Under the pieces are notes generated by a model, which worked only from the letters and a program-made list of their open reading frames with translations, was not told where the DNA came from and searched no databases. From assembly GCF_000092125.1 (NCBI RefSeq), contig NC_014212.1, positions 2,190,001 through 2,254,000 on the forward strand: 64,000 nt of DNA, written 5' to 3'. The position numbers were made by a program, and so were the translations under genes. Below are positions 1 to 64,000 of this stretch, one piece after another; positions within the stretch are counted from its first letter, which is position 1; each line of letters begins with the position of its first letter. This DNA comes from Allomeiothermus silvanus DSM 9946. GTDB taxonomy: Bacteria; Deinococcota; Deinococci; Deinococcales; Thermaceae.

Positions 1-1911
1 TCTCCAGTTATCGGCACGGAGCATATCCTCCTGGGCATCATCCGTGAGGGCGATGGTATCGCCTACCGCATCATGACCCACTACGCCAAGGACGTGGATA
101 CCATCCGCTGGCGGGTGCTGTCGCAGGCTGGTGAAACCACCAAGGAGAAGGCCGTGGCGACTCCCTTCCTCGACGAATACGGACGCGACCTCACCAAGGA
201 AGCTCGAGAAGGCAAGCTTGACCCAGTAATCGGCAGGGCGGAAGAGATCAACCGGGTAATCCAAATTCTGGCCCGCCGTACTAAAAATAACCCGGTGCTG
301 GTAGGCGACCCCGGCGTGGGCAAAACCGCCATCGTAGAGGGGCTAGCGCAAGCCATCATCGAGGGGCGGGTGCCCCCCGTACTGCGCGGGGCCCGCATCG
401 TTTCGGTGGACCTAGCCGGGGTGGTGGCGGGAACCAAATACCGCGGCGAGTTCGAAGAGCGGCTGCGGCAGATTATCGAGGAGCTCAAGAACGCCAAAGT
501 GGTAGCGTTTATAGATGAGCTTCACACCCTGATCGGGGCGGGCGGAGCGGAAGGCACGCTCGACGCGGCCAATATCCTCAAGCCACCGCTCTCACGGGGT
601 GAGATCCAGGTCATCGGGGCCACTACGACGGGCGAATACCACCGTTATATCGAGAAAGACGCCGCCCTCGAGCGCCGTTTCCAGCCGGTGATCGTGCTCG
701 AGCCCACCCCCGAAGAAACCAGCGAAATCTTAAGGGGCTTGCGTCCTCGCTACGAGGCTCACCACGGGGTGGTGATCCCCGACGAGATTCTGGATCTCTC
801 CGTTAAGATCGGCATCCGTAGCTTGCCGGGCCGCAACTTCCCCGATAAGGCCATCGACCTCATCGACGAGGCTGCCAGCCGGGTTCGGCTCAACGCTTCT
901 TTGGGCCTCCCGGTAGCTGAGGACGAGGACGGCACCCCCCTGGTAAGCCGCGAGGACATCGAGGCGGTGGTGGATAGCTGGGGTGGCGTGTACGTGGACG
1001 ATAAGGACGATCAGAAACTCTTCGGGCTGGAGGACGAACTCAAAAAACGGGTCATCGGCCAAGATGAGGCTGTAGAGGCCTTGGTGGCTGCCCTCCGGCG
1101 CAGCCGGGTAGGCTTGGGCGGGCGGACTCGGGTCGCAGCCAGCTTCCTGTTCGTAGGTTCGTCAGGGGTCGGTAAAACGCACTTGGCCAAAGCCCTGGCC
1201 GAGGTCCTCTTCGGCTCCGAGCGGGCCTTGGTGCGCTTTGATATGAGCGAGTTCCAAGAGCCGCACTCCATCTCCAAGCTGATCGGGGCCCCTCCTGGCT
1301 ACGTGGGTTACGAGCAGGGGGGTCGCCTCACCGAGGCGGTGCGCCGTTCTCCGTTTAGCGTAGTGCTCCTCGACGAGATCGAAAAAGCCCACCCCGATAT
1401 CTATAACACCTTCTTACAAGTGCTGGACGAGGGCCGCCTGACCGACGGGCTAGGCCGCACGGTGGACTTCCGGCGGGTCATCCTGATCATGACCTCCAAC
1501 ACCGGCTTCAACGTGGGCCCCGGTATCGGCTTCACCAGCCGCGAGGTAGACACCGAAAGCCCGCTCAAAGCGATGTTTACCCCGGAGTTTTTGGACCGGC
1601 TCGATGAGGTGATCCGCTTCCGCACCTTGAATGAGGCAGAGCTGATTCAGGTAACCCAGAACATGCTAGAGGACATCGCTCAGGAGCTGGCCAGCCGCGA
1701 GAAGACGGTGCGCTTCGACCCGGCCATCGCCGCCTGGTTAGTCGAACAAGCACCCAAGAACGGCTCGACCCGGGCCCTGCGCAACCTGATTCGCGAGAAG
1801 GTAGAAGACCCGCTCTCGCTGGCCCTGCTGACCCGCCCCGGTCGGACTCTGCTGGTCACCCTCAAAGACGGGGAGATCGCCTTCGAGGAAGAAGAAGTCA
1901 GTTTGGTCTAA
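1..1911 (+). CDS. clpC: Clp protease ATP-binding subunit (ClpC/ClpA type), 5' end outside window
   Basis: The reading frame is open from base 1 and already inside the Clp N-domain ([18 protein letters not shown]), so the start lies upstream. Two AAA+ modules are visible. NBD1 has Walker A GDPGVGKT and Walker B FIDELH. NBD2 has Walker A GSSGVGKT, the pore loop GYVGYEQGG and Walker [11 protein letters not shown]. An IGF tripeptide in a surface loop after NBD2 Walker B (around nt 1525) matches the ClpP-docking loop, so the protein most likely unfolds substrates for ClpP in the cytoplasm. The coiled-coil M-domain usual in ClpC is not seen between the two NBDs; the linker is short, as in ClpA. A strong terminator follows directly. 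Confidence 0.93.
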
Positions 1912-1925
1912 GCCGAAAAGCCTCA

Positions 1926-1952
1926 GGTGGGGTGATGATCCCCACCTTTTTT
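1926..1952 (+). terminator. Rho-independent terminator after clp gene
   Basis: A perfect 7-bp stem GGTGGGG / CCCCACC with a 7-nt loop is followed by six T residues. It lies 14 bp after the clp stop codon and separates that gene from radA. Confidence 0.9.
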
Positions 1953-2034
1953 ATCACCAAGCTTGGGGACGTAGCTCCGTCAGAGAAGATAGCCGGTCAC
2001 AGAAAATCGCACTTTTGGAAGGATAATCTGGGTT

Positions 2035-3339
2035 ATGGCCAGAACCTCTACCCAGTACCGCTGCACCGCGTGCGGCTACAAATCGGTCAAAGCGCTGGGG
2101 CGCTGCCCCAACTGCGGGGCTTGGGACAGCTTCAAAGAAGAAGCCCCGGAAGCGCCCAAGGCCAAATCTGGGCTACGAATCCCGGCTTACGAGGGGGGCG
2201 GGCGCATCGTGCGGCTGCGGGATGCCTCAGCAAACCTGGAAGAGCGATTCTCGAGCGGCCTGGGCGAACTCGACCGGGTGCTGGGTGGAGGCTTCGTGAA
2301 GGGCGAGGTCTTGCTGGTCGGGGGCGAGCCGGGAGTAGGCAAGAGCACCATCCTGCTCCAGGTCGCGCACCAGATGCTCGAGCAGGGCAAGCGCGTCTTG
2401 TACCTTGCGGGTGAGGAGTCGCCAGGTCAGATCCGGCTGCGGGCCCAGCGGCTAGGGGTAGACGAGAGCCTGGAATTGCTGCGGGAGACCCACCTCGAGG
2501 CCATCTTGAACCTGCTCGAGGTAGAGCGTCCCGATTTCCTCATCGTGGACTCCGTCCAGACCCTGGAGGCCGGTTCCCCGCCGGGTTCGCTGGTCTCGGT
2601 GCGCGAGGGCACCGCTGCCCTCACCCGCTACGCCAAAGCCTACGGCGTGACCACGGTGCTGGTCGGGCACGTCACCAAAGAAGGGATAGTAGCCGGGCCC
2701 AAGGTGATTGAGCACGTGGTGGATGCCACCCTCTACCTCGAGACCGCCGGTTCCTTCCGGCTCCTCAGGAGCAGCAAAAACCGCTTTGGGCCGGTGGGCG
2801 AGCTAGGGGTGTTCGTGATGGGCGAGGCGGGTATGGAAGAGGTCGCCAACCCCTCGGCGGCTTTCCTGGCCGAGCGCCCGGTGGGGGTGCCAGGGAGCGC
2901 GGTGGCCCTGGCCCTTTCGGGGGAGAGAGCCCTGGCCCTAGAGGTGCAGGCCCTGGCCGCCCGCACCCCCTTCCCCGCCCCGCGCCGGGTATCCCAGGGG
3001 CTCGAGAGCCGCCGGGTAGATGTGGTGCTGGCCGTCTTAGAGCGCCGCCTGGATCTACCGTTGGGCAACCTGGACATCTATGTCAACTTGGCCGGGGGGT
3101 TGCGGGTCTTGGATGCCGGTTTGGACTTGGCGGTGGCAGTGGCGGTGTATTCTGCTGTCGTGGGCAAGCCGATCCCAGAGAACGTGGCCCTGGTGGGCGA
3201 AGTAGGGCTGGCCGGAGAGGTGCGCAGCGTGGAAGGGCTCGAGCGCCGTTTGCGCGAGGGCGAGCGGGCGGGGTTCAACTGGGCCTTGCACCCTGGGCGC
3301 GTCAAAAGCGTGGAGGAAGCCATACGTCAACTGATCTGA
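2035..3339 (+). CDS. radA: DNA repair protein RadA
   Basis: This 434-residue protein has the three RadA signatures in order: an N-terminal C4 zinc finger (C10, C13, C24, C27), a RecA-like ATPase with Walker [11 protein letters not shown] (Lys103), the RadA-specific KNRFG motif, and a C-terminal Lon-like domain. RadA promotes branch migration and processing of recombination intermediates. The ATG is preceded at exactly 7 nt by a GATAAT box (2022-2027) with no Shine-Dalgarno at normal distance, which suggests a leaderless mRNA. The PIN-TRAM gene follows after 13 bp and is probably cotranscribed, as is common for this pair. Confidence 0.96.
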
Positions 3340-3352
3340 GCTTGGTCGGGTT

Positions 3353-4387
3353 ATGAGCTTTGTTCGCCTCCTCGCCTACTTGCTGTTCATCTACCTCGGT
3401 TACCAAGCCGGATCGCTGGTGGATGCGCTGGCTTCCTCTGCCGGAGCGCTCTCGCTCAACCGCATCTATCTGGCGGTGGTGGGGCTGTTGGTAGGGTTTT
3501 TGTTGGTTCCTCGTCTCACTTACACGCTCGAATGGGCCTTCGTTCGGATGCAAGAACGGATCAAGGCCCTGCCGCCCGAGGTCCCGGTAGCCCTCACGGT
3601 AGCCTCTACCATCGGGTTGCTCCTGTCGGTGCTCCTTACCAGTCTGCTCTCGCAGTGGGAGGGCTTCTCGCCGGTGTTGTCGCTGGTGTTGGCGGGCATC
3701 TTAATCACCCTGCTCTCGGCGGTAGCCCTGGCCAACCGGGAGTACTTCAAGCCGCGCCAACCGGTAAGCCCGCAGCCGGGCTTACGCAGTAGAGGCGGCA
3801 AGCTGCTCGACACCTCGATCCTCATTGACGGGCGGGTAGCGGAGGTGGTCGAGTTGGGCTTTTTGGAAGGTCCCCTGTACGTGCCCCAGTTCATCCTCCG
3901 GGAACTCCAGTACCACGCCGACGCCTCCGATGCGCAGCGGCGGGCCAAGGGACGGCGGGGGCTAGAGACCCTCGAGCGCCTGAAAAACTCCACCACCTTG
4001 GAAGTGATCGAGGAGAGCGCCAAAAGCGACGACCCTGTGGATGACCAGCTTTTGGCCCTGGCCCGGCGCATGGGTTCAGCCTTGGTCACTAACGACCACG
4101 CCCTCTTGCAACTGGCCCGCATCTACGGGGTCAAGTCCCTCTCGGTGCAAGCCCTGGCAGCAGCGCTACGCAGCCCGCACGCAGCAGGAGAGAGCCTGCG
4201 CATCACCATCGTCAAGGAGGGTAAGGAGCCCGGCCAGGGGGTGGGGTACCTCGAGGACGGCACCATGATCGTGGTGGATGACGCGCTCGCCTACCGCGGC
4301 CAGGAGGTGCAGGTGACCATCACCCAGTCCATCCAAACCCAAGTGGGGCGGCTGCTGTTTGCTAAGTTAGACCGCACCACAACGTAA
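3353..4387 (+). CDS. PIN and TRAM domain integral membrane protein (YacL family)
   Basis: The protein has 344 residues. The first ~130 carry about four hydrophobic helices. A PIN nuclease-like domain follows, with the acidic residues in LLDTSILIDGR, DDPVDDQLLALA and LVTNDHALL, and then a C-terminal TRAM RNA-binding domain. The architecture is that of the YacL family found next to radA in many bacteria. PIN domains are usually Mg-dependent RNases; the substrate of this family is not established. Its radA neighbour and short spacing suggest one operon. No terminator is visible after the stop. Confidence 0.9.
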   Translation: MSFVRLLAYLLFIYLGYQAGSLVDALASSAGALSLNRIYLAVVGLLVGFLLVPRLTYTLEWAFVRMQERIKALPPEVPVALTVASTIGLLLSVLLTSLLSQWEGFSPVLSLVLAGILITLLSAVALANREYFKPRQPVSPQPGLRSRGGKLLDTSILIDGRVAEVVELGFLEGPLYVPQFILRELQYHADASDAQRRAKGRRGLETLERLKNSTTLEVIEESAKSDDPVDDQLLALARRMGSALVTNDHALLQLARIYGVKSLSVQALAAALRSPHAAGESLRITIVKEGKEPGQGVGYLEDGTMIVVDDALAYRGQEVQVTITQSIQTQVGRLLFAKLDRTTT

Positions 4388-4495
4388 ACCCGCCCCATCC
4401 TGACACTCGCCTCGCAGTCGCTGACTCTCACGATCCACCCCCACTGAACTACGATCCGCCCGATCCCGCCTGTGCTCATCAGCGCTTTAGAAGCG

Positions 4496-4501
4496 TATAA
4501 T
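4496..4501 (+). promoter_or_regulatory. -10 box of the sucCD promoter
   Basis: A consensus TATAAT lies 97 bp upstream of the chosen sucC start. No good -35 hexamer is visible at 16-18 bp. The predicted transcript would have a leader of about 90 nt, unlike most genes in this window. Confidence 0.6.
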
Positions 4502-4524
4502 CTCTAAGGCTCTAGGCCGTCAAA

Positions 4525-4568
4525 GCTGCGCCAGAAGCACCCATCGGGACGGCAAGGAGTGGCGCAGC
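4525..4568 (+). promoter_or_regulatory. Inverted repeat in the sucCD leader
   Basis: GCTGCGCCA (4525-4533) and TGGCGCAGC (4560-4568) form a perfect 9-bp inverted repeat around a 26-nt loop. It lies between the -10 box and the Shine-Dalgarno AGGAGG at 4586-4591. It could be an RNA hairpin or a protein-binding site controlling sucCD; its function is unknown. Confidence 0.5.
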
Positions 4569-4597
4569 AGAATGAGGTTCGTTACAGGAGGCAAGCG

Positions 4598-5761
4598 GTG
4601 AACTTACACGAGTACCAAGCCAAAGAACTCTTGGCCCGCTACGGCATCCCGGTGCCGCCAGGGAAGGTTGCTTACACCGCCGACGAGGCCAAGCAGATCG
4701 CCACCGAGTATGGCAACACGGTGGTGATCAAAGCCCAGGTGCATACCGGCGGACGCGGCAAAGCCGGGGGAGTCAAGCTCGCCAAAACCCCCGAGGAAGC
4801 CCGCGAGAAAGCCAGCCAGATCCTGGGGCTCAACATCAAAGGCTTCGTAACCCGCAAAGTGCTGGTAGCTAAGGCGGTGGACATCGCCAAGGAGTACTAT
4901 GCGGGGCTGATCCTGGATCGGGTGACCCAGCGGGTGGTGTTGATGCTGTCCAAGGAAGGCGGGGTAGACATCGAAGAGGTGGCTGCTACCAAGCCCTACG
5001 CGATTATCAAGCACCCCATTGACCCGCATAAAGGTCTACGCCCTTTCGAGGCCCGTGAACTCATCAAAAAAGCGGGCATGGAGGGCAACCTCAACAAACT
5101 GGCGAGCGTCCTGGTACAGCTGTATAACGCCTACGTGGGCATCGATGCCTCCATTGCCGAGATCAACCCCCTGGTCATCACCCCTGCTGGGGATGTGGTA
5201 GCCGCCGACGCCAAGATTGTGCTCGATGATAACGCTCTGTACCGCCACCCCGACCTCTCCACCTTGCGCGAGGTGGACGCCGAGCACCCGCTCGAGGTCG
5301 AGGCTTCTAACTACGGCTTCTCTTACGTCAAGTTAGATGGCTGGATAGGGGTGATTGGCAACGGGGCGGGGCTGGTGATGTATACCCTGGACCTGGTGAA
5401 CCGGGTGGGCGGTAAGGCCGCAAACTTCCTCGACATCGGCGGAGGGGCTAAGGCCGACGTGGTCTACAACGCGCTCAAGGTAGTGCTCAAAGACCCCGAC
5501 GTGAAGGGGGTCTTTATCAACATCTTCGGCGGGATCACCCGCGCCGACGAGGTCGCCAAGGGTGTGATCCGGGCCATGGACGAAGGTATCCTGACCAAAC
5601 CGGTGGCAATGCGGGTAGCCGGAACCGCTGAGGAAGAAGCCAAGGCCCTACTCAAAGGCCGTCCTATTTACATGTATCCGACCTCCATCGAAGCCGCCAA
5701 AGCCATCGTCTCGATGACCGGCGGTGGCGCTTCCGCGCACTCTACGGGAGGTGCCCAATGA
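4598..5761 (+). CDS. sucC: Succinyl-CoA synthetase beta subunit
   Basis: This 387-residue ATP-grasp protein makes the ADP/GDP-forming succinate-CoA ligase of the TCA cycle together with SucD. I chose the GTG at 4598 because AGGAGG lies 6 nt upstream and because the protein then begins [12 protein letters not shown], as in the family. An in-frame ATG at 4559 would add 13 unlikely residues. The N-terminal ATP-grasp fold and the C-terminal CoA-ligase fold ([28 protein letters not shown]) are clear. The stop overlaps the sucD start in ATGA, which indicates translational coupling. Confidence 0.96.
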
Positions 5762-6630
5762 GCATCCTCGTCGACAAGAACACCAAAGTTTTGGTCCAGG
5801 GCATCACTGGGCGCGAGGGAGCTTTTCACACCGAGCAGATGATGAAGGCCGGAACGAGCGTGGTAGCCGGGATGACCCCTGGCAAGGGAGGTCAGACCGC
5901 GCTGGGTGTTCCGGTCTACGACACCGTCAAAGAAGCCACCACCCACCACCACATCGACGCCTCGATCATCTTCGTGCCCGCACCCGGTGCCGCCGATGCG
6001 GCGCTCGAGGCCGCCCACGCTGGCATCCCTTTGGTGGTGCTCATTACCGAGGGCATCCCTACCCTGGATATGGTAAAAGCTGTCGCCGAGATCAAAGCCA
6101 TGGGCAACGTGCGGCTCATCGGCGGCAACTGCCCCGGCCTCATCACCCCCGGCGAGTGCAAGCTGGGCATCATGCCCGCCAACGTGTTTAAGCGGGGCAA
6201 GGTAGGGCTCATCAGCCGCTCGGGCACCGTGACCTACGAGACCGCCAAGGCCCTCTCCGACGCGGGCTACGGCATCTCGACGTGCATCGGCATCGGCGGC
6301 GACCCCATCATCGGTACCACCTTCAAGGATCTGCTGCCCCTGTTCAACGAAGACCCCGAGACCGAAGCGGTAGTGATCTGCGGTGAGATCGGGGGCTCTG
6401 ACGAGGAGGACGCGGCCGAATACATCAAGGCTCGTATGAAGAAGCCGGTAGTGGGTTTCATCGGCGGGCGCAGCGCCCCCAAGGGCAAGAAGATGGGCCA
6501 CGCCGGGGCCATCATCATGGGCAACGTGGGCACCCCGGAGTCCAAGCTCGCGGCGTTCGCCGATGCGGATGTGCCGGTAGCCGATACGATCGACGATATC
6601 GTCGAGTTGGTACGGGCCAAGCTCGGCTAA
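5758..6630 (+). CDS. sucD: Succinyl-CoA synthetase alpha subunit
   Basis: The protein has 290 residues with an N-terminal CoA-binding Rossmann domain ([12 protein letters not shown]) and a ligase domain. The phosphorylated active-site histidine is H248 in KMGHAGAI, and the [10 protein letters not shown] motif is present. It is the partner of SucC, with which it overlaps by 4 nt. The pair makes succinate and nucleoside triphosphate from succinyl-CoA. A large perfect palindrome lies 20 bp after the stop. Confidence 0.97.
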
Positions 6631-6649
6631 TCCATACCAAGAACCAAAA

Positions 6650-6673
6650 TGAGGTGGCCCATGGGCCACCTCA
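6650..6673 (+). terminator. Perfect 24-bp palindrome after sucD
   Basis: A perfect self-complementary sequence (12-bp arms beginning TGAGGTGGCCC) ends exactly at the first base of the repeat element that follows. As RNA it would form a strong hairpin. There is no T-tract, so a terminator role is only plausible; it may instead stabilise the sucCD 3' end. Confidence 0.5.
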
Positions 6674-6925
6674 TACCGGATTCAAAAAGAAAGTTTACAA
6701 AACCCAAAACCCCAGAGGCTGTCTTTTTGAATCCAGAGCACTCCCATCGGTCGGCGAAGAAAGCGTATCCCTTCCCAGGGGCGGTATCGCCCACCCCACC
6801 CCGCTATACGGCGAAAGAAGCGTCTCAGCGAAACTACGCCACCGCTACGCGGATAACTTCGGTCGGCCGCCCCGCCTTGGCGGGGCGGAGTCCCCATTCG
6901 GAGATGAACGGACCGAATCTGGTAT
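6673..6925. repeat. MITE-like dispersed repeat A, copy 1 (253 bp)
   Basis: The element is bounded by the imperfect terminal inverted repeats ATACCGGATTC and GAATCTGGTAT. A second copy lies at 37470-37665 in the same orientation. Shared blocks include an internal hairpin GGATTCAAAAAGA / CTTTTTGAATCC, the block GGGGCGGTATCGCCCACC, and a block containing CGAAACTACGCCACCGCTAC. At 6867-6888 it carries a 10-bp stem CCGCCCCGCC / GGCGGGGCGG, replaced by a different hairpin in copy 2. It has no coding capacity. The TA at each end would fit a TA target duplication of the IS630/Tc1 type. Together with the palindrome it fills the gap between sucD and the convergent lyase gene. Confidence 0.8.
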
Positions 6926-6981
6926 CACAAGGGCCGATACCTGGCGGCGAAATCCGCCTCCATACCCGACTCGAGCCCTTT

Positions 6982-7830
6982 TCAAGCAAAGCGGGCACGC
7001 AGCAACGCAGCCTCGTCAGCGAGTTGGGCCAAGGAATCTAGCTGCACCCCTACCTCGAACCCCTTCCGAGCCAAATACGGCAGCACCGCCTCGGTGGCTA
7101 AATTGCCCACCAGATCATCTCCCGCAAAAGGACAACCACCAATCCCTGCTAAGGCCCCCTCGAGCCAGCGCACCCCGCTCGCCAGCACCGCATCCACTTT
7201 TTCCAAAGTAGCCTCGGGCCGCGAGTGCAAATGCGCCCCGATGTCCTCAGGCCCAAAAGCCACCGCCACGGCCTGCAGGGTTTTTCTGATGGCCTGGGCG
7301 GTCGCAACCCCATAGGTATCGGCTAGGGCTATACGCCGAATGCCCATCTCGCGCAATTGGCCCACGAACTCCACCACCCGCTCAGGGCTCCAAGGATCCC
7401 CATAGGGATTGCCAAAGCCCATCGAGAGGTACACCACAAACCCGAGCCTACCCGATGCCATATCGCGCATGTGGGCAAGCTCTTCCCAGGACTCGGCTAT
7501 GGTCTTATTGACGTTCTTGCGCTGAAAGGTCTCACAAATAGAAAAAGGGTACCCCACGCTGGTCACGTTTTCGGCTTGCAACGCCCGCTGCATTCCCCTT
7601 TCATTGGCGATGATGACCAGGTATTCGCGGCCCTGGGGTGCCGGAAGCCGGGCCAATACCTCCTCGGCATCGGCGTGTTGGGGAACCCACTTAGGCGAGA
7701 CGAAGCTGGTGAGGTCGAGGTGGGTAAATCCGGCCTCCAGCAGCCCTCGCAGGTAGGCTAGTTTTTCGTCGGTGGGGATGAATTGCCTGAAGCCTTGCCA
7801 AGAATCTCGGGGGCACTCTACCCATCTCAT
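6982..7830 (-). CDS. HMG-CoA lyase-like protein (DRE-TIM metallolyase)
   Basis: This 282-residue TIM-barrel protein resembles hydroxymethylglutaryl-CoA lyase: LDLTSFVSPKWVPQHAD, VGYPFSICETFQRKNVN, LADTYGVA, and the catalytic-loop cysteine in GIGGCPFAGD. Two signature motifs deviate. The usual VGPRDGLQ is CPRDSWQGF, and the usual HLHNT is HLHSRPE. The start at 7830 overlaps the stop of the upstream DUF5615 gene in ATGA. Cleavage of HMG-CoA or a related 3-hydroxyacyl-CoA is likely, and the carboxyltransferase gene upstream suggests leucine or branched-acyl-CoA degradation. The altered motifs leave substrate identity open. Confidence 0.82.
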   Translation of the reverse strand: MRWVECPRDSWQGFRQFIPTDEKLAYLRGLLEAGFTHLDLTSFVSPKWVPQHADAEEVLARLPAPQGREYLVIIANERGMQRALQAENVTSVGYPFSICETFQRKNVNKTIAESWEELAHMRDMASGRLGFVVYLSMGFGNPYGDPWSPERVVEFVGQLREMGIRRIALADTYGVATAQAIRKTLQAVAVAFGPEDIGAHLHSRPEATLEKVDAVLASGVRWLEGALAGIGGCPFAGDDLVGNLATEAVLPYLARKGFEVGVQLDSLAQLADEAALLRARFA

Positions 7831-8183
7831 ATTTCCACTCCGTAGCGAGCTATCCCGTTGACCTGCACCACGAAGAGTTCCCCCGCTCGAGGCAAGCCCA
7901 GCGGCATCATCCTGCGCAGCAACCGCACCATCAGCTCGCCGTCGGTGATCCAAGGGCGTAAGACGATCCGCCCCGGACCCACCGGCAGTTTGACGGGATC
8001 AGAAAAATCCAGGTCCAAGGTGATGAGCACCCGCCCCTCGCGGTGCAGGAAGGCATTGAGTTCGCTGTCCGAGCGGCCCACCAAACCGGCTTCCCGTGCG
8101 GTCATCGCATCGAAGCCTTGGCTGATGCACCACCAGAGCACCGCGGTCGGGATGTTTTCGTCTAGCAAAACCTTATTCGCCAT
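7827..8183 (-). CDS. DUF5615 PIN-like protein, putative toxin
   Basis: This 118-residue protein begins MANKVLLDENIP and contains LITLDLDFSD, the acidic pattern of the DUF5615/Mut7-C-like PIN group. These proteins are usually paired with DUF433 proteins and are predicted to be RNase toxins. The ATG at 8183 is preferred over an in-frame TTG at 8192. Its start lies inside the end of the DUF433 gene (11-nt overlap) and its stop overlaps the lyase start, so the three genes form one tightly coupled unit. Confidence 0.78.
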   Translation of the reverse strand: MANKVLLDENIPTAVLWWCISQGFDAMTAREAGLVGRSDSELNAFLHREGRVLITLDLDFSDPVKLPVGPGRIVLRPWITDGELMVRLLRRMMPLGLPRAGELFVVQVNGIARYGVEI

Positions 8184-8415
8184 CGAGTTCAATCCACTCG
8201 TAGTTGCTCATACGAGCGCCGTAGAGCAAAGCGGCCTGAATGTCCTCCGGGGTGAGGTCGGGATACTCCTCGAGCACCGCCTCCACCGACATCCCCACCG
8301 CCAAAGCCTCCAAGATCATGTACACCGCTATCCGCGTCCCCCGGATGCGGGGGCGGCCCCGCAAAACATCTGGGTTGGAGTTGATCCGATCCAGCAGATT
8401 TTCGGGGATTTTCAT
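8173..8415 (-). CDS. DUF433 family protein, putative antitoxin
   Basis: The protein has 80 residues with the DUF433 pattern (GRPRIRGTRIAVYMILEALA followed by LTPEDIQAALLYG), a small helix-turn-helix fold common in antitoxins of DUF5615/PIN partners. The ATG has a TACACT box (8422-8427) ending 6 nt upstream, suggesting a leaderless transcript of its own. The promoter lies only about 50 bp downstream of the carboxyltransferase stop. The toxin-antitoxin role is inferred from the pairing. Confidence 0.8.
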   Translation of the reverse strand: MKIPENLLDRINSNPDVLRGRPRIRGTRIAVYMILEALAVGMSVEAVLEEYPDLTPEDIQAALLYGARMSNYEWIELDGE

Positions 8416-8466
8416 GCTTCAAGTGTAGGGCATTTTGCCCCCGCGATGGTGCCAAAGTTTACGGCC

Positions 8467-10128
<1,662 letters not shown>

Positions 10129-10193
10129 GGCTAAAGTCTAATGGTTTTGCCGCAGTGGGTTGTATTTTCGTTATCCTCCTAGCACAACCCCCT

Positions 10194-11717
10194 TCATTCC
10201 CACTCAATGGTCGCAGGGGGCTTGCTGGTGATGTCGTAGACCACCCGCCCGACTTCCGGCACCTGGCGGGTGATCTTGCGGGCCACCTCGTCGAGGAACT
10301 CCCAGGGCAAGCGGGCCCAGTCGGCGGTCATGAAGTCCACCGTGCTCACCGCCCGCAAGCCCAGCACGTAGCCGTAGCTGCGCTCGTCCCCAACAACCCC
10401 CACGCTCTGTACCGGAGTAAGTACAGCCAGCGCTTGAGCAACGCTGTCGTAGAGATTCCAGTCGCGCAGAGCGCTGATAAAAATATCATCGGCCCGGCGC
10501 AGGATATCGAGTTTCTCTCGCGTAACTTCCCCCAGGATGCGAATCGCCAGGCCCGGCCCGGGGAAGGGGTGGCGCATGCGGATATGCTCGGGGAGCCCCA
10601 AGAGCAGGGCCAGTTCGCGCACCTCGTCTTTGAAAAGGTAGCGGAAAGGCTCGAGCAGCTCAAACTTCAAATCAGGGGGCAGCCCGCCCACGTTATGGTG
10701 GCTTTTGATGTTGGCCGCCCCCTCCCCGCCCGCCGATTCGATCACGTCGGGATAAAGGGTACCCTGGGCCAGCCAACGGTAGCCTTCCTGTGAGAGTTTG
10801 CGGGCTTCGGCCTCAAACACCCTTATGAACTCGCGCCCTACCACCCGGCGCTTTTCCTCGGGGTCGCTTACCCCTTTAAGGGCCGTGAGGAACTGTTCCG
10901 CGGCATCCACTACCCGGAATCCGTCACCCAAAGGGCGCAGGGCGGCTTCGACCTCATGGCGCTCCCCCTGGCGCAACAAGCCATGGTCCACGAAGATCGC
11001 GGTGAGCTTGTCACCTACCGCCCTCGAGAGCAGCAAGGCCAGCGTCGACGAGTCCACTCCACCGGAGACCGCCAGCATTACCCGGTCCCGGCCCACCTTA
11101 GCCCGGATCTCCTCGATCAGGGTCTCGAGGGTGTGCTCTGGGGTCCAGTCCCGGGCCACTCCAGCCAGTTCCAGGAAGTTTTCCAGTATAGTCATGCCTT
11201 TGGGGCTATGCACCACCTCGGGATGAAACTGCACCCCGAAGGTTCTGCCGTCTGGCGCGGCGATGGCTGCTACCGGGTTCTCCTCGGTTTCGGCGATCAC
11301 CTGCCACCCTGGGGGGAGCTGGGTGACGGCATCGGAATGGCTCATCCAAACCTGGATTTCTCCCTCCAGCCCGGCAAAAAGTGGCCCTTCGTGGCGGGAG
11401 AGGAAGGCCTTACCATACTCGCGCCGCCCAGCCCGCTCGACACGCCCGCCGAGGTGCTGGGCCAACAGTTGCATCCCGTAGCAAATGCCGAGGATGGGGA
11501 GGTTCTGCTCGAGCAATCCCTCCGCCGCTCGTGGTGCTGCCGGGTCGAAGACCGAGTTGGGACCACCCGATAAGATAATCGCCTGGGGCTTTTCCGCCAG
11601 AATCCGCTCCAGCGGAGCTGTTCCCGGTAAGATAACCGAAAAAGCCCTCAGCTCCCGGACGCGCCGGGCGATGAGCCGGGTGTACTGCGAGCCGTAATCG
11701 AGGATGACGACGCTCAT
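10194..11717 (-). CDS. guaA: GMP synthase (glutamine-hydrolysing)
   Basis: This 507-residue enzyme converts XMP to GMP. The class I amidotransferase domain has Cys79 (GICYGMQ), His165 and Glu167 (QFHPE). The ATP pyrophosphatase domain has the PP-loop SGGVDSS (216-222), and the C-terminal dimerisation domain ends in the conserved [16 protein letters not shown] box (11724-11729) lies exactly 6 nt before the ATG with no Shine-Dalgarno, so a purine riboswitch leader is excluded and the mRNA looks leaderless. Confidence 0.97.
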
Positions 11718-11786
11718 GTAAAAAGTGTAAGGCTAGAAGCCACGAGGAGAAAAACATTCTCGGAGATTTTGCCCAGCCTCAAGCGT

Positions 11787-13085
11787 TTAGCGCAGCCGGA
11801 TATTGACCCCATTGGGAGCCGGGACCTCCAGCAATAGCTCACTCGGCTCGCGGCCATCGGCGCGAATGCGCAGGCGGTAGACCCCAGCCTTGTCAAAGAA
11901 GACTGGCCCCGGCACCTCCGCGATCACCGTGCCCACCAACATGGTAGAACCCTCAGGAGCTTCCAGCAGTTCAACCCGGGCGCTCTGCCCGGCAGGCTCT
12001 ACCCGGAACGCCACCGTAAAGCCCTGATGGGTCACGGAGCTAGAACGCGGCCAGTACTGGTAGGCCAGAAAGCCGATCCCCACCAGCAGGAGCAGCACTA
12101 CCACCGCACGCAACCAGCCGGGAACGACCCCGCGGCGGCTGCGACCTGGGTCGATCACGGGAAAGGGAGGCTCGAGCGGGTCGTCGATACGTACTTTTTT
12201 CGGAGGGTTGGATTGGCGCATAGGCGCTGGCTCGGGGGCGGGGGTTTCCTCGGTGATCTCCACCTTGAGTGAGGCTTTGGATTTCGGCGGGGAGGGCTGC
12301 TCGACCTCCGGGGCCGCGGCCTCGAGCCCCTCCCCTTCCTCAGGCTCTTTTAGGGGTGCGGGGGACTCGGTCTCAGCGGTAGCGCCCTCCGGCGAGGGGC
12401 TGGGGAGGGTAGGGAAAGCGGCTTGCTGAGGTTCTGTAAAAAGCGAACCGGAGATCTCCCGCACTTTAGGCCCGGAACGGGAGGGGGGAACGGTCTGAAC
12501 GGCCACTTCCAACTGTTCGCGCAACTGGGCGGTGGTCAACTTTCCCTCAGCCCAAGCCTCGAGCGCACCCTTCCAAGGGAGGCCACCCCAATCTTCTCCG
12601 GCTAAGGCCCGAATGCTCTCGAGCAATCCCTCGCGGTCCGGGCGCAGGGGCCGGGTCGGCAACCCCAGCCCCTCCAGCCAGGCTTTGGACCCCTTGACCC
12701 AGATCCGCTCCGGGGTGATCGCGCCGTGCTCGAGGTGAGCCGCTTTAGCCCGATCGAGGGTCTCGGCCAAAGCCAACACCCAATCACGCAAGCGCTGCGC
12801 GGGGGCTGATCCCAGATAGCGGTTAGCCGGAACCGCCCCTAACGGCAACTCGGCTACCCAGGCTGTCCCTGAACCGTCCTCGAGGGTGAGGGCTTCGAGC
12901 CAGGGCAAACTTCCCTCCACCCGCACTCCAGGCAGCGCAGCTTGAACCGGACGGTACACCAAAACCGGAATGCCCGTGCGGGCGTCCTGGGCCTCAAACA
13001 CGTCCAACGGATGACCATTTTTAGTCGTAATATCCCCGGCTAATCCCAGGGGCCGACGCAGCAGATAAGGCCCCAAGCTTTCCAT
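11787..13085 (-). CDS. Pseudokinase-like single-pass membrane protein
   Basis: This is a protein of 432 residues whose precise family I do not recognise. Residues ~1-210 look like a degraded protein-kinase fold (HLEHGAITPERIWVKGSKAWLEG resembles a catalytic-loop region without HRD or DFG). Residues ~215-330 are Pro/Glu-rich and low-complexity. One transmembrane helix follows (VVVLLLLVGIGFLAYQYW), and the last ~85 residues read as a beta-rich PEGA/Ig-like extracytoplasmic domain. The ATG at 13085 is chosen because a TATACT box (13093-13098) ends 7 nt upstream, with TTGGTA 18 bp before it. A receptor or scaffold role is a guess. Confidence 0.72.
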   Translation of the reverse strand: MESLGPYLLRRPLGLAGDITTKNGHPLDVFEAQDARTGIPVLVYRPVQAALPGVRVEGSLPWLEALTLEDGSGTAWVAELPLGAVPANRYLGSAPAQRLRDWVLALAETLDRAKAAHLEHGAITPERIWVKGSKAWLEGLGLPTRPLRPDREGLLESIRALAGEDWGGLPWKGALEAWAEGKLTTAQLREQLEVAVQTVPPSRSGPKVREISGSLFTEPQQAAFPTLPSPSPEGATAETESPAPLKEPEEGEGLEAAAPEVEQPSPPKSKASLKVEITEETPAPEPAPMRQSNPPKKVRIDDPLEPPFPVIDPGRSRRGVVPGWLRAVVVLLLLVGIGFLAYQYWPRSSSVTHQGFTVAFRVEPAGQSARVELLEAPEGSTMLVGTVIAEVPGPVFFDKAGVYRLRIRADGREPSELLLEVPAPNGVNIRLR

Positions 13086-13476
13086 AGCTTTGAGTATAAG
13101 TGCGCCCGCCAAGCGCTACCAAGTCCATCTTTGCCCGATACATCCGTCAGCGACGAAAACCCTTGGCTGGAGCTAGCCTCAGAAGGTACGACTTTTCTTG
13201 GCTGAGACATCTCTGAGAATTCAACCAACCGTGGGCACTAAGGTTCGAAGAAAGCCGCATAGACTGTGGTTTTATAACCCAGGCTTGTAGCCCACCGCCT
13301 TAGCCAGGACAATCCATCGTTGACATCGCTTTTTGCCCACTCCTATAATTCCTCTACGTGAGCGCGTTGCTCGGGGTTTGCTGAAGCCTAAGCTGGCTTG
13401 CCCTCCTGGCGCGCCCTGATCTGATAGCGCCGTACTAGGCCCGGCGTTTTCGGGAGTAGATATGAAAGGAGTTGGG
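13086..13476. other. 391-bp divergent intergenic region
   Basis: No convincing gene is seen here. The left end holds the promoter of the pseudokinase-like gene. The right part holds the perfect promoter at 13320-13349 and a leader of about 120 nt. The middle (about 13100-13310) has lower GC than its neighbours, and I see no RNA motif I can name. Confidence 0.5.
13320..13349 (+). promoter_or_regulatory. Perfect sigma-A-type promoter
   Basis: TTGACA (13320-13325) and TATAAT (13344-13349) match consensus at every position with an 18-bp spacer. Transcription should start near 13356, giving a leader of about 120 nt before the unknown gene at 13477. It is the only fully consensus promoter I see in the window. 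Confidence 0.85.
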
Positions 13477-13845
13477 ATGGAGTACAAGATTACGCTTTCG
13501 ACCGAGGAGATCGTGCGGGGGCTCAAGCACTACCGGCGTATCGCTAAACAGGATGTCCTCCGGTCGCCCGAGACCCCCAACCCCGAAGTATTCAGGCGCC
13601 ACGCCGAGGCCCGGCGCGAGGTGTACGCCAAGCTCGCTGAGATCGCCGAGTTGCACGGCCCAGAAGAGGTAGTGGGGCAGGCTCTCAATCTGTACCAGAC
13701 CCTCCCTTTCGTCACCGGGACCGCCGAGGATGCCTATCCCGAGATCAAGGGAAAAGAAAATGCCCTCGAGAATTTCTTTTTGATGATCGGCCTGGACCCC
13801 AAAGTCCGCCGCGAAGCACGCAAAGCCCGTAAACCCGTGGAATAA
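13477..13845 (+). CDS. Conserved hypothetical protein, strongly promoted
   Basis: This is a 122-residue soluble, mostly helical, charged protein that I do not recognise. The start is the ATG at 13477, with AAAGGAG 5 nt upstream; an earlier ATG at 13462 lacks such a site. It ends in a basic tail (RREARKARKPVE). There is no signal peptide, membrane segment or obvious motif. The consensus promoter and good ribosome-binding site predict abundant expression, so a structural or nucleic-acid-binding housekeeping role is possible but unproven. Confidence 0.75.
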   Translation: MEYKITLSTEEIVRGLKHYRRIAKQDVLRSPETPNPEVFRRHAEARREVYAKLAEIAELHGPEEVVGQALNLYQTLPFVTGTAEDAYPEIKGKENALENFFLMIGLDPKVRREARKARKPVE

Positions 13846-13906
13846 AAAAAGTGTAAGTGAGGGTGGAGTGTAGAGAAACGCTCACTCCCCCTTGTACGCT
13901 AACGCT

Positions 13907-14524
13907 ATGAACCTCGAGCTTTTAGCCGCCCAGGCCCAAGTTTGCACCGCCTGCCGCTTGGCTAAGACCCGCACCAAGGTAGTCTTCGGCGAGGGCAACC
14001 CCGATGCCAAGGTATTCATCGTGGGAGAAGGGCCGGGTGAGGAAGAAGACAAAACCGGGCGACCTTTCGTGGGCAAGGCCGGGCAGCTCCTAGACCGTAT
14101 CCTAGAGGCCGCTGGGATTCCTCGGGAGTCCATTTACATTAGCAACATCGTCAAGTGCCGCCCACCCCAAAACCGAGTTCCCCTACCCGATGAGGTCAAG
14201 GCCTGCACCAGCTTGTGGCTAAACAAGCAGCTCGAGCTGATCCGCCCACAGATCATCGTGCCCCTAGGCGCAACCGCCGCCGAGTTTTTCCTGGGCGAGA
14301 AGGTCTCGATCACCAAGATCCGCGGGCAGTGGATGGATTGGCACGGCATTTTGCTCTTTCCCATGTTCCACCCGGCCTATTTGCTTAGAAACCCCTCGAG
14401 GGCTGCGGGTAGCCCCAAGCACCTGACCTGGCTCGATATCCAAGCCCTCAAGCAAAAAATGGACTCGCTGGGACCCAAGGCCGACCGGGTGGTCAAGACC
14501 GTGAACCAGGAAAGCCTGTTCTGA
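13907..14524 (+). CDS. Type 4 uracil-DNA glycosylase
   Basis: This 205-residue protein is a family 4 UDG, the thermophile type with a [4Fe-4S] cluster. The four cysteines are C13, C16, C84 and C100. The active-site motifs are GEGPGEEED and the C-terminal FHPAYLLRNPS. It removes uracil from DNA after cytosine deamination, a frequent lesion at high temperature. The start at 13907 gives MNLELLAAQAQVCTACR, as in Thermus homologues, and a TACGCT box ends 6 nt upstream. An in-frame TTG at 13892 is less likely. Confidence 0.95.
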   Translation: MNLELLAAQAQVCTACRLAKTRTKVVFGEGNPDAKVFIVGEGPGEEEDKTGRPFVGKAGQLLDRILEAAGIPRESIYISNIVKCRPPQNRVPLPDEVKACTSLWLNKQLELIRPQIIVPLGATAAEFFLGEKVSITKIRGQWMDWHGILLFPMFHPAYLLRNPSRAAGSPKHLTWLDIQALKQKMDSLGPKADRVVKTVNQESLF

Positions 14525-14599
14525 AGTTGTCCGCCCAACGCCGTACGACTGAGGCCACAAGTTAGGACGGACGTATAGCGTTCGACGTCCGACTCCCCT

Positions 14600-15487
14600 A
14601 TGAACCTCTCCCCCACCGGCTTACTCCACCTCCTCGTGGTCTACATCGTCTGGAGCAGCACCTATTTGGCCTTTCGGGTAGGGGTAGGGCCAGGGGGCGG
14701 TTGGGAGCCTTTCCTCATGGGGGCGGCCCGTTTTATCCCGGCGGCCTTGATACTGCTGGGCTACGCTTATGCGCGGCGGCAGCGGCTCTGGCTGAGCCGG
14801 GAGGAGTTCGCAACGCTCTGCTTTACCGGGTTGATGATGTGGGTTGGGGGCAATGGCCTCATCCTGATCGCCGCCCAGTACGCTCCCAGCAATTACCAAG
14901 CGCTGATGATCGCGGCCTCGCCGATCTGGGCCAATGCCTTCGAAGCCCTACTCGACCGCAAGCGGCCCGCCCCGTTGCTGATCTATGGCTTGTTGATTGG
15001 CCTGGTGGGAATCGGCGTGCTCTCGGTGCCTAAGCTGGCCCAACCCACCCCCACCAGCCTGCTCTCGTTCTTCTTGCTTCTGGTCTCGCCGATCTGCTGG
15101 TCGGCGGGGAGCGTGATTACCCAACGCAGACCGTTTGTGCTGGATGCGGTGGTGGTCTCCGGCTACCAACAGCTCTTCGGTGGAATCGGCTTTCTCCTGA
15201 TTGCGCCACTGCTGGGCGAGCACGGGAGCAGCCCCAGCCTGGCGGGATGGGGTGCGCTCGTTTACCTGATCGCGGCGGGCTCGCTGTTGGCCTACACCTC
15301 CTACATCCTGGCGGTGCGCCTTTTGCCCCTTTCCATCGTAATGACCTACGCTTACGTCAACCCGGTGCTGACGGCTTTTCTAGGCTGGCTCTTGCTGGGC
15401 GAGCAACTTACCGGGTGGACCCTCGCCGGCGCAGCCTTGGTGCTGATTGGGGTGGCAGGTGTTTTTCAAAGCCGGGCGAAGCGGTAG
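14600..15487 (+). CDS. EamA/DMT superfamily transporter
   Basis: This 295-residue integral membrane protein has about ten hydrophobic helices arranged as two EamA repeats. The N repeat contains VWSSTYLAFRVG and the C repeat contains YVNPVLTAFLGWLLLGE. It resembles YedA-type metabolite exporters of the inner membrane; the substrate cannot be read from sequence. The semialdehyde dehydrogenase starts 9 bp downstream, though that gene also has its own TAGGCT box. Confidence 0.88.
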   Translation: MNLSPTGLLHLLVVYIVWSSTYLAFRVGVGPGGGWEPFLMGAARFIPAALILLGYAYARRQRLWLSREEFATLCFTGLMMWVGGNGLILIAAQYAPSNYQALMIAASPIWANAFEALLDRKRPAPLLIYGLLIGLVGIGVLSVPKLAQPTPTSLLSFFLLLVSPICWSAGSVITQRRPFVLDAVVVSGYQQLFGGIGFLLIAPLLGEHGSSPSLAGWGALVYLIAAGSLLAYTSYILAVRLLPLSIVMTYAYVNPVLTAFLGWLLLGEQLTGWTLAGAALVLIGVAGVFQSRAKR

Positions 15488-15496
15488 GCTAGAGCC

Positions 15497-16939
15497 ATGG
15501 TCAAAGACTTCGACTTCCCCAGCGCGGCTTACCTGGGTGGGAAATGGCACAAGACCCCTAAGACCTTTGCGGTCAAAAGCCCCTATAGCGGGGAGAAGAT
15601 TGCCGACGTGGCGGACTGTGGCGAGACCGAAGCCAAGGCCGCTGCCGACGCTGCGGTGGAAGCGTTCAAAGCTTGGAAGGCCAAGACCGGGCACGAGCGG
15701 GGCAAGATCCTGCGCAAGTGGTTTGACCTACTGGTGGCCCACCAGGAAGAGCTAGGGCAGCTCACCGCGCTCGAGATGGGCAAACCCATCACCGAGGCCA
15801 AGGGTGAGGTACTCTACGCCGCCAGCTTCGTGGAGTGGTGCTCGGAAGAATCCAGCCGGATCAATGGCGAGCTGATCCAGTCGCGCTTCCCTAACAAGCG
15901 CCAGATGGCTGTCTACGAACCCGTAGGGCCGGTCTACGCGGTGACACCGTGGAACTTTCCCACCAGTATGATCACCCGCAAAGCCGCACCCGCTCTGGCG
16001 GCAGGGTGTACGATCATCCTCAAGCCCGCTGAGCAAACGCCTTTGTGCGCCTTATACCTAGCGAAGTTGTGGGAGGAAGCGGGCGGCCCTGCGGGAACCC
16101 TACAGGTACTTCCCGCTCTCGACCCGGTGCCGGTCTCGAGGGCGTTGATGGAGGACATGCGCATCCGCAAAATCACCTTCACCGGCTCGACCCCAGTAGG
16201 CAAGCTCCTCTACCGCCAGGCTGCCGATACCCTGAAGCGCATCAGCCTCGAGCTGGGTGGACACGCCCCCCTGCTGATCTTCGAGGATGCCGACATCGAA
16301 GCCGCGGTGAAATTCACCCTCCTCTGCAAGTACCGCAACGCCGGGCAGACGTGTGTCTCGGCCAACCGGCTTTACGTGCATAAGAAGCTCGAGGCCGACT
16401 TCGCCGACGCCCTGGCCAATGCGGTGGAGGGCCTGCGGATGGGCGACCCCCTCGACCCCGCCACCCAGATCGGGCCGTTGGTGGAGCAGCAAGGGCTAGA
16501 TAAGGTGGTAGCGCATGTCGAGGACGCGCTCTCGCAAGGGGCTCGGGTCAAGACCGGCGGAAAGGCCTTGGGTGGGTTGATGTACGCCCCCACCGTGCTC
16601 ACCGGGGTCAAGCCAGGGATGCGGATCCTCGAGGAGGAGACCTTCGGCCCGGTGGCCCCCCTCATTCCCTTCGAGAGCGAAGAGGAAGCCATCCGCTGGG
16701 CCAACGATACCGATTACGGCCTAGCCGCCTACCTCTGGACCAAGGACTTAGCCCGCGCTTTCCGGGTGGCGGAGGCCCTCGAGTACGGCATCGTGGGGGT
16801 CAACGACCCGGTACCGAGCGCGATGGGCGCGAACTTGCCTTTTGGCGGCTACAAGAACTCCGGCATCGGGCGCGAGGGCGGCCGGTGGGGGCTGGAGGAG
16901 TATCTGGAAACCAAGCTGATCTCAATCGGGCTGTACTGA
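15497..16939 (+). CDS. gabD: NAD(P)-dependent succinate-semialdehyde dehydrogenase
   Basis: This 480-residue aldehyde dehydrogenase has catalytic Cys286 in NAGQTCVSANR and Glu252 in LELGGHAP. The cofactor region includes TPWNFP and FTGSTPVGK. Similarity to GabD-type enzymes is judged from ELGGHAPLLIFEDAD and the ending GREGGRWGLEEYLE. It would oxidise succinate semialdehyde to succinate and feed the TCA cycle. TAGGCT (15485-15490) ends 6 nt before the ATG, so a leaderless transcript is possible although the transporter gene ends just upstream. Confidence 0.88.
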   Translation: MVKDFDFPSAAYLGGKWHKTPKTFAVKSPYSGEKIADVADCGETEAKAAADAAVEAFKAWKAKTGHERGKILRKWFDLLVAHQEELGQLTALEMGKPITEAKGEVLYAASFVEWCSEESSRINGELIQSRFPNKRQMAVYEPVGPVYAVTPWNFPTSMITRKAAPALAAGCTIILKPAEQTPLCALYLAKLWEEAGGPAGTLQVLPALDPVPVSRALMEDMRIRKITFTGSTPVGKLLYRQAADTLKRISLELGGHAPLLIFEDADIEAAVKFTLLCKYRNAGQTCVSANRLYVHKKLEADFADALANAVEGLRMGDPLDPATQIGPLVEQQGLDKVVAHVEDALSQGARVKTGGKALGGLMYAPTVLTGVKPGMRILEEETFGPVAPLIPFESEEEAIRWANDTDYGLAAYLWTKDLARAFRVAEALEYGIVGVNDPVPSAMGANLPFGGYKNSGIGREGGRWGLEEYLETKLISIGLY

Positions 16940-16977
16940 GACCGCTATTTCATCACGAATTCTGTCTTTCGCGGGGT

Positions 16978-18486
16978 TTAATGTCTGAAGTGCCTCGAGC
17001 CGGTAAAGACCATCGCCACCCCTAGCTCGTCGGCAGCAGCGATCACCTCCTCGTCACGCTTGGCTCCACCGGGCTGGACGATGGCGGTAACCCCGGCGGC
17101 GGCGGCGGCCCGCACCACATCGTCGAAGGGAAAGAAGGCCTCGGAGGAGAGGGCCGCGCCCCTGGCTCGCTCGCCCGCGTTCATAATCGCCCGCTCCGCC
17201 GCCCAGATGCGGCTTACCGCGCCGGTACCAATACCCACGGTAACCCCATCCCTGGCTAACACGACGTTGTTGCTGCGGGCGTGTTTGCCCACCTTCCAGG
17301 CAAACTCCAGGTCCCGCCACTCCGCTTCGCTGGGCTCTCGCTGCGTTACGACCCGGTGGGCGAGTTCACTCCAGCCGCGCAAATCCCGGTCTTGTACCAA
17401 AAAGCCGCCGACAAGAGGGCGGTACTCGAGCCCCCCCACCCGCGTAGGGTGGGCCACCAGCACCCGCAAGTCGGGCTTCTTGGCCCGGTACCACGCCAGG
17501 GCTTCCTCGCTCACTGCTGGGGCGATCACCACCTCTAGAAAGGTTCCGCGCATGGCCTGGGCGGTCTCGAGGTCCACCGGACGGTTCAAGGCGACTACCC
17601 CGCCGTAGACCGAGAGCGTGTCGGCATCCCGGGCGCGTTCCCAGGCAATTTTGGGGGTCTCTCCCACCGCCACCCCACAGGGGTTAGCGTGCTTGACGGC
17701 GACACAGGCCGGTTCGGAGAACTCCTGCACCAAGAGCCAGGCCGCCTCGGCATCGGCATAATTGTTGAAACCCATCGGCTTCCCCGCAAGCACCTGAGCA
17801 TCCAGCACCGGGCCGGTCTGGCCCTCGAGCCGGTAGATGGCCGCATCCTGGTGAGGGTTCTCCCCGTAGCGCAAGGGGGTGGTATCCGCTCGCAGTAGCC
17901 CCAACACTTTCGCCGGCGGGAACTTTTCTCCCTCCAGCCAACCCGAGATGGCCGCGTCGTAGGCGGCGGTGTGGGTGAAGGCCTTGTGGGCTAGGCGGCG
18001 GCGAAAGTCAGTGGTGACCCCGCTGCCAAGCGCCTCGAGCACTGCCGCATAGTCCGCCGGGTCGCACACCGGTAGCACCACGGCGTGATTCTTGGCCGCC
18101 GCCCGCAGCATGGCCGGGCCGCCGATGTCTATGTTCTCCAGGCACTCCTCAAAAGAAGCCCCCCGGGCTAGTGTCTCGCGGAAAGGATACAGGTTCACAC
18201 ATAGCAGGTTGATCCGGGTGATGCCCTCTCGCTCGAGTTCCCCTTCGTGCTCCGGGGTACGCTTGGCTAAAAGCCCAGCGTGAATAGCGGGGTGCAGGGT
18301 TTTAACCCGGCCCTCGAGGATCTCGGGGAATCCGGTGACATCAGAGATGTGGATCACCGGTAACCCCGCTTCCTCGAGGGCTTTATGGGTCCCCCCGGTA
18401 GAGACCAGCTCAAAGCCCAAGCCCACCAACCCCCTGGCGAACTCAATTAGTCCAGTTTTGTCGGATACCGAAAGCAGTGCCCGCAT
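16978..18486 (-). CDS. purH: Bifunctional AICAR transformylase/IMP cyclohydrolase
   Basis: This 502-residue enzyme catalyses the last two steps of IMP synthesis. The N-terminal MGS-like cyclohydrolase domain starts MRALLSVSDKTGL and contains STGGTHKAL and HPAIHAGLLA. The C-terminal transformylase domain has the Lys-His pair in AVKHANPCG and the ending FTGSRHFRH. The ATG at 18486 fits the family start, and a TATGAT box (18493-18498) ends 6 nt upstream. It is convergent with the dehydrogenase gene; the 38-bp gap shows no terminator. Confidence 0.96.
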   Translation of the reverse strand: MRALLSVSDKTGLIEFARGLVGLGFELVSTGGTHKALEEAGLPVIHISDVTGFPEILEGRVKTLHPAIHAGLLAKRTPEHEGELEREGITRINLLCVNLYPFRETLARGASFEECLENIDIGGPAMLRAAAKNHAVVLPVCDPADYAAVLEALGSGVTTDFRRRLAHKAFTHTAAYDAAISGWLEGEKFPPAKVLGLLRADTTPLRYGENPHQDAAIYRLEGQTGPVLDAQVLAGKPMGFNNYADAEAAWLLVQEFSEPACVAVKHANPCGVAVGETPKIAWERARDADTLSVYGGVVALNRPVDLETAQAMRGTFLEVVIAPAVSEEALAWYRAKKPDLRVLVAHPTRVGGLEYRPLVGGFLVQDRDLRGWSELAHRVVTQREPSEAEWRDLEFAWKVGKHARSNNVVLARDGVTVGIGTGAVSRIWAAERAIMNAGERARGAALSSEAFFPFDDVVRAAAAAGVTAIVQPGGAKRDEEVIAAADELGVAMVFTGSRHFRH

Positions 18487-18869
18487 AGGGCAATCATACC
18501 CGGCAAGAAGCCACCCCCGGGTATGGCGAAGGGTCGCTCTCAACGCAGGTGAACGCGCCCGGCTTCGGTTTTCCGAAGCGCTTGGGCGATTCGCTCAGCG
18601 TCTTGCTTGACCTTCATCACCAACAGCCGCGCCCCGTTGCGATAAGCCTGGGCCAGGTTCTGCTGCTCGTCCTCGCTAAGCCCCCAACCCCCGAAGTCGA
18701 GCATCCCCAGGGCCGCGGCGGGGGCGATGGGGAAAGCTGGGGTAGAGCCCATCGCTGCCCCCGCCGAAGTGGAGGCGATAGTGCCCTCTGTGATGTCTTG
18801 GTCCTTGGAGTAAACCGCGTATTCCTCTGGCAACAGCCCCTCCTGTGAAAGCTTGTTGAGGGCGTCCTC

Positions 18870-20013
18870 CAGACTTGACCGATATACAGCCCTTGGGGTA
18901 GAGAAAGATCATGACTCTGCGCCAGGCGCTATCTCAGGTCCCGGACCCCCGGGCCCACAACCGGCGGTACCCCCTGTGGGGCCTTCTGGCCCTCATCCTG
19001 GTGGCCTTCCTGAGCCGCGTGGACTCCCTGCGCGGCGTGGAACGCTTTGCCCGCGCCAACCCCCACCTCTTGCCCCACCTGGGCCTGCGCAAGGCCCCAG
19101 GCCACACCGCCATCACCCTTCTCCTTCACCGCCTGGATCCTGAGAAGCTCCAGGCGGCCCTTGGCCAGGTCTTCCCCGAAGCCGACCTTGGGGAGGTCCT
19201 GGTGGTGGACGGGAAGCACCTGCGGGGAAGCGGCAAGGGGAAAAGCCCCCAGGTCAAGCTGGTGGAGGTCCTGGCCCTGCACCTCCATACCACCCTGGCC
19301 CAGGCCCGGGCGGAAGGGAGGGAGGAGAAGGCCTTCCTGGAGCTTCTGGACCGTTTGGAGGCGAGGGAGCTGGAGGGCAAGGTGGTGGTGGGGGACGCGG
19401 GGTACCTGTACCCTGAGGTGGCGGCCCGGGTGCGGAAAAAAGGGGGGACTATCTCTTGGTCCTGAAGGGGAACCAGGAGGAGCTTTTGTCCTGGGCCCTG
19501 GAGGTGTTCAAGGGGATGGCGGGAAGGCGTCTTCCCGGGGAGACGGAGGCGACCTGGAGTGGGGTGCGGGACGGGGAGGTGTGGACCTACCGGGTTTGGG
19601 CTTCCCCCTACCTGCCGGAAGAGGTGCGGGCCTTCCCTGGGGCCAGGCAGGTGGTGCGGCTTTGGCGGGAGGTGAGGCACAAGGGGACGGGGGAGGTGCG
19701 GCGGACGGTGAGCTACGCCCTCACCAGCCTGGGGCCGGAGGTAGCGGACGCAAAGCGGCTGGGGAGCCTGTTGCTTTCCCGATGGGAGGTGGAGAACCGA
19801 TCGTTTTGGGTGCGGGACGTGTGCTTTGGGGAGGATGCCTGTCAGGTGCGGGGGGTGGGGGCGTGGGTGCTAGCGGTGCTGCGGGCCTTCCTGGTCTCCA
19901 TGCTTCACCGAGAGGGGGTGAGGGAGAAGAAGGCAGCCCTAGAAATCTTCTCCTTCAACCCCCTCTCCGCCCTGCGCTTCCTGGGGCTCTATGCGGCATA
20001 GCGGTCAAGTCTG
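18870..20013 (+). mobile_element. ISAs1-family insertion sequence, 1144 bp
   Basis: Terminal inverted repeats CAGACTTGACCG (left) and CGGTCAAGTCTG (right) bound the element. The 9-bp direct repeat GGCGTCCTC occurs on both sides (18861-18869 and 20014-20022), in the 8-10 bp range of the ISAs1 family. It is inserted antisense within the small minus-strand gene. Codon use is more GC-rich than in the neighbours, and no CTCGAG hexamer occurs inside, in contrast to resident genes. Confidence 0.9.
18911..20001 (+). pseudogene. ISAs1-family transposase with a -1 frameshift at A6G6
   Basis: The N half (18911 to ~19440) contains DPRAHNRRYPLWGLL and LVVDGKHLRG, the first catalytic Asp region of ISAs1 transposases. 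The C half continues in the -1 frame as DYLLVLKGNQEELL to the stop at 20001. The break falls at AAAAAAGGGGGG (19436-19447). A -1 slip there yields one product of ~363 residues, the full family length. It may be programmed slippage, or a point deletion in a dead copy. The rest of the frame shows no other lesion. Confidence 0.8.
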
Positions 20014-20187
20014 GGCGTCCTCCAAGGCCTTATCCGTATCGAAGATCGCTACCAGATGGCTCATCCTTCTCTCCTTTTCCCAAAGGGTAGTCCAGCGGAT
20101 TGGCCTGGTTTGCGCGATACCTCGCATGGAGGCCGGTATTTTGACTACCAAGTCACGGGCGATGGGCCTTCGTGTACCCTGGTACTC

Positions 20188-20583
20188 ATGAGCACGACCA
20201 TCTACGACCAAATCAAAAAGGACATCATCGAGGCCATGAAGCGGGGCGACACCGCGACGCGGGATTACGCCCGGGTGGTCAAGGCCGAATTCGACCGCAA
20301 AGGGGACGGCAGACCCATCGAGGACGCCGACGCGGTGAAGATTCTCAAGGCGCTCAGGGTTACCGCCGAGGAGAATAAGAACGCCTTCGAGATCGAATAT
20401 CTGGACCGCTATTTGCCTAAGGAGATGAGCGAAGAGGAGCTCGAGGCCTGGATTCGCGCCAACGTCGATTTCTCTAAGTTTAAGGTTCCCCTAGCAGCGG
20501 TAGGAGCGGTGACTAAAGCGTTGGGGCCGGTGGCTCCGGGGGAAAGGGTACGGAAAGTTATCGAAAAGATTACCGCGGGCTGA
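20188..20583 (+). CDS. GatB/YqeY domain protein
   Basis: This 131-residue helical protein is homologous to the tRNA-binding YqeY tail of GatB. It has MSTTIYDQIKKDIIEAMKRG at the start and YLPKEMSEEELEAWI in the middle. An upstream in-frame ATG at 20056 would add 44 unrelated residues. The ATG at 20188 is preferred because it matches the family start and a TACCCT box (20175-20180) ends 7 nt before it. It is probably involved with tRNA or amidotransferase function, though free-standing YqeY proteins are poorly characterised. Confidence 0.9.
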   Translation: MSTTIYDQIKKDIIEAMKRGDTATRDYARVVKAEFDRKGDGRPIEDADAVKILKALRVTAEENKNAFEIEYLDRYLPKEMSEEELEAWIRANVDFSKFKVPLAAVGAVTKALGPVAPGERVRKVIEKITAG

Positions 20584-20603
20584 GAAGCAAGGTCTATTTG
20601 CGC

Positions 20604-20609
20604 TATAAT
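20604..20609 (+). promoter_or_regulatory. -10 box of rnpB
   Basis: A consensus TATAAT lies 7 bp before the predicted RNase P RNA 5' end. A -35 hexamer is weak (CTGAGA, 18 bp upstream). Confidence 0.65.
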
Positions 20610-20615
20610 AAATAG

Positions 20616-21013
20616 CCCGGGAAGGGGGCGCGGTCGCGGGCGGTGGCCTATAACCAGGCCGACCGCCTGAGGAAAGTCCGGGCTCCACAGGGCAGGGTGC
20701 CAGCTAACGGCTGGGCGGGGTAACCCGACGGAAAGTGCAACAGAGAGCAGACCGCCGATGGCCTCTTCAGGCTCAGGCAAGGGTGAAACGGTGGAGTAAG
20801 AGCCCACCAGTGCTGATGGAGACATCGGCAGCTAGGTAAACCCCACCCGGTGCAAGGCTAGCCCGCGCAAGCGGGTAAGGTAGGGAGGGCTTGCCCGGCC
20901 CGTACCTGCGAGAAACAGCCGCTCGAGGTCGGTGGCGACACCGATCCCAGATAGATGACCGCTAGTGACGCGCCAGCGTCACCATACAGAACCCGGCTTA
21001 TACCCCTTCCCGG
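20616..21013 (+). ncRNA. rnpB: RNase P RNA, bacterial type A
   Basis: About 398 nt. The diagnostic conserved blocks are present: GAGGAAAGTCCGGGCTCC near the 5' side, GAAAGTGCAACAGAGAGCAGA, GGTAAACCCCACC and ACAGAACCCGGCTTATA near the 3' end. The first bases (CCCGGGAAGGGG) pair with the last ones (CCCCTTCCCGG) to form P1. It is the ribozyme subunit that trims tRNA 5' leaders. Ends are inferred from P1 pairing and the -10 box. Confidence 0.95.
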
Positions 21014-21016
21014 CAA

Positions 21017-21043
21017 ATCCCCCGAGCATTCGGGGGATCTTTA
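21017..21043 (+). terminator. Terminator after rnpB
   Basis: A 9-bp stem ATCCCCCGA / TCGGGGGAT with a 4-nt loop is followed by CTTTA. It lies directly after the rnpB 3' end. Confidence 0.75.
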
Positions 21044-21092
21044 CGTTTGACCCGATGGCTCTCCACCAAGCGATAAGGCGTATTAATCCGCA

Positions 21093-22042
21093 TCATACCC
21101 TTTCACGTTGATTCCTTCATCCTGGGCCACCAGTGGAAGAGGGTATGCTTGCGTACCGTAGCCGGGTCTGCCGAAAGCACCTGACAGCGCTCCGCCACCA
21201 CCGCCATCATCGCCTCCAGCGTCTCAAAGTACCGGTTGGCCACCGCCTCGTTCACATCCCCTCCGCCGGGAGACGTGCCACCCCGCCCGATCCAGCACCA
21301 CCCAGGCTGTCCCTTCCCCTACCCAGGCCTGAAACTCCTGCAGCACCCAGCTCATCACCTCGCTGTCCATCCCATCTACCAACAGACTCAGGCTGGCCCC
21401 GCTCTCCGGTTCCACAAAGCTGCAGACGTAGAACCATGGGTACCGCTCGCCCGCGGTCGCTCCCCCTGGCGGGCCCACACCTTCGGCAACACCGGTTTCA
21501 GTCCTAGCCGGTGCTCGTCATAGGCAAAGACCCGAACCGCCCCTCCCTCCGCCCGCGCCGCCTCAACCCTTTGGCAGAGGTTGGCCTCCTGCGCCGCCGG
21601 GTCGCCCTTGCGGTGTACCGGCCGGGGCACCTTCAGACGGTAGCCCGGGCGGTAGATCGGGTTGAGCGAAAGCCGCCAGCGCCACCCACTGCCGCAGTTT
21701 CTCGCCCGTCCAAAGACCGCCATCGGGCGGTGGGCTTTGTGCACCTGGGCGCTTTCCTCTGGTCTCAGCTTGGGCCGGCGTCCGGGGTTGGTATGGCGAC
21801 GGTCGCTCAGGGCTTGGGGGCCTTGCGGGTTGTAGCGTTGCAGGGTGGCGTGCACCCAGCGGGGGGTGCGGGTGGTGAGTTGGGCGATCTCCTGAGCCCC
21901 CAATCCCTTTTGGGCAGGGTAGACGGCCAGGAAGCGAAGCTGGGCGATGGGGTCTTTCTCCTGTTTGATGCGGTGTTGCAGTTGCTCCAGGGTGAGGTGA
22001 TTGACCACCGTCATGAAAGAAGGATATTACAAAAAGGGGTAT
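21093..22042 (-). mobile_element. Degenerate IS630-like element
   Basis: About 950 bp. The approximate ends are TCATACCCTTT on the left and AAAAAGGGGTAT on the right, which are imperfect inverted repeats. It is entirely occupied by a broken transposase gene. It lies just after the rnpB terminator and directly against the 3' end of the IS4-like remnant, whose reading frame runs into it. No CTCGAG occurs inside. Ends are approximate. Confidence 0.7.
21103..22014 (-). pseudogene. IS630-family transposase, frameshifted
   Basis: The N-terminal part (from 22014) has the IS630 helix-turn-helix region. The middle has YDEHRLGLKPVLPKVWA, typical of the DDE core. It then shifts frame to continue as RYPWFYVCSFVEPESG and WVVLDRAGWH, and shifts again to end NRYFETLEAMMAVVAERC. 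At least two frameshifts are visible over ~304 codons, so the gene is dead. The order of pieces matches a full-length IS630 transposase. Confidence 0.8.
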
Positions 22043-22941
22043 CAGGGGGTATAGCGCCAGAGATGAGTTTACGACGGTATTGGTAGAAGGTCATCTTGTG
22101 ATTGGATCGTGAGCGGTGAAACTCGATCAGCGCGTAGCTAAGAAAGCCCAGGGCTAGATGTGCAGCGAGTTTCTCGCGTTTGTGGTGGCGATGCCCCTGC
22201 CAGCCGAGTTCGAAGTTGAAGGCCTCGAAAGGCTTCCTCGATGTTGGGACGGATGCGATAGATGCTTGGGGAGCTCTGTTGCGTTGGTGCAGAGGTAGAA
22301 GTTACCCCTGCGGAGTACCTTGACCAAGAAGCCTAGACCTTTGAGTCTGCCCTCTTTGACCCAGAAAGGCGATCCATGGTGTTTGCGCTGGCGACCGTCC
22401 AGCAATCGGTTCTTGCGTAGTCTGGTGACCACCCGAGTCCATGAATCTTTCTCAACAGCTCCTTGGAGGCGTACCCTGCATCAAACAGCACGTACTCGGG
22501 TTTGAACCCTTGCTCCACCGCCCACAACAGCAGTTCCATGGCCAGAGTGTGTTTGTTTCGCCCTTCACCTTCATCACTCCAACACCCCCGAAAGGCCAGC
22601 GGCAGACGAATCCATCCATTCGTCCACAGCAGCACCACCACACAAAAACCCCACACATACTGCCCTGTGGAAGTGTCCATAACCTTAGGTAAATCCAGTA
22701 GCCCCCGTTGCCAGCAGGCAATCACCACGTCATCCAAGATCAGATAGCCCTTCCCTAACCCTCCTAACCGCTTCAACAAGGCCAAACAGCACGTGAAATA
22801 CCGCTCCAGCTCCACCTCCAAAGCTCGATAAATGCTGTCATGGGCATATTTACATCCCTCTGCTATCCCCCAGCAGCTTCGGGTATCCGCAGCTTTCATC
22901 ATTGCTTCAACAGCCTTTACCATCGGGCGTGGTAGATTCAT
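22043..22941 (-). pseudogene. IS4/IS701-like transposase, frameshifted
   Basis: From 22941 the protein reads MNLPRPMVKAVEAMMKAADT and contains LILDDVVI and YVLFDAGYASKELL, the first two DDE acidic motifs. The frame then changes several times: RLRKNRLLDGRQRKHHGSPF, later IYRIRPNIEEAFR, which holds the likely catalytic Glu, and then ELGWQGHRHHKREKLAAHLA. At least three shifts are present. All pieces of one transposase remain in order, so it decayed recently by small indels. Confidence 0.72.
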
Positions 22942-22985
22942 ATCGGGCCTCCTGTGTCCGCAGGAAGCCCTATTTTATGCCCTAT
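22043..22985 (-). mobile_element. Degenerate IS4/IS701-like element
   Basis: A broken transposase gene fills this region. A weak inverted match (GATGAGTTTAC near 22062 and the complement of TAAACTCAACC near 22985) may mark the ends. The transposase frame continues past 22043 into the IS630-like element, so the IS630 element may have landed in its 3' end. Family assignment is by DDE pattern only. Confidence 0.6.
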
Positions 22986-23049
22986 AAACTCAACCGCGTA
23001 AAATCAGTGACCGATGTAAAAGGACCAAAGCCTTCTCGGCCCATCGCGT

Positions 23050-23448
23050 CTAGCGAGGCTGGGCTTTGAGTAAATCGCGAATCTCCCTGAGCAATACGAC
23101 ATTTTCCGGCGGAGCAGCAGGGATCTCGGGGGCTTGGGGTTTTTTGAGCATTTCCACCATCCGTTTCATCGGTAGCACGATCACGAGATACACCACCGCA
23201 GCTTTGATGAAAAAGCTGATAACAGCATTGAGAAAACTGCCGTACGCGATCCCCCCTTGGCCCTTAGCGTCGGCAAAAAGCCGCAAGTTGGCAAAATCCG
23301 GCTGTCCTCCGATCAAGCCGATAATAGGGGTGATGATGTCTTTGACCATCGAGTCCACTACCGCACCAAACGCTGTCCCGATGATCACCGCTACCGCCAG
23401 GTCCACCACGTTACCCCGCAAGATAAAGTCCCTAAAACCCTGAAGCAT
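23050..23448 (-). CDS. mscL: Large-conductance mechanosensitive channel
   Basis: This 132-residue protein has the MscL start MLQGFRDFILRGNVVDLAVA, two transmembrane helices (residues ~15-40 and ~70-100) and a polar C-terminal helix. It forms a pentameric inner-membrane channel that opens under hypo-osmotic stress. The start at 23448 is chosen over 23472 because GGAGG (complement of 23456-23460) lies upstream and the family begins here. A 14-bp direct repeat, AAGCATCTCTATAC on the plus strand (23443-23456 and 23471-23484), spans the start region. Confidence 0.95.
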   Translation of the reverse strand: MLQGFRDFILRGNVVDLAVAVIIGTAFGAVVDSMVKDIITPIIGLIGGQPDFANLRLFADAKGQGGIAYGSFLNAVISFFIKAAVVYLVIVLPMKRMVEMLKKPQAPEIPAAPPENVVLLREIRDLLKAQPR

Positions 23449-23499
23449 CTCTATACCTCCCCAAACCCTCAAGCATCTCTATACTTCTCCTATACGACT

Positions 23500-23601
23500 G
23501 GAGTGGTTCAGGCAAACCCAGAGATAGCGAGAAAATATGGATTTATAGCCTTGCCTGCTGGAGAGTATGCTGTGCTGGCTCGAGGGGCAAGTGTCATCTA
23601 G
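23500..23601 (+). other. Possible C-terminal gene remnant
   Basis: A short open frame reads VVQANPEIARKYGFIALP and continues to a stop at 23601, just before the first IS481 copy. It looks protein-like and contains one CTCGAG, as resident DNA does, but codon use is AT-richer. It has no start or ribosome-binding site. It may be the tail of a gene destroyed by nearby insertions; I do not recognise it. Confidence 0.3.
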
Positions 23602-23659
23602 ACTACACTATCAACCCGCTTTAGCCTGATCTGCCGGTGTGCTCCCCGAGGCTACGCTA

Positions 23660-24799
23660 TGAACCCGGACAAACACATGTGAGACTCTAAGCTGGGATAA
23701 AAAGAGGGGAACCGACCAGGAAAGGAGGTTCCCCAGGTGCAGTTTACCACCGTTGGCCGAGAGATATGGAGAGGCGCTAGACAAGCACAGAGGCTGGCCG
23801 AGGCCAACGCAAGCGACCCAGAGGTCCAGGAACGTCTGCGCAAGCTCCGACTGGTCAAAGCCCTGCGTGAAAGTAAAAAGAGCTGGAAGGAGATCCAGGA
23901 CCTGGTCGGGATCAGCCGGGCCACCTACCACCGCTGGCAAAAAGCCCTAAAAGAAAAGGGCCTGGCTGGACTCAAACCCCGCTCCCGCCGCCCTAAGCAC
24001 CTGCGCACAAAGGTCCACTGGACCCCAGGGCTGCTCATTAGAATAGAAACTCTCCGCAAGGAAAACCCCACCTGGGGACGCTGGTCCATCTGGCTTACCC
24101 TCCGCAAGGAGGGTTTCCAGATGAGCGAACGCACGGTGGGGCGCATCCTGGCCTACCTGGAGAAGCACCGACGTATCGAGAGCGTGGCCGGCTACCTGGC
24201 CCGGACTCAAAGAGGGAAGCTAAAGCGAAGGGTAAACCGGCCCTACGCCAAAAGGAAGCCCCGAGGATACGAGGCCAGGGCTCCTGGGGACCTGGTCCAG
24301 GTGGACACCCTCACCCTGACCTTAGGACCGGGAAGCATGGTCAAGCACTTCTCGGCGATTGACCTCCATAGCCGGTTTGTCCTGGCGGAGGTGCACAGCC
24401 GGGCCACGGCTAAGCTTTCTGAGGGGTTCTTGTCCTTGCTTCTGGCCAGGGCCCCTTTTCCCATCCGGGCCATCCAGGTGGATGGGGGCAGCGAGTTCAT
24501 GGCCGAGTTTGAGGAGGCCTGCTGTGCTCTGGGGATTGCCTTGTTTGTGCTACCGCCGAGGAGTCCTAAACTCAATGGTCACGTGGAGCGGATGCAGCGG
24601 ACCTTCAAGGAGGAGTTCTACACCCGGCCTTTGCCCACCCCGCTCAGCGAGCTGCAGGCAGAGCTGGATACCTACCTGGACTACTACAACCGCCGAAGGC
24701 CTCACATGGCCCTGGGGGGTCTTGCTCCGCTGGAGTTTTTGGCTAAGATGCAAGAGGAGTCGGTTCCTCAAAGAGTCTCAAATGTGTTGACCGATTACA
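23660..24799 (+). mobile_element. IS481-family insertion sequence, copy 1 (1140 bp)
   Basis: The left end TGAACCCGGACAAACACATG and the right end (complement TGTAATCGGTCAACACATT) are imperfect inverted repeats that continue TGAGACTCT on both sides. A 5-bp target duplication CGCTA flanks it (23655-23659 and 24800-24804). The element appears identical to copy 2 at 36052-37191, so transposition is recent. Near the left end, GGGGAACC (23706-23713) pairs with GGTTCCCC (23727-23734), with the transposase Shine-Dalgarno in the loop and stem. Confidence 0.93.
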
Positions 24800-24831
24800 C
24801 GCTATTGCGTAGATCTTTACTCGCCCTTTAA
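23737..24831 (+). CDS. IS481-family transposase, copy 1
   Basis: The protein has an N-terminal helix-turn-helix (SWKEIQDLVGISRATYHRW) and an rve-type DDE integrase core: Asp in VQVDTLTLT, Asp in IQVDGGSEF, Glu in NGHVERMQRTF. The start is GTG with AAAGGAGG 8 nt upstream. The element itself contains no stop codon in this frame. The IS-encoded part ends NVLTDYT and the frame runs 11 codons into host DNA, giving the tail LLRRSLLAL here and a different tail in copy 2. It is likely active. Confidence 0.92.
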   Translation: MQFTTVGREIWRGARQAQRLAEANASDPEVQERLRKLRLVKALRESKKSWKEIQDLVGISRATYHRWQKALKEKGLAGLKPRSRRPKHLRTKVHWTPGLLIRIETLRKENPTWGRWSIWLTLRKEGFQMSERTVGRILAYLEKHRRIESVAGYLARTQRGKLKRRVNRPYAKRKPRGYEARAPGDLVQVDTLTLTLGPGSMVKHFSAIDLHSRFVLAEVHSRATAKLSEGFLSLLLARAPFPIRAIQVDGGSEFMAEFEEACCALGIALFVLPPRSPKLNGHVERMQRTFKEEFYTRPLPTPLSELQAELDTYLDYYNRRRPHMALGGLAPLEFLAKMQEESVPQRVSNVLTDYTLLRRSLLAL

Positions 24832-24834
24832 ACT
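24805..24834 (+). promoter_or_regulatory. Candidate promoter abutting IS481 copy 1
   Basis: TTGCGT (24805-24810) and TAAACT (24829-24834) with an 18-bp spacer begin at the first base after the IS target duplication. Transcription would start near 24841 and give a leader of ~120 nt to the ABC ATPase gene. Confidence 0.5.
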
Positions 24835-24961
24835 TAGGGCGTACCGTTTGGAGCTGCTTGCAAAAGCCCGACATTGTGCATTGGGTCTGAGCGGACTCAG
24901 GTACACCGTCCCCGATGAGGGCATTAAGCCGACTCAAAGCGCGGGACAAAAGGAGCCAAAT

Positions 24962-26104
24962 ATGGCGAAGATTCGACTGGAGCACGTGTATAAACGCTAT
25001 GGCAGCAAGGTTACGGCGGTTAAGGATTTCAACCTCGAGACCGAAGACGGCGAGTTCGTGGTGTTTGTAGGCCCCTCGGGCTGCGGCAAGACCACCACGT
25101 TGCGTATGATCGCCGGGCTCGAGGAGATCTCGGACGGCAAGATCTACATCGGGGAGCGGCTGGTGAACGACGTGCCGCCTAAAGACCGCGACATCGCCAT
25201 GGTCTTCCAGAACTACGCCCTCTACCCACACATGAACGTCTATGACAACATGGCCTTCGGGCTGCGGCTGCGCAAAGTGCCCAAGAACGATATCGATCAG
25301 AGGGTCAAGGAAGCCGCCCGCATCCTCAAGATCGAGCACCTCCTACAACGCAAGCCCCGCGAACTCTCGGGTGGTCAGCGCCAGCGTGTGGCGATGGGCC
25401 GGGCCATCGTGCGCGAGCCCAAGGTCTTCCTGATGGACGAGCCGCTGTCCAACCTGGATGCCAAGCTGCGGGTGGAGATGCGCGCCGAGATCGCCAAGCT
25501 GACCCGCCGCCTAGGGGTCACCACCGTCTACGTGACCCACGACCAGGTCGAAGCTATGACCTTGGGCCACCGCATCGTGGTGATGAAAGACGGCGAGATC
25601 ATGCAGGTGGACACCCCCCTCAACCTCTACGATTTCCCCGCCAACAAATTCGTGGCAGGGTTCATCGGCTCACCTTCGATGAACTTCATTCGGGCCAAGG
25701 TCGAGGGAGCCGGAGATGCTGTTTATCTCACCGGCCCGAGCTTCCGGGTGCGCACCAACCCCCACCTGGCCGCCCCGCTCAAAGCCTATAGCGGAAAAGA
25801 GGTCTGGTTGGGCATTCGCCCTGAGCACCTAGGGCTTAAGGGCTGGACAGCGATCCCCGAGGCCGAAAACATCATCAAGGGTACGATCGAAGTAGTCGAG
25901 CCCTTGGGTGCAGATAGCGAAATCCACGTGGATGTAGGCGGCACGGTGATCACCGCTAAGGTGGATGGGCACGCCCCGGTCCGCCCCGGTGACACTGTAG
26001 AACTGCTGGTAGACACCGGTCGTACCCATACCTTCGACGTGGATACCGAAAAAAGCATCGGACGCTCTACCACCGTGCAAACCCGCGATCAAGCCCGGGC
26101 TTAG
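24962..26104 (+). CDS. Sugar ABC transporter ATPase (UgpC/MalK/MsmX type)
   Basis: This 380-residue ATPase has Walker A GPSGCGKTT, Q-loop VFQNYALYPHMNV, signature LSGGQRQRV, Walker B VFLMDEPLSNLDAKLR and H-loop VTHDQ. A C-terminal TOBE/MalK-like regulatory domain follows (WLGIRPEHLGL). It energises CUT1 sugar or glycerol-phosphate importers. No permease or binding-protein gene is nearby, which fits a shared MsmX-like ATPase serving several importers. The ATG at 24962 follows AAAGGAG; an upstream in-frame ATG at 24848 lies near the predicted transcription start and is rejected. Confidence 0.93.
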   Translation: MAKIRLEHVYKRYGSKVTAVKDFNLETEDGEFVVFVGPSGCGKTTTLRMIAGLEEISDGKIYIGERLVNDVPPKDRDIAMVFQNYALYPHMNVYDNMAFGLRLRKVPKNDIDQRVKEAARILKIEHLLQRKPRELSGGQRQRVAMGRAIVREPKVFLMDEPLSNLDAKLRVEMRAEIAKLTRRLGVTTVYVTHDQVEAMTLGHRIVVMKDGEIMQVDTPLNLYDFPANKFVAGFIGSPSMNFIRAKVEGAGDAVYLTGPSFRVRTNPHLAAPLKAYSGKEVWLGIRPEHLGLKGWTAIPEAENIIKGTIEVVEPLGADSEIHVDVGGTVITAKVDGHAPVRPGDTVELLVDTGRTHTFDVDTEKSIGRSTTVQTRDQARA

Positions 26105-26119
26105 TGGTTTCAGGATTGG

Positions 26120-26145
26120 AGGGCACCCCAGGGGTGCCCTTTTTC
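26120..26145 (+). terminator. Terminator after ABC ATPase gene
   Basis: AGGGCACC and GGTGCCCT form an 8-bp stem over a short loop, followed by TTTTC. It lies 15 bp after the stop codon. Confidence 0.88.
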
Positions 26146-26241
26146 GTTTAAGCGCCCGCGGTGGAACCAAGCCCCCTGGGTACGCGCCGCCAGCTGTGGC
26201 CGAACTACCAGCTAAAAACGACAGCCAGGCTCGCCATTTAG

Positions 26242-28690
<2,449 letters not shown>

Positions 28691-28706
<16 letters not shown>

Positions 28707-29689
28707 GCGGGTACTACGGGTTCCAAAATGCCGGGGATGAGGCCATCCTCGAGGCCATCGTGCAGGAGGTCAAGCGGCGCGGGCATGAGGTAGTGGCCCT
28801 GTCCAAAGACCCCGCCGCCACCGAGGCCCGGTACGGCATCCGAGCCGTGCCGCGCAGCAACCCTTTTGCCCTGTGGAGAGCCTTTGGTCGCATTGACTTG
28901 TTGCTCTCGGGCGGGGGCGGTCTGTTGCAGGACAAAACCTCGCCGGGTAGTTTGCTTTACTACCTGGCGGTGATCGGCCTGGCCCGACGAAGGGGTAAAC
29001 CCGTGTATGTGTTCAACCAGTCGCTGGGGCCGCTCTCGCGGCGGGGCGAGGGCTGGGTACGGCGCAGCCTGCGCGGGGTCAAGACCTTTTTCCGCGACGA
29101 AAGCTCCTTGGAATACGCCCGCAAGCTGGGGCTCGAGACCCAACTGGGGGCCGACCCAGCGTTGCTCCTCCAGGCTCCGCCGGTGGAGCGTGAGACCAAT
29201 CTGGTGGTACTGGTGGTGCGGGCCGGTCTCCCTGAGGCCAACGCCACCCTCAAAAAAGCGGGTGAACGGCTCTTGGCCGAAGGCTATGAGGTGATGGCCC
29301 TAGGGTTGCAACCGGGTCACGACGAGCCCGCTCTGGAGGAGTTTCACGCCTTTACCCGTGAGCTGGCCTGGGATCCCCGCCGGGTGATGTACCTCCTAGC
29401 GCAAGCTGGGTACGTGCTTTCAATTCGGCTCCACGGGGCTATCCTAGCTGCCGCGGCGGGAACTCCGTTCGCCGGGCTCTCCTATGACCCCAAGGTAGCT
29501 GGATTCTGCCGCGATGCGGGGGCTCCTTTCCAGGAACTACCCGGCAACGCGCGGGGGCTAGTCGAAGCGGTGATCACCCACCGCCAACCCAACTGGGAAG
29601 CCGTCGAAACCATGAAAACGCGGGCTCGAGCCTCTTTCGACCAGGTGCTCTCGCCCATCAACCAGCCCGGCAAGGTGAGCCGTCGCTAG
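28691..29689 (+). CDS. csaB: Polysaccharide pyruvyl transferase CsaB
   Basis: This 332-residue glycosyltransferase-fold enzyme has GYYGFQNAGDEAILEAIV, LLLSGGGGLLQDKTS and SIRLHGAILAAAAGTPF, the CsaB hallmarks. CsaB adds pyruvate ketals to secondary cell-wall polysaccharide, creating the ligand for SLH domains of S-layer proteins, which fits the SlpA-type envelope of Thermaceae. Its start lies inside the preceding DUF5693 gene. Confidence 0.94.
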
Positions 29690-30003
29690 CCGGGCCTGCT
29701 GGTCCCCATCGGGTCTATCAAATTTGGGGCACGCTCGAGAAAACAGGAGATCACGATTCAGTGCGGCCTTCGGGCCGCCCCCACAACTAAAGTTCGGATC
29801 GAGACCAGGGGTCTCCACCGTGTAGCTGTCCGATGCCGGGCGGGGATTGCGCCCCTCACCCTAGGCGTCTATTCGACTCCCCCATCTGATCGCGTTTCCC
29901 ACCATTACGCCTCCCCCGGTGAGGCGTAATGTACCCGGCCCAGCAAACCCCGCTGTACCGAGCATTCGTGGGAACCGCTCTGACTCTCTTACCCTGGCGC
30001 GAC
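29690..30003. other. 314-bp intergenic region between convergent genes
   Basis: It contains a hairpin GCGGCC-TTCG-GGCCGC (29763-29778) without a T-tract, which may end or protect the csaB transcript, and repeat B copy 1 (29891-29980). No gene or further RNA is recognised. Confidence 0.55.
29891..29980 (-). repeat. 90-bp dispersed repeat B, copy 1
   Basis: This copy matches 44528-44617 in inverted orientation with 85 of 90 bases identical by hand alignment. Its ends are imperfect inverted repeats (GCGTTTCCCACCA and, complemented, GCGGTTCCCACGA). It contains a hairpin TTACGCCTC / GAGGCGTAA and a second short one (CAGC / GCTG). It lies 24 bp from the 3' end of the minus-strand gene at 30004, in the same orientation relative to that gene as copy 2 has to its own. 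Confidence 0.85.
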
Positions 30004-31125
30004 TTAGCCCGCCGTGGCTCCCACCCGCACCCCCACGAACTGGGCGTACTGGGCCAGCTCTTCCAGCGCCGCTTCCACCGAGCTACGCATGAGGTATTCG
30101 CCGGGCGAGAGCCGTTTGAGCATCAAGAAGGGCGGCCCGCAGAGCACCTCGAGTATCTGCCGCACCGAGTCTGGGTCGAGTCCCATCTCTCCTACCCCCT
30201 CCATCACATCAGCCAGCAAGAAGACTTTTTGCGAGGGAACTTCAGCCAAGCTCAACAGCACCGCTGAGAAGGCCGCCCGTTCACCCAGAAGGCCGCTGAT
30301 CTCGCTCTCCAGACTCTCCAGGGCTTCTAAGTCCAGACGCCCGGCCTGCAGCATGCGTTCCACATCGAGGGCCCCTAGAGGGAAGATGGTGCGCAGACGG
30401 CTCAGCTTTTGCAGGGCTTCCGGCGAGACATAACTAAGCCCGAGGCTCCGGGCTTCGCCCAGGGCCTCTTCGCGGGCCGACTCGGGGGCCACAATTCCGG
30501 CGTAGCGCACCACGCCGGAAGAGCGCATCTCTTGCAGTTCCATGACATTTCCTTCGCCCAAACGCAATAGGGCAATCGAATACGCCCGGCGGCCCAGCGC
30601 CGCACGAAAACGCCAAGGGGCGGCGTTGGATTCGCGAGAGAAACCCAGGCGCTCGAGTTCGTGGGCAAAACCGGGGGGCTCGAGAGGGACCGGGGTATGT
30701 GGGTAGAGCACCTCCTTGGGATAGGGCGTGACCCGAATACGCTTCTGCTGGCCCGATTCCGATTTAAAACCGCGCCGCTCCGCCTCGGGGCTGGATGCCC
30801 GGCGCGAAGGAACCGATTCTTTAGGCTCCTCGCTGGCCGCCCTAGGCCGGGGGGGTTTAAGGCTGGCGGCCTCGAGCACGATGTCCTCCCCCTCAAGCCG
30901 CAGATAAATAGCCTCGTTCACCCCTAAGCGGCGCTTGGCATAATAGCCTCCCAGCCCGGTGATCTGGTTCGCCGCCCAGTCTACCACAGCCTCGTAGGTC
31001 TCGCCGTCCTCATCGAGAAAACGAACCTTGGGTTGATTCTGCTGTAAAAACTGGCGCACACTGCGGGTCAGGTGCATGCTTCCGGTTTGTAAACAATTGC
31101 TCGTCAGCACGTAGCGTCCGGTCAT
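30004..31125 (-). CDS. Conserved hypothetical protein coupled to an exonuclease gene
   Basis: This is a 373-residue soluble protein I do not recognise. Residues ~1-85 look like a compact beta-rich domain (VRFLDEDGETYEAVVDW, NEAIYLRLEGEDIVLEA), possibly AbrB/B3-like. Residues ~86-150 are basic, Ser/Pro-rich and disordered. The C-terminal ~220 residues form an alpha/beta domain (FRAALGRRAYSIALLRLGEG) and then a helical region ending in a possible winged helix. The start overlaps the exonuclease stop (ATGA). A DNA-processing role with the exonuclease is inferred from coupling only. Confidence 0.72.
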   Translation of the reverse strand: MTGRYVLTSNCLQTGSMHLTRSVRQFLQQNQPKVRFLDEDGETYEAVVDWAANQITGLGGYYAKRRLGVNEAIYLRLEGEDIVLEAASLKPPRPRAASEEPKESVPSRRASSPEAERRGFKSESGQQKRIRVTPYPKEVLYPHTPVPLEPPGFAHELERLGFSRESNAAPWRFRAALGRRAYSIALLRLGEGNVMELQEMRSSGVVRYAGIVAPESAREEALGEARSLGLSYVSPEALQKLSRLRTIFPLGALDVERMLQAGRLDLEALESLESEISGLLGERAAFSAVLLSLAEVPSQKVFLLADVMEGVGEMGLDPDSVRQILEVLCGPPFLMLKRLSPGEYLMRSSVEAALEELAQYAQFVGVRVGATAG

Positions 31126-31880
31126 ACGTCCCCCAAGGCAAGCGGTTTTCCGGCGGTGAGCATGTAATACATCTCCTTAGCCACCAAGAGCGTGGCCTCT
31201 ACATCACCCAGCGCCCGGTGCCGGGACACAATGGTGTCCAGATCGAAGGCCCAGGCTAGGTGGTCGAGACCCCGTTTGGAGAGTCCAGGAAGTGCACGTC
31301 GTGCCCAAGCCACCGTGTCGATCACTTCGTTGTCCATCTTATACCCAAGTCGCAAAAAACGGGGCCGGAGGAAGCCTAAGTCGAAGGGTGCGTTCTGGAT
31401 AATTAAGACGCTATCTTCGAGGAGGGGCAAGGCCTCCTCGAGCACCGTGTACACATCGGGAGCCCCCTCCAAATCCCGGTGGGTAATCCCGGTGAGGCGG
31501 CTGATAAAAGGTGGAATCGGTGAGCCAGGGTTCACGAAGCGTTGGAAGACTTGGCGTTTCTCTCCTTCCAAACGGATAAACGCGATTTCGATGATCTCGT
31601 TCTCAAGGGCGGAGAGCCCGGTAGTCTCGAGGTCCAAGACCACCACCGGTTTTCCCTGGGGTGGGAAGGGGTTGCGCCATTCCCACAAGCCCACCTCCTC
31701 GGGGCCTTGTTCGAAGCGTCCGTCCAGTAAGCCCTCGAGCAACTGCATTGCCCATGACCCTTGCGGCATACCCCGGCTAGCCAGGATTTCCTCGGCGAGG
31801 TGGGCTTTGGGGAGCGCTTGGCCTTCTTGTCTCAGTCGACGGGCGATGCGGGTAGCCAGACGGTAGTGGGTGGGGCTCAT
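31122..31880 (-). CDS. DEDDh 3'-5' exonuclease (DNA polymerase III epsilon-like)
   Basis: The protein has 252 residues. The exonuclease motifs are VVLDLETTGLS (ExoI, DxE), LIIQNAPFDLGFLR (ExoII) and SRHRALGDVEATLLV (ExoIII with His and Asp). About 85 extra N-terminal residues precede the domain, which is not usual for DnaQ, so a repair or RNase T-like role is as likely as replication proofreading. I chose ATG 31880 (MSPTHYRL) over the upstream 31901. It is translationally coupled to the downstream gene. Confidence 0.87.
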   Translation of the reverse strand: MSPTHYRLATRIARRLRQEGQALPKAHLAEEILASRGMPQGSWAMQLLEGLLDGRFEQGPEEVGLWEWRNPFPPQGKPVVVLDLETTGLSALENEIIEIAFIRLEGEKRQVFQRFVNPGSPIPPFISRLTGITHRDLEGAPDVYTVLEEALPLLEDSVLIIQNAPFDLGFLRPRFLRLGYKMDNEVIDTVAWARRALPGLSKRGLDHLAWAFDLDTIVSRHRALGDVEATLLVAKEMYYMLTAGKPLALGDV

Positions 31881-31968
31881 AGCTTCGCGCGCAACGCCCA
31901 ACGCCCAACGCTAGACGCCACTTGCCGAATCGCCCGACTGATATTGGGTTTTGCCTCGAGCATCAGAA

Positions 31969-33411
31969 TCAACCTCTCCCGATCGGGGCGATCTGCACAA
32001 ACTCGCTAGCAGTAGCTAGCTCGAAGGCGTTAGCCAGGGTAAAGAGGCGTTCATCCTCGAGCGCCTTGCCCACAAGCTGCACCCCCACCGGCAACCCCGA
32101 TTCAAAACCCGCGGGAATGGAGAGGGCAGGAAGCCCAACGAGGTTGATGGCCACCGTATCGATGTCGGAGAGGTACATGGCGATGGGATCCTCGAGTTTG
32201 GCCCCCAAGGGAAAGGCCGGGAAGGGGCTAGTAGGCGTGAGCAGTACATCAGCTTGGGCAAAAGCCATCTCGAAGTCGGCCTTGAGCCGGGCTCGAGCGC
32301 GCAGTGCCCTACCGTAGTAGGCATCATAGTACCCCGAGGAAAGCGCAAAAGTGCCCATCAGGATACGCCGCTTGACCTCAGGGCCAAAACCCGCCGCGCG
32401 GGTTTTCATCATGGTCTCGGTGATGTCCGCGCCCTCCACGCGCAGGCCGTAGAGGGTTCCGTCATAGCGGGCCAGGTTGGAGCTGGCCTCGCTGGTACAG
32501 ACCAGGTAGTAGGTGGCTAAGGCGTACTCTAGGCTAGGAATACTCACTTCCACAAAGCGCACACCCTGGCCCTCGAGTACCTCTCTAAAGCGCTCGAGCG
32601 CTTTTACGACACCTTCGGTATTTCCTACCTGTATAGCTTCTTTGACGATGCCAATGGTGAACCCTTGGGGATGGGCCTCGAGCGCCGCGGTGAAGTGGGG
32701 CTGGGCCTCCAGGCTCGTGGAGTCCATCCGATCATAGCTGCCAATTACATCCATCAGTAGGGCTACATCGCGCACGCTTCGCCCCAAGGGGCCAATCTGA
32801 TCGAGCGAGGAGGCAAAGGCCACCAGGCCATAGCGGGAAACCCGCCCGTAGGTAGGTTTGAAGCCATATACACCGCACAAAGCGGCAGGCTGCCGCACGC
32901 TCCCCCCGGTATCCGAGCCCAGGGCTAGAGGGGCTAAGTCCGCCGCGACCGCAGCCGCCGAACCTCCCGAAGAGCCCCCCGGCACGCGCCCCAAATCCCA
33001 GGGATTGCGGGTCGGCCCGAAAGCCGAGAACTCCGTGGAGGAGCCCATGGCGAACTCGTCAAGGTTGGTCTTGCCGAGGATGACTGCGCCCGCCGAACAA
33101 AGCCGCTGGGCCACAGTAGCGCTATAGGGCGGGACGAAGTGCTCGAGCATCCGCGAGGCGCAAGTAGTCTCCAAGCCGCGGGTGCATATATTGTCTTTCA
33201 GGGCGATGGGAACTCCCGCAAGCGGCAAATCTTCCCCCGCAGCCATCCGCCGCTCGACTTGCCGGGCTTCCTCGAGCGCCGCCGGATTCGTGCGCAAAAA
33301 GGCCTGGATCTGGGAGTCCAAGCGGGTGATGCGTTTCAGATAATGCTCGGTCACCTCAGTAGGTGATGTGCTTCGGTTTCTGACGGAGGCGACGATTTCG
33401 TGGGCCAGCAT
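31969..33411 (-). CDS. gatA: Asp/Glu-tRNA amidotransferase subunit A
   Basis: This 480-residue amidase-signature enzyme has Lys in VPIALKDNI and the Ser-cisSer-Ser region [20 protein letters not shown] with [13 protein letters not shown]. It supplies ammonia to transamidate Glu-tRNAGln or Asp-tRNAAsn with GatB and GatC, which are not in the window. The start [10 protein letters not shown] matches Thermus GatA. Upstream in-frame starts are rejected because the -10 box overlaps them. Confidence 0.95.
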
Positions 33412-33418
33412 ATTGCGC

Positions 33419-33447
33419 ATCATAATGCGCCCGGCCTGGAACGCCAA
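33419..33447 (-). promoter_or_regulatory. Leaderless promoter of gatA
   Basis: On the minus strand, TTGGCG (complement of 33442-33447), a 17-bp spacer and TATGAT (complement of 33419-33424) are followed by 7 nt and then the ATG. The predicted +1 is the A of the start codon. It lies in the 87-bp gap after miaA. Confidence 0.75.
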
Positions 33448-33498
33448 CCTTCCCTGCGGCTGGGTCACAAACTGTAGTGGGTTTGAATAACGCAAGTA

Positions 33499-34419
33499 CT
33501 ATGCTTGGTAGCGTAAGCCCTCGCTTCGAATCCAAGCCCAAAGCCCTTCCCAGGCTTCTCCCCCACCCCGGGGCAGGTAGGTTACATCCCCCGGCTCTTT
33601 GCGGAACCAGGTGAACTGGCGCTTAGCGTAGGCTCGAGTGGCCTGCAAAACCCTTTTTTGGGCCGCTTCCAACCCCAGCTCGCCGCGCAAATAGGCCGCT
33701 ACTTCCTTGTAACCGATGGCCTGGAGTGCGGTAGGCATCCGCGGGTAGCGCTCGAGCAGCCCACGCACCTCCTCCACCAACCCTCGCCCAAACATCTCCT
33801 CGGTGCGCTGCCCAAAACGGGGCTCAAGCCAATCCCACTGCGGCCAGAGAATCAGCTTGCGGTACGAGAAGCGCGGCCCTCGTCTATGGGCCTGGGCGGG
33901 GGGAATCCCGGTACGGCGCAACACCTCTATAGCCCGCACCAGCCGCCTGGGGTTGCTGCCGACCCGAAGGGCATCGGCGGCACTCACAGCGGCCAATTCT
34001 TCCCTCATAGCGGCAAATCCCCGCTCCTGGAGTTCTTGCTCGATCCGGTTTTGCAGTTCCGGATCGGGTTCAGGCAACTCGAACAAGCCTTCCGAAAGGG
34101 CGCGGATATAGTATCCGGTTCCACCCACAACCAGCGGGATACGACCTCGTGATCGCACGTCCTCGATGGCAGCCTCGGCGGCCCGGACGTATGCGGCCAC
34201 GCTAAAAAGTTGATTCGGCTCGAGCCAGTCCACCAGATGGTGGCGCACCGTAGCGCGCTCGGCCTGGGTCGGTTTGGCCGTGCCGATATCCATTCCTCGG
34301 TAAACCATGCTGGCATCAGCAGAAATCACCTCTATCGGGATTCTCTCGGCCAGTCGCAAGGCTAACTCGGTCTTGCCTGAAGCCGTGGGGCCAGCCAGGA
34401 TAGGGACCGCCATATCCAT
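33499..34419 (-). CDS. miaA: tRNA dimethylallyltransferase
   Basis: The protein has 306 residues with P-loop [35 protein letters not shown] and [10 protein letters not shown]. It transfers dimethylallyl to A37 of tRNAs reading UNN codons. The start may be 34419 or the second ATG at 34413; a CATAAT box lies 8 nt before the first. It precedes gatA on the same strand, so two tRNA-related genes are adjacent. Confidence 0.95.
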
Positions 34420-34494
34420 CTAGGCCCATTATGACAGCGGTGTGATCGACGGCACTTTACCCTCTTTATATGGGGGTGTAGTAGGCTTTAATCC

Positions 34495-34884
34495 ATGTCA
34501 TTGGAACGCCTTGGTAGCTCCCACGCCCTCGAGCAGATCCGGGCCTTACGGCGCAAACTCGAGGAACTCACGCGCCAGTACGCCTCAGGGGAACCTTTTA
34601 CCGAGTGGACTCCAGCAGTAGACGTGCTGGACGAAGAGAAGCAGTACCGCATCCTGGTCGATCTACCCGGAGTAAAGCCAGAGGATCTTGAGCTGAAGGA
34701 AGAAGGCGATACCCTGATCCTGGCCGGAATTCGCCACGCCCCCTTCGACGGGGCCTACCCCCGCCAGGAGCGCCCGATGGGCTACTTCCGCCGCACCTTG
34801 ACCCTACCCGGTCCTATCCGCGCAGGGGAGTCACAAGCAAGCTTCAAAAGCGGGGTGCTCGAGATCATCGCGCATAAAGCTTAG
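34495..34884 (+). CDS. Small heat-shock protein (Hsp20/alpha-crystallin)
   Basis: The protein has 129 residues. An alpha-crystallin domain (WTPAVDVLDEEKQYRILVDL through FRRTLTLPGPI) follows a charged N-terminal helix of ~35 residues. It is an ATP-independent holdase that prevents aggregation. The usual C-terminal IxI motif is weak (LEIIAHKA end). A TAGGCT box (34482-34487) ends 7 nt before the ATG, suggesting a leaderless mRNA. Confidence 0.92.
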   Translation: MSLERLGSSHALEQIRALRRKLEELTRQYASGEPFTEWTPAVDVLDEEKQYRILVDLPGVKPEDLELKEEGDTLILAGIRHAPFDGAYPRQERPMGYFRRTLTLPGPIRAGESQASFKSGVLEIIAHKA

Positions 34885-34998
34885 CGAATGCCTCACGCCG
34901 TACGCCCTACGTCAAAAGGCAGAGGGGGCAGTGCATAGCGCTCGGGGAGCAAGGGAGCGGACGGTTCCGGTTGTGGCTTTTGGCGTTTAGCGTAGACT

Positions 34999-35610
34999 CT
35001 ACAGCCTATCGCTCAGTGCCCTCGAGGGCTCCCGCACCACCACGTGACACTTGCGGCAGCGGGGCTCGTATGCTTCGTGGGCCCCTACCAGAATCACGGG
35101 GTCGTCGAAGCGGGCGGGCTGGCCATTCACCAGCCGTTGGGTGCGGGTAGCAGGAGCCCCACAGACTGGGCAAACTGCAGTGAGCTTCTCTATGTACTCT
35201 GCACGTGCTAATAGTTCGGGCATTATCCCAAACGGCTCAGCACGAAAATCCATGTCCAAGCCGCCCACAATAACCCGCACCCCTTGGTGGGCCAGCTCGA
35301 GCAACAACTTCACCAAGCCCGGATCAAAGAACTGGGCCTCGTCCACCGCCACCACCTCGGGCAGCGGATTAGGCAGGTTGCGACTTAACTCGGAAGAATC
35401 CGCTACCGAAAGGGCCTCGATGCGTTTGCCATCGTGGCTCACCACATCGGAGGCGTGGTAGCGGTCATCAAGACGGGGTTTGAAGACCATTACCGTCTGT
35501 CCAGCAATCAAGGCTCGCTTGACCCGGCGGATGAGTTCCTCGGATTTTCCCGAGAACATCGGACCTACCACCACTTCGATCCAACCTGCGTGAAGAGGAA
35601 GATGCGGCAT
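34999..35610 (-). CDS. tdk: Thymidine kinase
   Basis: This 203-residue type II thymidine kinase has P-loop GPMFSGKSEELIRR, the DEAQFF Walker B-like motif and a lasso region with zinc ligands CPVCG and CRKCH. It phosphorylates thymidine for salvage. The ATG at 35610 (MPHLPLHAGWIEVVVGP) is chosen as the family-like start; upstream in-frame codons to 35679 would add unlikely residues. rpmE lies upstream, separated by a terminator. Confidence 0.93.
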   Translation of the reverse strand: MPHLPLHAGWIEVVVGPMFSGKSEELIRRVKRALIAGQTVMVFKPRLDDRYHASDVVSHDGKRIEALSVADSSELSRNLPNPLPEVVAVDEAQFFDPGLVKLLLELAHQGVRVIVGGLDMDFRAEPFGIMPELLARAEYIEKLTAVCPVCGAPATRTQRLVNGQPARFDDPVILVGAHEAYEPRCRKCHVVVREPSRALSDRL

Positions 35611-35681
35611 AATCGCCGCCAAGTTTACCCAAAAAAGCCGGGTCGGGTGGGGTAGGGTATCCCCCGCGGGATAATCCAAAG

Positions 35682-35707
35682 AAAAAACAGGCCCAGTTTA
35701 GGGCCTG
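35682..35707 (-). terminator. Terminator after rpmE
   Basis: Read on the minus strand, CAGGCCC and GGGCCTG form a 7-bp stem with a 6-nt loop followed by six T residues. It lies 20 bp after the rpmE stop. Confidence 0.9.
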
Positions 35708-35727
35708 TCCGGTTAGCCTCGAGCGGT

Positions 35728-35952
35728 TTACTTCTTCTTGCTGCTGCGCTTGTAGGTGTCTCCGAACTTCTTCTGGAACTTCTCCACGCGGCCTTCGGTA
35801 TCCACGAAACGCTGCTGGCCAGTCCAGAAGGGGTGGTTACCGCTCCACACTTCTACGTGCAGCTCGGGTTTGGTCGAATAAGTATTGAGCACCACTTCGC
35901 CGTTGCAGATGATCTTGCACGGAACTAGTTTGGGGTGGATGTCCTTCTTCAT
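35728..35952 (-). CDS. rpmE: 50S ribosomal protein bL31, zinc-site-poor form
   Basis: This 74-residue protein starts [16 protein letters not shown] and contains [20 protein letters not shown] and [14 protein letters not shown], so it is bL31. It keeps C16 but has lost the other zinc ligands: the usual second Cys is Gly, and the CxxC before HPF is WSGN. Forms without zinc ligands are the C-minus type seen under zinc limitation in other bacteria. AGGAGA precedes the ATG at 35952. Confidence 0.95.
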
Positions 35953-36128
35953 CTCTTCTCCTCTGCTCGGTTTGTCAACCATGCCCGGTCGAGCGACGCG
36001 ACAACATTCTTACTTTAGCAGCCACAAGCGCCCCGTGCAACCCAAGCACACTGAACCCGGACAAACACATGTGAGACTCTAAGCTGGGATAAAAAGAGGG
36101 GAACCGACCAGGAAAGGAGGTTCCCCAG

Positions 36129-37385
<1,257 letters not shown>

Positions 37386-37469
37386 ATGTAGCAACCCAAC
37401 TCAGGCCGTGTGCCTGGGAGCAGCGGTAATGAAGTCGCTCAGGTTCGAGGGCGGAGCGATTTATGGCTT

Positions 37470-37665
37470 ATACCGGATTCAAAAAGATAGTTATCAAAGC
37501 CAAAAACTCAAGAGGCTATCTTTTTGAATCCTAGAGCACTCCCCTTCCAAGGGGCGGTATCGCCCACCCCTCGCTTCGCTCGGCGAAACTACGCCACCGC
37601 TACGCGGATAACTTCGGTCGGGTTGATTCGTTACCGAATGGTAACGAATCAACCGAATCTGGTAT
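37470..37665. repeat. MITE-like dispersed repeat A, copy 2 (196 bp)
   Basis: It has the same ends as copy 1 (ATACCGGATTC and GAATCTGGTAT) and the same order of conserved blocks. The first internal hairpin is perfect here over 16 bp (GGATTCAAAAAGATAG / CTATCTTTTTGAATCC). Near the right end it carries a 15-bp perfect stem (37621-37635 with 37640-37654) unrelated in sequence to the 10-bp stem at the same place in copy 1. The right end lies inside the 3' end of the HTH gene on the minus strand. It fills most of the gap after tRNA-Ser. Confidence 0.8.
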
Positions 37666-37876
37666 TACCCATTCTCTCTAGCGATCCTCTCCTACTGGTT
37701 TTTCCCCGAACCTCGAGCCGCCCGCCTTCATCCAGGGGAACCAGCCACCGGGCTTTCCCCTGGCCTTTGCCGATATGCCGGGCTCCTTCGATACGCTGCT
37801 CACTACACCATTTCCGCAGCCGAGAAGCCGGTATGTTGAGCACCGCGGCAGCTTCCTTGAGAGTTACCATCTGCAT
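37649..37876 (-). CDS. Small HTH/excisionase-like DNA-binding protein, 3' end altered by repeat A
   Basis: This 75-residue protein starts MQMVTLKEAAAVLNIPASRL, a MerR/excisionase-type winged helix (HTH_17), followed by a basic linker. The ATG at 37876 follows a G-rich stretch (AGGGGGG). The last five codons (NTRFG) and the stop lie inside repeat A, so the natural C terminus was probably replaced when the element inserted. The DNA-binding helix is intact. Target unknown. Confidence 0.68.
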   Translation of the reverse strand: MQMVTLKEAAAVLNIPASRLRKWCSEQRIEGARHIGKGQGKARWLVPLDEGGRLEVRGKTSRRGSLERMGNTRFG

Positions 37877-38061
37877 CGCGATCCCCCCTGCTAAGGTTTG
37901 CATTTAGGAAGCGGTCGGGTAGAGAAAAGGCCAAAACGCGGTTGGACTTTTACTCTAGTCTTTTTTGGCCAGTCCGCCTACTGCGTTGGCAAAAGTTCGA
38001 ACCTGGTCAAAAAAGCGGCCCCTTGCCCAAAAACAGGAGCCGCGCAGCTTCAGAGTCGGGT

Positions 38062-38265
38062 TCAAGCTGCGTCAGGCAAGGCCAAGATCAGGCTGACGGC
38101 CTCGGGCTTGACCCAGTAAGGAGCACAGGAGAGCCAGAAGACCGGACCCTCCGGGGAGCAAGCGATCTCGAGGATCACCCCCTCACGTGTTCCTTCCGGG
38201 GTTAGCCAGGAAACCCGGTCGCCGGTACGATATCCGGCATGTTCGCTGAGGCGCTCCCAGTACAT
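38062..38265 (-). CDS. Small hypothetical protein
   Basis: A 67-residue protein starts MYWERLSEHAGYRTGDRVSW and reads like a small beta-barrel (GDRVSWLTPEGTREGVILEI). It has no signal peptide or known motif. It follows the serine hydrolase on the same strand after ~156 bp. That gap contains a G/C-rich hairpin around 38340-38376. Short and unrecognised, so moderate confidence. Confidence 0.5.
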   Translation of the reverse strand: MYWERLSEHAGYRTGDRVSWLTPEGTREGVILEIACSPEGPVFWLSCAPYWVKPEAVSLILALPDAA

Positions 38266-38421
38266 ACCTTTACCTATGGCCTTAGGGTAAGGTAAAAGAA
38301 ATAACCTTAGCGTAACTATCTAGCCTTTTGTGGGCAGGGCCGAGCGGACCCCAGGCGTTACACCTGGCCCGGCCCCGGACACCAGCCTTCACACCCCAGA
38401 TACGCTAAGGGATCACGAGGG

Positions 38422-39785
38422 TCAAAAGCAGTCATAATTGGGCCAGCGGGTGACCTGCTGGGCGGCATTTAGTAGGGAGTTCTTGAGGTCGGCGATAAAG
38501 CTCCAATCATTCCAGGGACGGCTGTTGAAGAGCGCGGCGATCACCGTGTCGTCAGGCAGGCGCAGCAGCAACGTACGGGTTCCGGCCAAGGCCCCGTCGT
38601 GCGACCACATCAGGCCGTTTTCCTTGGGGCGCACGCTCCAGCCGAGGGCATAATAAACCTTCGAACTATTGTACTGCGGGAGGGCAGGCCGCTCGAGCAT
38701 GATCTTGCGGGCCTCCAAGGAGATTGGGGAAGCCTCTGGACGGTGACCCTCGAGCACCGCCACGAACTTTACCAGCTCCGGTGCCGAAGCCACCAGCCCG
38801 CCGTTGGCGGCGTGGGCCTCGAGGTAGAACTCACCGTAGGGACGAGGCACTAAGGAGCCATCCAGGACAGACTGCACCAGCGGAGCTTGGGGAAAATCGT
38901 AGTACTTGACCTCGCCGGGCAGCCGGTCTTGCAGACGGGTATGGCCTACGGTGATGTGGTGGATGCCCATCTGGCCAAGCATCCCCTTCAAGTAGGCAGC
39001 GTAGCTCTGGGCGCTCAGGTACTCGATGAGCTGACCCAACACCGCGTAGCCTAGGTTTGAATACGCCGAAAAGGTTCCCGGCGTGAAACTCAACTTGCGC
39101 GAGAGCATGTATTCGATGAGTGGCTGGACGGGCATGGCCTCCCCCATACCCAGCGATCGCGCTACGTAAGTCAGGGTGGGGCGGAACATGGGGTCGCCCG
39201 CCACATTGCGGTTCCAGCCTGCTGAGTGTTGCAAGAGATCCCGCACGGTGATGCTCTCAATGCGTGGATCACCGAGCTTGCCCCCATAGGGCTCGAGCGC
39301 CAACAATCCATACACCTTAGCCTTCAAGAACGCTTCCAGATTAGGGAAACGCCCCTGCCGTACCAGCTGCTCGCCTAAGTGCAGTACCGCCACTGCGGTG
39401 ATCGGCTTGGTGAGGCTACCAATGCGGAATAAGGAGTCCGGGCGCACCGGCTCACCGGCTTCCGCGTCGGCCCAGCCATACCCCCTTGCCAATAGCAGCC
39501 GCCCATCCTTGCTCACCGCCAGGCTCGCGCCGGGGATCTGGTAGCGCTCTAAGAGCCGGGTCATCACCCGGTCAAAGGGCTCGAGGGCCTTGTCGGAATA
39601 CCCAGTGAGCGGCTTGGGGGGGTACCGAAGGTGGTAGGCGGAGGGGCCAAACAGACGTTGATCGGATGGACGGAGCTGGTTCGGGGGAAGGCCTGGGTAA
39701 AGCCGAATGGGGTAAGGCTGAGCGGAACAGCCAAGACCAGAAGCAATCGGAGCAGAGGCACGGGGTACTTGAGATCTATGGACAT
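38422..39785 (-). pseudogene. Exported serine hydrolase (beta-lactamase/AmpC fold), frameshifted after signal peptide
   Basis: From 39785 a signal peptide reads MSIDLKYPVPLLRLLLVLAV and on to SLTPFGFTQA. The frame then runs out within ~73 codons. The body continues in another frame: NQLRPSDQRLFGPSAYHLRY leads into the hydrolase with SLTK, YSN and WSHDG active-site motifs. Adding one C to a run of five Cs (Gs at 39683-39687 on the plus strand) joins the two exactly into ~454 codons. Without that base only a cytoplasmic form starting near 39567 could be made. It may be a real lesion, phase variation or a base-call error. Confidence 0.82.
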
Positions 39786-39883
39786 CTGGAGCCTAAGGTT
39801 CGAGGGTCGTTTAGCGCAGGCAATTCGCCGCGCTCGAGGGGATCCTACCCGAGAAGATCCCTACGCTGCATGAGGATACGGAG

Positions 39884-40678
39884 CTAAATTTCCAGCCGCT
39901 CGATCTGGCGCTCGAGCTTTTCCAAGTAGTCGAAGAATCTTGGCCCGTAGTGGGCTAGCTCATCCCCTCCTGTCACCACGAGCAAAGCTTCCCACCCCCG
40001 CTCGCCCATCAGCGCCTCGGCCCGCTCTTTGGCCCGGCTACGCCCCGGCTTGGGCTCGTAGATTACCAGTTCCGGGTGTAGGGCGGGTACTTCTTCCAGA
40101 TTCGGGGTGAAGTAGCTCGAGGGGTGCTGGGCGTACACATTGACTAGGCCCAAGTGCCGCAGCGCCTCATTGACGTAGCTTCCCCTCCCCACCGTGATCG
40201 GCCCCCCCAGGTCGAACTCGAGGTAGACCCTCAAAGGCGGCAAAAGCCCATAAAGCCGTTGATAGCGCTCGGCCAGGTGCGCAGCCAGGCTAGAAGCCCG
40301 CTCCCCCACCCCCAGCAGTTCCCCCAGCAGGATTAGGTTCTCGAGGATGCCGTAAGGGCTCTGCGGTAGGGGTATAGGAAAGACGGGAATCCCGGCTTGG
40401 TGCAGCTCGTTCAGCAGGTCGCGCTGTACCCCGGTGCTGAGGAGCACCAGATCGGGGTGTAGGCTTCGCAGGAGTTCCCAGCGGACCCGGGTGTAACTGG
40501 AAACCACCGGCAAAGCCAAGGTCTCGGCAGGGCGGTAGCAAAAGGCGCTGCGGCCTACCAACCGCTCGCCCAACCCCAGGGCAAAAAGAGCATCGGTGGC
40601 GTTGGGGGCTAGTGAGACGATGCGGCGGGCCGGGTCGGGTAGCTCGAGGGGGCCGAGCCAGTCATGTACGAGCTTCAT
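39884..40678 (-). CDS. BtuF/helical-backbone metal-receptor-like protein without signal peptide
   Basis: The protein has 264 residues with the periplasmic binding-protein pattern of cobalamin/siderophore receptors: RRIVSLAPNATDALFALGLG, LHPDLVLLSTG and PALHPELVIYEPKPG. The mature-type sequence begins at residue 1 with no signal peptide or lipobox, and no permease or ATPase is adjacent. A cytoplasmic metal- or corrinoid-binding protein, or an orphan receptor with a missed start, are both possible. No in-frame hydrophobic extension is apparent upstream. Confidence 0.78.
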   Translation of the reverse strand: MKLVHDWLGPLELPDPARRIVSLAPNATDALFALGLGERLVGRSAFCYRPAETLALPVVSSYTRVRWELLRSLHPDLVLLSTGVQRDLLNELHQAGIPVFPIPLPQSPYGILENLILLGELLGVGERASSLAAHLAERYQRLYGLLPPLRVYLEFDLGGPITVGRGSYVNEALRHLGLVNVYAQHPSSYFTPNLEEVPALHPELVIYEPKPGRSRAKERAEALMGERGWEALLVVTGGDELAHYGPRFFDYLEKLERQIERLEI

Positions 40679-40711
40679 GTGTGTCTACCGTCCGATGTAA
40701 AGGGCCGAAAG

Positions 40712-41335
40712 TCAAGAGGGGCCCCCTCCTTCGCGATGAAGGCTTTCGTACCAGTTTCTTACGCGCTCACGCAGGGTTTGCAGATCCCCGTCATTCCAAA
40801 TGACCCAGGTAGCACGGCGGATCTTCTCGTCTTGGGGCAGCTGGTTGGCGTCTCGAGCCAGCACCTCTTCTGGGCTTAGGCCACTACGGGCCACCACCCG
40901 CTCTACACGAAGCTCGAGGGGAGCCGCCACCACCAACACCCCAGAAAGGCCTCCCTCCCGGCCCGCCTCGAAGAGCAGGGGGATGTCGTGGATGACTACC
41001 TGCCCCCCCGCCTGCAGGGCTTGTTGGGTGTCCTCGGCCATGCGTCGGCGCACGTAAGGGTGGATCAGGGCCTCGAGCCTGCGCTTGGCCTCCTGGTCAG
41101 CAAACACCCTCTGGCCGAGCTTGCGGCGGTCTAGAAAACCCCCTGCACAAGCCTCGGGAAACGCTGCGCAAATCTCCTCTTTCAGCACTTCGGCAGCCTC
41201 TCGGGCGTAGAAGTCAGCATCGAGTACCGTCGCGCCAAGTTCGCGTAGCAGGGCCGACACCGTACTTTTCCCGCTACCGATGCTGCCGGTGAGGCCGATA
41301 ATGAGGGGATGCTGGTGGCTATCCGCAGGGTTCAT
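40712..41335 (-). CDS. coaE: Dephospho-CoA kinase
   Basis: The protein has 207 residues with P-loop GLTGSIGSGKSTVSALL, VLDADFYAREA and HDIPLLFEAG. It makes CoA from dephospho-CoA in the last step of CoA synthesis. The start at 41335 (MNPADSHQHPLIIGLTG) follows AAAAGGGG. Its first 9 codons overlap, head to head, the start of the CCA-adding enzyme gene on the other strand. Confidence 0.94.
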   Translation of the reverse strand: MNPADSHQHPLIIGLTGSIGSGKSTVSALLRELGATVLDADFYAREAAEVLKEEICAAFPEACAGGFLDRRKLGQRVFADQEAKRRLEALIHPYVRRRMAEDTQQALQAGGQVVIHDIPLLFEAGREGGLSGVLVVAAPLELRVERVVARSGLSPEEVLARDANQLPQDEKIRRATWVIWNDGDLQTLRERVRNWYESLHREGGGPS

Positions 41336-42616
41336 CTGTCCCCTTTTCCCTTTCCTGCTCAAGGATACCTCGTAGGTGGCGCGGTGCGGGATCTGATGCT
41401 GGGGAAACGGCCCAAAGACCTTGATTTCGTAGTGCCAAACCCAGAAGAAGCCGCTCGAGACCTGGCCCATCGCCTGGGCGGAAGCATTTTCCCGCTAGAC
41501 GAAAAGCGCCGGTTTTGGCGGGTTGTCGCCCCGGGCACAACCTACGACTACGCTCCCATGCCCCAGGGGCTCGAGGTAGACCTGCTCCGCCGGGACTTTA
41601 CGCTCAACGCTCTGGCGGTGAACGAACAGGGTTTAGTGCTGGGGCTACCCATAGCCCGATACGACCTCGAGCACCGTCTGCTCCGGGCTATCCGCAAGGC
41701 CAACCTTTGGGAGGACCCGCTCCGCTCGTTGCGGGCAGTGCGCATTACGCTTACGGCTGGCCTGCGGCTCGAGCCTCACACCGAGGGCTGGATCTACGAA
41801 CACGCCCAGTACCTGCGGGAAAGTGGGGCGCTACCGGCTTGGGAGCGGGTAGGTGAGGAGCTGAGCCAGATCCTCCGGCATCCCGCTGCGGCCGTGGGGT
41901 TCCTCCGCCTCGAGCGGGCGGGGCTGCTCGAGGTCTATTTGCCCGAGTTGGCCGCGGGAATCGGGGTGGAACAGCACGGAGCCCATCATCTGGATGTGTG
42001 GCGACATTCGTTGGAGGTGCTGGCCCAGCTAACCTTACTGCGCCCCGACGCCCATCTCGCGCTGCGCTGGGCCGCCCTCCTGCACGATGTCGCCAAGCCG
42101 CAGACCCGCCAGTGGAGCCCCGAGAAGGGACGCTACACCTTTTACGGCCACGACGCGCTAGGGGCCGAGCAAGCCCGGCAGATCCTGAACCGGCTGCGCC
42201 AGCCCAGCGAGGTGGTCGCTGAGGCCGTCCGGCTGGTGCGCTTGCACATGCAGCACCCTCCGCAGGGAGGGCGCGAACTGCGCCGCTTCCTTCATCGCCG
42301 CCGCGAGGCTTTACCCGAGTTGATCTGGCTGCAGCTGGCCGACATGACCGGAATCTTGGGCTACCGGGAGCGGGTGGAAGAACTCCGCGAGCAGCTCCAA
42401 GCCATCGAGTCCCTTGCTGAAGGCACTCCATCCCCCAAACCGCTCCTGGACGGGCGGGAGGTGATGCGGCTACTCGGGCTCGAGCCCGGCCCCAAGGTGG
42501 GGGAGGCCCTGGCGGCTTTGCTCGAGGCCCAAGCCATAGGTGAGGTACAAAGCCGCACGGAGGCAGCATCGTTTTTGCGTGATGCCTTCGGGGAAGACAA
42601 GGGTCGGATGTCTTAA
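41309..42616 (+). CDS. cca: tRNA nucleotidyltransferase / poly(A) polymerase family with HD domain
   Basis: The protein has 435 residues. The class II nucleotidyltransferase head has GYLVGGAVRDLMLG, PKDLDFVV and LLRRDFTLNALA. The HD domain follows with HHLDVWRHSLEVL and ALLHDVAKP. It adds or repairs the tRNA CCA end, although Thermaceae can split CC- and A-adding between paralogues. The start is supported by GATAAT (41297-41302) ending 6 nt upstream, which places the promoter inside coaE and overlaps the two coding regions by 27 bp. Confidence 0.9.
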   Translation: MLVAIRRVHLSPFPFPAQGYLVGGAVRDLMLGKRPKDLDFVVPNPEEAARDLAHRLGGSIFPLDEKRRFWRVVAPGTTYDYAPMPQGLEVDLLRRDFTLNALAVNEQGLVLGLPIARYDLEHRLLRAIRKANLWEDPLRSLRAVRITLTAGLRLEPHTEGWIYEHAQYLRESGALPAWERVGEELSQILRHPAAAVGFLRLERAGLLEVYLPELAAGIGVEQHGAHHLDVWRHSLEVLAQLTLLRPDAHLALRWAALLHDVAKPQTRQWSPEKGRYTFYGHDALGAEQARQILNRLRQPSEVVAEAVRLVRLHMQHPPQGGRELRRFLHRRREALPELIWLQLADMTGILGYRERVEELREQLQAIESLAEGTPSPKPLLDGREVMRLLGLEPGPKVGEALAALLEAQAIGEVQSRTEAASFLRDAFGEDKGRMS

Positions 42617-42669
42617 CCCCTTCTTAGGACAAGGTTCATCCAGCCCCCGCCCTGGACGGTAATAGTGAA

Positions 42670-43158
42670 GTGGTGTATTACCTATTGATGCTTATCCTGC
42701 TGCTGAGCGCCTGCGCCCAGAAAGCTCCGCCTGACAACCAAGCCCGGGCTTTCCTAGACGCGGTAAACCTGGCTCGCAGCACCGCCCGCGAGTGCGGCAC
42801 CCAGTCCTTCGCTGCAACCCCGCCCCTCACCTGGAGCCCCCAGCTCGCCCAGGCCGCCCAGGCCCACAGCGACTACATGGCCCAAACCGGGAAGTTCGGC
42901 CATGAGGGAATTGGGGATGGAACCCCGGCGGAACGGGTGAGCAGGACTGGCTATAGCTGGCGCAGCCTAGGGGAAAACATCGCCTGGGGCCAACCCTCGA
43001 GCATCCTCGACCTGCAGGCGGTGATGCAGGGCTGGCTGGGAAGCCCCGGCCACTGTAGCAACCTCATGAACCCCGCCTTCACCCAAGTCGGGATGGCCTG
43101 GAGCACCAGCAGCGACGACCGCATCTACTGGACTCAGGTCTTGGCCGCCCCACGCTGA
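42670..43158 (+). CDS. CAP/SCP-like extracellular lipoprotein
   Basis: The protein has 162 residues. A short signal peptide ends in the lipobox LSAC, so it is a predicted lipoprotein. The rest is a CAP (SCP/PR-1) domain with ALNLAR-like VNLARSTAREC, the His in QAHSDYMA, GENIAWG and GWLGSPGHCSNLMNP. Bacterial CAP proteins are secreted and of uncertain activity. The start is GTG 42670 or the adjacent GTG 42673. Confidence 0.87.
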   Translation: MVYYLLMLILLLSACAQKAPPDNQARAFLDAVNLARSTARECGTQSFAATPPLTWSPQLAQAAQAHSDYMAQTGKFGHEGIGDGTPAERVSRTGYSWRSLGENIAWGQPSSILDLQAVMQGWLGSPGHCSNLMNPAFTQVGMAWSTSSDDRIYWTQVLAAPR

Positions 43159-43234
43159 AACCTAAACGCTCGGTTGCAGGTTCTTAATCTCTGGCCCCTT
43201 GAGCCATGGTTTACTTCACGGTAGAGGGGGTTGC

Positions 43235-44527
43235 ATGAGCCTAAACCGATTCCGCTTGGCCAGTATGAGCGGCCTGCTGGCAGTTTCATTGTGGGCCTGT
43301 GGTTCCAATGCCCAGCAGATTCCGCCGGGGCCGCCCGATGAGGCTTCAAGGCGAATTACCTTGCCCAAGGGCTTCCAAATACGCATCTTCGCCGATAACC
43401 TAGCCGGCACACCCCGCTTCATGGCGGTGGGGCCGGACGGGAGCCTTTACCTCTCGCTGATGTCGGGGGGCAAGGTAGCCCGACTGCCCGACGCCAACAA
43501 AGATGGCAAGGCCGATAAGGTGGAGAACCTGCCCTTCAACTTCAATCAGCCGCACGGGCTCGAGTTCCACCGGGAGGGTAACGACTGGTGGCTTTACGTG
43601 GCCCAGGTGGACAAAATCGAACGGCTCAAGTTCAATCCCGGAGGGAGCTTCAGCAACCGCCAAAAGCTGCTAGACCTGCCGATGCCCGCCGGCCACAGCA
43701 GCCGCACCGTGCACTTCGGGCCCGACGGCATGATGTATGTGTCGCTAGGTTCTGTAACCAACAAGGGCAATGAGCCCGACCCCCGCTTTGCCGCTATCCT
43801 GCGCTATAAGGTCGAGGCGGACGGCACCGTGAGCATCCCTGCCGATAACCCCTTCGCAACCGACCCCAACCCTGCCCGACGCCCGATCTGGGCCGAGGGG
43901 CTGCGCAATAGCGTGGACTTTCTCTGGACCCCCCAGGGGAAGCTCTGGGCCAGTACCCACGGCAGTGATAACGTGAGGCTCAACCCCAGCGACCCTCCCG
44001 ATAACCAGCCCTATGAGGAGATGATCAACCAGATCGAGCCGGGTAAGCACTATGGTTGGCCTTACTGCATCGCCCCAGTACTTGGAGCCAACCTTCCCCC
44101 ACAGAAGCCGGAGATCCCCGACCCCACCACCGAAGCCAGCAACCCGCAGAACTTCGACTGCATGAAAGCCGTACCGGCCCTCTTCACCCTGCCCGCCCAC
44201 AGCGCCCCGCTGGGGATGGAGTGGGGCGGGAGCTTTACCAACTTTCCCAAGGAATACCAAAATAGCGTCTTCATCGCCCTGGCGGGCTCCTGGAACACCG
44301 ATCTCCCGGCCAACTACCGCGACTGCAAGATCGAGCGGATCATCGTCGAAAACGGCCTGCCGGTGCGCTCAGAGACCTTCGCCAACGGCTGGCGACAGGG
44401 TGGGCAGAAGTGCGGCGCGGCCTGGGGCCGCCCCACCGACCTCGTAGCCGCCCCCGACGGCAGCATGTTCGTCTCCGACGGGCACGGGGGGCGGGTCTAC
44501 CGGATCGTCTACACCGGAAATCAGTAA
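43235..44527 (+). CDS. PQQ-type sugar/sorbosone dehydrogenase-like lipoprotein
   Basis: The protein has 430 residues with a signal peptide ending LWACGS (lipobox). A six-bladed propeller follows with AVGPDGSLYLSLMSGG, QPHGLEFHR, GHSSRTVHFGPDGMMYVS, WAEGLRN and HYGWPYC. It resembles soluble glucose/L-sorbosone dehydrogenases; the PQQ and Ca sites cannot be verified by eye. The ATG at 43235 follows GAGGGGG. Repeat B begins at the base after the stop, and a terminator lies ~145 bp downstream. Confidence 0.87.
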   Translation: MSLNRFRLASMSGLLAVSLWACGSNAQQIPPGPPDEASRRITLPKGFQIRIFADNLAGTPRFMAVGPDGSLYLSLMSGGKVARLPDANKDGKADKVENLPFNFNQPHGLEFHREGNDWWLYVAQVDKIERLKFNPGGSFSNRQKLLDLPMPAGHSSRTVHFGPDGMMYVSLGSVTNKGNEPDPRFAAILRYKVEADGTVSIPADNPFATDPNPARRPIWAEGLRNSVDFLWTPQGKLWASTHGSDNVRLNPSDPPDNQPYEEMINQIEPGKHYGWPYCIAPVLGANLPPQKPEIPDPTTEASNPQNFDCMKAVPALFTLPAHSAPLGMEWGGSFTNFPKEYQNSVFIALAGSWNTDLPANYRDCKIERIIVENGLPVRSETFANGWRQGGQKCGAAWGRPTDLVAAPDGSMFVSDGHGGRVYRIVYTGNQ

Positions 44528-44617
44528 GAGCGGTTACCACGAATACTCGGTACAGCGGGGTTTGCTGGGCCGAGTACATTACGCCCCACCGTGGGAGGCG
44601 TAATGGTGGGAAACGCG
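44528..44617 (+). repeat. 90-bp dispersed repeat B, copy 2
   Basis: It starts immediately after the stop codon of the sugar dehydrogenase gene and ends ~80 bp before rnr. It is 94 percent identical to the reverse complement of 29891-29980. It keeps the terminal inverted repeats and the TTACGCC / GGCGTAA hairpin; several differences fall in the stem. Relative to the adjacent gene end it has the same orientation as copy 1. Confidence 0.85.
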
Positions 44618-44669
44618 AAAAGACGAAACCGGCGTCTTTGCTGCGGACTCTCTGTATTAGCAAGCACAG

Positions 44670-44693
44670 CCCCCGGCTCGAGCCGGGGGTTTT
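44670..44693 (+). terminator. Terminator between convergent sugar dehydrogenase and rnr genes
   Basis: A G/C-rich inverted repeat (CCCCCGGCT and AGCCGGGGG around CG) is followed by TTTT. It ends 4 bp before the rnr stop on the other strand, so one hairpin probably serves both directions. Confidence 0.88.
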
Positions 44694-44697
44694 CCCT

Positions 44698-47289
44698 TTA
44701 TCGCCAGCGATTCCGACGGCGGCGCGAACTTTTACCCTGCCGCTCTCCCGGATTGCCGCTTTGGGGCTGAGGCGCTTCTTTCGCCGCGTAGCGGGGAGGC
44801 TTCTGGGATGACCGGGCCTCATGCCTGGGCTGGCCAGCTTGGCTCGAGCGGCTCCTTTCACCCCCGGCCCGCTCATGCTGGCCACTCCTACCCCCCGAGC
44901 GACGGTTCTGTGGCGGGGTTTCGTCCTCGGTCTTCTGCCATTCGCCAAAATACATCCGGCTCATCGTGACTTTGGGGCCACGCTCGCGGCGCTCCCGACC
45001 TTCCGGGGGGCCGACCACGCGGCGTTTTTTTGTACCTTCCATATTCTTCTCCTTTGTTCTGCTTGGCTTAGTTGTAGCCAGGACGGGTTTTCTCGAGACC
45101 TCTCGAGAAATTTCGGGTTTTGCAGTGTTGCTGGGGCGCACAGCCGCAAACTCAGCGGGAACCAGCTCGATCTGCCGGGTGGGCAGGTTCACGCCCTGAA
45201 TCACCACCTCCAAGGGGTCGCCGATGCGGATGCGCCGCTTGGTGCGGGTGCCGACCAGCGAGAGGGTTTCTTCCACGTACTCGTAGTGGTCGTCGAGGAG
45301 GCTCGAGAGCCGCACCATCCCCTCCACCCCGTTCTCGAGCGCCACAAACACCCCGAAGCCGGTCACCCCCGAGACTACCCCGCCGAAGCGCTCCCCTTTG
45401 TGGAGTTCGGCCCAGCAGCACTGGTAATACTTGGTGAGGTCGCGCTCGGCGGCTTCAGCGGAGCGCTCACGGCTCGAGGTGTGCTCGGCCATGCGGGGGA
45501 ACACCTCGCGCCAGTGCTCCACCTTCTCCGGGGTGAGCCTGCGCCGCATCAGGGTCTTGAGCACCCGGTGCACAATCAGGTCGGGGTAACGGCGGATGGG
45601 GCTGGTGAAGTGTAGGTAGTGCTCGGCGGCCAAGCCGAAGTGGCCTAGGTTCTCGTGGGCGTAGCGGGCCAGCTTCAACGAGCGCAGCAACAATGTCGAG
45701 ACCATAGGGGCCTCGGGCTTACCCTCGACCTGTTTGAGGATGGCCTGCATAGCCTTGGGGCTGGGCTCCATCCCCGGCAACTCGTACCCGAGCTTGGAGA
45801 GTTGCGCTGCCAACTTGGCGTAAGCCATATCCGTAGGGTCTTCGTGGACCCGGTAGAGGGCCGGTAGCCCCTTATCCGAGAGGTACTTGGCCACAATCCG
45901 GTTCGCCAGGAGCATGAGTTCTTCGATGAGGCTGCGGGCGTCGGGCTCGGTCTGGGGAATCAGGTGGATCTCCCCTGCCTCGCCGATGTCTACCTTGACC
46001 TCGGTGAAGTGGAAGTCCAGGGCTCCTGCGGCCACCCGCTTGGCCTTGAGCTTGCGGGTTAGCTCGAGGAGAAGGGCCAGGTCGGGCTCGAGCCACTTGA
46101 ACTCATCGGGCATTCCCTTGCCCTCTGCGAAGGCCTGCACCTGGGTGTAGGTAAGCCTGGCCTTAGAGCGGATGACCCCCTCCCGGAAGCTGTGCCTCAG
46201 TACCCGCCCACCGTCGGTGATTTCTACCAGCACCGAGAGCACCAGGCGGTCTTGGCCAGGAACCAGCGAGCAAACGCCATTAGAGAGCTTCTCCGGAAGC
46301 ATCGGCAGCACCCGGCCCGGCAAGTAGACGCTGGTGCCCCGCTCGTAGGCTTCCTTGTCCAAGGCACTCCCCTCCCGCACGTAGTGGGAGACATCCGCGA
46401 TGTGCACCCCGATGCGGTAGCGGTTTCCCTCCAGCCGCTCCACGTGGATGGCGTCGTCGAAGTCCTTGGCGTCAATCCCGTCGATGGTGAAGACATTGAG
46501 GGAACGGAAGTCGGCGCGGCGGGCGATCTCTTCGGGCGGAATGGACTCAGGGATAGCCTCGGCTTCTGCCAGGGCCTCCGGATCAAACTCCGACTTGAGG
46601 TCGTGATTGACGATCACCGCGCGGGTTTCGCTCTGGGGGTCGTCGGCCATCCCCAGGTACTCGAGGAAGGTTGCGTAGATCTCGCCCCCCTTGTCCCCCG
46701 TTTGCGGGAAGTGCAGCTCGACTGCAATCCGCGCGCCCTGCTCGAGGCCAGCCAGTCCTTCGGGCTCGAGCTTGACCTTGCCCGGCAGCCGGGGGTCGTC
46801 GGGTAGCACCCAGGCGTAGCCCCGGCGGAACTCGAGCCTGCCGGTAAGCTTGCTGCGCGAGCGCTCGAGCACCTGGGCAACCTTACCCCATGGCCGCCGA
46901 TCCCGGCCCGGCGGCTGGGGGTAGGCCAGCACCTGATCGCCGTGCCAGGCCCCACCCAAAAACTCTTTGGGGATATAGAGGTCGCGCTGCTCGGGAGGGG
47001 GCAGCCGGGCCTGGTCGGGAGCTAGCGCATCGGGGATGACGAAGCCAAAGCCCGCGGGGTGAACCTGCAGGCGGCCCACAAAGCCTTTGTTCCCCCGTTT
47101 TGGGGCAGGTTTAGCCTCAGGCAAAGCGTATAGCCCCCGGCGGGGCTCGATCAGCCTGCCCTGCTTTACCAGCTCGGCCAAAGCAGACTTGACTTCTTCT
47201 CGCTCGAGGCGGAGCATCCGCTGCACCTCGCGCAGGCTATAGGTTTTGGTGGGGTTCTTGCGCAAATACTCAAGTATACGTTCGGTCAT
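44698..47289 (-). CDS. rnr: Ribonuclease R
   Basis: This 863-residue exoribonuclease has an N-terminal winged helix (YSLREVQRMLRLEREEV), cold-shock-like OB domains, the RNB catalytic domain (TIDGIDAKDFDDAIHVERL with the four Asp residues) and a C-terminal S1 domain (FGGVVSGVTGFGVFVALENG). An unusually long basic tail of ~130 residues, rich in Arg, Gln and Ser, follows and is probably disordered and RNA-binding. GGAG lies 6 nt before the ATG. TAGCGT ~25 nt upstream could be the -10. Confidence 0.94.
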   Translation of the reverse strand: MTERILEYLRKNPTKTYSLREVQRMLRLEREEVKSALAELVKQGRLIEPRRGLYALPEAKPAPKRGNKGFVGRLQVHPAGFGFVIPDALAPDQARLPPPEQRDLYIPKEFLGGAWHGDQVLAYPQPPGRDRRPWGKVAQVLERSRSKLTGRLEFRRGYAWVLPDDPRLPGKVKLEPEGLAGLEQGARIAVELHFPQTGDKGGEIYATFLEYLGMADDPQSETRAVIVNHDLKSEFDPEALAEAEAIPESIPPEEIARRADFRSLNVFTIDGIDAKDFDDAIHVERLEGNRYRIGVHIADVSHYVREGSALDKEAYERGTSVYLPGRVLPMLPEKLSNGVCSLVPGQDRLVLSVLVEITDGGRVLRHSFREGVIRSKARLTYTQVQAFAEGKGMPDEFKWLEPDLALLLELTRKLKAKRVAAGALDFHFTEVKVDIGEAGEIHLIPQTEPDARSLIEELMLLANRIVAKYLSDKGLPALYRVHEDPTDMAYAKLAAQLSKLGYELPGMEPSPKAMQAILKQVEGKPEAPMVSTLLLRSLKLARYAHENLGHFGLAAEHYLHFTSPIRRYPDLIVHRVLKTLMRRRLTPEKVEHWREVFPRMAEHTSSRERSAEAAERDLTKYYQCCWAELHKGERFGGVVSGVTGFGVFVALENGVEGMVRLSSLLDDHYEYVEETLSLVGTRTKRRIRIGDPLEVVIQGVNLPTRQIELVPAEFAAVRPSNTAKPEISREVSRKPVLATTKPSRTKEKNMEGTKKRRVVGPPEGRERRERGPKVTMSRMYFGEWQKTEDETPPQNRRSGGRSGQHERAGGERSRSSQAGQPRHEARSSQKPPRYAAKEAPQPQSGNPGERQGKSSRRRRNRWR

Positions 47290-47558
47290 TCAACTCCAGG
47301 GTCAGCGAAGACAACGCTAATCTCTGCTGTACACGGGGGCCGGAGGTTTCGAGCTTGCGGGTTCGCACCGCCCACCCCGTGATTAAAACCCATGGTCCTA
47401 GATTGAGACGGATCTGTCTAGTACCAAACTCCCATTTGTCCACCCCGCACCGCAGCCCACCCGAGCCGCCGAGCGCTGGGCTAAGTGGATGGTGCTTCCG
47501 GGCCCCCACGGTGAGCGTCCGAAACTCCACCGCTCCGACAAGCTCACCCTGGGGTGAC

Positions 47559-48794
47559 TTAAAGAACCCCTTCGAGCGTGGCCTTGGTGGCCTCCAAGCT
47601 CTGCTCGAGCGCTTCTACACAGGCATCGATGTGTTCTTGCTCGACGATCAGCGGGGGCTCGAGGCGGACTACCTTAGGGTTGTTGAGCCCGAAGGCGGTG
47701 AGGACGCCGCGCGAAGCTAGTTCGGAGACGACCAAAGCCCCGATATCTGCATCGGTGAACTCGAGGCCCACCATGAGCCCCCGCCCGCGTACCTCCTCGA
47801 TGAACTCGGGATACGCGGAGTGCAGGCCGGAGAGCTTGCCCATCAGGTAGCGGCCCATCTCCTGCGCCCGCTCGGGCAGATTTAGCTCTTGCGTGACCTC
47901 GATGGCCGCCAACGCCGCCGCCGCTGCCAGGGGGTTCCCGCCGAAGGTGGTGGAGTGGATGAGGGGCTCTTTCTTGTAGATCTCGCCGATCTCCGGGCGC
48001 ATGACGGTGGCGGAGATCGGCATCACCCCACCTCCCAAAGCCTTGGCGCTGGTCAGGATGTCTGGCTCGACCCCCTCCCACTCTACCGCCCACATCTTGC
48101 CGGTGCGGCCCAAGCCGGTCTGTATCTCATCGGCGATGAGCAAGACCCCGTGCTTGCGGGCGATGGCCTGTACCTCGCACAAATAGCCCTGCATGGGCAC
48201 CCGGATGCCGCCCTCGCCCTGGATGGGCTCGAGGATGATCGCTGCGGTCTCGGGGGTGATGGCCTTGGCTATCGCTTCCGAATCGCCAAAGGGGACCACC
48301 TTCACACCGGGGACCAAGGGGCGTACCGGGTCTTGGTAGTGGGACTTGGGGGTGACCGAGAGGGCTCCCATGGTCTTGCCGTGGTAGGCGCCCTGGGTGG
48401 TGATGAACTCGGTCTTGCCGGAGAGTATGCGGGCGAATTTCAGCGCGGCCTCCACCGCCTCGGTGCCAGAGTTCCCAAAGAAGCTAATTGAGAGTGAGCC
48501 GGGGGTGATCTCGGCCAGCTTTTCGGCCAGCCGGGCGGTGGGCTCGGAGACCAGAACCCGCACCGACATCGGCATGCGGTCGAGCTGGCGTTTGACCGCC
48601 TCCACCACCCGAGGGTGGCGGTGGCCTAGCGACAAGGTTCCATACAGCCCGAGGAAGTCCAGGTAACGCTTGCCTTCGGTATCCCAGACGTACACTCCCT
48701 CGGCATGGGACTCGACCTTATCGAGCCCGGTAAAGCGGAGCAGCCCAGCCAGGCCGGGGTTGATGTGCTTTTCAAACGCAGCGAAGGCGTCCAT
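47559..48794 (-). CDS. Class III PLP aminotransferase (acetylornithine/putrescine type)
   Basis: The protein has 411 residues with FFGNSGTEAVEAALKFAR, AAIILEPIQGEGG, IADEIQTGLGRTGKM and the PLP lysine in SAKALGGGVMP. The N terminus (INPGLAGLLRFTGLDKVE) is closer to putrescine aminotransferase than to ArgD; the substrate is uncertain. A TAAACT box (48802-48807) ends exactly 7 nt before the ATG, so the mRNA looks leaderless. A tandem repeat array lies ~100 bp upstream. Confidence 0.88.
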   Translation of the reverse strand: MDAFAAFEKHINPGLAGLLRFTGLDKVESHAEGVYVWDTEGKRYLDFLGLYGTLSLGHRHPRVVEAVKRQLDRMPMSVRVLVSEPTARLAEKLAEITPGSLSISFFGNSGTEAVEAALKFARILSGKTEFITTQGAYHGKTMGALSVTPKSHYQDPVRPLVPGVKVVPFGDSEAIAKAITPETAAIILEPIQGEGGIRVPMQGYLCEVQAIARKHGVLLIADEIQTGLGRTGKMWAVEWEGVEPDILTSAKALGGGVMPISATVMRPEIGEIYKKEPLIHSTTFGGNPLAAAAALAAIEVTQELNLPERAQEMGRYLMGKLSGLHSAYPEFIEEVRGRGLMVGLEFTDADIGALVVSELASRGVLTAFGLNNPKVVRLEPPLIVEQEHIDACVEALEQSLEATKATLEGVL

Positions 48795-49188
48795 GCCCTC
48801 AAGTTTACCGCCGATCGATTAGAAGCAAGGCGACCTCTGGAATTCATCTGAGCCCTACCCGAGAGGTTGGTTTCGCCGACCGTAGGGCAGTGAAGGGCCA
48901 TCGGCCCCCGGCTGGCGCCGGTACTCAAGTGAAGGGCCATCGGCCCCCGGCTGGCGCCGGTACTCAAGTGAAGGGCCATCGGCCCCCGGCTGGCGCCGGT
49001 ACTCAAGTGAAGGGCCATCGGCCCCCGGCTGGCGCCGGTACTCAGGGGTAGCGTTCCAAGCGAAAGCCCATCTGCTGCATGTGCTTCCCTGGACTCGCTA
49101 CCCGGCTATCGCCACAAACATACGCCGCGGGCGGGGCCGCCAAAAGAAGCAGAGCAAATGGGTTTCTTATCACCTCTACCAATGGCCA
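48795..49188. other. 394-bp intergenic region containing a tandem array
   Basis: It holds the leaderless promoter of the aminotransferase at the left, the 4 x 39 bp tandem repeat at 48891-49046, and ~140 bp with no recognised feature before the thioesterase stop. Confidence 0.6.
48891..49046. repeat. Tandem repeat, four 39-bp units
   Basis: Units start at 48891, 48930, 48969 and 49008. The first three are identical and the fourth differs only at its end. Each unit contains two small hairpins, GGGCC-ATC-GGCCC and CCGGC-TGGC-GCCGG. There are no spacers, so it is not a CRISPR. It lies between two minus-strand genes, upstream of the aminotransferase promoter. Confidence 0.95.
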
Positions 49189-49596
49189 CTACGAGCTTAG
49201 CTCGCGGTACTCGCTGAGCTTGGAAAGGAGATCGGTGGGCATACGCACGGCTTTACCGCTAGAGTCCGAGACCAGATGCCGGGTAAACCCCTCGGCCAAA
49301 AGCTGCTCCCCCCGCCAGATACGGTACTGGTAGCGCACCGTGCGGGCGGTGACCTCGGCCAGCCACACCTCGACCTCCACCTTGTCGCCAAAGCGGGCCG
49401 GGCTGCGGTAGGTGAGCCCTAGTTCGACCACCGGGTAAGCGATGCCCCGCCGCTCGATCTCGGGGTAGGGTTGACCGATGCGCTCGAGCCACTCCACCCG
49501 GGCCGCCTCCAACCAAGGCACGTAGCTCGAGTGGTGAACGACGCCCATCGCGTCGGTCTCGGCGTAGCGAACAGTGATGGGGTGACGAATCCTCAC
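49189..49596 (-). CDS. Acyl-CoA thioesterase (YbgC/FadM, 4HBT fold)
   Basis: This 135-residue hot-dog-fold enzyme has RYAETDAMGVVHHSSYVPWL (catalytic Asp), followed by WLEAARVEWL. The GTG at 49596 is chosen because it overlaps the rbfA stop in GTGA and has GGAGAG upstream (complement of 49602-49607). An upstream in-frame ATG at 49629 lies inside rbfA. It hydrolyses acyl-CoA thioesters; the substrate is unknown. It is last in the glmM-rbfA-thioesterase run. Confidence 0.9.
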   Translation of the reverse strand: MRIRHPITVRYAETDAMGVVHHSSYVPWLEAARVEWLERIGQPYPEIERRGIAYPVVELGLTYRSPARFGDKVEVEVWLAEVTARTVRYQYRIWRGEQLLAEGFTRHLVSDSSGKAVRMPTDLLSKLSEYRELSS

Positions 49597-49922
49597 GGTT
49601 TCTCTCCTGGGTTCGTTGAGTACCGGCATCGCCGGGCCGCTGGTGCGGCTTCACTGGCGACGAATTTGAGCCGGGGAATCCGACGGAGCCGCATCCGCTG
49701 GGCGAGTTCGTCCTGGATGTACCGGCGGGCGTGGTGCAAAACCGCAAAAGCCGGGGAATCGGGCTCCAACCCCACATACACCACTGCGTTCGCCAGGTCT
49801 GGAGCCACATCCACCCGCTCCACCCCCACAAAAGGCGGAACGCGGGGGTCTTCCAAATCGTGCAGAACTTCCGCCAAGGTGCGGACGATCTGGGACTCGA
49901 GATGGAGTTTGCTCCTCCCCAT
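49593..49922 (-). CDS. rbfA: Ribosome-binding factor A
   Basis: This 109-residue KH-like protein has LHDLEDPRVPPFVGVERVDV and an otherwise typical RbfA layout. It assists late 16S rRNA maturation in the 30S subunit. It starts 6 bp after glmM and is coupled to the thioesterase gene at its end. Position beside glmM rather than infB/nusA is a local arrangement. Confidence 0.88.
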   Translation of the reverse strand: MGRSKLHLESQIVRTLAEVLHDLEDPRVPPFVGVERVDVAPDLANAVVYVGLEPDSPAFAVLHHARRYIQDELAQRMRLRRIPRLKFVASEAAPAARRCRYSTNPGEKP

Positions 49923-49928
49923 CAGGTT

Positions 49929-51254
49929 CTACCCCGGCCCTTGGCCTCCGGTAGCATCCAACCGCTCAACCACCCCGACAAGTTCGTCGCACACCGGCTC
50001 CACCATCTCCTGGGGACCTTCTACCATCACCCGCACCAGGGGCTCGGTTCCTGAAGGACGCACGTTTACCCGACCCTGCCCTTTCAGGCGGGCCTCGGCG
50101 GCGCGAATGGCCTCGAGCAGGCGGGGGTGTTTGATAAGAGCTTGTTTGTTGCGTACCCGTACGTTCTTGAGCAACTGGGGGTACATCGGCAGGGCCTCCT
50201 GCCACTCGGCAAGGTCGCGGCCCGATTGCTGCATGGCGGCTAGGGTCAAGATCGCCGTAAGCATCCCATCCCCGGTAGGGGCATGATCGAGGAAGAGGAT
50301 GTGCCCGCTCTGCTCGCCTCCCAGCTTAAGGCCGTCCGCAACCAGTTTCTCATGCACGTAACGGTCTCCGACGGCGGTGCGGAAGAACTGGATGCCCGCT
50401 TCCTTGAACTTGACCTCGAGGCCCATGTTGCTCATCAGCGTGCCAACCACTCCGTGTTCCTTGCGCACCAACGCATTGAGGTACAGGATATGGTCGCCGT
50501 GAAATAGCCGCCCCTTACGATCTACCAGCAAAGCCCGGTCCCCGTCCCCGTCGAAGGCCACCCCCAAGTCGCAGCCCATCTCTACCACCATCCGCTGTAG
50601 CGTTTCGGGGTGGGTGGAGCCGCAGCCCCGGTTGATGTTGCGCCCGTCGGGGGTGTTGAAGAGGGCAAAGACCTCGGCACCGAGGCGCTGAAAAAGCCGG
50701 GGAGCCAGCCGGTAGGTAGCCCCATTGGCGGTATCCAGGGCGATCTTGAGCCCATCCAGGCGGGAGCCTTTAGAGGTCAGAAAATCCAGGTAAATCCGCT
50801 CGGCCTCGTGGAAGTCCGAGACGATCCCGATCCCGGCAGTCTTGAGTTCCCACTGGAGGAGGTCTTCGATCTCCAGTTCAGCCGCGTCGGGAAGTTTCTC
50901 CCCCTTGGCGCTGAAGAACTTGATCCCATTGTCTTGATAAGGGTTGTGGCTGGCCGAGAGCACCACCCCAGCCGTAGCCCCCAGGTGCTGGGTAAGGTAG
51001 GCTACCCCCGGCGTAGGCAGTACCCCCAGGTGCTCTACCCGCACCCCCTGGCTCAACAGTCCGGCGGCCAACGCAGCCTCGAGCAGATCCCCCGACTCGC
51101 GGGTGTCCTTGCCCAAGAGCACCACCGGGCGGGGGGTGTGGGCCTTGAAATAAGCCCCTGCGGCCTGGCCTAACTTGAGCACAAACTCAGGGGTGAGCGG
51201 GGGTTCTCCCGCTACACCCCGTACTCCGTCGGTTCCAAAATAACGGCGTTCCAC
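49929..51254 (-). CDS. glmM: Phosphoglucosamine mutase
   Basis: The protein has 441 residues. The phosphoserine loop is VVLSASHNPYQDNGIKFF, the metal loop is FDGDGDRALLVD and the sugar-phosphate loop is RPSGTEPLVRVMVEG. It interconverts glucosamine-6- and glucosamine-1-phosphate for UDP-GlcNAc, feeding peptidoglycan. The start is GTG 51254 (MERRYFGTDGVRG), as in the family. Confidence 0.95.
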   Translation of the reverse strand: MERRYFGTDGVRGVAGEPPLTPEFVLKLGQAAGAYFKAHTPRPVVLLGKDTRESGDLLEAALAAGLLSQGVRVEHLGVLPTPGVAYLTQHLGATAGVVLSASHNPYQDNGIKFFSAKGEKLPDAAELEIEDLLQWELKTAGIGIVSDFHEAERIYLDFLTSKGSRLDGLKIALDTANGATYRLAPRLFQRLGAEVFALFNTPDGRNINRGCGSTHPETLQRMVVEMGCDLGVAFDGDGDRALLVDRKGRLFHGDHILYLNALVRKEHGVVGTLMSNMGLEVKFKEAGIQFFRTAVGDRYVHEKLVADGLKLGGEQSGHILFLDHAPTGDGMLTAILTLAAMQQSGRDLAEWQEALPMYPQLLKNVRVRNKQALIKHPRLLEAIRAAEARLKGQGRVNVRPSGTEPLVRVMVEGPQEMVEPVCDELVGVVERLDATGGQGPG

Positions 51255-51329
51255 GAGGCATAGTCTTACACATTTCTGAGCCTATCGTCCCAACGCGCTG
51301 AGCCTTCCGCAGGGTGCGGGGCAGGTCCG

Positions 51330-53870
51330 CTATTTTGCCTCCAGCCAGTTGTGCCCGATTCCCACCCCTACCTCGAGCGGCACGTCCAGCTCCCACACGT
51401 TTTGCATCACCTCGCACATCACCTCGGCCACCTCCTTGGCCAAAGGCTCCGGAGCTTCGACTACCAACTCGTCGTGGACTTGCAGCACCAAGTGAGCGCC
51501 CCTCTCTTTGAGCTTGGGGTAGAGCTTGACCATAGCCAGCTTCATCAAGTCGGCGGCGGTGCCCTGCACGGGCATATTGAAGGCCATGCGCTCGGCGGCT
51601 TCCTTGATGGCGCGATTTTTGGACTCGAGGTCGGCCACAAAACGCCTGCGTCCGAACATGGTCTCGACATAGCCACGTTCCCGCCCTTCGGCCAGGGTTT
51701 TCTCGATCCAAAGGCGCACCTTAGGGTAGCTGGCGAAGTAGCGCTCGATAAAGCCGCTGGCCTCGGCGTAGGAGATACCCAGCTCGCCCGAGAGACGGTG
51801 CGCGCTCATCCCATAGAGCACGCCAAAATTGATCGTTTTCGCTGCCCGGCGGTGCTGCGGGTCTACTTTCTCCGGCTCGAGGCCGAACATCCAGGCTGCA
51901 GTCTGGGTGTGGATGTCGCGGCGCTCGGTGAAAACCTTCTTGAGGTTTTCATCCCCGGACAAGTGAGCCAGAATGCGCAGCTCGATCTGGGAGTAGTCGG
52001 CGACGACCAGGCAGTACCCCTTTTCGGCCACAAAAGCTTTGCGAATCTTGCGGCCCACTTCGGTGCGCACGGGGATGTTTTGCAGGTTAGGATCCGAGGA
52101 AGAAAGCCGCCCCGTAGCCGCGACAGTCTGATTAAAGCGGGTGTGTAGCCGCCCGGTTTTGGGGTGGATCAGCTTGGGTAGGGGATCCAAATAGGTTCCC
52201 TTGAGCTTGGCCAGTTCGCGGTAGTCGAGAATCTTACCCACAATGGGGTGGAGCGAGCGCATCTCCTCGAGTACGCTGGCGGCGGTGGAACGCTTGCCGG
52301 TAGTGGTCTTTTTGCCCCCGGCCTGAAGCCCCAGTTCGTCGTAGAGGATGGCCTCGAGCTGGTCGCGCGAGTTGACGTTGAAAGGGTGTCCGGCCAGGCG
52401 GTGGATTTCGGCCTCGAGGTAGCCCAGTTCCTTGCCCAGTTCCTCGGAAAGCTCTTGTAAATAGGGCACGTCGAGGGCTACCCCCCGGCACTCCATCTGG
52501 GCCAGCACCGCTGCGAGGGGCTTCTCCACCTCGCGGTACAGCCACCATAGCCGCTCGTCACCCTGGGTACGAGCGCTCAAGGTCTCCCACAGAAGCCAGG
52601 CCGCCTGGGCGTGGCTCACCGGATCAGCCACCAAATCGCCTGCTCCATAGCGCCGCACCGTGCTGGCCGGCTCCGAGTTGGCCGGGTCATACAGATAAGC
52701 CAACAGCATGGGGTCGTCGCCCGGGGGAATGTCTAGGCCCTCTTTACCTGCCAGCACCGCCAGGTCTTTGGCGGCCAGCGCCGAGAGTTCGTGGAATCCC
52801 TTGAGTTCCTCGAGGTCGGTAGGGCCGCGGTACACCTTGCCGTCCCAGGCAGCGGCCAGCCCGGTCAGCTTGGCCCACATCGGTTGGGCGCGGTCCATGG
52901 TGAAGCCCAAAAAAGCCCCCATGGGCGGCGGCCAAGGGGCTTCCTCGGCGGGCTTGGGGACTTCAAGCAAGTGCAGGTCGCGCAGAATCGAGCCGAACTC
53001 GAGGGCCTCTAACTCCTGGCGCAAGCGCTCGCGGTTCATCTCCCGAACGTGGCAGGCCGGGAAGTCGAGGTCGATAGGCAAATCGGTGCGCATCTTGGAG
53101 AGTTCGTAAGAAAGCCGGATGTCCTCGAGGCTCGCCCGGAGCAGTTCGCGAAGGCGCTCGGGTTTCACCTCCTCGAGGTGAGCGAGGAGATTCTCCAAAC
53201 TCCCCCACTCCGCTAGCAGTTTGGCCGCACCCTTAGGCCCAATGCCTTTAGCCCCCGGAATATTATCGGAAGGGTCACCGATGAGCGCCCGGTAATCCAC
53301 CCACTGCTCTACCCCTACCCCGTACTTCTCTTTGACCTGGTTTGGCCCCATCACCCCGCCATCGGGCAGCCAGACCCAAACGCGATCCGAGAGGAGTTGG
53401 AAAGCATCGCGGTCGCCGGTTACAATCCGCACCTCGTACCCCTCGCGCTCGGCCTTTTTGGCTAACGTGCCGATTACGTCATCAGCCTCGTAGCCGGGAA
53501 CCTCGAGCCGTTTAAGCCCCATCTGCTCGACGATCTCCTTGATCTTTTGAATCTGCCCCGGCAGGTCGTCGGGGGTGGGAGCCCGGCCCGCCTTGTAGGC
53601 TTCGAAGTTGTCGTGGCGGAAGGTCCTGGTGGGCGGATCGAAGACCACGATGACACAGTGCCCGTCCTCCTTTAGAAGCTTGAGCAAGGTGCGGATAAAG
53701 CCGAAGATAGCCTGTACCCCCTCGCCTTTAGAGGTGGTGAGGCGCTCGAGGGCGAAGTAATTGCGGTAAGCCAGGTGATGACCGTCAATCAGCACCACCC
53801 GCTCGGGGCGGGGTAGATCCTTTTTTTCTTCCGGCTTCGGATCGGGTTCGAATAGGCTTTGCTGCTGCAC
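51330..53870 (-). CDS. polA: DNA polymerase I, Taq-like
   Basis: The protein has 846 residues: an N-terminal 5' nuclease domain (GYEADDVIGTLA, GDPSDNIPGAKGIGPKGA), a middle exonuclease-fold domain lacking the DxE motif, so proofreading is vestigial, and the polymerase domain with motif A DYSQIELRILAHLSG, motif B RRAAKTINFGVLYGM and motif C QVHDEL. Motif B has Phe where nucleotide-analogue discrimination is set, as in Taq. A TACAAT box (53877-53882) ends 6 nt before the GTG start, suggesting a leaderless mRNA. Confidence 0.97.
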   Translation of the reverse strand: MQQQSLFEPDPKPEEKKDLPRPERVVLIDGHHLAYRNYFALERLTTSKGEGVQAIFGFIRTLLKLLKEDGHCVIVVFDPPTRTFRHDNFEAYKAGRAPTPDDLPGQIQKIKEIVEQMGLKRLEVPGYEADDVIGTLAKKAEREGYEVRIVTGDRDAFQLLSDRVWVWLPDGGVMGPNQVKEKYGVGVEQWVDYRALIGDPSDNIPGAKGIGPKGAAKLLAEWGSLENLLAHLEEVKPERLRELLRASLEDIRLSYELSKMRTDLPIDLDFPACHVREMNRERLRQELEALEFGSILRDLHLLEVPKPAEEAPWPPPMGAFLGFTMDRAQPMWAKLTGLAAAWDGKVYRGPTDLEELKGFHELSALAAKDLAVLAGKEGLDIPPGDDPMLLAYLYDPANSEPASTVRRYGAGDLVADPVSHAQAAWLLWETLSARTQGDERLWWLYREVEKPLAAVLAQMECRGVALDVPYLQELSEELGKELGYLEAEIHRLAGHPFNVNSRDQLEAILYDELGLQAGGKKTTTGKRSTAASVLEEMRSLHPIVGKILDYRELAKLKGTYLDPLPKLIHPKTGRLHTRFNQTVAATGRLSSSDPNLQNIPVRTEVGRKIRKAFVAEKGYCLVVADYSQIELRILAHLSGDENLKKVFTERRDIHTQTAAWMFGLEPEKVDPQHRRAAKTINFGVLYGMSAHRLSGELGISYAEASGFIERYFASYPKVRLWIEKTLAEGRERGYVETMFGRRRFVADLESKNRAIKEAAERMAFNMPVQGTAADLMKLAMVKLYPKLKERGAHLVLQVHDELVVEAPEPLAKEVAEVMCEVMQNVWELDVPLEVGVGIGHNWLEAK

Positions 53871-53958
53871 GCATTCATTGTACCCGTTACGTTTTGTTAT
53901 GAACAGAACGGGTTACGCCCCCCAGCAATCTCGCTGGATATGGCCTAGCTAGGCTTCT

Positions 53959-54546
53959 CTAGCTCACCCGGCGGAGTATGCTCCTCCCCCGCGTCCCGTC
54001 TACTATAGCTCGGCGGAACTCCTCGAGCCGAGCTTCCTCAATGACGATTTCAACCACTAACCCCGCTTGGCTGTAGGTTTCCGAGGCTCGAGCTAACTTC
54101 CAGCGCTCGAGCAACCCATATACCTGCCCGGCCAGCTCGAAGGGGGCCTCAAGCTGTAGCCGAACGAGCGGTACGATCTCGCGTTTAGGCGCCGCGCGCA
54201 AACACTGGGCCGCGATGCCCCCATACGCCCGCACCAAGCCACCCGCCCCCAGCTTGATCCCGCCAAAGTAGCGGGTTACCACCACCATCACCTGGTCGAG
54301 TCCCTGCGCCTGGATGGCCCGTAGGATGGGCTGGCCGGCGGTTCCCCCCGGCTCGCCGTCGTCGGAGAAGCGGTAGTGCAGCCCGATCTGATAGGCCCAG
54401 CAGTTATGGCTAGCCGCGGGCTCCGAGACACCTCTGAGGAACGCGAGCGCACTTTCTGGGCTTTCCACCGGCGCCGCCTTGGCGATGAAACGGCTTTTCT
54501 GGATGTGCTGCTCGAGGGTGTGGGGCTCGGCCAGGGTGATCTTCAT
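53959..54546 (-). CDS. YigZ/IMPACT family protein
   Basis: This 195-residue protein has the UPF0029/IMPACT domain (FSDDGEPGGTAGQPILRAIQ, YFGGIKLGAGGLVRAYG) and a C-terminal ferredoxin-like DUF1949 half. The family binds nucleic acid or ribosomes and is linked to translation regulation; bacterial function is unclear. It lies between polA and aroE on the same strand, with its own 42-bp gap from aroE. Confidence 0.93.
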   Translation of the reverse strand: MKITLAEPHTLEQHIQKSRFIAKAAPVESPESALAFLRGVSEPAASHNCWAYQIGLHYRFSDDGEPGGTAGQPILRAIQAQGLDQVMVVVTRYFGGIKLGAGGLVRAYGGIAAQCLRAAPKREIVPLVRLQLEAPFELAGQVYGLLERWKLARASETYSQAGLVVEIVIEEARLEEFRRAIVDGTRGRSILRRVS

Positions 54547-54588
54547 CGGGGTGTCTGTTTAGGGGGCTGAACTCTCACCCCTACGCCT

Positions 54589-55398
54589 TCAGCTATCCAA
54601 GCGGTCTCGAGCCGCCTTATACATCACAGAAACATTCGGCTCACGCCCCGTCCAGAGTTCGAACGCTAAAGCCCCCTGCCAGACCAGCATGGGCAGACCA
54701 CCCAAGGTCCGCAGGCCCCTGGCCTGGGCATCTCGCAACAGTTTGGTGACCGGGGGATTATAGACGATGTCCACCACGACTCCAGATTGGGGTAACAACC
54801 CCTCGGGAAGAGGCGAGGTGTCGGGATCTTTGAGCCCCACGCTGGTTGTGTTGATCAACAAGTCGCACTCCCGCACCGCCCCCTCGAGGGAGAACTCCGG
54901 CACGAACATCAACCCGAACTCCTCGGCAAGTTCCATGGCCCGGATGGGGGTGCGGTTTCGTATCCAGATCTCCGCAGCGTGGGGTTTGAGCGCAAAGGCG
55001 ATACCCCGGGCTGCCCCGCCTGCTCCTAAGATCAATACGCGCTTCCCCCGGTACTCGATCCCGGCCTCCTCGAGGCCCCGCAAAAATCCCGCAGCATCGG
55101 TGTTGTGACCGATCAGCCGGCCGGATTCATTGACCACGGTATTGACCGCGCCAATCGCCCTTGCCTCAGGCGAGAGGCCATCCAGATGAGGGATGACGTG
55201 CTCCTTATGGGGAACCGTTACATTAACCCCGCAAAACTCCCGGCGCACCTGGCCGAGCCGCTCAGAGAGCAGTTCAAGGGGGGTCTCGAGTAGCTCGTAG
55301 GTTCCCGGTAGGCTCAACTCGCGCAAAGCAGCCTGGTGCATCGCCGGAGATAGCGAATGGGAAAGGGGGAAACCGATCAGACCCAGGCGGATGCTCAC
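54589..55398 (-). CDS. aroE: Shikimate dehydrogenase
   Basis: This 269-residue enzyme reads GFPLSHSLSPAMHQAAL at the N terminus, VTVPHKEH with the catalytic Lys, NTDAAGFLRGLEEAG, and the NADP loop ILGAGGAARGIAFAL. It reduces 3-dehydroshikimate in aromatic amino acid synthesis. The start is GTG 55398, with TAGGGT (55406-55411) ending 7 nt upstream, a leaderless arrangement. Confidence 0.95.
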   Translation of the reverse strand: MSIRLGLIGFPLSHSLSPAMHQAALRELSLPGTYELLETPLELLSERLGQVRREFCGVNVTVPHKEHVIPHLDGLSPEARAIGAVNTVVNESGRLIGHNTDAAGFLRGLEEAGIEYRGKRVLILGAGGAARGIAFALKPHAAEIWIRNRTPIRAMELAEEFGLMFVPEFSLEGAVRECDLLINTTSVGLKDPDTSPLPEGLLPQSGVVVDIVYNPPVTKLLRDAQARGLRTLGGLPMLVWQGALAFELWTGREPNVSVMYKAARDRLDS

Positions 55399-55522
55399 GT
55401 TTATTACCCTACCAGAGAAATCCCCAGATCAGGCCCTACAGGCTTCATCTGCGCCGTAAAGAAGGGCCAAAGTCTACTTATCTTTACAGTCTGGCGGTGG
55501 GCTTCTGGATAAAATAAAAATA

Positions 55523-56797
55523 GTGAAACGACTTCTGTCCGTTTTGATGGTGACCCTGGGGTTGGGGTTGGCCAAAACTTATGTCATCCCCATCGAGGGT
55601 GCTATCGACTTGCCGCTAGCGACTTTTCTCGAGCAGTCCCTAGACCGCGCCGAGCGCGAGGGGGCCAGCGGGGTGGTGCTTTACGTCGATACCCCGGGGG
55701 GACGGGTGGACGCGGCCATGCGCATGTCAGATCGCATCCTAGCCTCTCCTCTGCCCACCTTCGCGGTGGTGCAAAACGCCTTCTCAGCAGGGGCCTTGAT
55801 CTCGCTATCGGCTCAGCAGATCGCCATGCTGCCGGGATCGGAGATCGGAGCGGCCTTGCCCATCCAGGTGACGCCGGTGACCAATACCGTCTCGGCCACC
55901 GACCGCAAGGTGATCTCAGCCCTGCGGGGAAAGTTCAGGGCGGTGGCCGAGGCCCGTGGGCGACCGGTGAACCTGGCCGAAGCCATGGTGGACCCTGAGG
56001 TCTCGGTGCCGGGACTCAAAACTAAGGACGAACCGCTGACCCTCTCAGCCCAGAAAGCCGTCGAGCTGAAGGTGGCCGACTTCCAAGCCGCGAGCCTGCA
56101 AGATGCGCTCACCAAGGCCGGGTTCAACCCCCAAACCGAGCGCCTTGAGCCGGGGACCCGGGTTCAGGCCGCCCGCTTTCTGACCGCTCCCACCGTTGCG
56201 GCGATCCTGCTGGCGGTCGGAGTCTTAGGGTTGGTCTTGGAGTTCTTCACCCCCGGCACCTTCATCCCCGCCACGGTAGGAATCATAGCCTTAGGGCTTT
56301 ATTTCACCGGGAGCGTGCTGGCCGGCTCGAGCGGGGTGGTGGAGGTGTTGCTATTCTTCGGGGGGCTGCTCCTGCTGGCCTTTGAGCTATTCATCGCCCC
56401 TGGATTCGGCCTCCCCGGCGTGATTGGCATCGGTCTGCTGATGGCCTCGGTGTACCTCACCTTCGGCTCGGATTCACTGACCGTGGGGGCCTACTCGATC
56501 GTAATCCTGGGGCTGGGGCTATTTTTGATCTTCCGTTTCGTGCCCCGTACTCGGGTAGCTAAGGCTTTCGTGCTCGAGAGTTCGATTGACCAGACCGCCC
56601 CCCCACGCAATGAACTCGAGGCCCTGGTAGGGGCCATCGGGGTAGCCCTTACCGACCTACGCCCAGCAGGGGTGGCCCAGTTTGGCGAGCGCCGGGTGGA
56701 TGTAGTGACCTCGGGAGAGTTCATCGTACGAGGCTCGAGCATTCGGGTAGTCCAGGTCGAAGGCCCGCGGGTAGTCGTGCGGGTTCTGGAGAGCTAA
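55523..56797 (+). CDS. NfeD-type membrane serine protease (NfeD1b)
   Basis: The protein has 424 residues. A signal peptide (LLSVLMVTLGLGLA) is followed by a ClpP-like domain: YVDTPGGRVDAAMRMSD, nucleophile Ser in QNAFSAGALI and Lys in SAQKAVELKVAD. Four to five transmembrane helices come next, then a C-terminal OB-like NfeD domain. Such proteases pair with the flotillin-like FloA encoded next. A TAAAAT box (55510-55515) ends 7 nt before the GTG start. Confidence 0.93.
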   Translation: MKRLLSVLMVTLGLGLAKTYVIPIEGAIDLPLATFLEQSLDRAEREGASGVVLYVDTPGGRVDAAMRMSDRILASPLPTFAVVQNAFSAGALISLSAQQIAMLPGSEIGAALPIQVTPVTNTVSATDRKVISALRGKFRAVAEARGRPVNLAEAMVDPEVSVPGLKTKDEPLTLSAQKAVELKVADFQAASLQDALTKAGFNPQTERLEPGTRVQAARFLTAPTVAAILLAVGVLGLVLEFFTPGTFIPATVGIIALGLYFTGSVLAGSSGVVEVLLFFGGLLLLAFELFIAPGFGLPGVIGIGLLMASVYLTFGSDSLTVGAYSIVILGLGLFLIFRFVPRTRVAKAFVLESSIDQTAPPRNELEALVGAIGVALTDLRPAGVAQFGERRVDVVTSGEFIVRGSSIRVVQVEGPRVVVRVLES

Positions 56798-56837
56798 TCC
56801 TATGTTTGCTGAATAAATCCCTAGTTATGGAGGCATA

Positions 56838-57824
56838 ATGGAAACTTTTCTTCCCATCATCTTCGCTGGCTTAGTCCTAATCCTGATCTTTATCTTCTTC
56901 ACCTTCGTCCCGGTGGGCCTGTGGGTCACGGCTTACTTCTCAGGGGTGCGCGTCCCCCTCACCAGCCTGATCGGGATGCGCTTCCGCCGTATTCCGCCCA
57001 GCCGGATCATCTTTCCCATGATCAAGGCCTTCAAAGCCGGGATCCCGGTAGAGGTGGCCCGCCTCGAGGCCCAATACCTCGCCGGGGGTAACGTAGACCG
57101 CGTAGTAGACGCCCTAATCGCCGCTGAGAAAGCCGGAATCCGGCTTTCTTTCGACCGGGCCGCGGCCATCGATCTGGCAGGCCGGGACGTGCTCGAGGCG
57201 GTGCGGCTTTCGGTCAACCCTAAAGTCATCACCTCCCCCATGGTGGCGGGTATGGCCCAGGACGGTATTCAGCTCCTGGCTACGGCCCGCATCACCGTGC
57301 GGGCCAACATCGACCGCCTGGTAGGCGGCGCCGGGGAAGAGACCATTGTCGCTCGCGTGGGCGAGGGTATCGTAGCCTCCATTGGCCAGAGCACCGACCA
57401 CAAACAAGTGCTCGAGCAGCCCGACCGCATCTCTAAGACCGTGCTCGCCAAAGGGCTCGATGCCGGAACCGCTTTCGAGATCCTCTCGGTGGATATCGCT
57501 GAGGTAGATGTAGGCAAGAACATTGGCGCCCAGCTCCGCACCGACCAGGCCGAGGCTGACAAGAAGATCGCCCAAGCCAAGGCCGAGGAGCGCCGAGCGA
57601 TGGCCGTAGCCGCCGAACAGGAGAACCGGGCCATGGTAGAAGCCATGCGGGCCAAGCTGGTGGAGGCCCAGGCCGCGGTGCCGCTGGCCATGGCCGATGC
57701 CCTGCGGGCAGGAAAGCTCGGTATCATGGATTACTACCAGCTCAAGAATATCGAGGCCGATACCGACATGCGCGAGAGCATCAGCCGGGCCACCACCCCC
57801 GAAGAGGACCAGGGGCCAAGGTAA
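56838..57824 (+). CDS. floA: Flotillin-like protein FloA
   Basis: The protein has 328 residues. An N-terminal hydrophobic hairpin ([18 protein letters not shown]) anchors it in the membrane. The SPFH-like body includes [16 protein letters not shown] and [20 protein letters not shown], and an Ala/Glu-rich coiled coil follows. It organises functional membrane microdomains and is the standard neighbour of NfeD. GGAGG precedes the ATG. Confidence 0.94.
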
Positions 57825-57903
57825 TAGAGGCGGGGTCAGGGAGGACCAAGATCGCTGTGCTTATCCCCGGTTTTTCTCCTCCTCCCGCTCTCCCAGGAGA
57901 ACT

Positions 57904-58437
57904 ATGCAACTCGATGACCTGATCGGACTGCTGTTCTTCGTGTTCTTTGTAATCCTACCTGCCCTGTCGGGCCTGTTTCGGCGGGGCCAGCAACCTCCCG
58001 ATCTGGACGAGCCGGAGATCCCCCGGCCGCGGCCTCAACCTCCCCAAACCTCCCAGCCACAGCGCACCCCGCAACCGGTCCAGCGTCCTGCCCCGCCTGC
58101 TCAACGCCCCCAACCCGCCCAGCCGAGACCGGTGCAACCCCCCCGCCCCGAACCCCAGCCGCTGAGCGGCGCAGCCCAGAAGCTCCAGGCGCCAACCGGG
58201 GAACACGCCCGCCAGCAACAGGCAGAGCGGGCCCGTCCACTGGCCCGCTCTGCACAACCTCCCGTGCCAGCTACCCCGGTGAAAAAAGCGACCCCACAAC
58301 CTTTGTCAACCGATAAGGATGCTATCTTAAAGGGGATGATCTGGCGGCAGATCCTCGAGGAGCCCCGAGGTAAGCACTGGCAGCGCAGTTGGGCGGCCCG
58401 AAGCGCAGGGAGGAGACGACGGAGACCAAGAGCTTGA
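57904..58437 (+). CDS. Pro/Gln-rich membrane-anchored hypothetical protein
   Basis: The protein has 177 residues with one N-terminal transmembrane helix (LIGLLFFVFFVILPALSGLF), then ~110 residues of Pro, Gln and Arg low complexity, then a short basic C-terminal helix (GMIWRQILEEPRGKHWQRSW). AGGAG precedes the ATG at 57904. It lies between floA and phoH and its stop overlaps the proposed phoH start (TTGA). Function unknown; the downstream coupling suggests envelope or RNA-degradation context. Confidence 0.78.
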   Translation: MQLDDLIGLLFFVFFVILPALSGLFRRGQQPPDLDEPEIPRPRPQPPQTSQPQRTPQPVQRPAPPAQRPQPAQPRPVQPPRPEPQPLSGAAQKLQAPTGEHARQQQAERARPLARSAQPPVPATPVKKATPQPLSTDKDAILKGMIWRQILEEPRGKHWQRSWAARSAGRRRRRPRA

Positions 58438-59423
58438 TTCCGCTGAAATCGCCTCAGGAGGCCCTGGCTCTTTTGGGCCAGGGTGATCAATATCTCAAAT
58501 ATCTCAAAAAACTGCTTCCGGCCCAGATTCTGGTACGGGGAAACGAGATTCAGCTTTTGGGCACCCCGGAGGCCGTGCAACTCAGCGAGCAGGTGTTGCG
58601 CGACCTCCTGACTTTGGTGCGGCAAGGAGCCGATTTGGACGAAGCCACTTTGGAACAAGCCGTGATGAGCGCCCAAGGCGGCGGTTCGATGGTGCAGGAG
58701 TCGAGCAGCGCCTTACTTGGGGAGCTGGCCCTGCCGGGCCGCCTAAAACCCAAGACCCCCGGCCAAAAGCGCTACGTGGAAGCCATTTCGCAAAGCGACA
58801 TCACCTTCGGGGTAGGGCCTGCGGGAACGGGCAAGACCTACCTGGCGGTGGCGATGGCGGTGGCCTTCCTCAAAGCCAAGCGGATCAAACGCATCATCCT
58901 CACCCGCCCGGCGGTGGAAGCCGGGGAGCGGTTAGGATTCTTACCCGGTGACCTCCAGGCCAAGATTGATCCTTATCTGCGCCCTCTATACGACGCGCTT
59001 TTCGATATGATTGACGCGGAGCGCTTCGAGCAGTACCTCCAGGCCGGAGTGATCGAGGTGGCTCCGCTGGCTTTTATGCGTGGAAGAACGCTTAATGACG
59101 CTTTTATCATCCTCGACGAAGCCCAAAACACCACCCCCGAGCAGATGAAGATGTTCCTAACCCGCATGGGCTTCAACTCCCGCGTGGTCATCACCGGCGA
59201 CGTGACCCAGATTGACTTGCCCAAAGCGCAAAAAAGCGGCCTGGTAGAGGCTATGCGCATCCTCAAAGATATCCAAGGCATCGCCATGCTCTACTTCCGC
59301 GAGTCCGATGTAGTACGCCACCCCTTGGTAGCCCGCATCGTCAAGGCGTATGAAAATTCTGAAGCCGCCAGCCAGTATAGCGATGGGGTCTCACGTAACG
59401 AAGACCATGCCCGGCAAGGATAA
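58434..59423 (+). CDS. phoH: PhoH family ATPase
   Basis: This 329-residue protein has a short KH-like N region and a P-loop ATPase domain: Walker A GPAGTGKTYLAVAMAVAFLK, Walker B FIILDEAQNTTPEQMKMFLT, and RTLNDAFIILDE. PhoH and YbeY genes are commonly joined and act in RNA and ribosome metabolism. I chose TTG 58434 (coupled as TTGA to the upstream stop, GGAG upstream); a TTG at 58389 is an alternative that adds 15 residues. Confidence 0.9.
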   Translation: MIPLKSPQEALALLGQGDQYLKYLKKLLPAQILVRGNEIQLLGTPEAVQLSEQVLRDLLTLVRQGADLDEATLEQAVMSAQGGGSMVQESSSALLGELALPGRLKPKTPGQKRYVEAISQSDITFGVGPAGTGKTYLAVAMAVAFLKAKRIKRIILTRPAVEAGERLGFLPGDLQAKIDPYLRPLYDALFDMIDAERFEQYLQAGVIEVAPLAFMRGRTLNDAFIILDEAQNTTPEQMKMFLTRMGFNSRVVITGDVTQIDLPKAQKSGLVEAMRILKDIQGIAMLYFRESDVVRHPLVARIVKAYENSEAASQYSDGVSRNEDHARQG

Positions 59424-59856
59424 GCCCCGCAGCGGTACGGTAGACCTGATCGCCAAACGGCCCATCCCCGCTAGGCTGCGCTCGAGGCTCAAAAGATCGC
59501 TGGGCAAATTGATGGCTGAGCTGGGGTATCCTGGGCATGCGGTCACGGTAGTCCTCACCGATGACCCAGAGATCCGCGCCCTAAAGCTCGAGCATTGGGG
59601 GGAAGACACCCCCACCGACGTGTTGTCTTTCCCAACCTTCGAGCCCGGTGACCCCTTTGTACCGCCGCATCTCGGCGATATCGTGATCAGCCTGGACACT
59701 GCTAAGCACCAGGCCGAGGAGCACGGGCATACGCTAGAGACCGAGGCGCTCATATTGGCCGCTCATAGCTTGTGGCATCTGCTAGGCCATGACCATACCA
59801 CGGAGGCCGAATGGGCTCATTTCCACCACGTCCAGGCGCTGATCCAAACCCTATAA
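59407..59856 (+). CDS. ybeY: Endoribonuclease YbeY
   Basis: This 149-residue metalloprotein has the His motif HSLWHLLGHDH, the YbeY zinc site, with Ser in place of the usual Gly after the first His. It takes part in 16S rRNA 3' maturation and ribosome quality control. The ATG at 59407 gives a normal family length; a start at 59350 would overlap phoH much more. It overlaps phoH by 17 nt and dgkA by 46 nt, so translation is coupled. Confidence 0.92.
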   Translation: MPGKDKPRSGTVDLIAKRPIPARLRSRLKRSLGKLMAELGYPGHAVTVVLTDDPEIRALKLEHWGEDTPTDVLSFPTFEPGDPFVPPHLGDIVISLDTAKHQAEEHGHTLETEALILAAHSLWHLLGHDHTTEAEWAHFHHVQALIQTL

Positions 59857-60206
59857 AGGGACTGCGCGCGTCGTTTGGCTATGCTTTTCGGGGTCTTCGC
59901 TATGCCTGGACGAGCCAGCGGAACTTCCGGATCGAGTCCTACATCGCTGCATTGGCCTTAGCCCTCTCCCTGTGGCTGGGGGTGGGTTTGCTCGAGGTGC
60001 TTTTCCTGATCCTGATCGTGCTCTCGCTGGAACTTTTAAACACTGCCCTAGAAGCGGTGGTGGATCTGACCTCTCCCACCTACCATCCTCTAGCCAAAGC
60101 CGCCAAAGACACTGCAGCGGCAGCGGTGCTGATCTCGAGCCTGCTCTCAGGCCTCATTGGGCTGATACTCCTCGGCCCGCCCCTGCTTGATAAGTTGGAA
60201 CGCTGA
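59811..60206 (+). CDS. dgkA: Diacylglycerol/undecaprenol kinase
   Basis: This 131-residue membrane enzyme has three transmembrane helices and the signature LELLNTALEAVVDL. Gram-positive-type members phosphorylate undecaprenol for the peptidoglycan lipid carrier; either substrate is possible here. The ATG at 59811 is supported by GGAGG 4 nt upstream although it lies inside ybeY. The phoH-ybeY-dgkA order is common in bacteria. Confidence 0.92.
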   Translation: MGSFPPRPGADPNPIKGLRASFGYAFRGLRYAWTSQRNFRIESYIAALALALSLWLGVGLLEVLFLILIVLSLELLNTALEAVVDLTSPTYHPLAKAAKDTAAAAVLISSLLSGLIGLILLGPPLLDKLER

Positions 60207-60371
60207 GCGCCACCATGACGAAGCCCACGATGGCATGTGCTACAATCCTCATCAGTAGGTATGGATAAACCGCCTAGTCGAAGTCTTTCGACTTACCCGA
60301 GTCCCTCGAGCACAATCTCCTCCTCCGAGCCGAGCGTCCGAGTGCAGGTTGCTTGCCGGACGGTCTGACCT

Positions 60372-61685
60372 ATGGAGATTTTCATCCTGCTGCTACTCAC
60401 CCTATTTAATGGGGTCCTGGCAATGTCGGAGGCGGCCTTCATCTCCTCGCGTAAGGCTAAGCTCCAGCAACGGGCCGATGACGGCAATGTCGGGGCCAAG
60501 GCCGCGCTCGAGTTGCTAGCCTCCCCCAGTCGGTTGCTCTCGACGGTGCAGGTGGGCATCACCCTCATCGGCATTGTAGCCGGCGCCTATGGCGGGACCA
60601 CCCTGGCGGGTAGCTTGGCCCCGGGGATCGCCCGCATCCCCGCCCTAGCTCCTTACGCTCAGGAGATCGCCTTCACCATCATCGTGCTGCTCATCACCTA
60701 CTTGCAGCTCGTAATCGGCGAACTGGTCCCCAAGCGTCTGGCCCTGCGCAGCCCCGAGCGCATCGCTGCCCTCATGGCCTTCCCGATGCAGGTGCTCTCC
60801 ACGGTAGCCAAGCCGCTGGTATGGCTCTTGACGGTTTCTACCGATTCGGTGCTGCGGCTGTTTGGCCAACGCGGGAGCCACGAACCCCCAGTCACCGACG
60901 AGGAGATCCAGGTCCTCATGGACGAGGGCACCCGCGCGGGGGTCTTCGAGGAAGCCGAGCAGGAAACTGTGCGGAGCATCCTCAGCTTGGGCGACCGCCA
61001 GGTAGACTCACTGATGACCCCTCGGCCCGACATAGTCTGGCTGGACCTGGAAGACCCGATTGAGGAAACCCGCCGGAAGATCCTCGAGAGTCCTCACGGG
61101 CGCTTCCCAGTAGCCGAAGGCAGCCTGGATAAGGTAATAGGGGTAGTGCGCGCGCGCGACCTGGTAGTCAAACCGAATTTCACCGTAGAAGACCTACGCA
61201 GCCTGGCGCAGCCCCCTCTATTCGTCCCAGCCACCCTTACCGCCTGGCAGCTTCTAGAGATGTTCAAGCAAAAGCGCACCCACATGGCCTTGGTGGTAGA
61301 CGAATACGGCGGTTTACAGGGGGTGGTTACGCTACACGATATCCTCGAGGCTATCGTAGGCGACCTCCCCAGCAACGAGGAGGCTGAAGATGAGCCTTGG
61401 ATTGTTCGCCGCGATGATGGCAGCTATCTCCTAGACGGGGCCTTACCGATAGAGGAATTCAAAGAACTCTTTGACATAGAAGAACTCCCCGAGGAGGAGC
61501 GCTACCGTACCGTGGGGGGCTTGGTCCTGGCGGAGTTGGGCCGTATCCCCAGCGCAGGGGAAAGTTTCACCTTCGAGAACCTGAAGATCGAGGTCGTCGA
61601 TATGGACGGTAACCGTATCGACAAGGTATTGGTGACCCAAGTCCAACCCGTCTCTGCCGAGACCCCCACCGAGTCAGAAGGATGA
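60372..61685 (+). CDS. CorC/HlyC-family (CNNM-type) membrane protein
   Basis: The protein has 437 residues: a DUF21 membrane domain with about four helices (residues ~1-190, MSEAAFISSRKAKL), a CBS pair (SLMTPRPDIVWLDLEDPIEE; VDEYGGLQGVVTLHDILEAI) and a C-terminal CorC_HlyC domain (YRTVGGLVLAELGRIPSAGE). The family is linked to Mg2+ or Co2+ export. It follows the dgkA group after 165 bp and precedes cdd by 10 bp, an arrangement known for phoH-ybeY-dgkA-cdd clusters. Confidence 0.92.
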   Translation: MEIFILLLLTLFNGVLAMSEAAFISSRKAKLQQRADDGNVGAKAALELLASPSRLLSTVQVGITLIGIVAGAYGGTTLAGSLAPGIARIPALAPYAQEIAFTIIVLLITYLQLVIGELVPKRLALRSPERIAALMAFPMQVLSTVAKPLVWLLTVSTDSVLRLFGQRGSHEPPVTDEEIQVLMDEGTRAGVFEEAEQETVRSILSLGDRQVDSLMTPRPDIVWLDLEDPIEETRRKILESPHGRFPVAEGSLDKVIGVVRARDLVVKPNFTVEDLRSLAQPPLFVPATLTAWQLLEMFKQKRTHMALVVDEYGGLQGVVTLHDILEAIVGDLPSNEEAEDEPWIVRRDDGSYLLDGALPIEEFKELFDIEELPEEERYRTVGGLVLAELGRIPSAGESFTFENLKIEVVDMDGNRIDKVLVTQVQPVSAETPTESEG

Positions 61686-61695
61686 AACCAGTGCT

Positions 61696-62073
61696 ATGGA
61701 AGAGATCACCCCGCGCCTGCAGCGCCTGATGTCCAAAGCCTATGCTCCCTACTCGCATTACCCCGTCGCTGCGATTGTGAAGGGGGAAAGTGGCCGGCTT
61801 TTCGAAGGGGTTAACGTCGAGAATGCCTCCTACGCGCTGGCCCGCTGCGCCGAGCAGGGAGCGGTGAGCCGCATGGTAGCCGAGGGAGACCGGAAAATCC
61901 TCGAGGTCTGGGTGATGACCCAAGACGGCGGAACCCCTTGTGGCGGCTGCCGTCAAATCCTAGCCGAGTTTGCCAAACCCGAAACCCTAGTACACTGCCT
62001 GAGCGCGGATGGGCAAGAGTTCACCCACACCCTGGGCGAACTCCTCCCCCACGCCTTTCGCCTCGAGCCGTAA
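61696..62073 (+). CDS. cdd: Cytidine deaminase
   Basis: This 125-residue tetrameric-type enzyme has NVENASYALARCAEQGAV, in which Cys and Glu form the zinc and proton-shuttle site, and PCGGCRQILAEF, with the other two zinc Cys. It converts cytidine to uridine in salvage, feeding the uridine kinase encoded elsewhere here. It starts 10 bp after the CorC-like gene. Confidence 0.95.
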   Translation: MEEITPRLQRLMSKAYAPYSHYPVAAIVKGESGRLFEGVNVENASYALARCAEQGAVSRMVAEGDRKILEVWVMTQDGGTPCGGCRQILAEFAKPETLVHCLSADGQEFTHTLGELLPHAFRLEP

Positions 62074-62196
62074 ACCTGGGAAGGAGGGAGCGAAGTCTTC
62101 CCCCGCGATGAGCCCTTGCACTCATGCGGAGCATCCCCCACCCGGCAAGGGCGGAGGGAAGATCATGGGCCTTTGGCGTTCAGCATTCAGCAGCGC

Positions 62197-62973
62197 CTAG
62201 CGCAAAAACCCCTCGAGCACCTGCACCACCGGGCGCTCGAGAATACCGGGGATGCGGGCCACCAGATTGGCCTGCACCTGCACGTTGCCCAAGCCAGGGA
62301 ACCCCTGGATGCGGATGCTGAGTTCCCCACGGCTGGTATTGCCGGGGCGGGAGGCGATCTGAGCGTTGGCCTCTGCAACGTTCCGGCCCCCGATCAAAAG
62401 CCGCACCGGACCCTCCAAGTTGAAGCCGATGGGGTTGGGGTTTTGGGTCTCGAGCACCAGCTTGAAGGTTCCATTCTCGAAGCGGATTTCTACTAACCGC
62501 AAGGTGGGCGGGGTGAAGTTCAGGTTCACCGTCACATCGCGATCCACCAACGTAAAAGGGCCAATCGGCACGTTCACCGGGCCGACCCTAGCCTGCATCT
62601 CCCCCTGCAGGCGGAAGCGGGTCGGCCGCCCCGAGACCAGCGAGGCCAAGGCCTGCACCCCCTGGGCGATGGGAAGGCGCAGGCGGGTCTGGGTCTCGCG
62701 GGGAGTATTGCTGGGAAGCTCGAGGGCCGGGAGGGTCATGCTAAACCCGGCCCCGGCCAGTTCAGCGCTGAGGGTGCTATCCAGCAAGGGCAAGGTGAAG
62801 CTATTGGGATTGGTGAGCCGCAGCCGAACGTCCAGATCAGCGAAGCCCGTGAAGGGGTCCAGGCTCACCAGGGAAAAGCTGACCAATTCAACCTGGGGCG
62901 GCTGGGGTCGGGCCTGCTGGGGAACACAACCGGCGAGCAGTACCAGGGAAAGGAGAAGGACAAAGCGCTTCAT
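62197..62973 (-). CDS. LEA14/WHy-domain lipoprotein
   Basis: This 258-residue lipoprotein has the lipobox LAGC at Cys16. Two successive LEA2/WHy beta-sandwich domains cover residues ~25-140 and ~141-258, with the NPN motifs LRLTNPNSFTLPL and ETQNPNPIGFNL. WHy proteins are linked to desiccation and stress tolerance. A TACACT box (62981-62986) ends 7 nt before the ATG, a leaderless arrangement. It is convergent with cdd. Confidence 0.85.
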   Translation of the reverse strand: MKRFVLLLSLVLLAGCVPQQARPQPPQVELVSFSLVSLDPFTGFADLDVRLRLTNPNSFTLPLLDSTLSAELAGAGFSMTLPALELPSNTPRETQTRLRLPIAQGVQALASLVSGRPTRFRLQGEMQARVGPVNVPIGPFTLVDRDVTVNLNFTPPTLRLVEIRFENGTFKLVLETQNPNPIGFNLEGPVRLLIGGRNVAEANAQIASRPGNTSRGELSIRIQGFPGLGNVQVQANLVARIPGILERPVVQVLEGFLR

Positions 62974-63071
62974 GGCAGCCAGTGTATCGCGATTGGGAGC
63001 TCGAGGTTCTTCAGATGGGCTAAATAATCAAGAGGAGCGCATCCACCCTCGCCTTCCACCGCTCTGGAAGG

Positions 63072-63935
63072 CTAGCCAACCAACCAACCTTCTGCCCGCA
63101 AATCCTCCAGAAGCGGCTTGAAAGCCGCCCAGTAGGGGCTCTCTTGGGGATAGGGCGGACGCGGATATCCAGCGGGAAGTCCGATGTAGCGCATGGCCTG
63201 CTTGAGGAGGACAAATCCCCCCTGACCCAGCACCCGCCCAAAGGGCTCGAGCCTGGCCTGTAACCGCTGGGCCTCGGCCACATTGCCCGCTCGCCAGGCT
63301 GTGAGGAGCGCCTTATAAGCCTTAGGAGCCAGATTCGCGGCAGCTAAGATGCCCCCCTTGGCTCCCAGGGCCAAAGCAGCGGCGAAGGTGGGGGCGTGAC
63401 CGGTGTAAACCGAAAGTTCGAGCCGGTTGGCTTGGTAAAAGGCCAACCGGGCCATCTCCCCGCTCGAGTCCTTGAGCCCAGTGATGCCCGGGTGACGGGC
63501 AGCCTCTGCGACCACGGGCAGGGGCAAGTCCGCCTTGGTGTTCTGCGGAACGTGGTAGAGCCAGACCTCCGGGCCGCCCGCGTCGGCTAGGGCAGTAAAG
63601 TAGCACAGCAAGCCTTCATTCCCGGTGCTGGCGGCGTAATAGCGAGGCGGGGTGGCGAGAACCCTCTTGGCCCCTACGATCTGCGCCTGCTGGAGGGCTT
63701 CCAGGGCTTGGGGGATCGTCTCCTCCATCAACCCAACCATAGGAGGTTTTTGGGGTTTCTGAACCTCGAGCCCGCGAATGCGCTCGGCGGGGGTCAGGTG
63801 AACCCCTTCGCCGTTGGAGCCGTAGAAGAGGATACCGTCCACATGGGGCTCGAGGGCTTGGGCCAGGTCGCGAAAAGCTTCCGCGTCGAGCCGGCCCTGG
63901 GCATCGAAGGGGGTGGGGATGGGGGGCATGATCAT
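63072..63935 (-). CDS. Dihydrodipicolinate synthase family protein
   Basis: This 287-residue class I aldolase TIM barrel has FYGSNGEGVHLT, ATPPRYYAAS, LYHVPQNTK and the Schiff-base Lys in GITGLKDSSGE. True DapA normally has TTGE and YN(V/I)P; SNGE and YHVP suggest a paralogue such as a 2-keto-3-deoxy sugar aldolase or a related lyase. The start at 63935 overlaps the preceding gene stop in ATGA, with AAGGAG further upstream. Confidence 0.88.
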   Translation of the reverse strand: MIMPPIPTPFDAQGRLDAEAFRDLAQALEPHVDGILFYGSNGEGVHLTPAERIRGLEVQKPQKPPMVGLMEETIPQALEALQQAQIVGAKRVLATPPRYYAASTGNEGLLCYFTALADAGGPEVWLYHVPQNTKADLPLPVVAEAARHPGITGLKDSSGEMARLAFYQANRLELSVYTGHAPTFAAALALGAKGGILAAANLAPKAYKALLTAWRAGNVAEAQRLQARLEPFGRVLGQGGFVLLKQAMRYIGLPAGYPRPPYPQESPYWAAFKPLLEDLRAEGWLVG

Positions 63936-64000
63936 ACTGTGCTTCTCCTTGCGTAGCGTAAGGCCCAGGATAAAAGATGGACCACCAACGCGGCAATGAG
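63932..64000 (-). CDS. C-terminal end of an upstream gene (partial)
   Basis: The last 22 codons of a minus-strand gene read LIAALVVHLLSWALRYARRS and on to a stop that overlaps the DHDPS-family start in ATGA. The hydrophobic helix followed by Arg residues suggests a membrane protein tail, perhaps of a transporter. Nothing more can be said from this fragment. Confidence 0.6.
   Translation of the reverse strand, partial: LIAALVVHLLSWALRYARRSTV

Follow-up and report, generated by a model that had tools for sequence, protein, structure and literature searches.

A modular, apparently undescribed MITE family with TNA target duplications in Meiothermus, Calidithermus and Allomeiothermus-like genomes

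Two copies in the window and the anatomy of the repeat

The window, a 64,000-nucleotide stretch of the Allomeiothermus silvanus DSM 9946 genome (contig NC_014212.1, positions 2,190,001 to 2,254,000), carries two copies of a dispersed repeat, here called family A, and a degenerate IS630-family element (Table 1). Copy 1 lies downstream of sucD, and independent insertions of the same kind of element occur past sucD in genomes G031 (L439) and G013 (L440). Both copies were found where the initial annotation had placed them, although its edges were slightly off, having included one base of the target site duplication (TSD) on each side. The parts it described are real: terminal repeats, an AT-rich hairpin and two central blocks are common to the two copies, and near the right end copy 1 has a 10-bp G/C stem and copy 2 a 15-bp stem. 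Folding recovered the AT-rich and right-end hairpins in both (z values in Table 1).

Table 1. Coordinates of family A copies, their parts and the IS630-family element in the window
Feature	Position	Strand	Detail or basis
MITE copy 1	6674-6924	+	251 bp, TACCGGATTC...GAATCTGGTA
Copy 1 left TSD, TCA	6671-6673	.	sequence
Copy 1 right TSD, TCA	6925-6927	.	sequence
Copy 1 hairpin 1, AT-rich	6678-6734	+	arms 6678-6693 and 6719-6734; z -4.8
Copy 1 internal unit start, variable-copy 39-bp unit type	6771-6792	+	CTTCCCAGGGGCGGTATCGCCC
Copy 1 G/C hairpin, replaces outer 5' arm of hairpin 2	6867-6888	+	10-bp stem, TT loop; z -2.6
MITE copy 2	37471-37664	+	194 bp
Copy 2 left TSD, TTA	37468-37470	.	sequence
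Copy 2 right TSD, TTA	37665-37667	.	sequence
Copy 2 hairpin 1	37475-37531	+	16-bp arms; z -6.7
Copy 2 internal unit start, 39-bp type	37544-37565	+	CTTCCAAGGGGCGGTATCGCCC
Copy 2 block, elsewhere in the genome also within 30-bp tandem arrays	37571-37595	+	TCGCTTCGCTCGGCGAAACTACGCC
Copy 2 hairpin 2	37621-37654	+	15-bp stem, loop GAAT; z -6.8
Degenerate IS630-family element; candidate relative of the mover rather than an established parent of the MITE	21096-22041	-	tips TACC...GGTA; flanks TGA/TGA on its own strand

Further copies exist well beyond the window. A search with copy 2 located the family throughout the genome (three contigs totalling 3,721,669 bp, two of them 3,249,394 and 347,854 bp), and 28 complete copies were extracted with their flanks. 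Exact matches to ATACCGGATTCAAAAAG number 27, all left ends identical at each of 17 bases. The terminal inverted repeats (TACCGGATTC / TACCAGATTC) match at 9 of 10 bp. All typical copies have hairpin 1 (GGATTCAAAAAGAYAG...CTRTCTTTTTGAATCC), the motif AGAGCAC(T/A)CCC and hairpin 2, which is followed by GAATCTGGTA. Elements of minimal form measure ~125 bp and full lengths range from 117 to 474 bp; the 39-bp-type unit is present in 0–5 copies per element and a 41-bp unit, found in some elements, in 1–6 copies. The interior has no coding content.

Some of these blocks also occur independently. Two 30-bp tandem arrays of GCGTAGTTTCGCCGAGCGAAGCGAGGGGTG with the family A central block lie outside the family (L103, C1:136547-136725; L104, C1:401924-402046). 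In the window, four tandem GAGTACCGGCG / GAGTACCGGCGCCAGCCGG units with a 39-bp period occupy the minus strand at 48908-49043, and the same unit is found inside some family A elements elsewhere. A palindromic repeat of ~75 bp (CACCATTACGCC...GGTGAGGCGTAATGTAC...GGGAACCGCTCT) is located at 29900-29983 and 44574 (minus) and has ~20 copies across the genome. Two MITE copies (L049 and L052) adjoin this repeat at the same base.

Target duplications, empty sites and genomic range

The first base (T) and the last base (A) of the three-base flanks of family A are nearly invariant; the middle base varies but agrees between left and right in most copies. The count was restricted to copies flanked by TNA left and right, for which composition predicts 26–29% agreement; in these, the middle base is identical in 19 of 23 copies in the A. 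silvanus genome (5.9 expected, p 2e-8), in 59 of 76 in G031 (22.3 expected, p 5e-18) and in 65 of 70 at mixed Meiothermus/Calidithermus loci (19.6 expected, p 3e-30). Thus, the TA duplication expected in the initial annotation gives way to a 3-bp TNA duplication, and empty sites carry a single TNA. For example, genome G001, from the same genus, is uninterrupted and has a single TNA at the sites of L053 and L055. At L044 and L046, G001 likewise lacks the element and has small indels near the junction. No alignable empty site was found for either window copy; the sucD-HMGL intergenic region of G001 has no element, but it is not alignable at the copy 1 site. Furthermore, one MITE is nested inside another at L425 (GAAGTTA/TACC...GGTA/TTATCCGCG, with slashes at the junctions). 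The target duplications, orthologous empty sites and nested insertion bear out the proposal that the repeats are MITEs. The elements are also short, non-coding and multi-copy, with up to ~180 left ends in other genomes, and the MITE identity of family A is well supported.

With crude gene calls in G031, 8 of 56 duplicated targets fall on stop codons compared to 5.3% of intergenic TNA sites, a small excess that is suggestive. TNA is always TAA or TGA on one strand and, therefore, a stop codon of this kind that receives an insertion is restored.

A pattern combining TNA with the element end (TNATACCRGATTCHHHH) matched 27 ends in the A. silvanus genome, 110 in Calidithermus chliarophilus (G006), 180 in M. 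hypogaeus (G027), 132 in G031 and 80–89 in each of G011, G013 and G033. The reversed control pattern had no match in any genome, indicating that the repeat is not due to chance. Named loci among the matches listed are from M. hypogaeus, M. taiwanensis, M. rufus, C. chliarophilus, C. roseus and uncultured Meiothermus. The remaining genomes of the same family have few or no family A ends. None were found in the 16 genomes sampled from one sister genus (g5, probably Thermus), and there are Thermus-like genomes that bear IS630 without the MITE. The literature searched yielded no published description of the repeat. Family A is, then, a genuine and apparently undescribed modular MITE family of Meiothermus, Calidithermus and Allomeiothermus-like genomes.

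Variation of the hairpins

Of 191 copies, 170 have a regular hairpin 2, made up of a 15-bp stem and a 4-base loop. In 11 of the 191, from two genera, its outer 5' arm is replaced by a 22-bp G/C hairpin (5 copies in the A. silvanus genome and 6 in C. chliarophilus). This G/C hairpin is joined to different inner stems and has TT or AA loops, i.e., it occurs in both orientations. The initial annotation had attributed the changing stem to selection for structure or modular replacement. That a single G/C hairpin recurs in both genera supports replacement; selection on RNA structure fares less well, as template switching fits most of the stem changes better.

Across 108 distinct sequences, the regular hairpin 2 stems contain 158 Watson-Crick cells in which both sides have changed, although these counts are inflated by shared ancestry among related copies and are not independent events. 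Pairing reaches 0.90 compared to 0.78 in shuffled stems, which is strong covariation. The loops also change direction. The reverse complement is present for 20 of 25 loop types, when random draws gave a mean of 2.1 and a maximum of 10 (none of 2000 draws as high as observed). GAAC and GTTC loops, for example, occur 7:7 on one identical stem, and such two-way loops recur on several stems despite the non-independence of the copies. In hairpin 1, loop inversion is likely in two cases, of which one (L058) is clear. Loop inversion with simultaneous compensation has been described as a signature of replication template switching (PMC8794818).

The strong covariation of hairpin 2 could also reflect transcription of the hairpins and a functional RNA structure, such as a terminator, an mRNA stability element or a small RNA. 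The proximity of several copies to terminator-like hairpins or to stop codons, including the G031 stop-codon excess described above, is consistent with this role. However, G.T mismatches, the intermediates of RNA-level change, are not in excess (25 versus 36 A.C), and the occurrence of loops in both orientations is not predicted by RNA-level constraint. Together, these two features argue against an RNA-level cause of the hairpin variation. Rfam also gave no match. An RNA function, which is compatible with template switching, is unlikely to be what conserves the hairpins. We infer that template switching is the mechanism that best fits their variation: switching during DNA replication would be the main route that keeps stems complementary and flips loops, and recombination would add the gain, loss and replacement of whole units.

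Candidate transposase and relation to known repeats

IS630-family elements with HTH_29/HTH_33 and DDE_3 domains have TACC...GGTA tips and TNA flanks that include TGA/TGA, TCA/TCA and TTA/TTA. The TNA flanks are identical for the window element, three loci in G006 (L444, L466 and L477) and one each in the A. silvanus genome (L480), M. hypogaeus (L462) and G011 (L474). At six more loci both flanks are TNA but their middle bases differ. In five of the six (L445, L458, L465, L455 and L472), the unequal flanks are reverse complements of each other (TAA/TTA, TCA/TGA). The features common to the MITE and IS630 are the four-base tip TACC and the TNA target; the remainder of the inverted repeat differs. 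Because tip and target are shared, an IS630-type transposase is the likeliest mover of family A, and a probable one from these sequence features. The proposal of an IS630-type mover in the initial annotation is thus supported by the tips and flanks of resident elements but not by any IS with the full TACCGGATTC terminus. The degenerate IS630 that it reported in the window is present and is a candidate relative of the mover rather than an established parent of family A.

Searches for an autonomous partner were negative in all sets covered. A whole-genome pattern search of A. silvanus found no autonomous element bearing the complete TACCGGATTC terminus, nor was there one in ~2 Mb of G031 or at 80 loci of relatives. 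All TNATACCGGATTC[CGT] left ends (non-A next base) in 41 genomes of the family likewise gave no autonomous partner. Several candidates were rejected. At C1:3003482 (L056), a truncated MITE left end adjoins a degenerate IS630 with TACCCC...GGGTA ends, and this locus was discarded as a direct IS630 parent. In G031, a TACC-ended element of 1343 bp proved to be a MITE whose hairpin 1 loop contains another DDE IS (PF01609 match), and a 1166-bp composite (L159) contains an IS5-type element. The end pairs at 2247 and 3418 bp are separate MITEs side by side. Also rejected was a 35-copy IS located inside MITE tips (L003 and L058), with ends TAGGAGTTACGCAG and duplications of 5–6 bp.

The IS at L003 and L058, a ~1.1-kb DDE insertion sequence (~35 copies, ends TAGGAGTTACGCAGTTG, 5–6 bp duplication), is inserted three times at the same MITE tip (ACCGG/CTGGT), at L003 and L058 in the A. 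silvanus genome and at L072 in G021. This tip is a possible hotspot for the element.

An IS5-family (IS1031-like) transposase could also mobilize the MITE. IS1031-type elements are known for TNA duplication, IS5-family elements of these same genomes also duplicate TNA, and an IS5-type element with GAGGCTGTCGTAAAAG ends duplicates TGA in G031, where it is located in a MITE composite. However, the IS5 tips (GAGGCTGTC/GAAACTGTT) are unrelated to TACCGGATTC, whereas those of IS630 share TACC and the target, making an IS5-family mover quite improbable. Dispersal through homologous recombination or gene conversion among intergenic repeats, in place of transposition, suggested by mosaic units common to other repeats, by L049 and L052 having the same left but different right flanks and by some copies without matching TSDs, is largely refuted and very hard to credit given the exact ends and TNA duplication of most copies and the clean empty sites, though recombination remains valid for internal unit changes.

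We consider it likely that family A is a MITE inserted at TNA by an IS630-family transposase acting in trans, with palindromic units rewritten by template switching. The transposase would probably recognize the ends TACC(G/A)GATTC, and insertion at TNA would duplicate those three bases. The interior consists of exchangeable palindromic units in series: hairpin 1, AGAGCAC(T/A)CCC, 0–6 tandem 39-/41-bp units and hairpin 2.

The RUP, Correia and ERIC-type MITEs are linked to IS630 elements and have TA duplications. Family A resembles them in being short and non-coding, with inverted-repeat ends and presumed trans mobilization by an IS630-family transposase. It differs in its 3-bp TNA target and in sharing only the TACC tip with resident IS630 elements. 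In architecture, family A is similar to the BOX elements of Streptococcus pneumoniae, which have a boxA-boxBn-boxC organization (PMC3049150): both have fixed end modules, variable tandem internal units, strong predicted folding and high copy number. Unlike BOX, family A has a clear 3-bp TNA duplication, TACC...GGTA ends and units that also form independent arrays. The BrickBuilt MITE of Porphyromonas gingivalis similarly holds a variable tandem array, of 23-bp units, but it has ends matching the IS5 family, duplications of varying length and 19 copies in one genome (PMC4596501). ISTth6 of Thermus belongs to the IS630 family and occurs in the same bacterial family as the elements described here, yet its direct repeats are 2 bp (PMC6352166, table 2); the IS630 copies in our study have TNA flanks, which match each other at roughly half of the loci.

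Family A is a major repeat of Meiothermus, Calidithermus and Allomeiothermus-like genomes and suggests that one branch of IS630 uses TNA, a 3-bp target, in place of TA. We lean, by a modest degree, toward a broader reading in which a TNA-specific IS630 branch of the Thermaceae drives a large MITE family, undescribed and of BOX-like modularity, with template-switch events recorded in its hundreds of sister palindromes; such events occur at the DNA level and can mimic RNA covariation. These hundreds of related hairpins, with their flipped loops and compensated stems, are a natural data set for bacterial template switching and a warning that covariation alone is no proof of a functional RNA.

Follow-up and report, generated by a model that had tools for sequence, protein, structure and literature searches.

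Elements of the REP, BIME and REPIN type have a RAYT (Y1) partner in their genome, and Deinococcus radiodurans, which harbours small repeats of its own, belongs to the same phylum as Allomeiothermus silvanus DSM 9946 (M. silvanus below). The repeats of D. radiodurans are described as families of small noncoding dispersed repeats in the accessible part of PMC1978522, and the REP/BIME/REPIN tag is given as GTAG or CGTC in that of PMC3733652. Harbinger-related transposons, which share a tree with the IS5 family, generate duplications of 0, 2 or 3 bp according to the available part of PMC12730594. Among the titles and abstracts listed from the mainly freely accessible literature, no description of the 91-bp family reported here was found, and the available parts of PMC6352166 and PMC4666352 contain none.

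The element is a MITE family for which no name was found. It resembles MITEs in being short, gene-free, non-coding and multi-copy, with terminal inverted repeats (TIRs), target-site duplications, copies dispersed between genes, division into subfamilies, nesting within other repeats and an empty site in a relative; unlike them, it has asymmetric ends and keeps two internal hairpins by compensatory change across three genera. With the IS5 family it shares a GAG terminus and the 3-bp TNA or 2-bp TA duplications observed at five resident IS5 loci, as would be expected of an IS5 derivative, but GAG starts one of its ends only, not both, and its inner TIR is shared with none of 30 IS5 loci. The D. 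radiodurans repeats are likened to it by description. A covariance model of the element (R1), applied with stricter filters, found matches in the phylum only within three genera of the family. Our preferred account, to which we assign a probability of about 0.78, is that of a 91-bp MITE that duplicates TNA or TA on insertion, is most likely mobilised by an IS5-type transposase, is found at gene ends through biased survival and keeps its pairing for mobility.

The window, i.e., the whole 64-kb stretch analysed here, comprises positions 2190001-2254000 of contig C1 (3,249,394 bases) in the M. silvanus genome of 3,721,669 bases. Two copies had been recognised in the sequence-only reading as 90-bp repeats of about 94% identity (29891-29980 and, inverted, 44528-44617), and 85 of those 90 positions indeed match; the unit itself is 91 bp long, with one extra base at the TCG end. 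The features of the two copies and their surroundings are as follows.

43199..44527, plus strand: host gene before copy 2, with a PF07995 (glucose/sorbosone dehydrogenase) match; outside the element
44525..44527, plus strand: TAA stop codon of that upstream gene, the insertion site of copy 2 (flanks, ORF, empty site in G001)
44528..44618, plus strand: element copy 2, 91 bp, GAG-first, beginning directly after the TAA stop codon (covariance model, 95.7 bits)
44530..44540, plus strand: TIR at the GAG end of copy 2, GCGGTTACCAC, with one substitution
44544..44576, no strand: hairpin A of copy 2 (folding, covariation)
44577..44605, no strand: hairpin B of copy 2 (folding, covariation)
44606..44616, minus strand: TIR at the TCG end of copy 2
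44668..44691, plus strand: terminator-like hairpin that ends in a T-rich tail; separate from the element, downstream of copy 2
29887..29889, no strand: left copy of the target-site duplication TGA of copy 1 (flank pattern tested on 144 copies)
29890..29980, minus strand: element copy 1, 91 bp, in GAG-first orientation (covariance model, 98.8 bits)
29892..29902, plus strand: TIR at the TCG end of copy 1, GCGTTTCCCAC
29903..29931, no strand: hairpin B of copy 1, the TTACGCC/GGCGTAA stem already seen in the sequence (folding, covariation, RNAalifold)
29932..29964, no strand: hairpin A of copy 1, a second internal hairpin absent from the sequence-only reading (folding, covariation, RNAalifold)
29968..29978, minus strand: TIR at the GAG end of copy 1, GCGGTTCCCAC
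29981..29983, no strand: right copy of the target-site duplication TGA of copy 1 (flank pattern tested on 144 copies)
30004..31125, minus strand: host gene with its 3' end toward copy 1 and no Pfam match at E 0.001; outside the element

When copies were aligned with their flanks, the layout of the unit was 5'-GAGCGGTTCCCAC GAA, hairpin A, hairpin B, GTGGGAAACGCGA-3'. The ends are asymmetric, one reading 5'-GAGCGGTTCCCAC... and the other 5'-TCGCGTTTCCCAC..., with GAG as the terminal bases of one end and usually TCG at the other (GAGCGG and TCGCG), and carry imperfect 11-bp TIRs. The imperfect TIRs and the TTACGCC/GGCGTAA hairpin reported earlier are present in each window copy, the latter with one adjoining mismatch in copy 2. 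So are the short distances to genes: copy 2 lies 0 nt from the stop codon ending at 44527, and 23 nt separate copy 1 from the gene that ends at 30004. In an Rfam search of the window the element had no match above the gathering score; the only matches were a bacterial RNase P RNA (class A) at 20618-21016 and a tRNA at 37237-37325.

BLAST against the M. silvanus genome gave 29 rows, all on contig C1 and one of them the self-palindrome of copy 1, and three copies are identical over the 90-base query; the two smaller contigs gave no BLAST match. R1 returned 45 rows in fetched M. silvanus stretches, equivalent to 28 distinct places, and 33 rows in the whole genome, some of which possibly represent both strands of one place. 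Across the phylum, R1 matches occurred in 17 of 111 genomes, all within three of 31 genera, and counts for rich genomes are low because no more than 39 candidates from each genome went into scoring, under stricter filters. The genome with the most copies, G015, yielded 120 R1 rows at about 115 distinct places. Where both strands of a place matched, the better-scoring match was retained, and the counts include copies that lie within a larger repeat. Neither BLAST nor R1 matched the element in G001, the sole other genome of the M. silvanus genus. No BLAST match came from the other two genera of the family (g4 and g5; 28 genomes), and neither genus yielded an R1 match; among the matches listed, a single unpaired tag lay in one g4 genome (G046). 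The element was not found in plasmid and phage collections, which may omit the records of this genome, and viral contigs gave three exact 16-mer matches, none an element by the covariance model. The element represents mobile DNA shared among Meiothermus-type genomes.

Evidence of insertion came from the flanks of 144 copies. Identical 3-bp flanks were present in 46 copies (shuffle mean 10.2, maximum 21 in 2000 shuffles), identical 2-bp flanks in 44 further copies (shuffle mean 21.5, maximum 33) and identical 4-bp flanks in none, while 54 copies had neither a 2- nor a 3-bp exact duplication. The main classes were TA (34), TGA (19), TCA (14), TAA (4) and TTA (4). Statistically, this pattern shows that insertion is mainly into T-N-A or T-A sites, the 3 or 2 bases of which are duplicated. 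Copy 1 is flanked by TGA on both sides; the right flank of copy 2 is AAA, such that its duplication is either of 2 bp or imperfect. At the latter site, the orthologous stop codon of G001 runs into the sequence that follows copy 2 in M. silvanus, and this empty site, the only clean one of three compared, is exact but for about two bases; the second lacks the element plus about 30 further bases, and the third lies in an intergenic region too diverged for comparison. A transposon describes the repeat better than a terminator does.

The likeliest mobiliser is an IS5-family (DUF4096-type) transposase, which would move the element in trans, because resident IS5-family elements share its terminal GAG and the same kinds of duplication. 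We place the DUF4096 transposases, presumably, as an IS1031/IS427-like subgroup of the IS5 family. DUF4096 genes were matched in all 11 genomes tested. Five of 30 DUF4096 loci (L231, L235, L236, L237 and L245) carried GAG-starting TIRs, with 2-4 mismatches in 18, together with TGA/TGA, TTA/TTA, TAA/TAA or TA duplications; six others gave GAG pairs at 4-6 mismatches with duplications other than T-N-A, which defines the noise level of the scan. Since the inner TIR is unmatched at these 30 loci and a full-length parent was not seen, the assignment is one that we infer. The tag GCG(G/T)TTCCCAC did not occur as a pair at any of the 30 loci at up to one mismatch. Among the matches listed, no autonomous element bearing it at both ends was seen in the M. 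silvanus genome, in four genomes or in the family. In the 18 fetched loci L213-L230, inspection by eye suggests that the unpaired tags belong to truncated or interrupted copies. At L031 (2446268 on C1), a fragment of roughly 26 bases of the element adjoins ORFs, which we take to resemble a DDE transposase.

The preference for gene 3' ends suggested by the window copies holds in M. silvanus and G015. Genes were called in the fetched loci with a home-made codon-usage caller, and in G015 the context was determined for 77 of the approximately 115 places, mostly the best-scoring, 76 of which had both neighbours. For 104 copies a gene was called on either side, and of these 39 lay in convergent, 58 in tandem and 7 in divergent gaps (14, 12 and 2 of 28 copies in M. 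silvanus; 25, 46 and 5 of 76 in G015), and only one was inside a called gene. The same counts support the REP-like intergenic lifestyle proposed earlier. Relative to TNA sites in the same gaps, and with p values that treat copies as independent, convergent gaps were over-used in the two genomes (p = 0.0006 and 0.002) and divergent gaps under-used (p = 0.10 and 0.0002). Most likely this bias reflects survival, in that promoters and coding sequence would be intolerant of insertion. Exactly on a stop codon were 21 of the 104 copies (6 of 28 and 15 of 76), versus stop-codon shares of 10.5% and 6.9% of the TNA sites in the same gaps (p = 0.066 and 0.0002, copies again being taken as independent); an exact TNA or TA duplication is missing in 8 of the 21. 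An insertion at a stop codon would leave a stop, either by keeping TAA or TGA or by combining TA with the first G of the element into TAG. Stop codons would thus be safe T-N-A targets, which offers a reason for finding such repeats behind genes.

The most interesting point of the element is its fold. The paired ends and the two internal hairpins form a Y shape, and the four folds of the window copies (two copies, both strands) had z scores of -5.1 to -6.0 versus dinucleotide shuffles, none of the 200 shuffles being as good. Covariation was analysed in 29 sequences aligned without regard to structure; seven of an earlier 36 were left out, i.e., wrong-strand L080 and L087, the 80-bp deletion forms L021 and L022, and the irregular L076, L086 and L098. 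In this alignment 95.8% of cells pair and 17 of 35 pairs have changed on both sides, with a covariation score of 0.397; shuffling gave 0.146, and sliding the structure 0.081 or less. Ab initio prediction by RNAalifold returned the same Y shape, with 34 pairs, 17 of them with double changes. The double changes are confined to the two hairpins, and the end stem is conserved by sequence.

Changes within subfamilies were counted in clusters formed from the 114 of 144 copies with few gaps. In the 51-copy G015 subfamily, 134 single-side changes were counted versus six double ones, three of which are Watson-Crick. When the five clusters of at least five copies were pooled, Watson-Crick pairs showed 243 single changes, 91 of them leaving G-U, and there were 33 double changes, of which 28 are Watson-Crick; 18 of these 28 come from a 26-member cluster that mixes genomes. 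In the consensus of the largest G015 subfamily (at least 51 copies), 31 of 35 pairs are Watson-Crick and hairpin B is partly unpaired, so that full pairing is not strictly required. Pairing is thus kept between subfamilies and goes mostly unrepaired within one large subfamily, a contrast which could show the purpose of a hairpin inside a MITE. The mostly uncompensated changes within the subfamily suggest that selection acts on copies that are still jumping.

The sequence-only reading had put forward a 3'-UTR or terminator-like role, with copies at the ends of genes always facing the same way, and had named randomly oriented copies elsewhere as refuting it. The strong folds, the covariation and the presence of at least one flanking gene 3' end at 97 of the 104 copies are also what would be expected of such a regulatory or terminator RNA. 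Both window copies do turn their GAG ends toward their genes, and the GAG end makes 17 of the 21 exact contacts with stop codons, the other end making four (p = 0.007). Seven of the 17, however, complete a TAG with the first G of the element, which is impossible for the other end, and excluding them leaves 10 to 4. As a rule, constant orientation was rejected: in the tandem gaps of the two genomes the 3' end of the upstream gene is faced by the GAG end in 32 copies and by the other end in 26 (p = 0.51), and the further copies are thus randomly oriented. Insertion is roughly orientation-blind. Identity as an intrinsic terminator was likewise rejected. A T-tract (at least 5 T among the 8 bases that come after the end) followed none of 105 copies on the GAG-first strand and two of 105 on the other, and no terminator-like match fell within either window copy; two terminator-like hairpins occur in the window versus 0.5 expected, one of them the separate hairpin at 44668-44691, to which a similar stem is present, by eye, at the element-free site of G001. 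Selection on an RNA strand is not claimed either, for the excess of G-U over A-C in the 29 sequences (44 versus 10) shrinks to 10 versus 8 distinct position-types or 14 versus 10 in cluster consensuses (91 versus 65 among private single changes). With so few compensated changes in the 51-copy subfamily as well, we consider such an RNA role very unlikely. Strong folds, covariation and 3'-end location alone do not establish a regulatory RNA.

A REP/BIME/REPIN-type element, mobilised by a RAYT (Y1, HUH) transposase, would likewise be built of two inverted halves, each with a conserved tag and a hairpin, and its intergenic, 3'-biased placement would be the same; Y1_Tnp matches were indeed found in 20 of 50 family genomes, including M. 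silvanus with five. The present element nevertheless differs in having target duplications of 2-3 bp and in lacking GTAG or CGTC at its ends, and no Y1_Tnp match was obtained in five element carriers, the copy-richest G015 (99% completeness), G011, G013, G020 and G021, which makes this origin extremely improbable. The compensatory changes could also have arisen by a mutational process, such as template switching or self-correction in palindromes, instead of by structural selection. In favour of it, L011:2000 and L012:14412 share a first-side change, the matching second change being present only in L012:14412. The 134 single-side versus six double changes in the G015 subfamily count against this process, as it should have repaired more of the single ones, and we regard it as rather unlikely.

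Under the preferred reading, that of an IS5-mobilised MITE, the hairpin pairing probably benefits mobility and not the adjacent gene, because it was kept in lineages that went on jumping and seems mostly unconstrained in a large resident set. A more specific version, which we deem improbable, is that the element moves via a folded, Y-shaped single strand of DNA or RNA, the middle of which the mobiliser would read by shape and the ends by sequence. In that event, active lineages would freely rewrite their hairpins through compensatory change, the hairpins of resident copies would decay, and the IS5-like duplications would come from a DDE enzyme using a structured substrate or cofactor.

Several variants were observed in addition. 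At six G015 loci (L153, L155, L178, L186, L189 and L194), a variant (GAGCGGACTCCCAC... or similar) is enclosed by a larger repeat, the ends of which are CTGGTAAC...TTACCAG-like, such that one small repeat seems to be carried by another. At L010, L016, L132, L135, L189 and L195, the element is repeatedly adjoined or interrupted by TATACCGGATTC or a similar motif, which is probably another IS or MITE. One M. silvanus copy (L147:1465-1554, at 3003264-3003353) resembles a subfamily of genus g2 and may reflect transfer between genera. Finally, 65-bp versions with a single hairpin and the same ends occur at L027:3001-3065 and 8013-8077 (M. silvanus C1) and at L135:1487-1551, and are possibly ancestral or derived forms.
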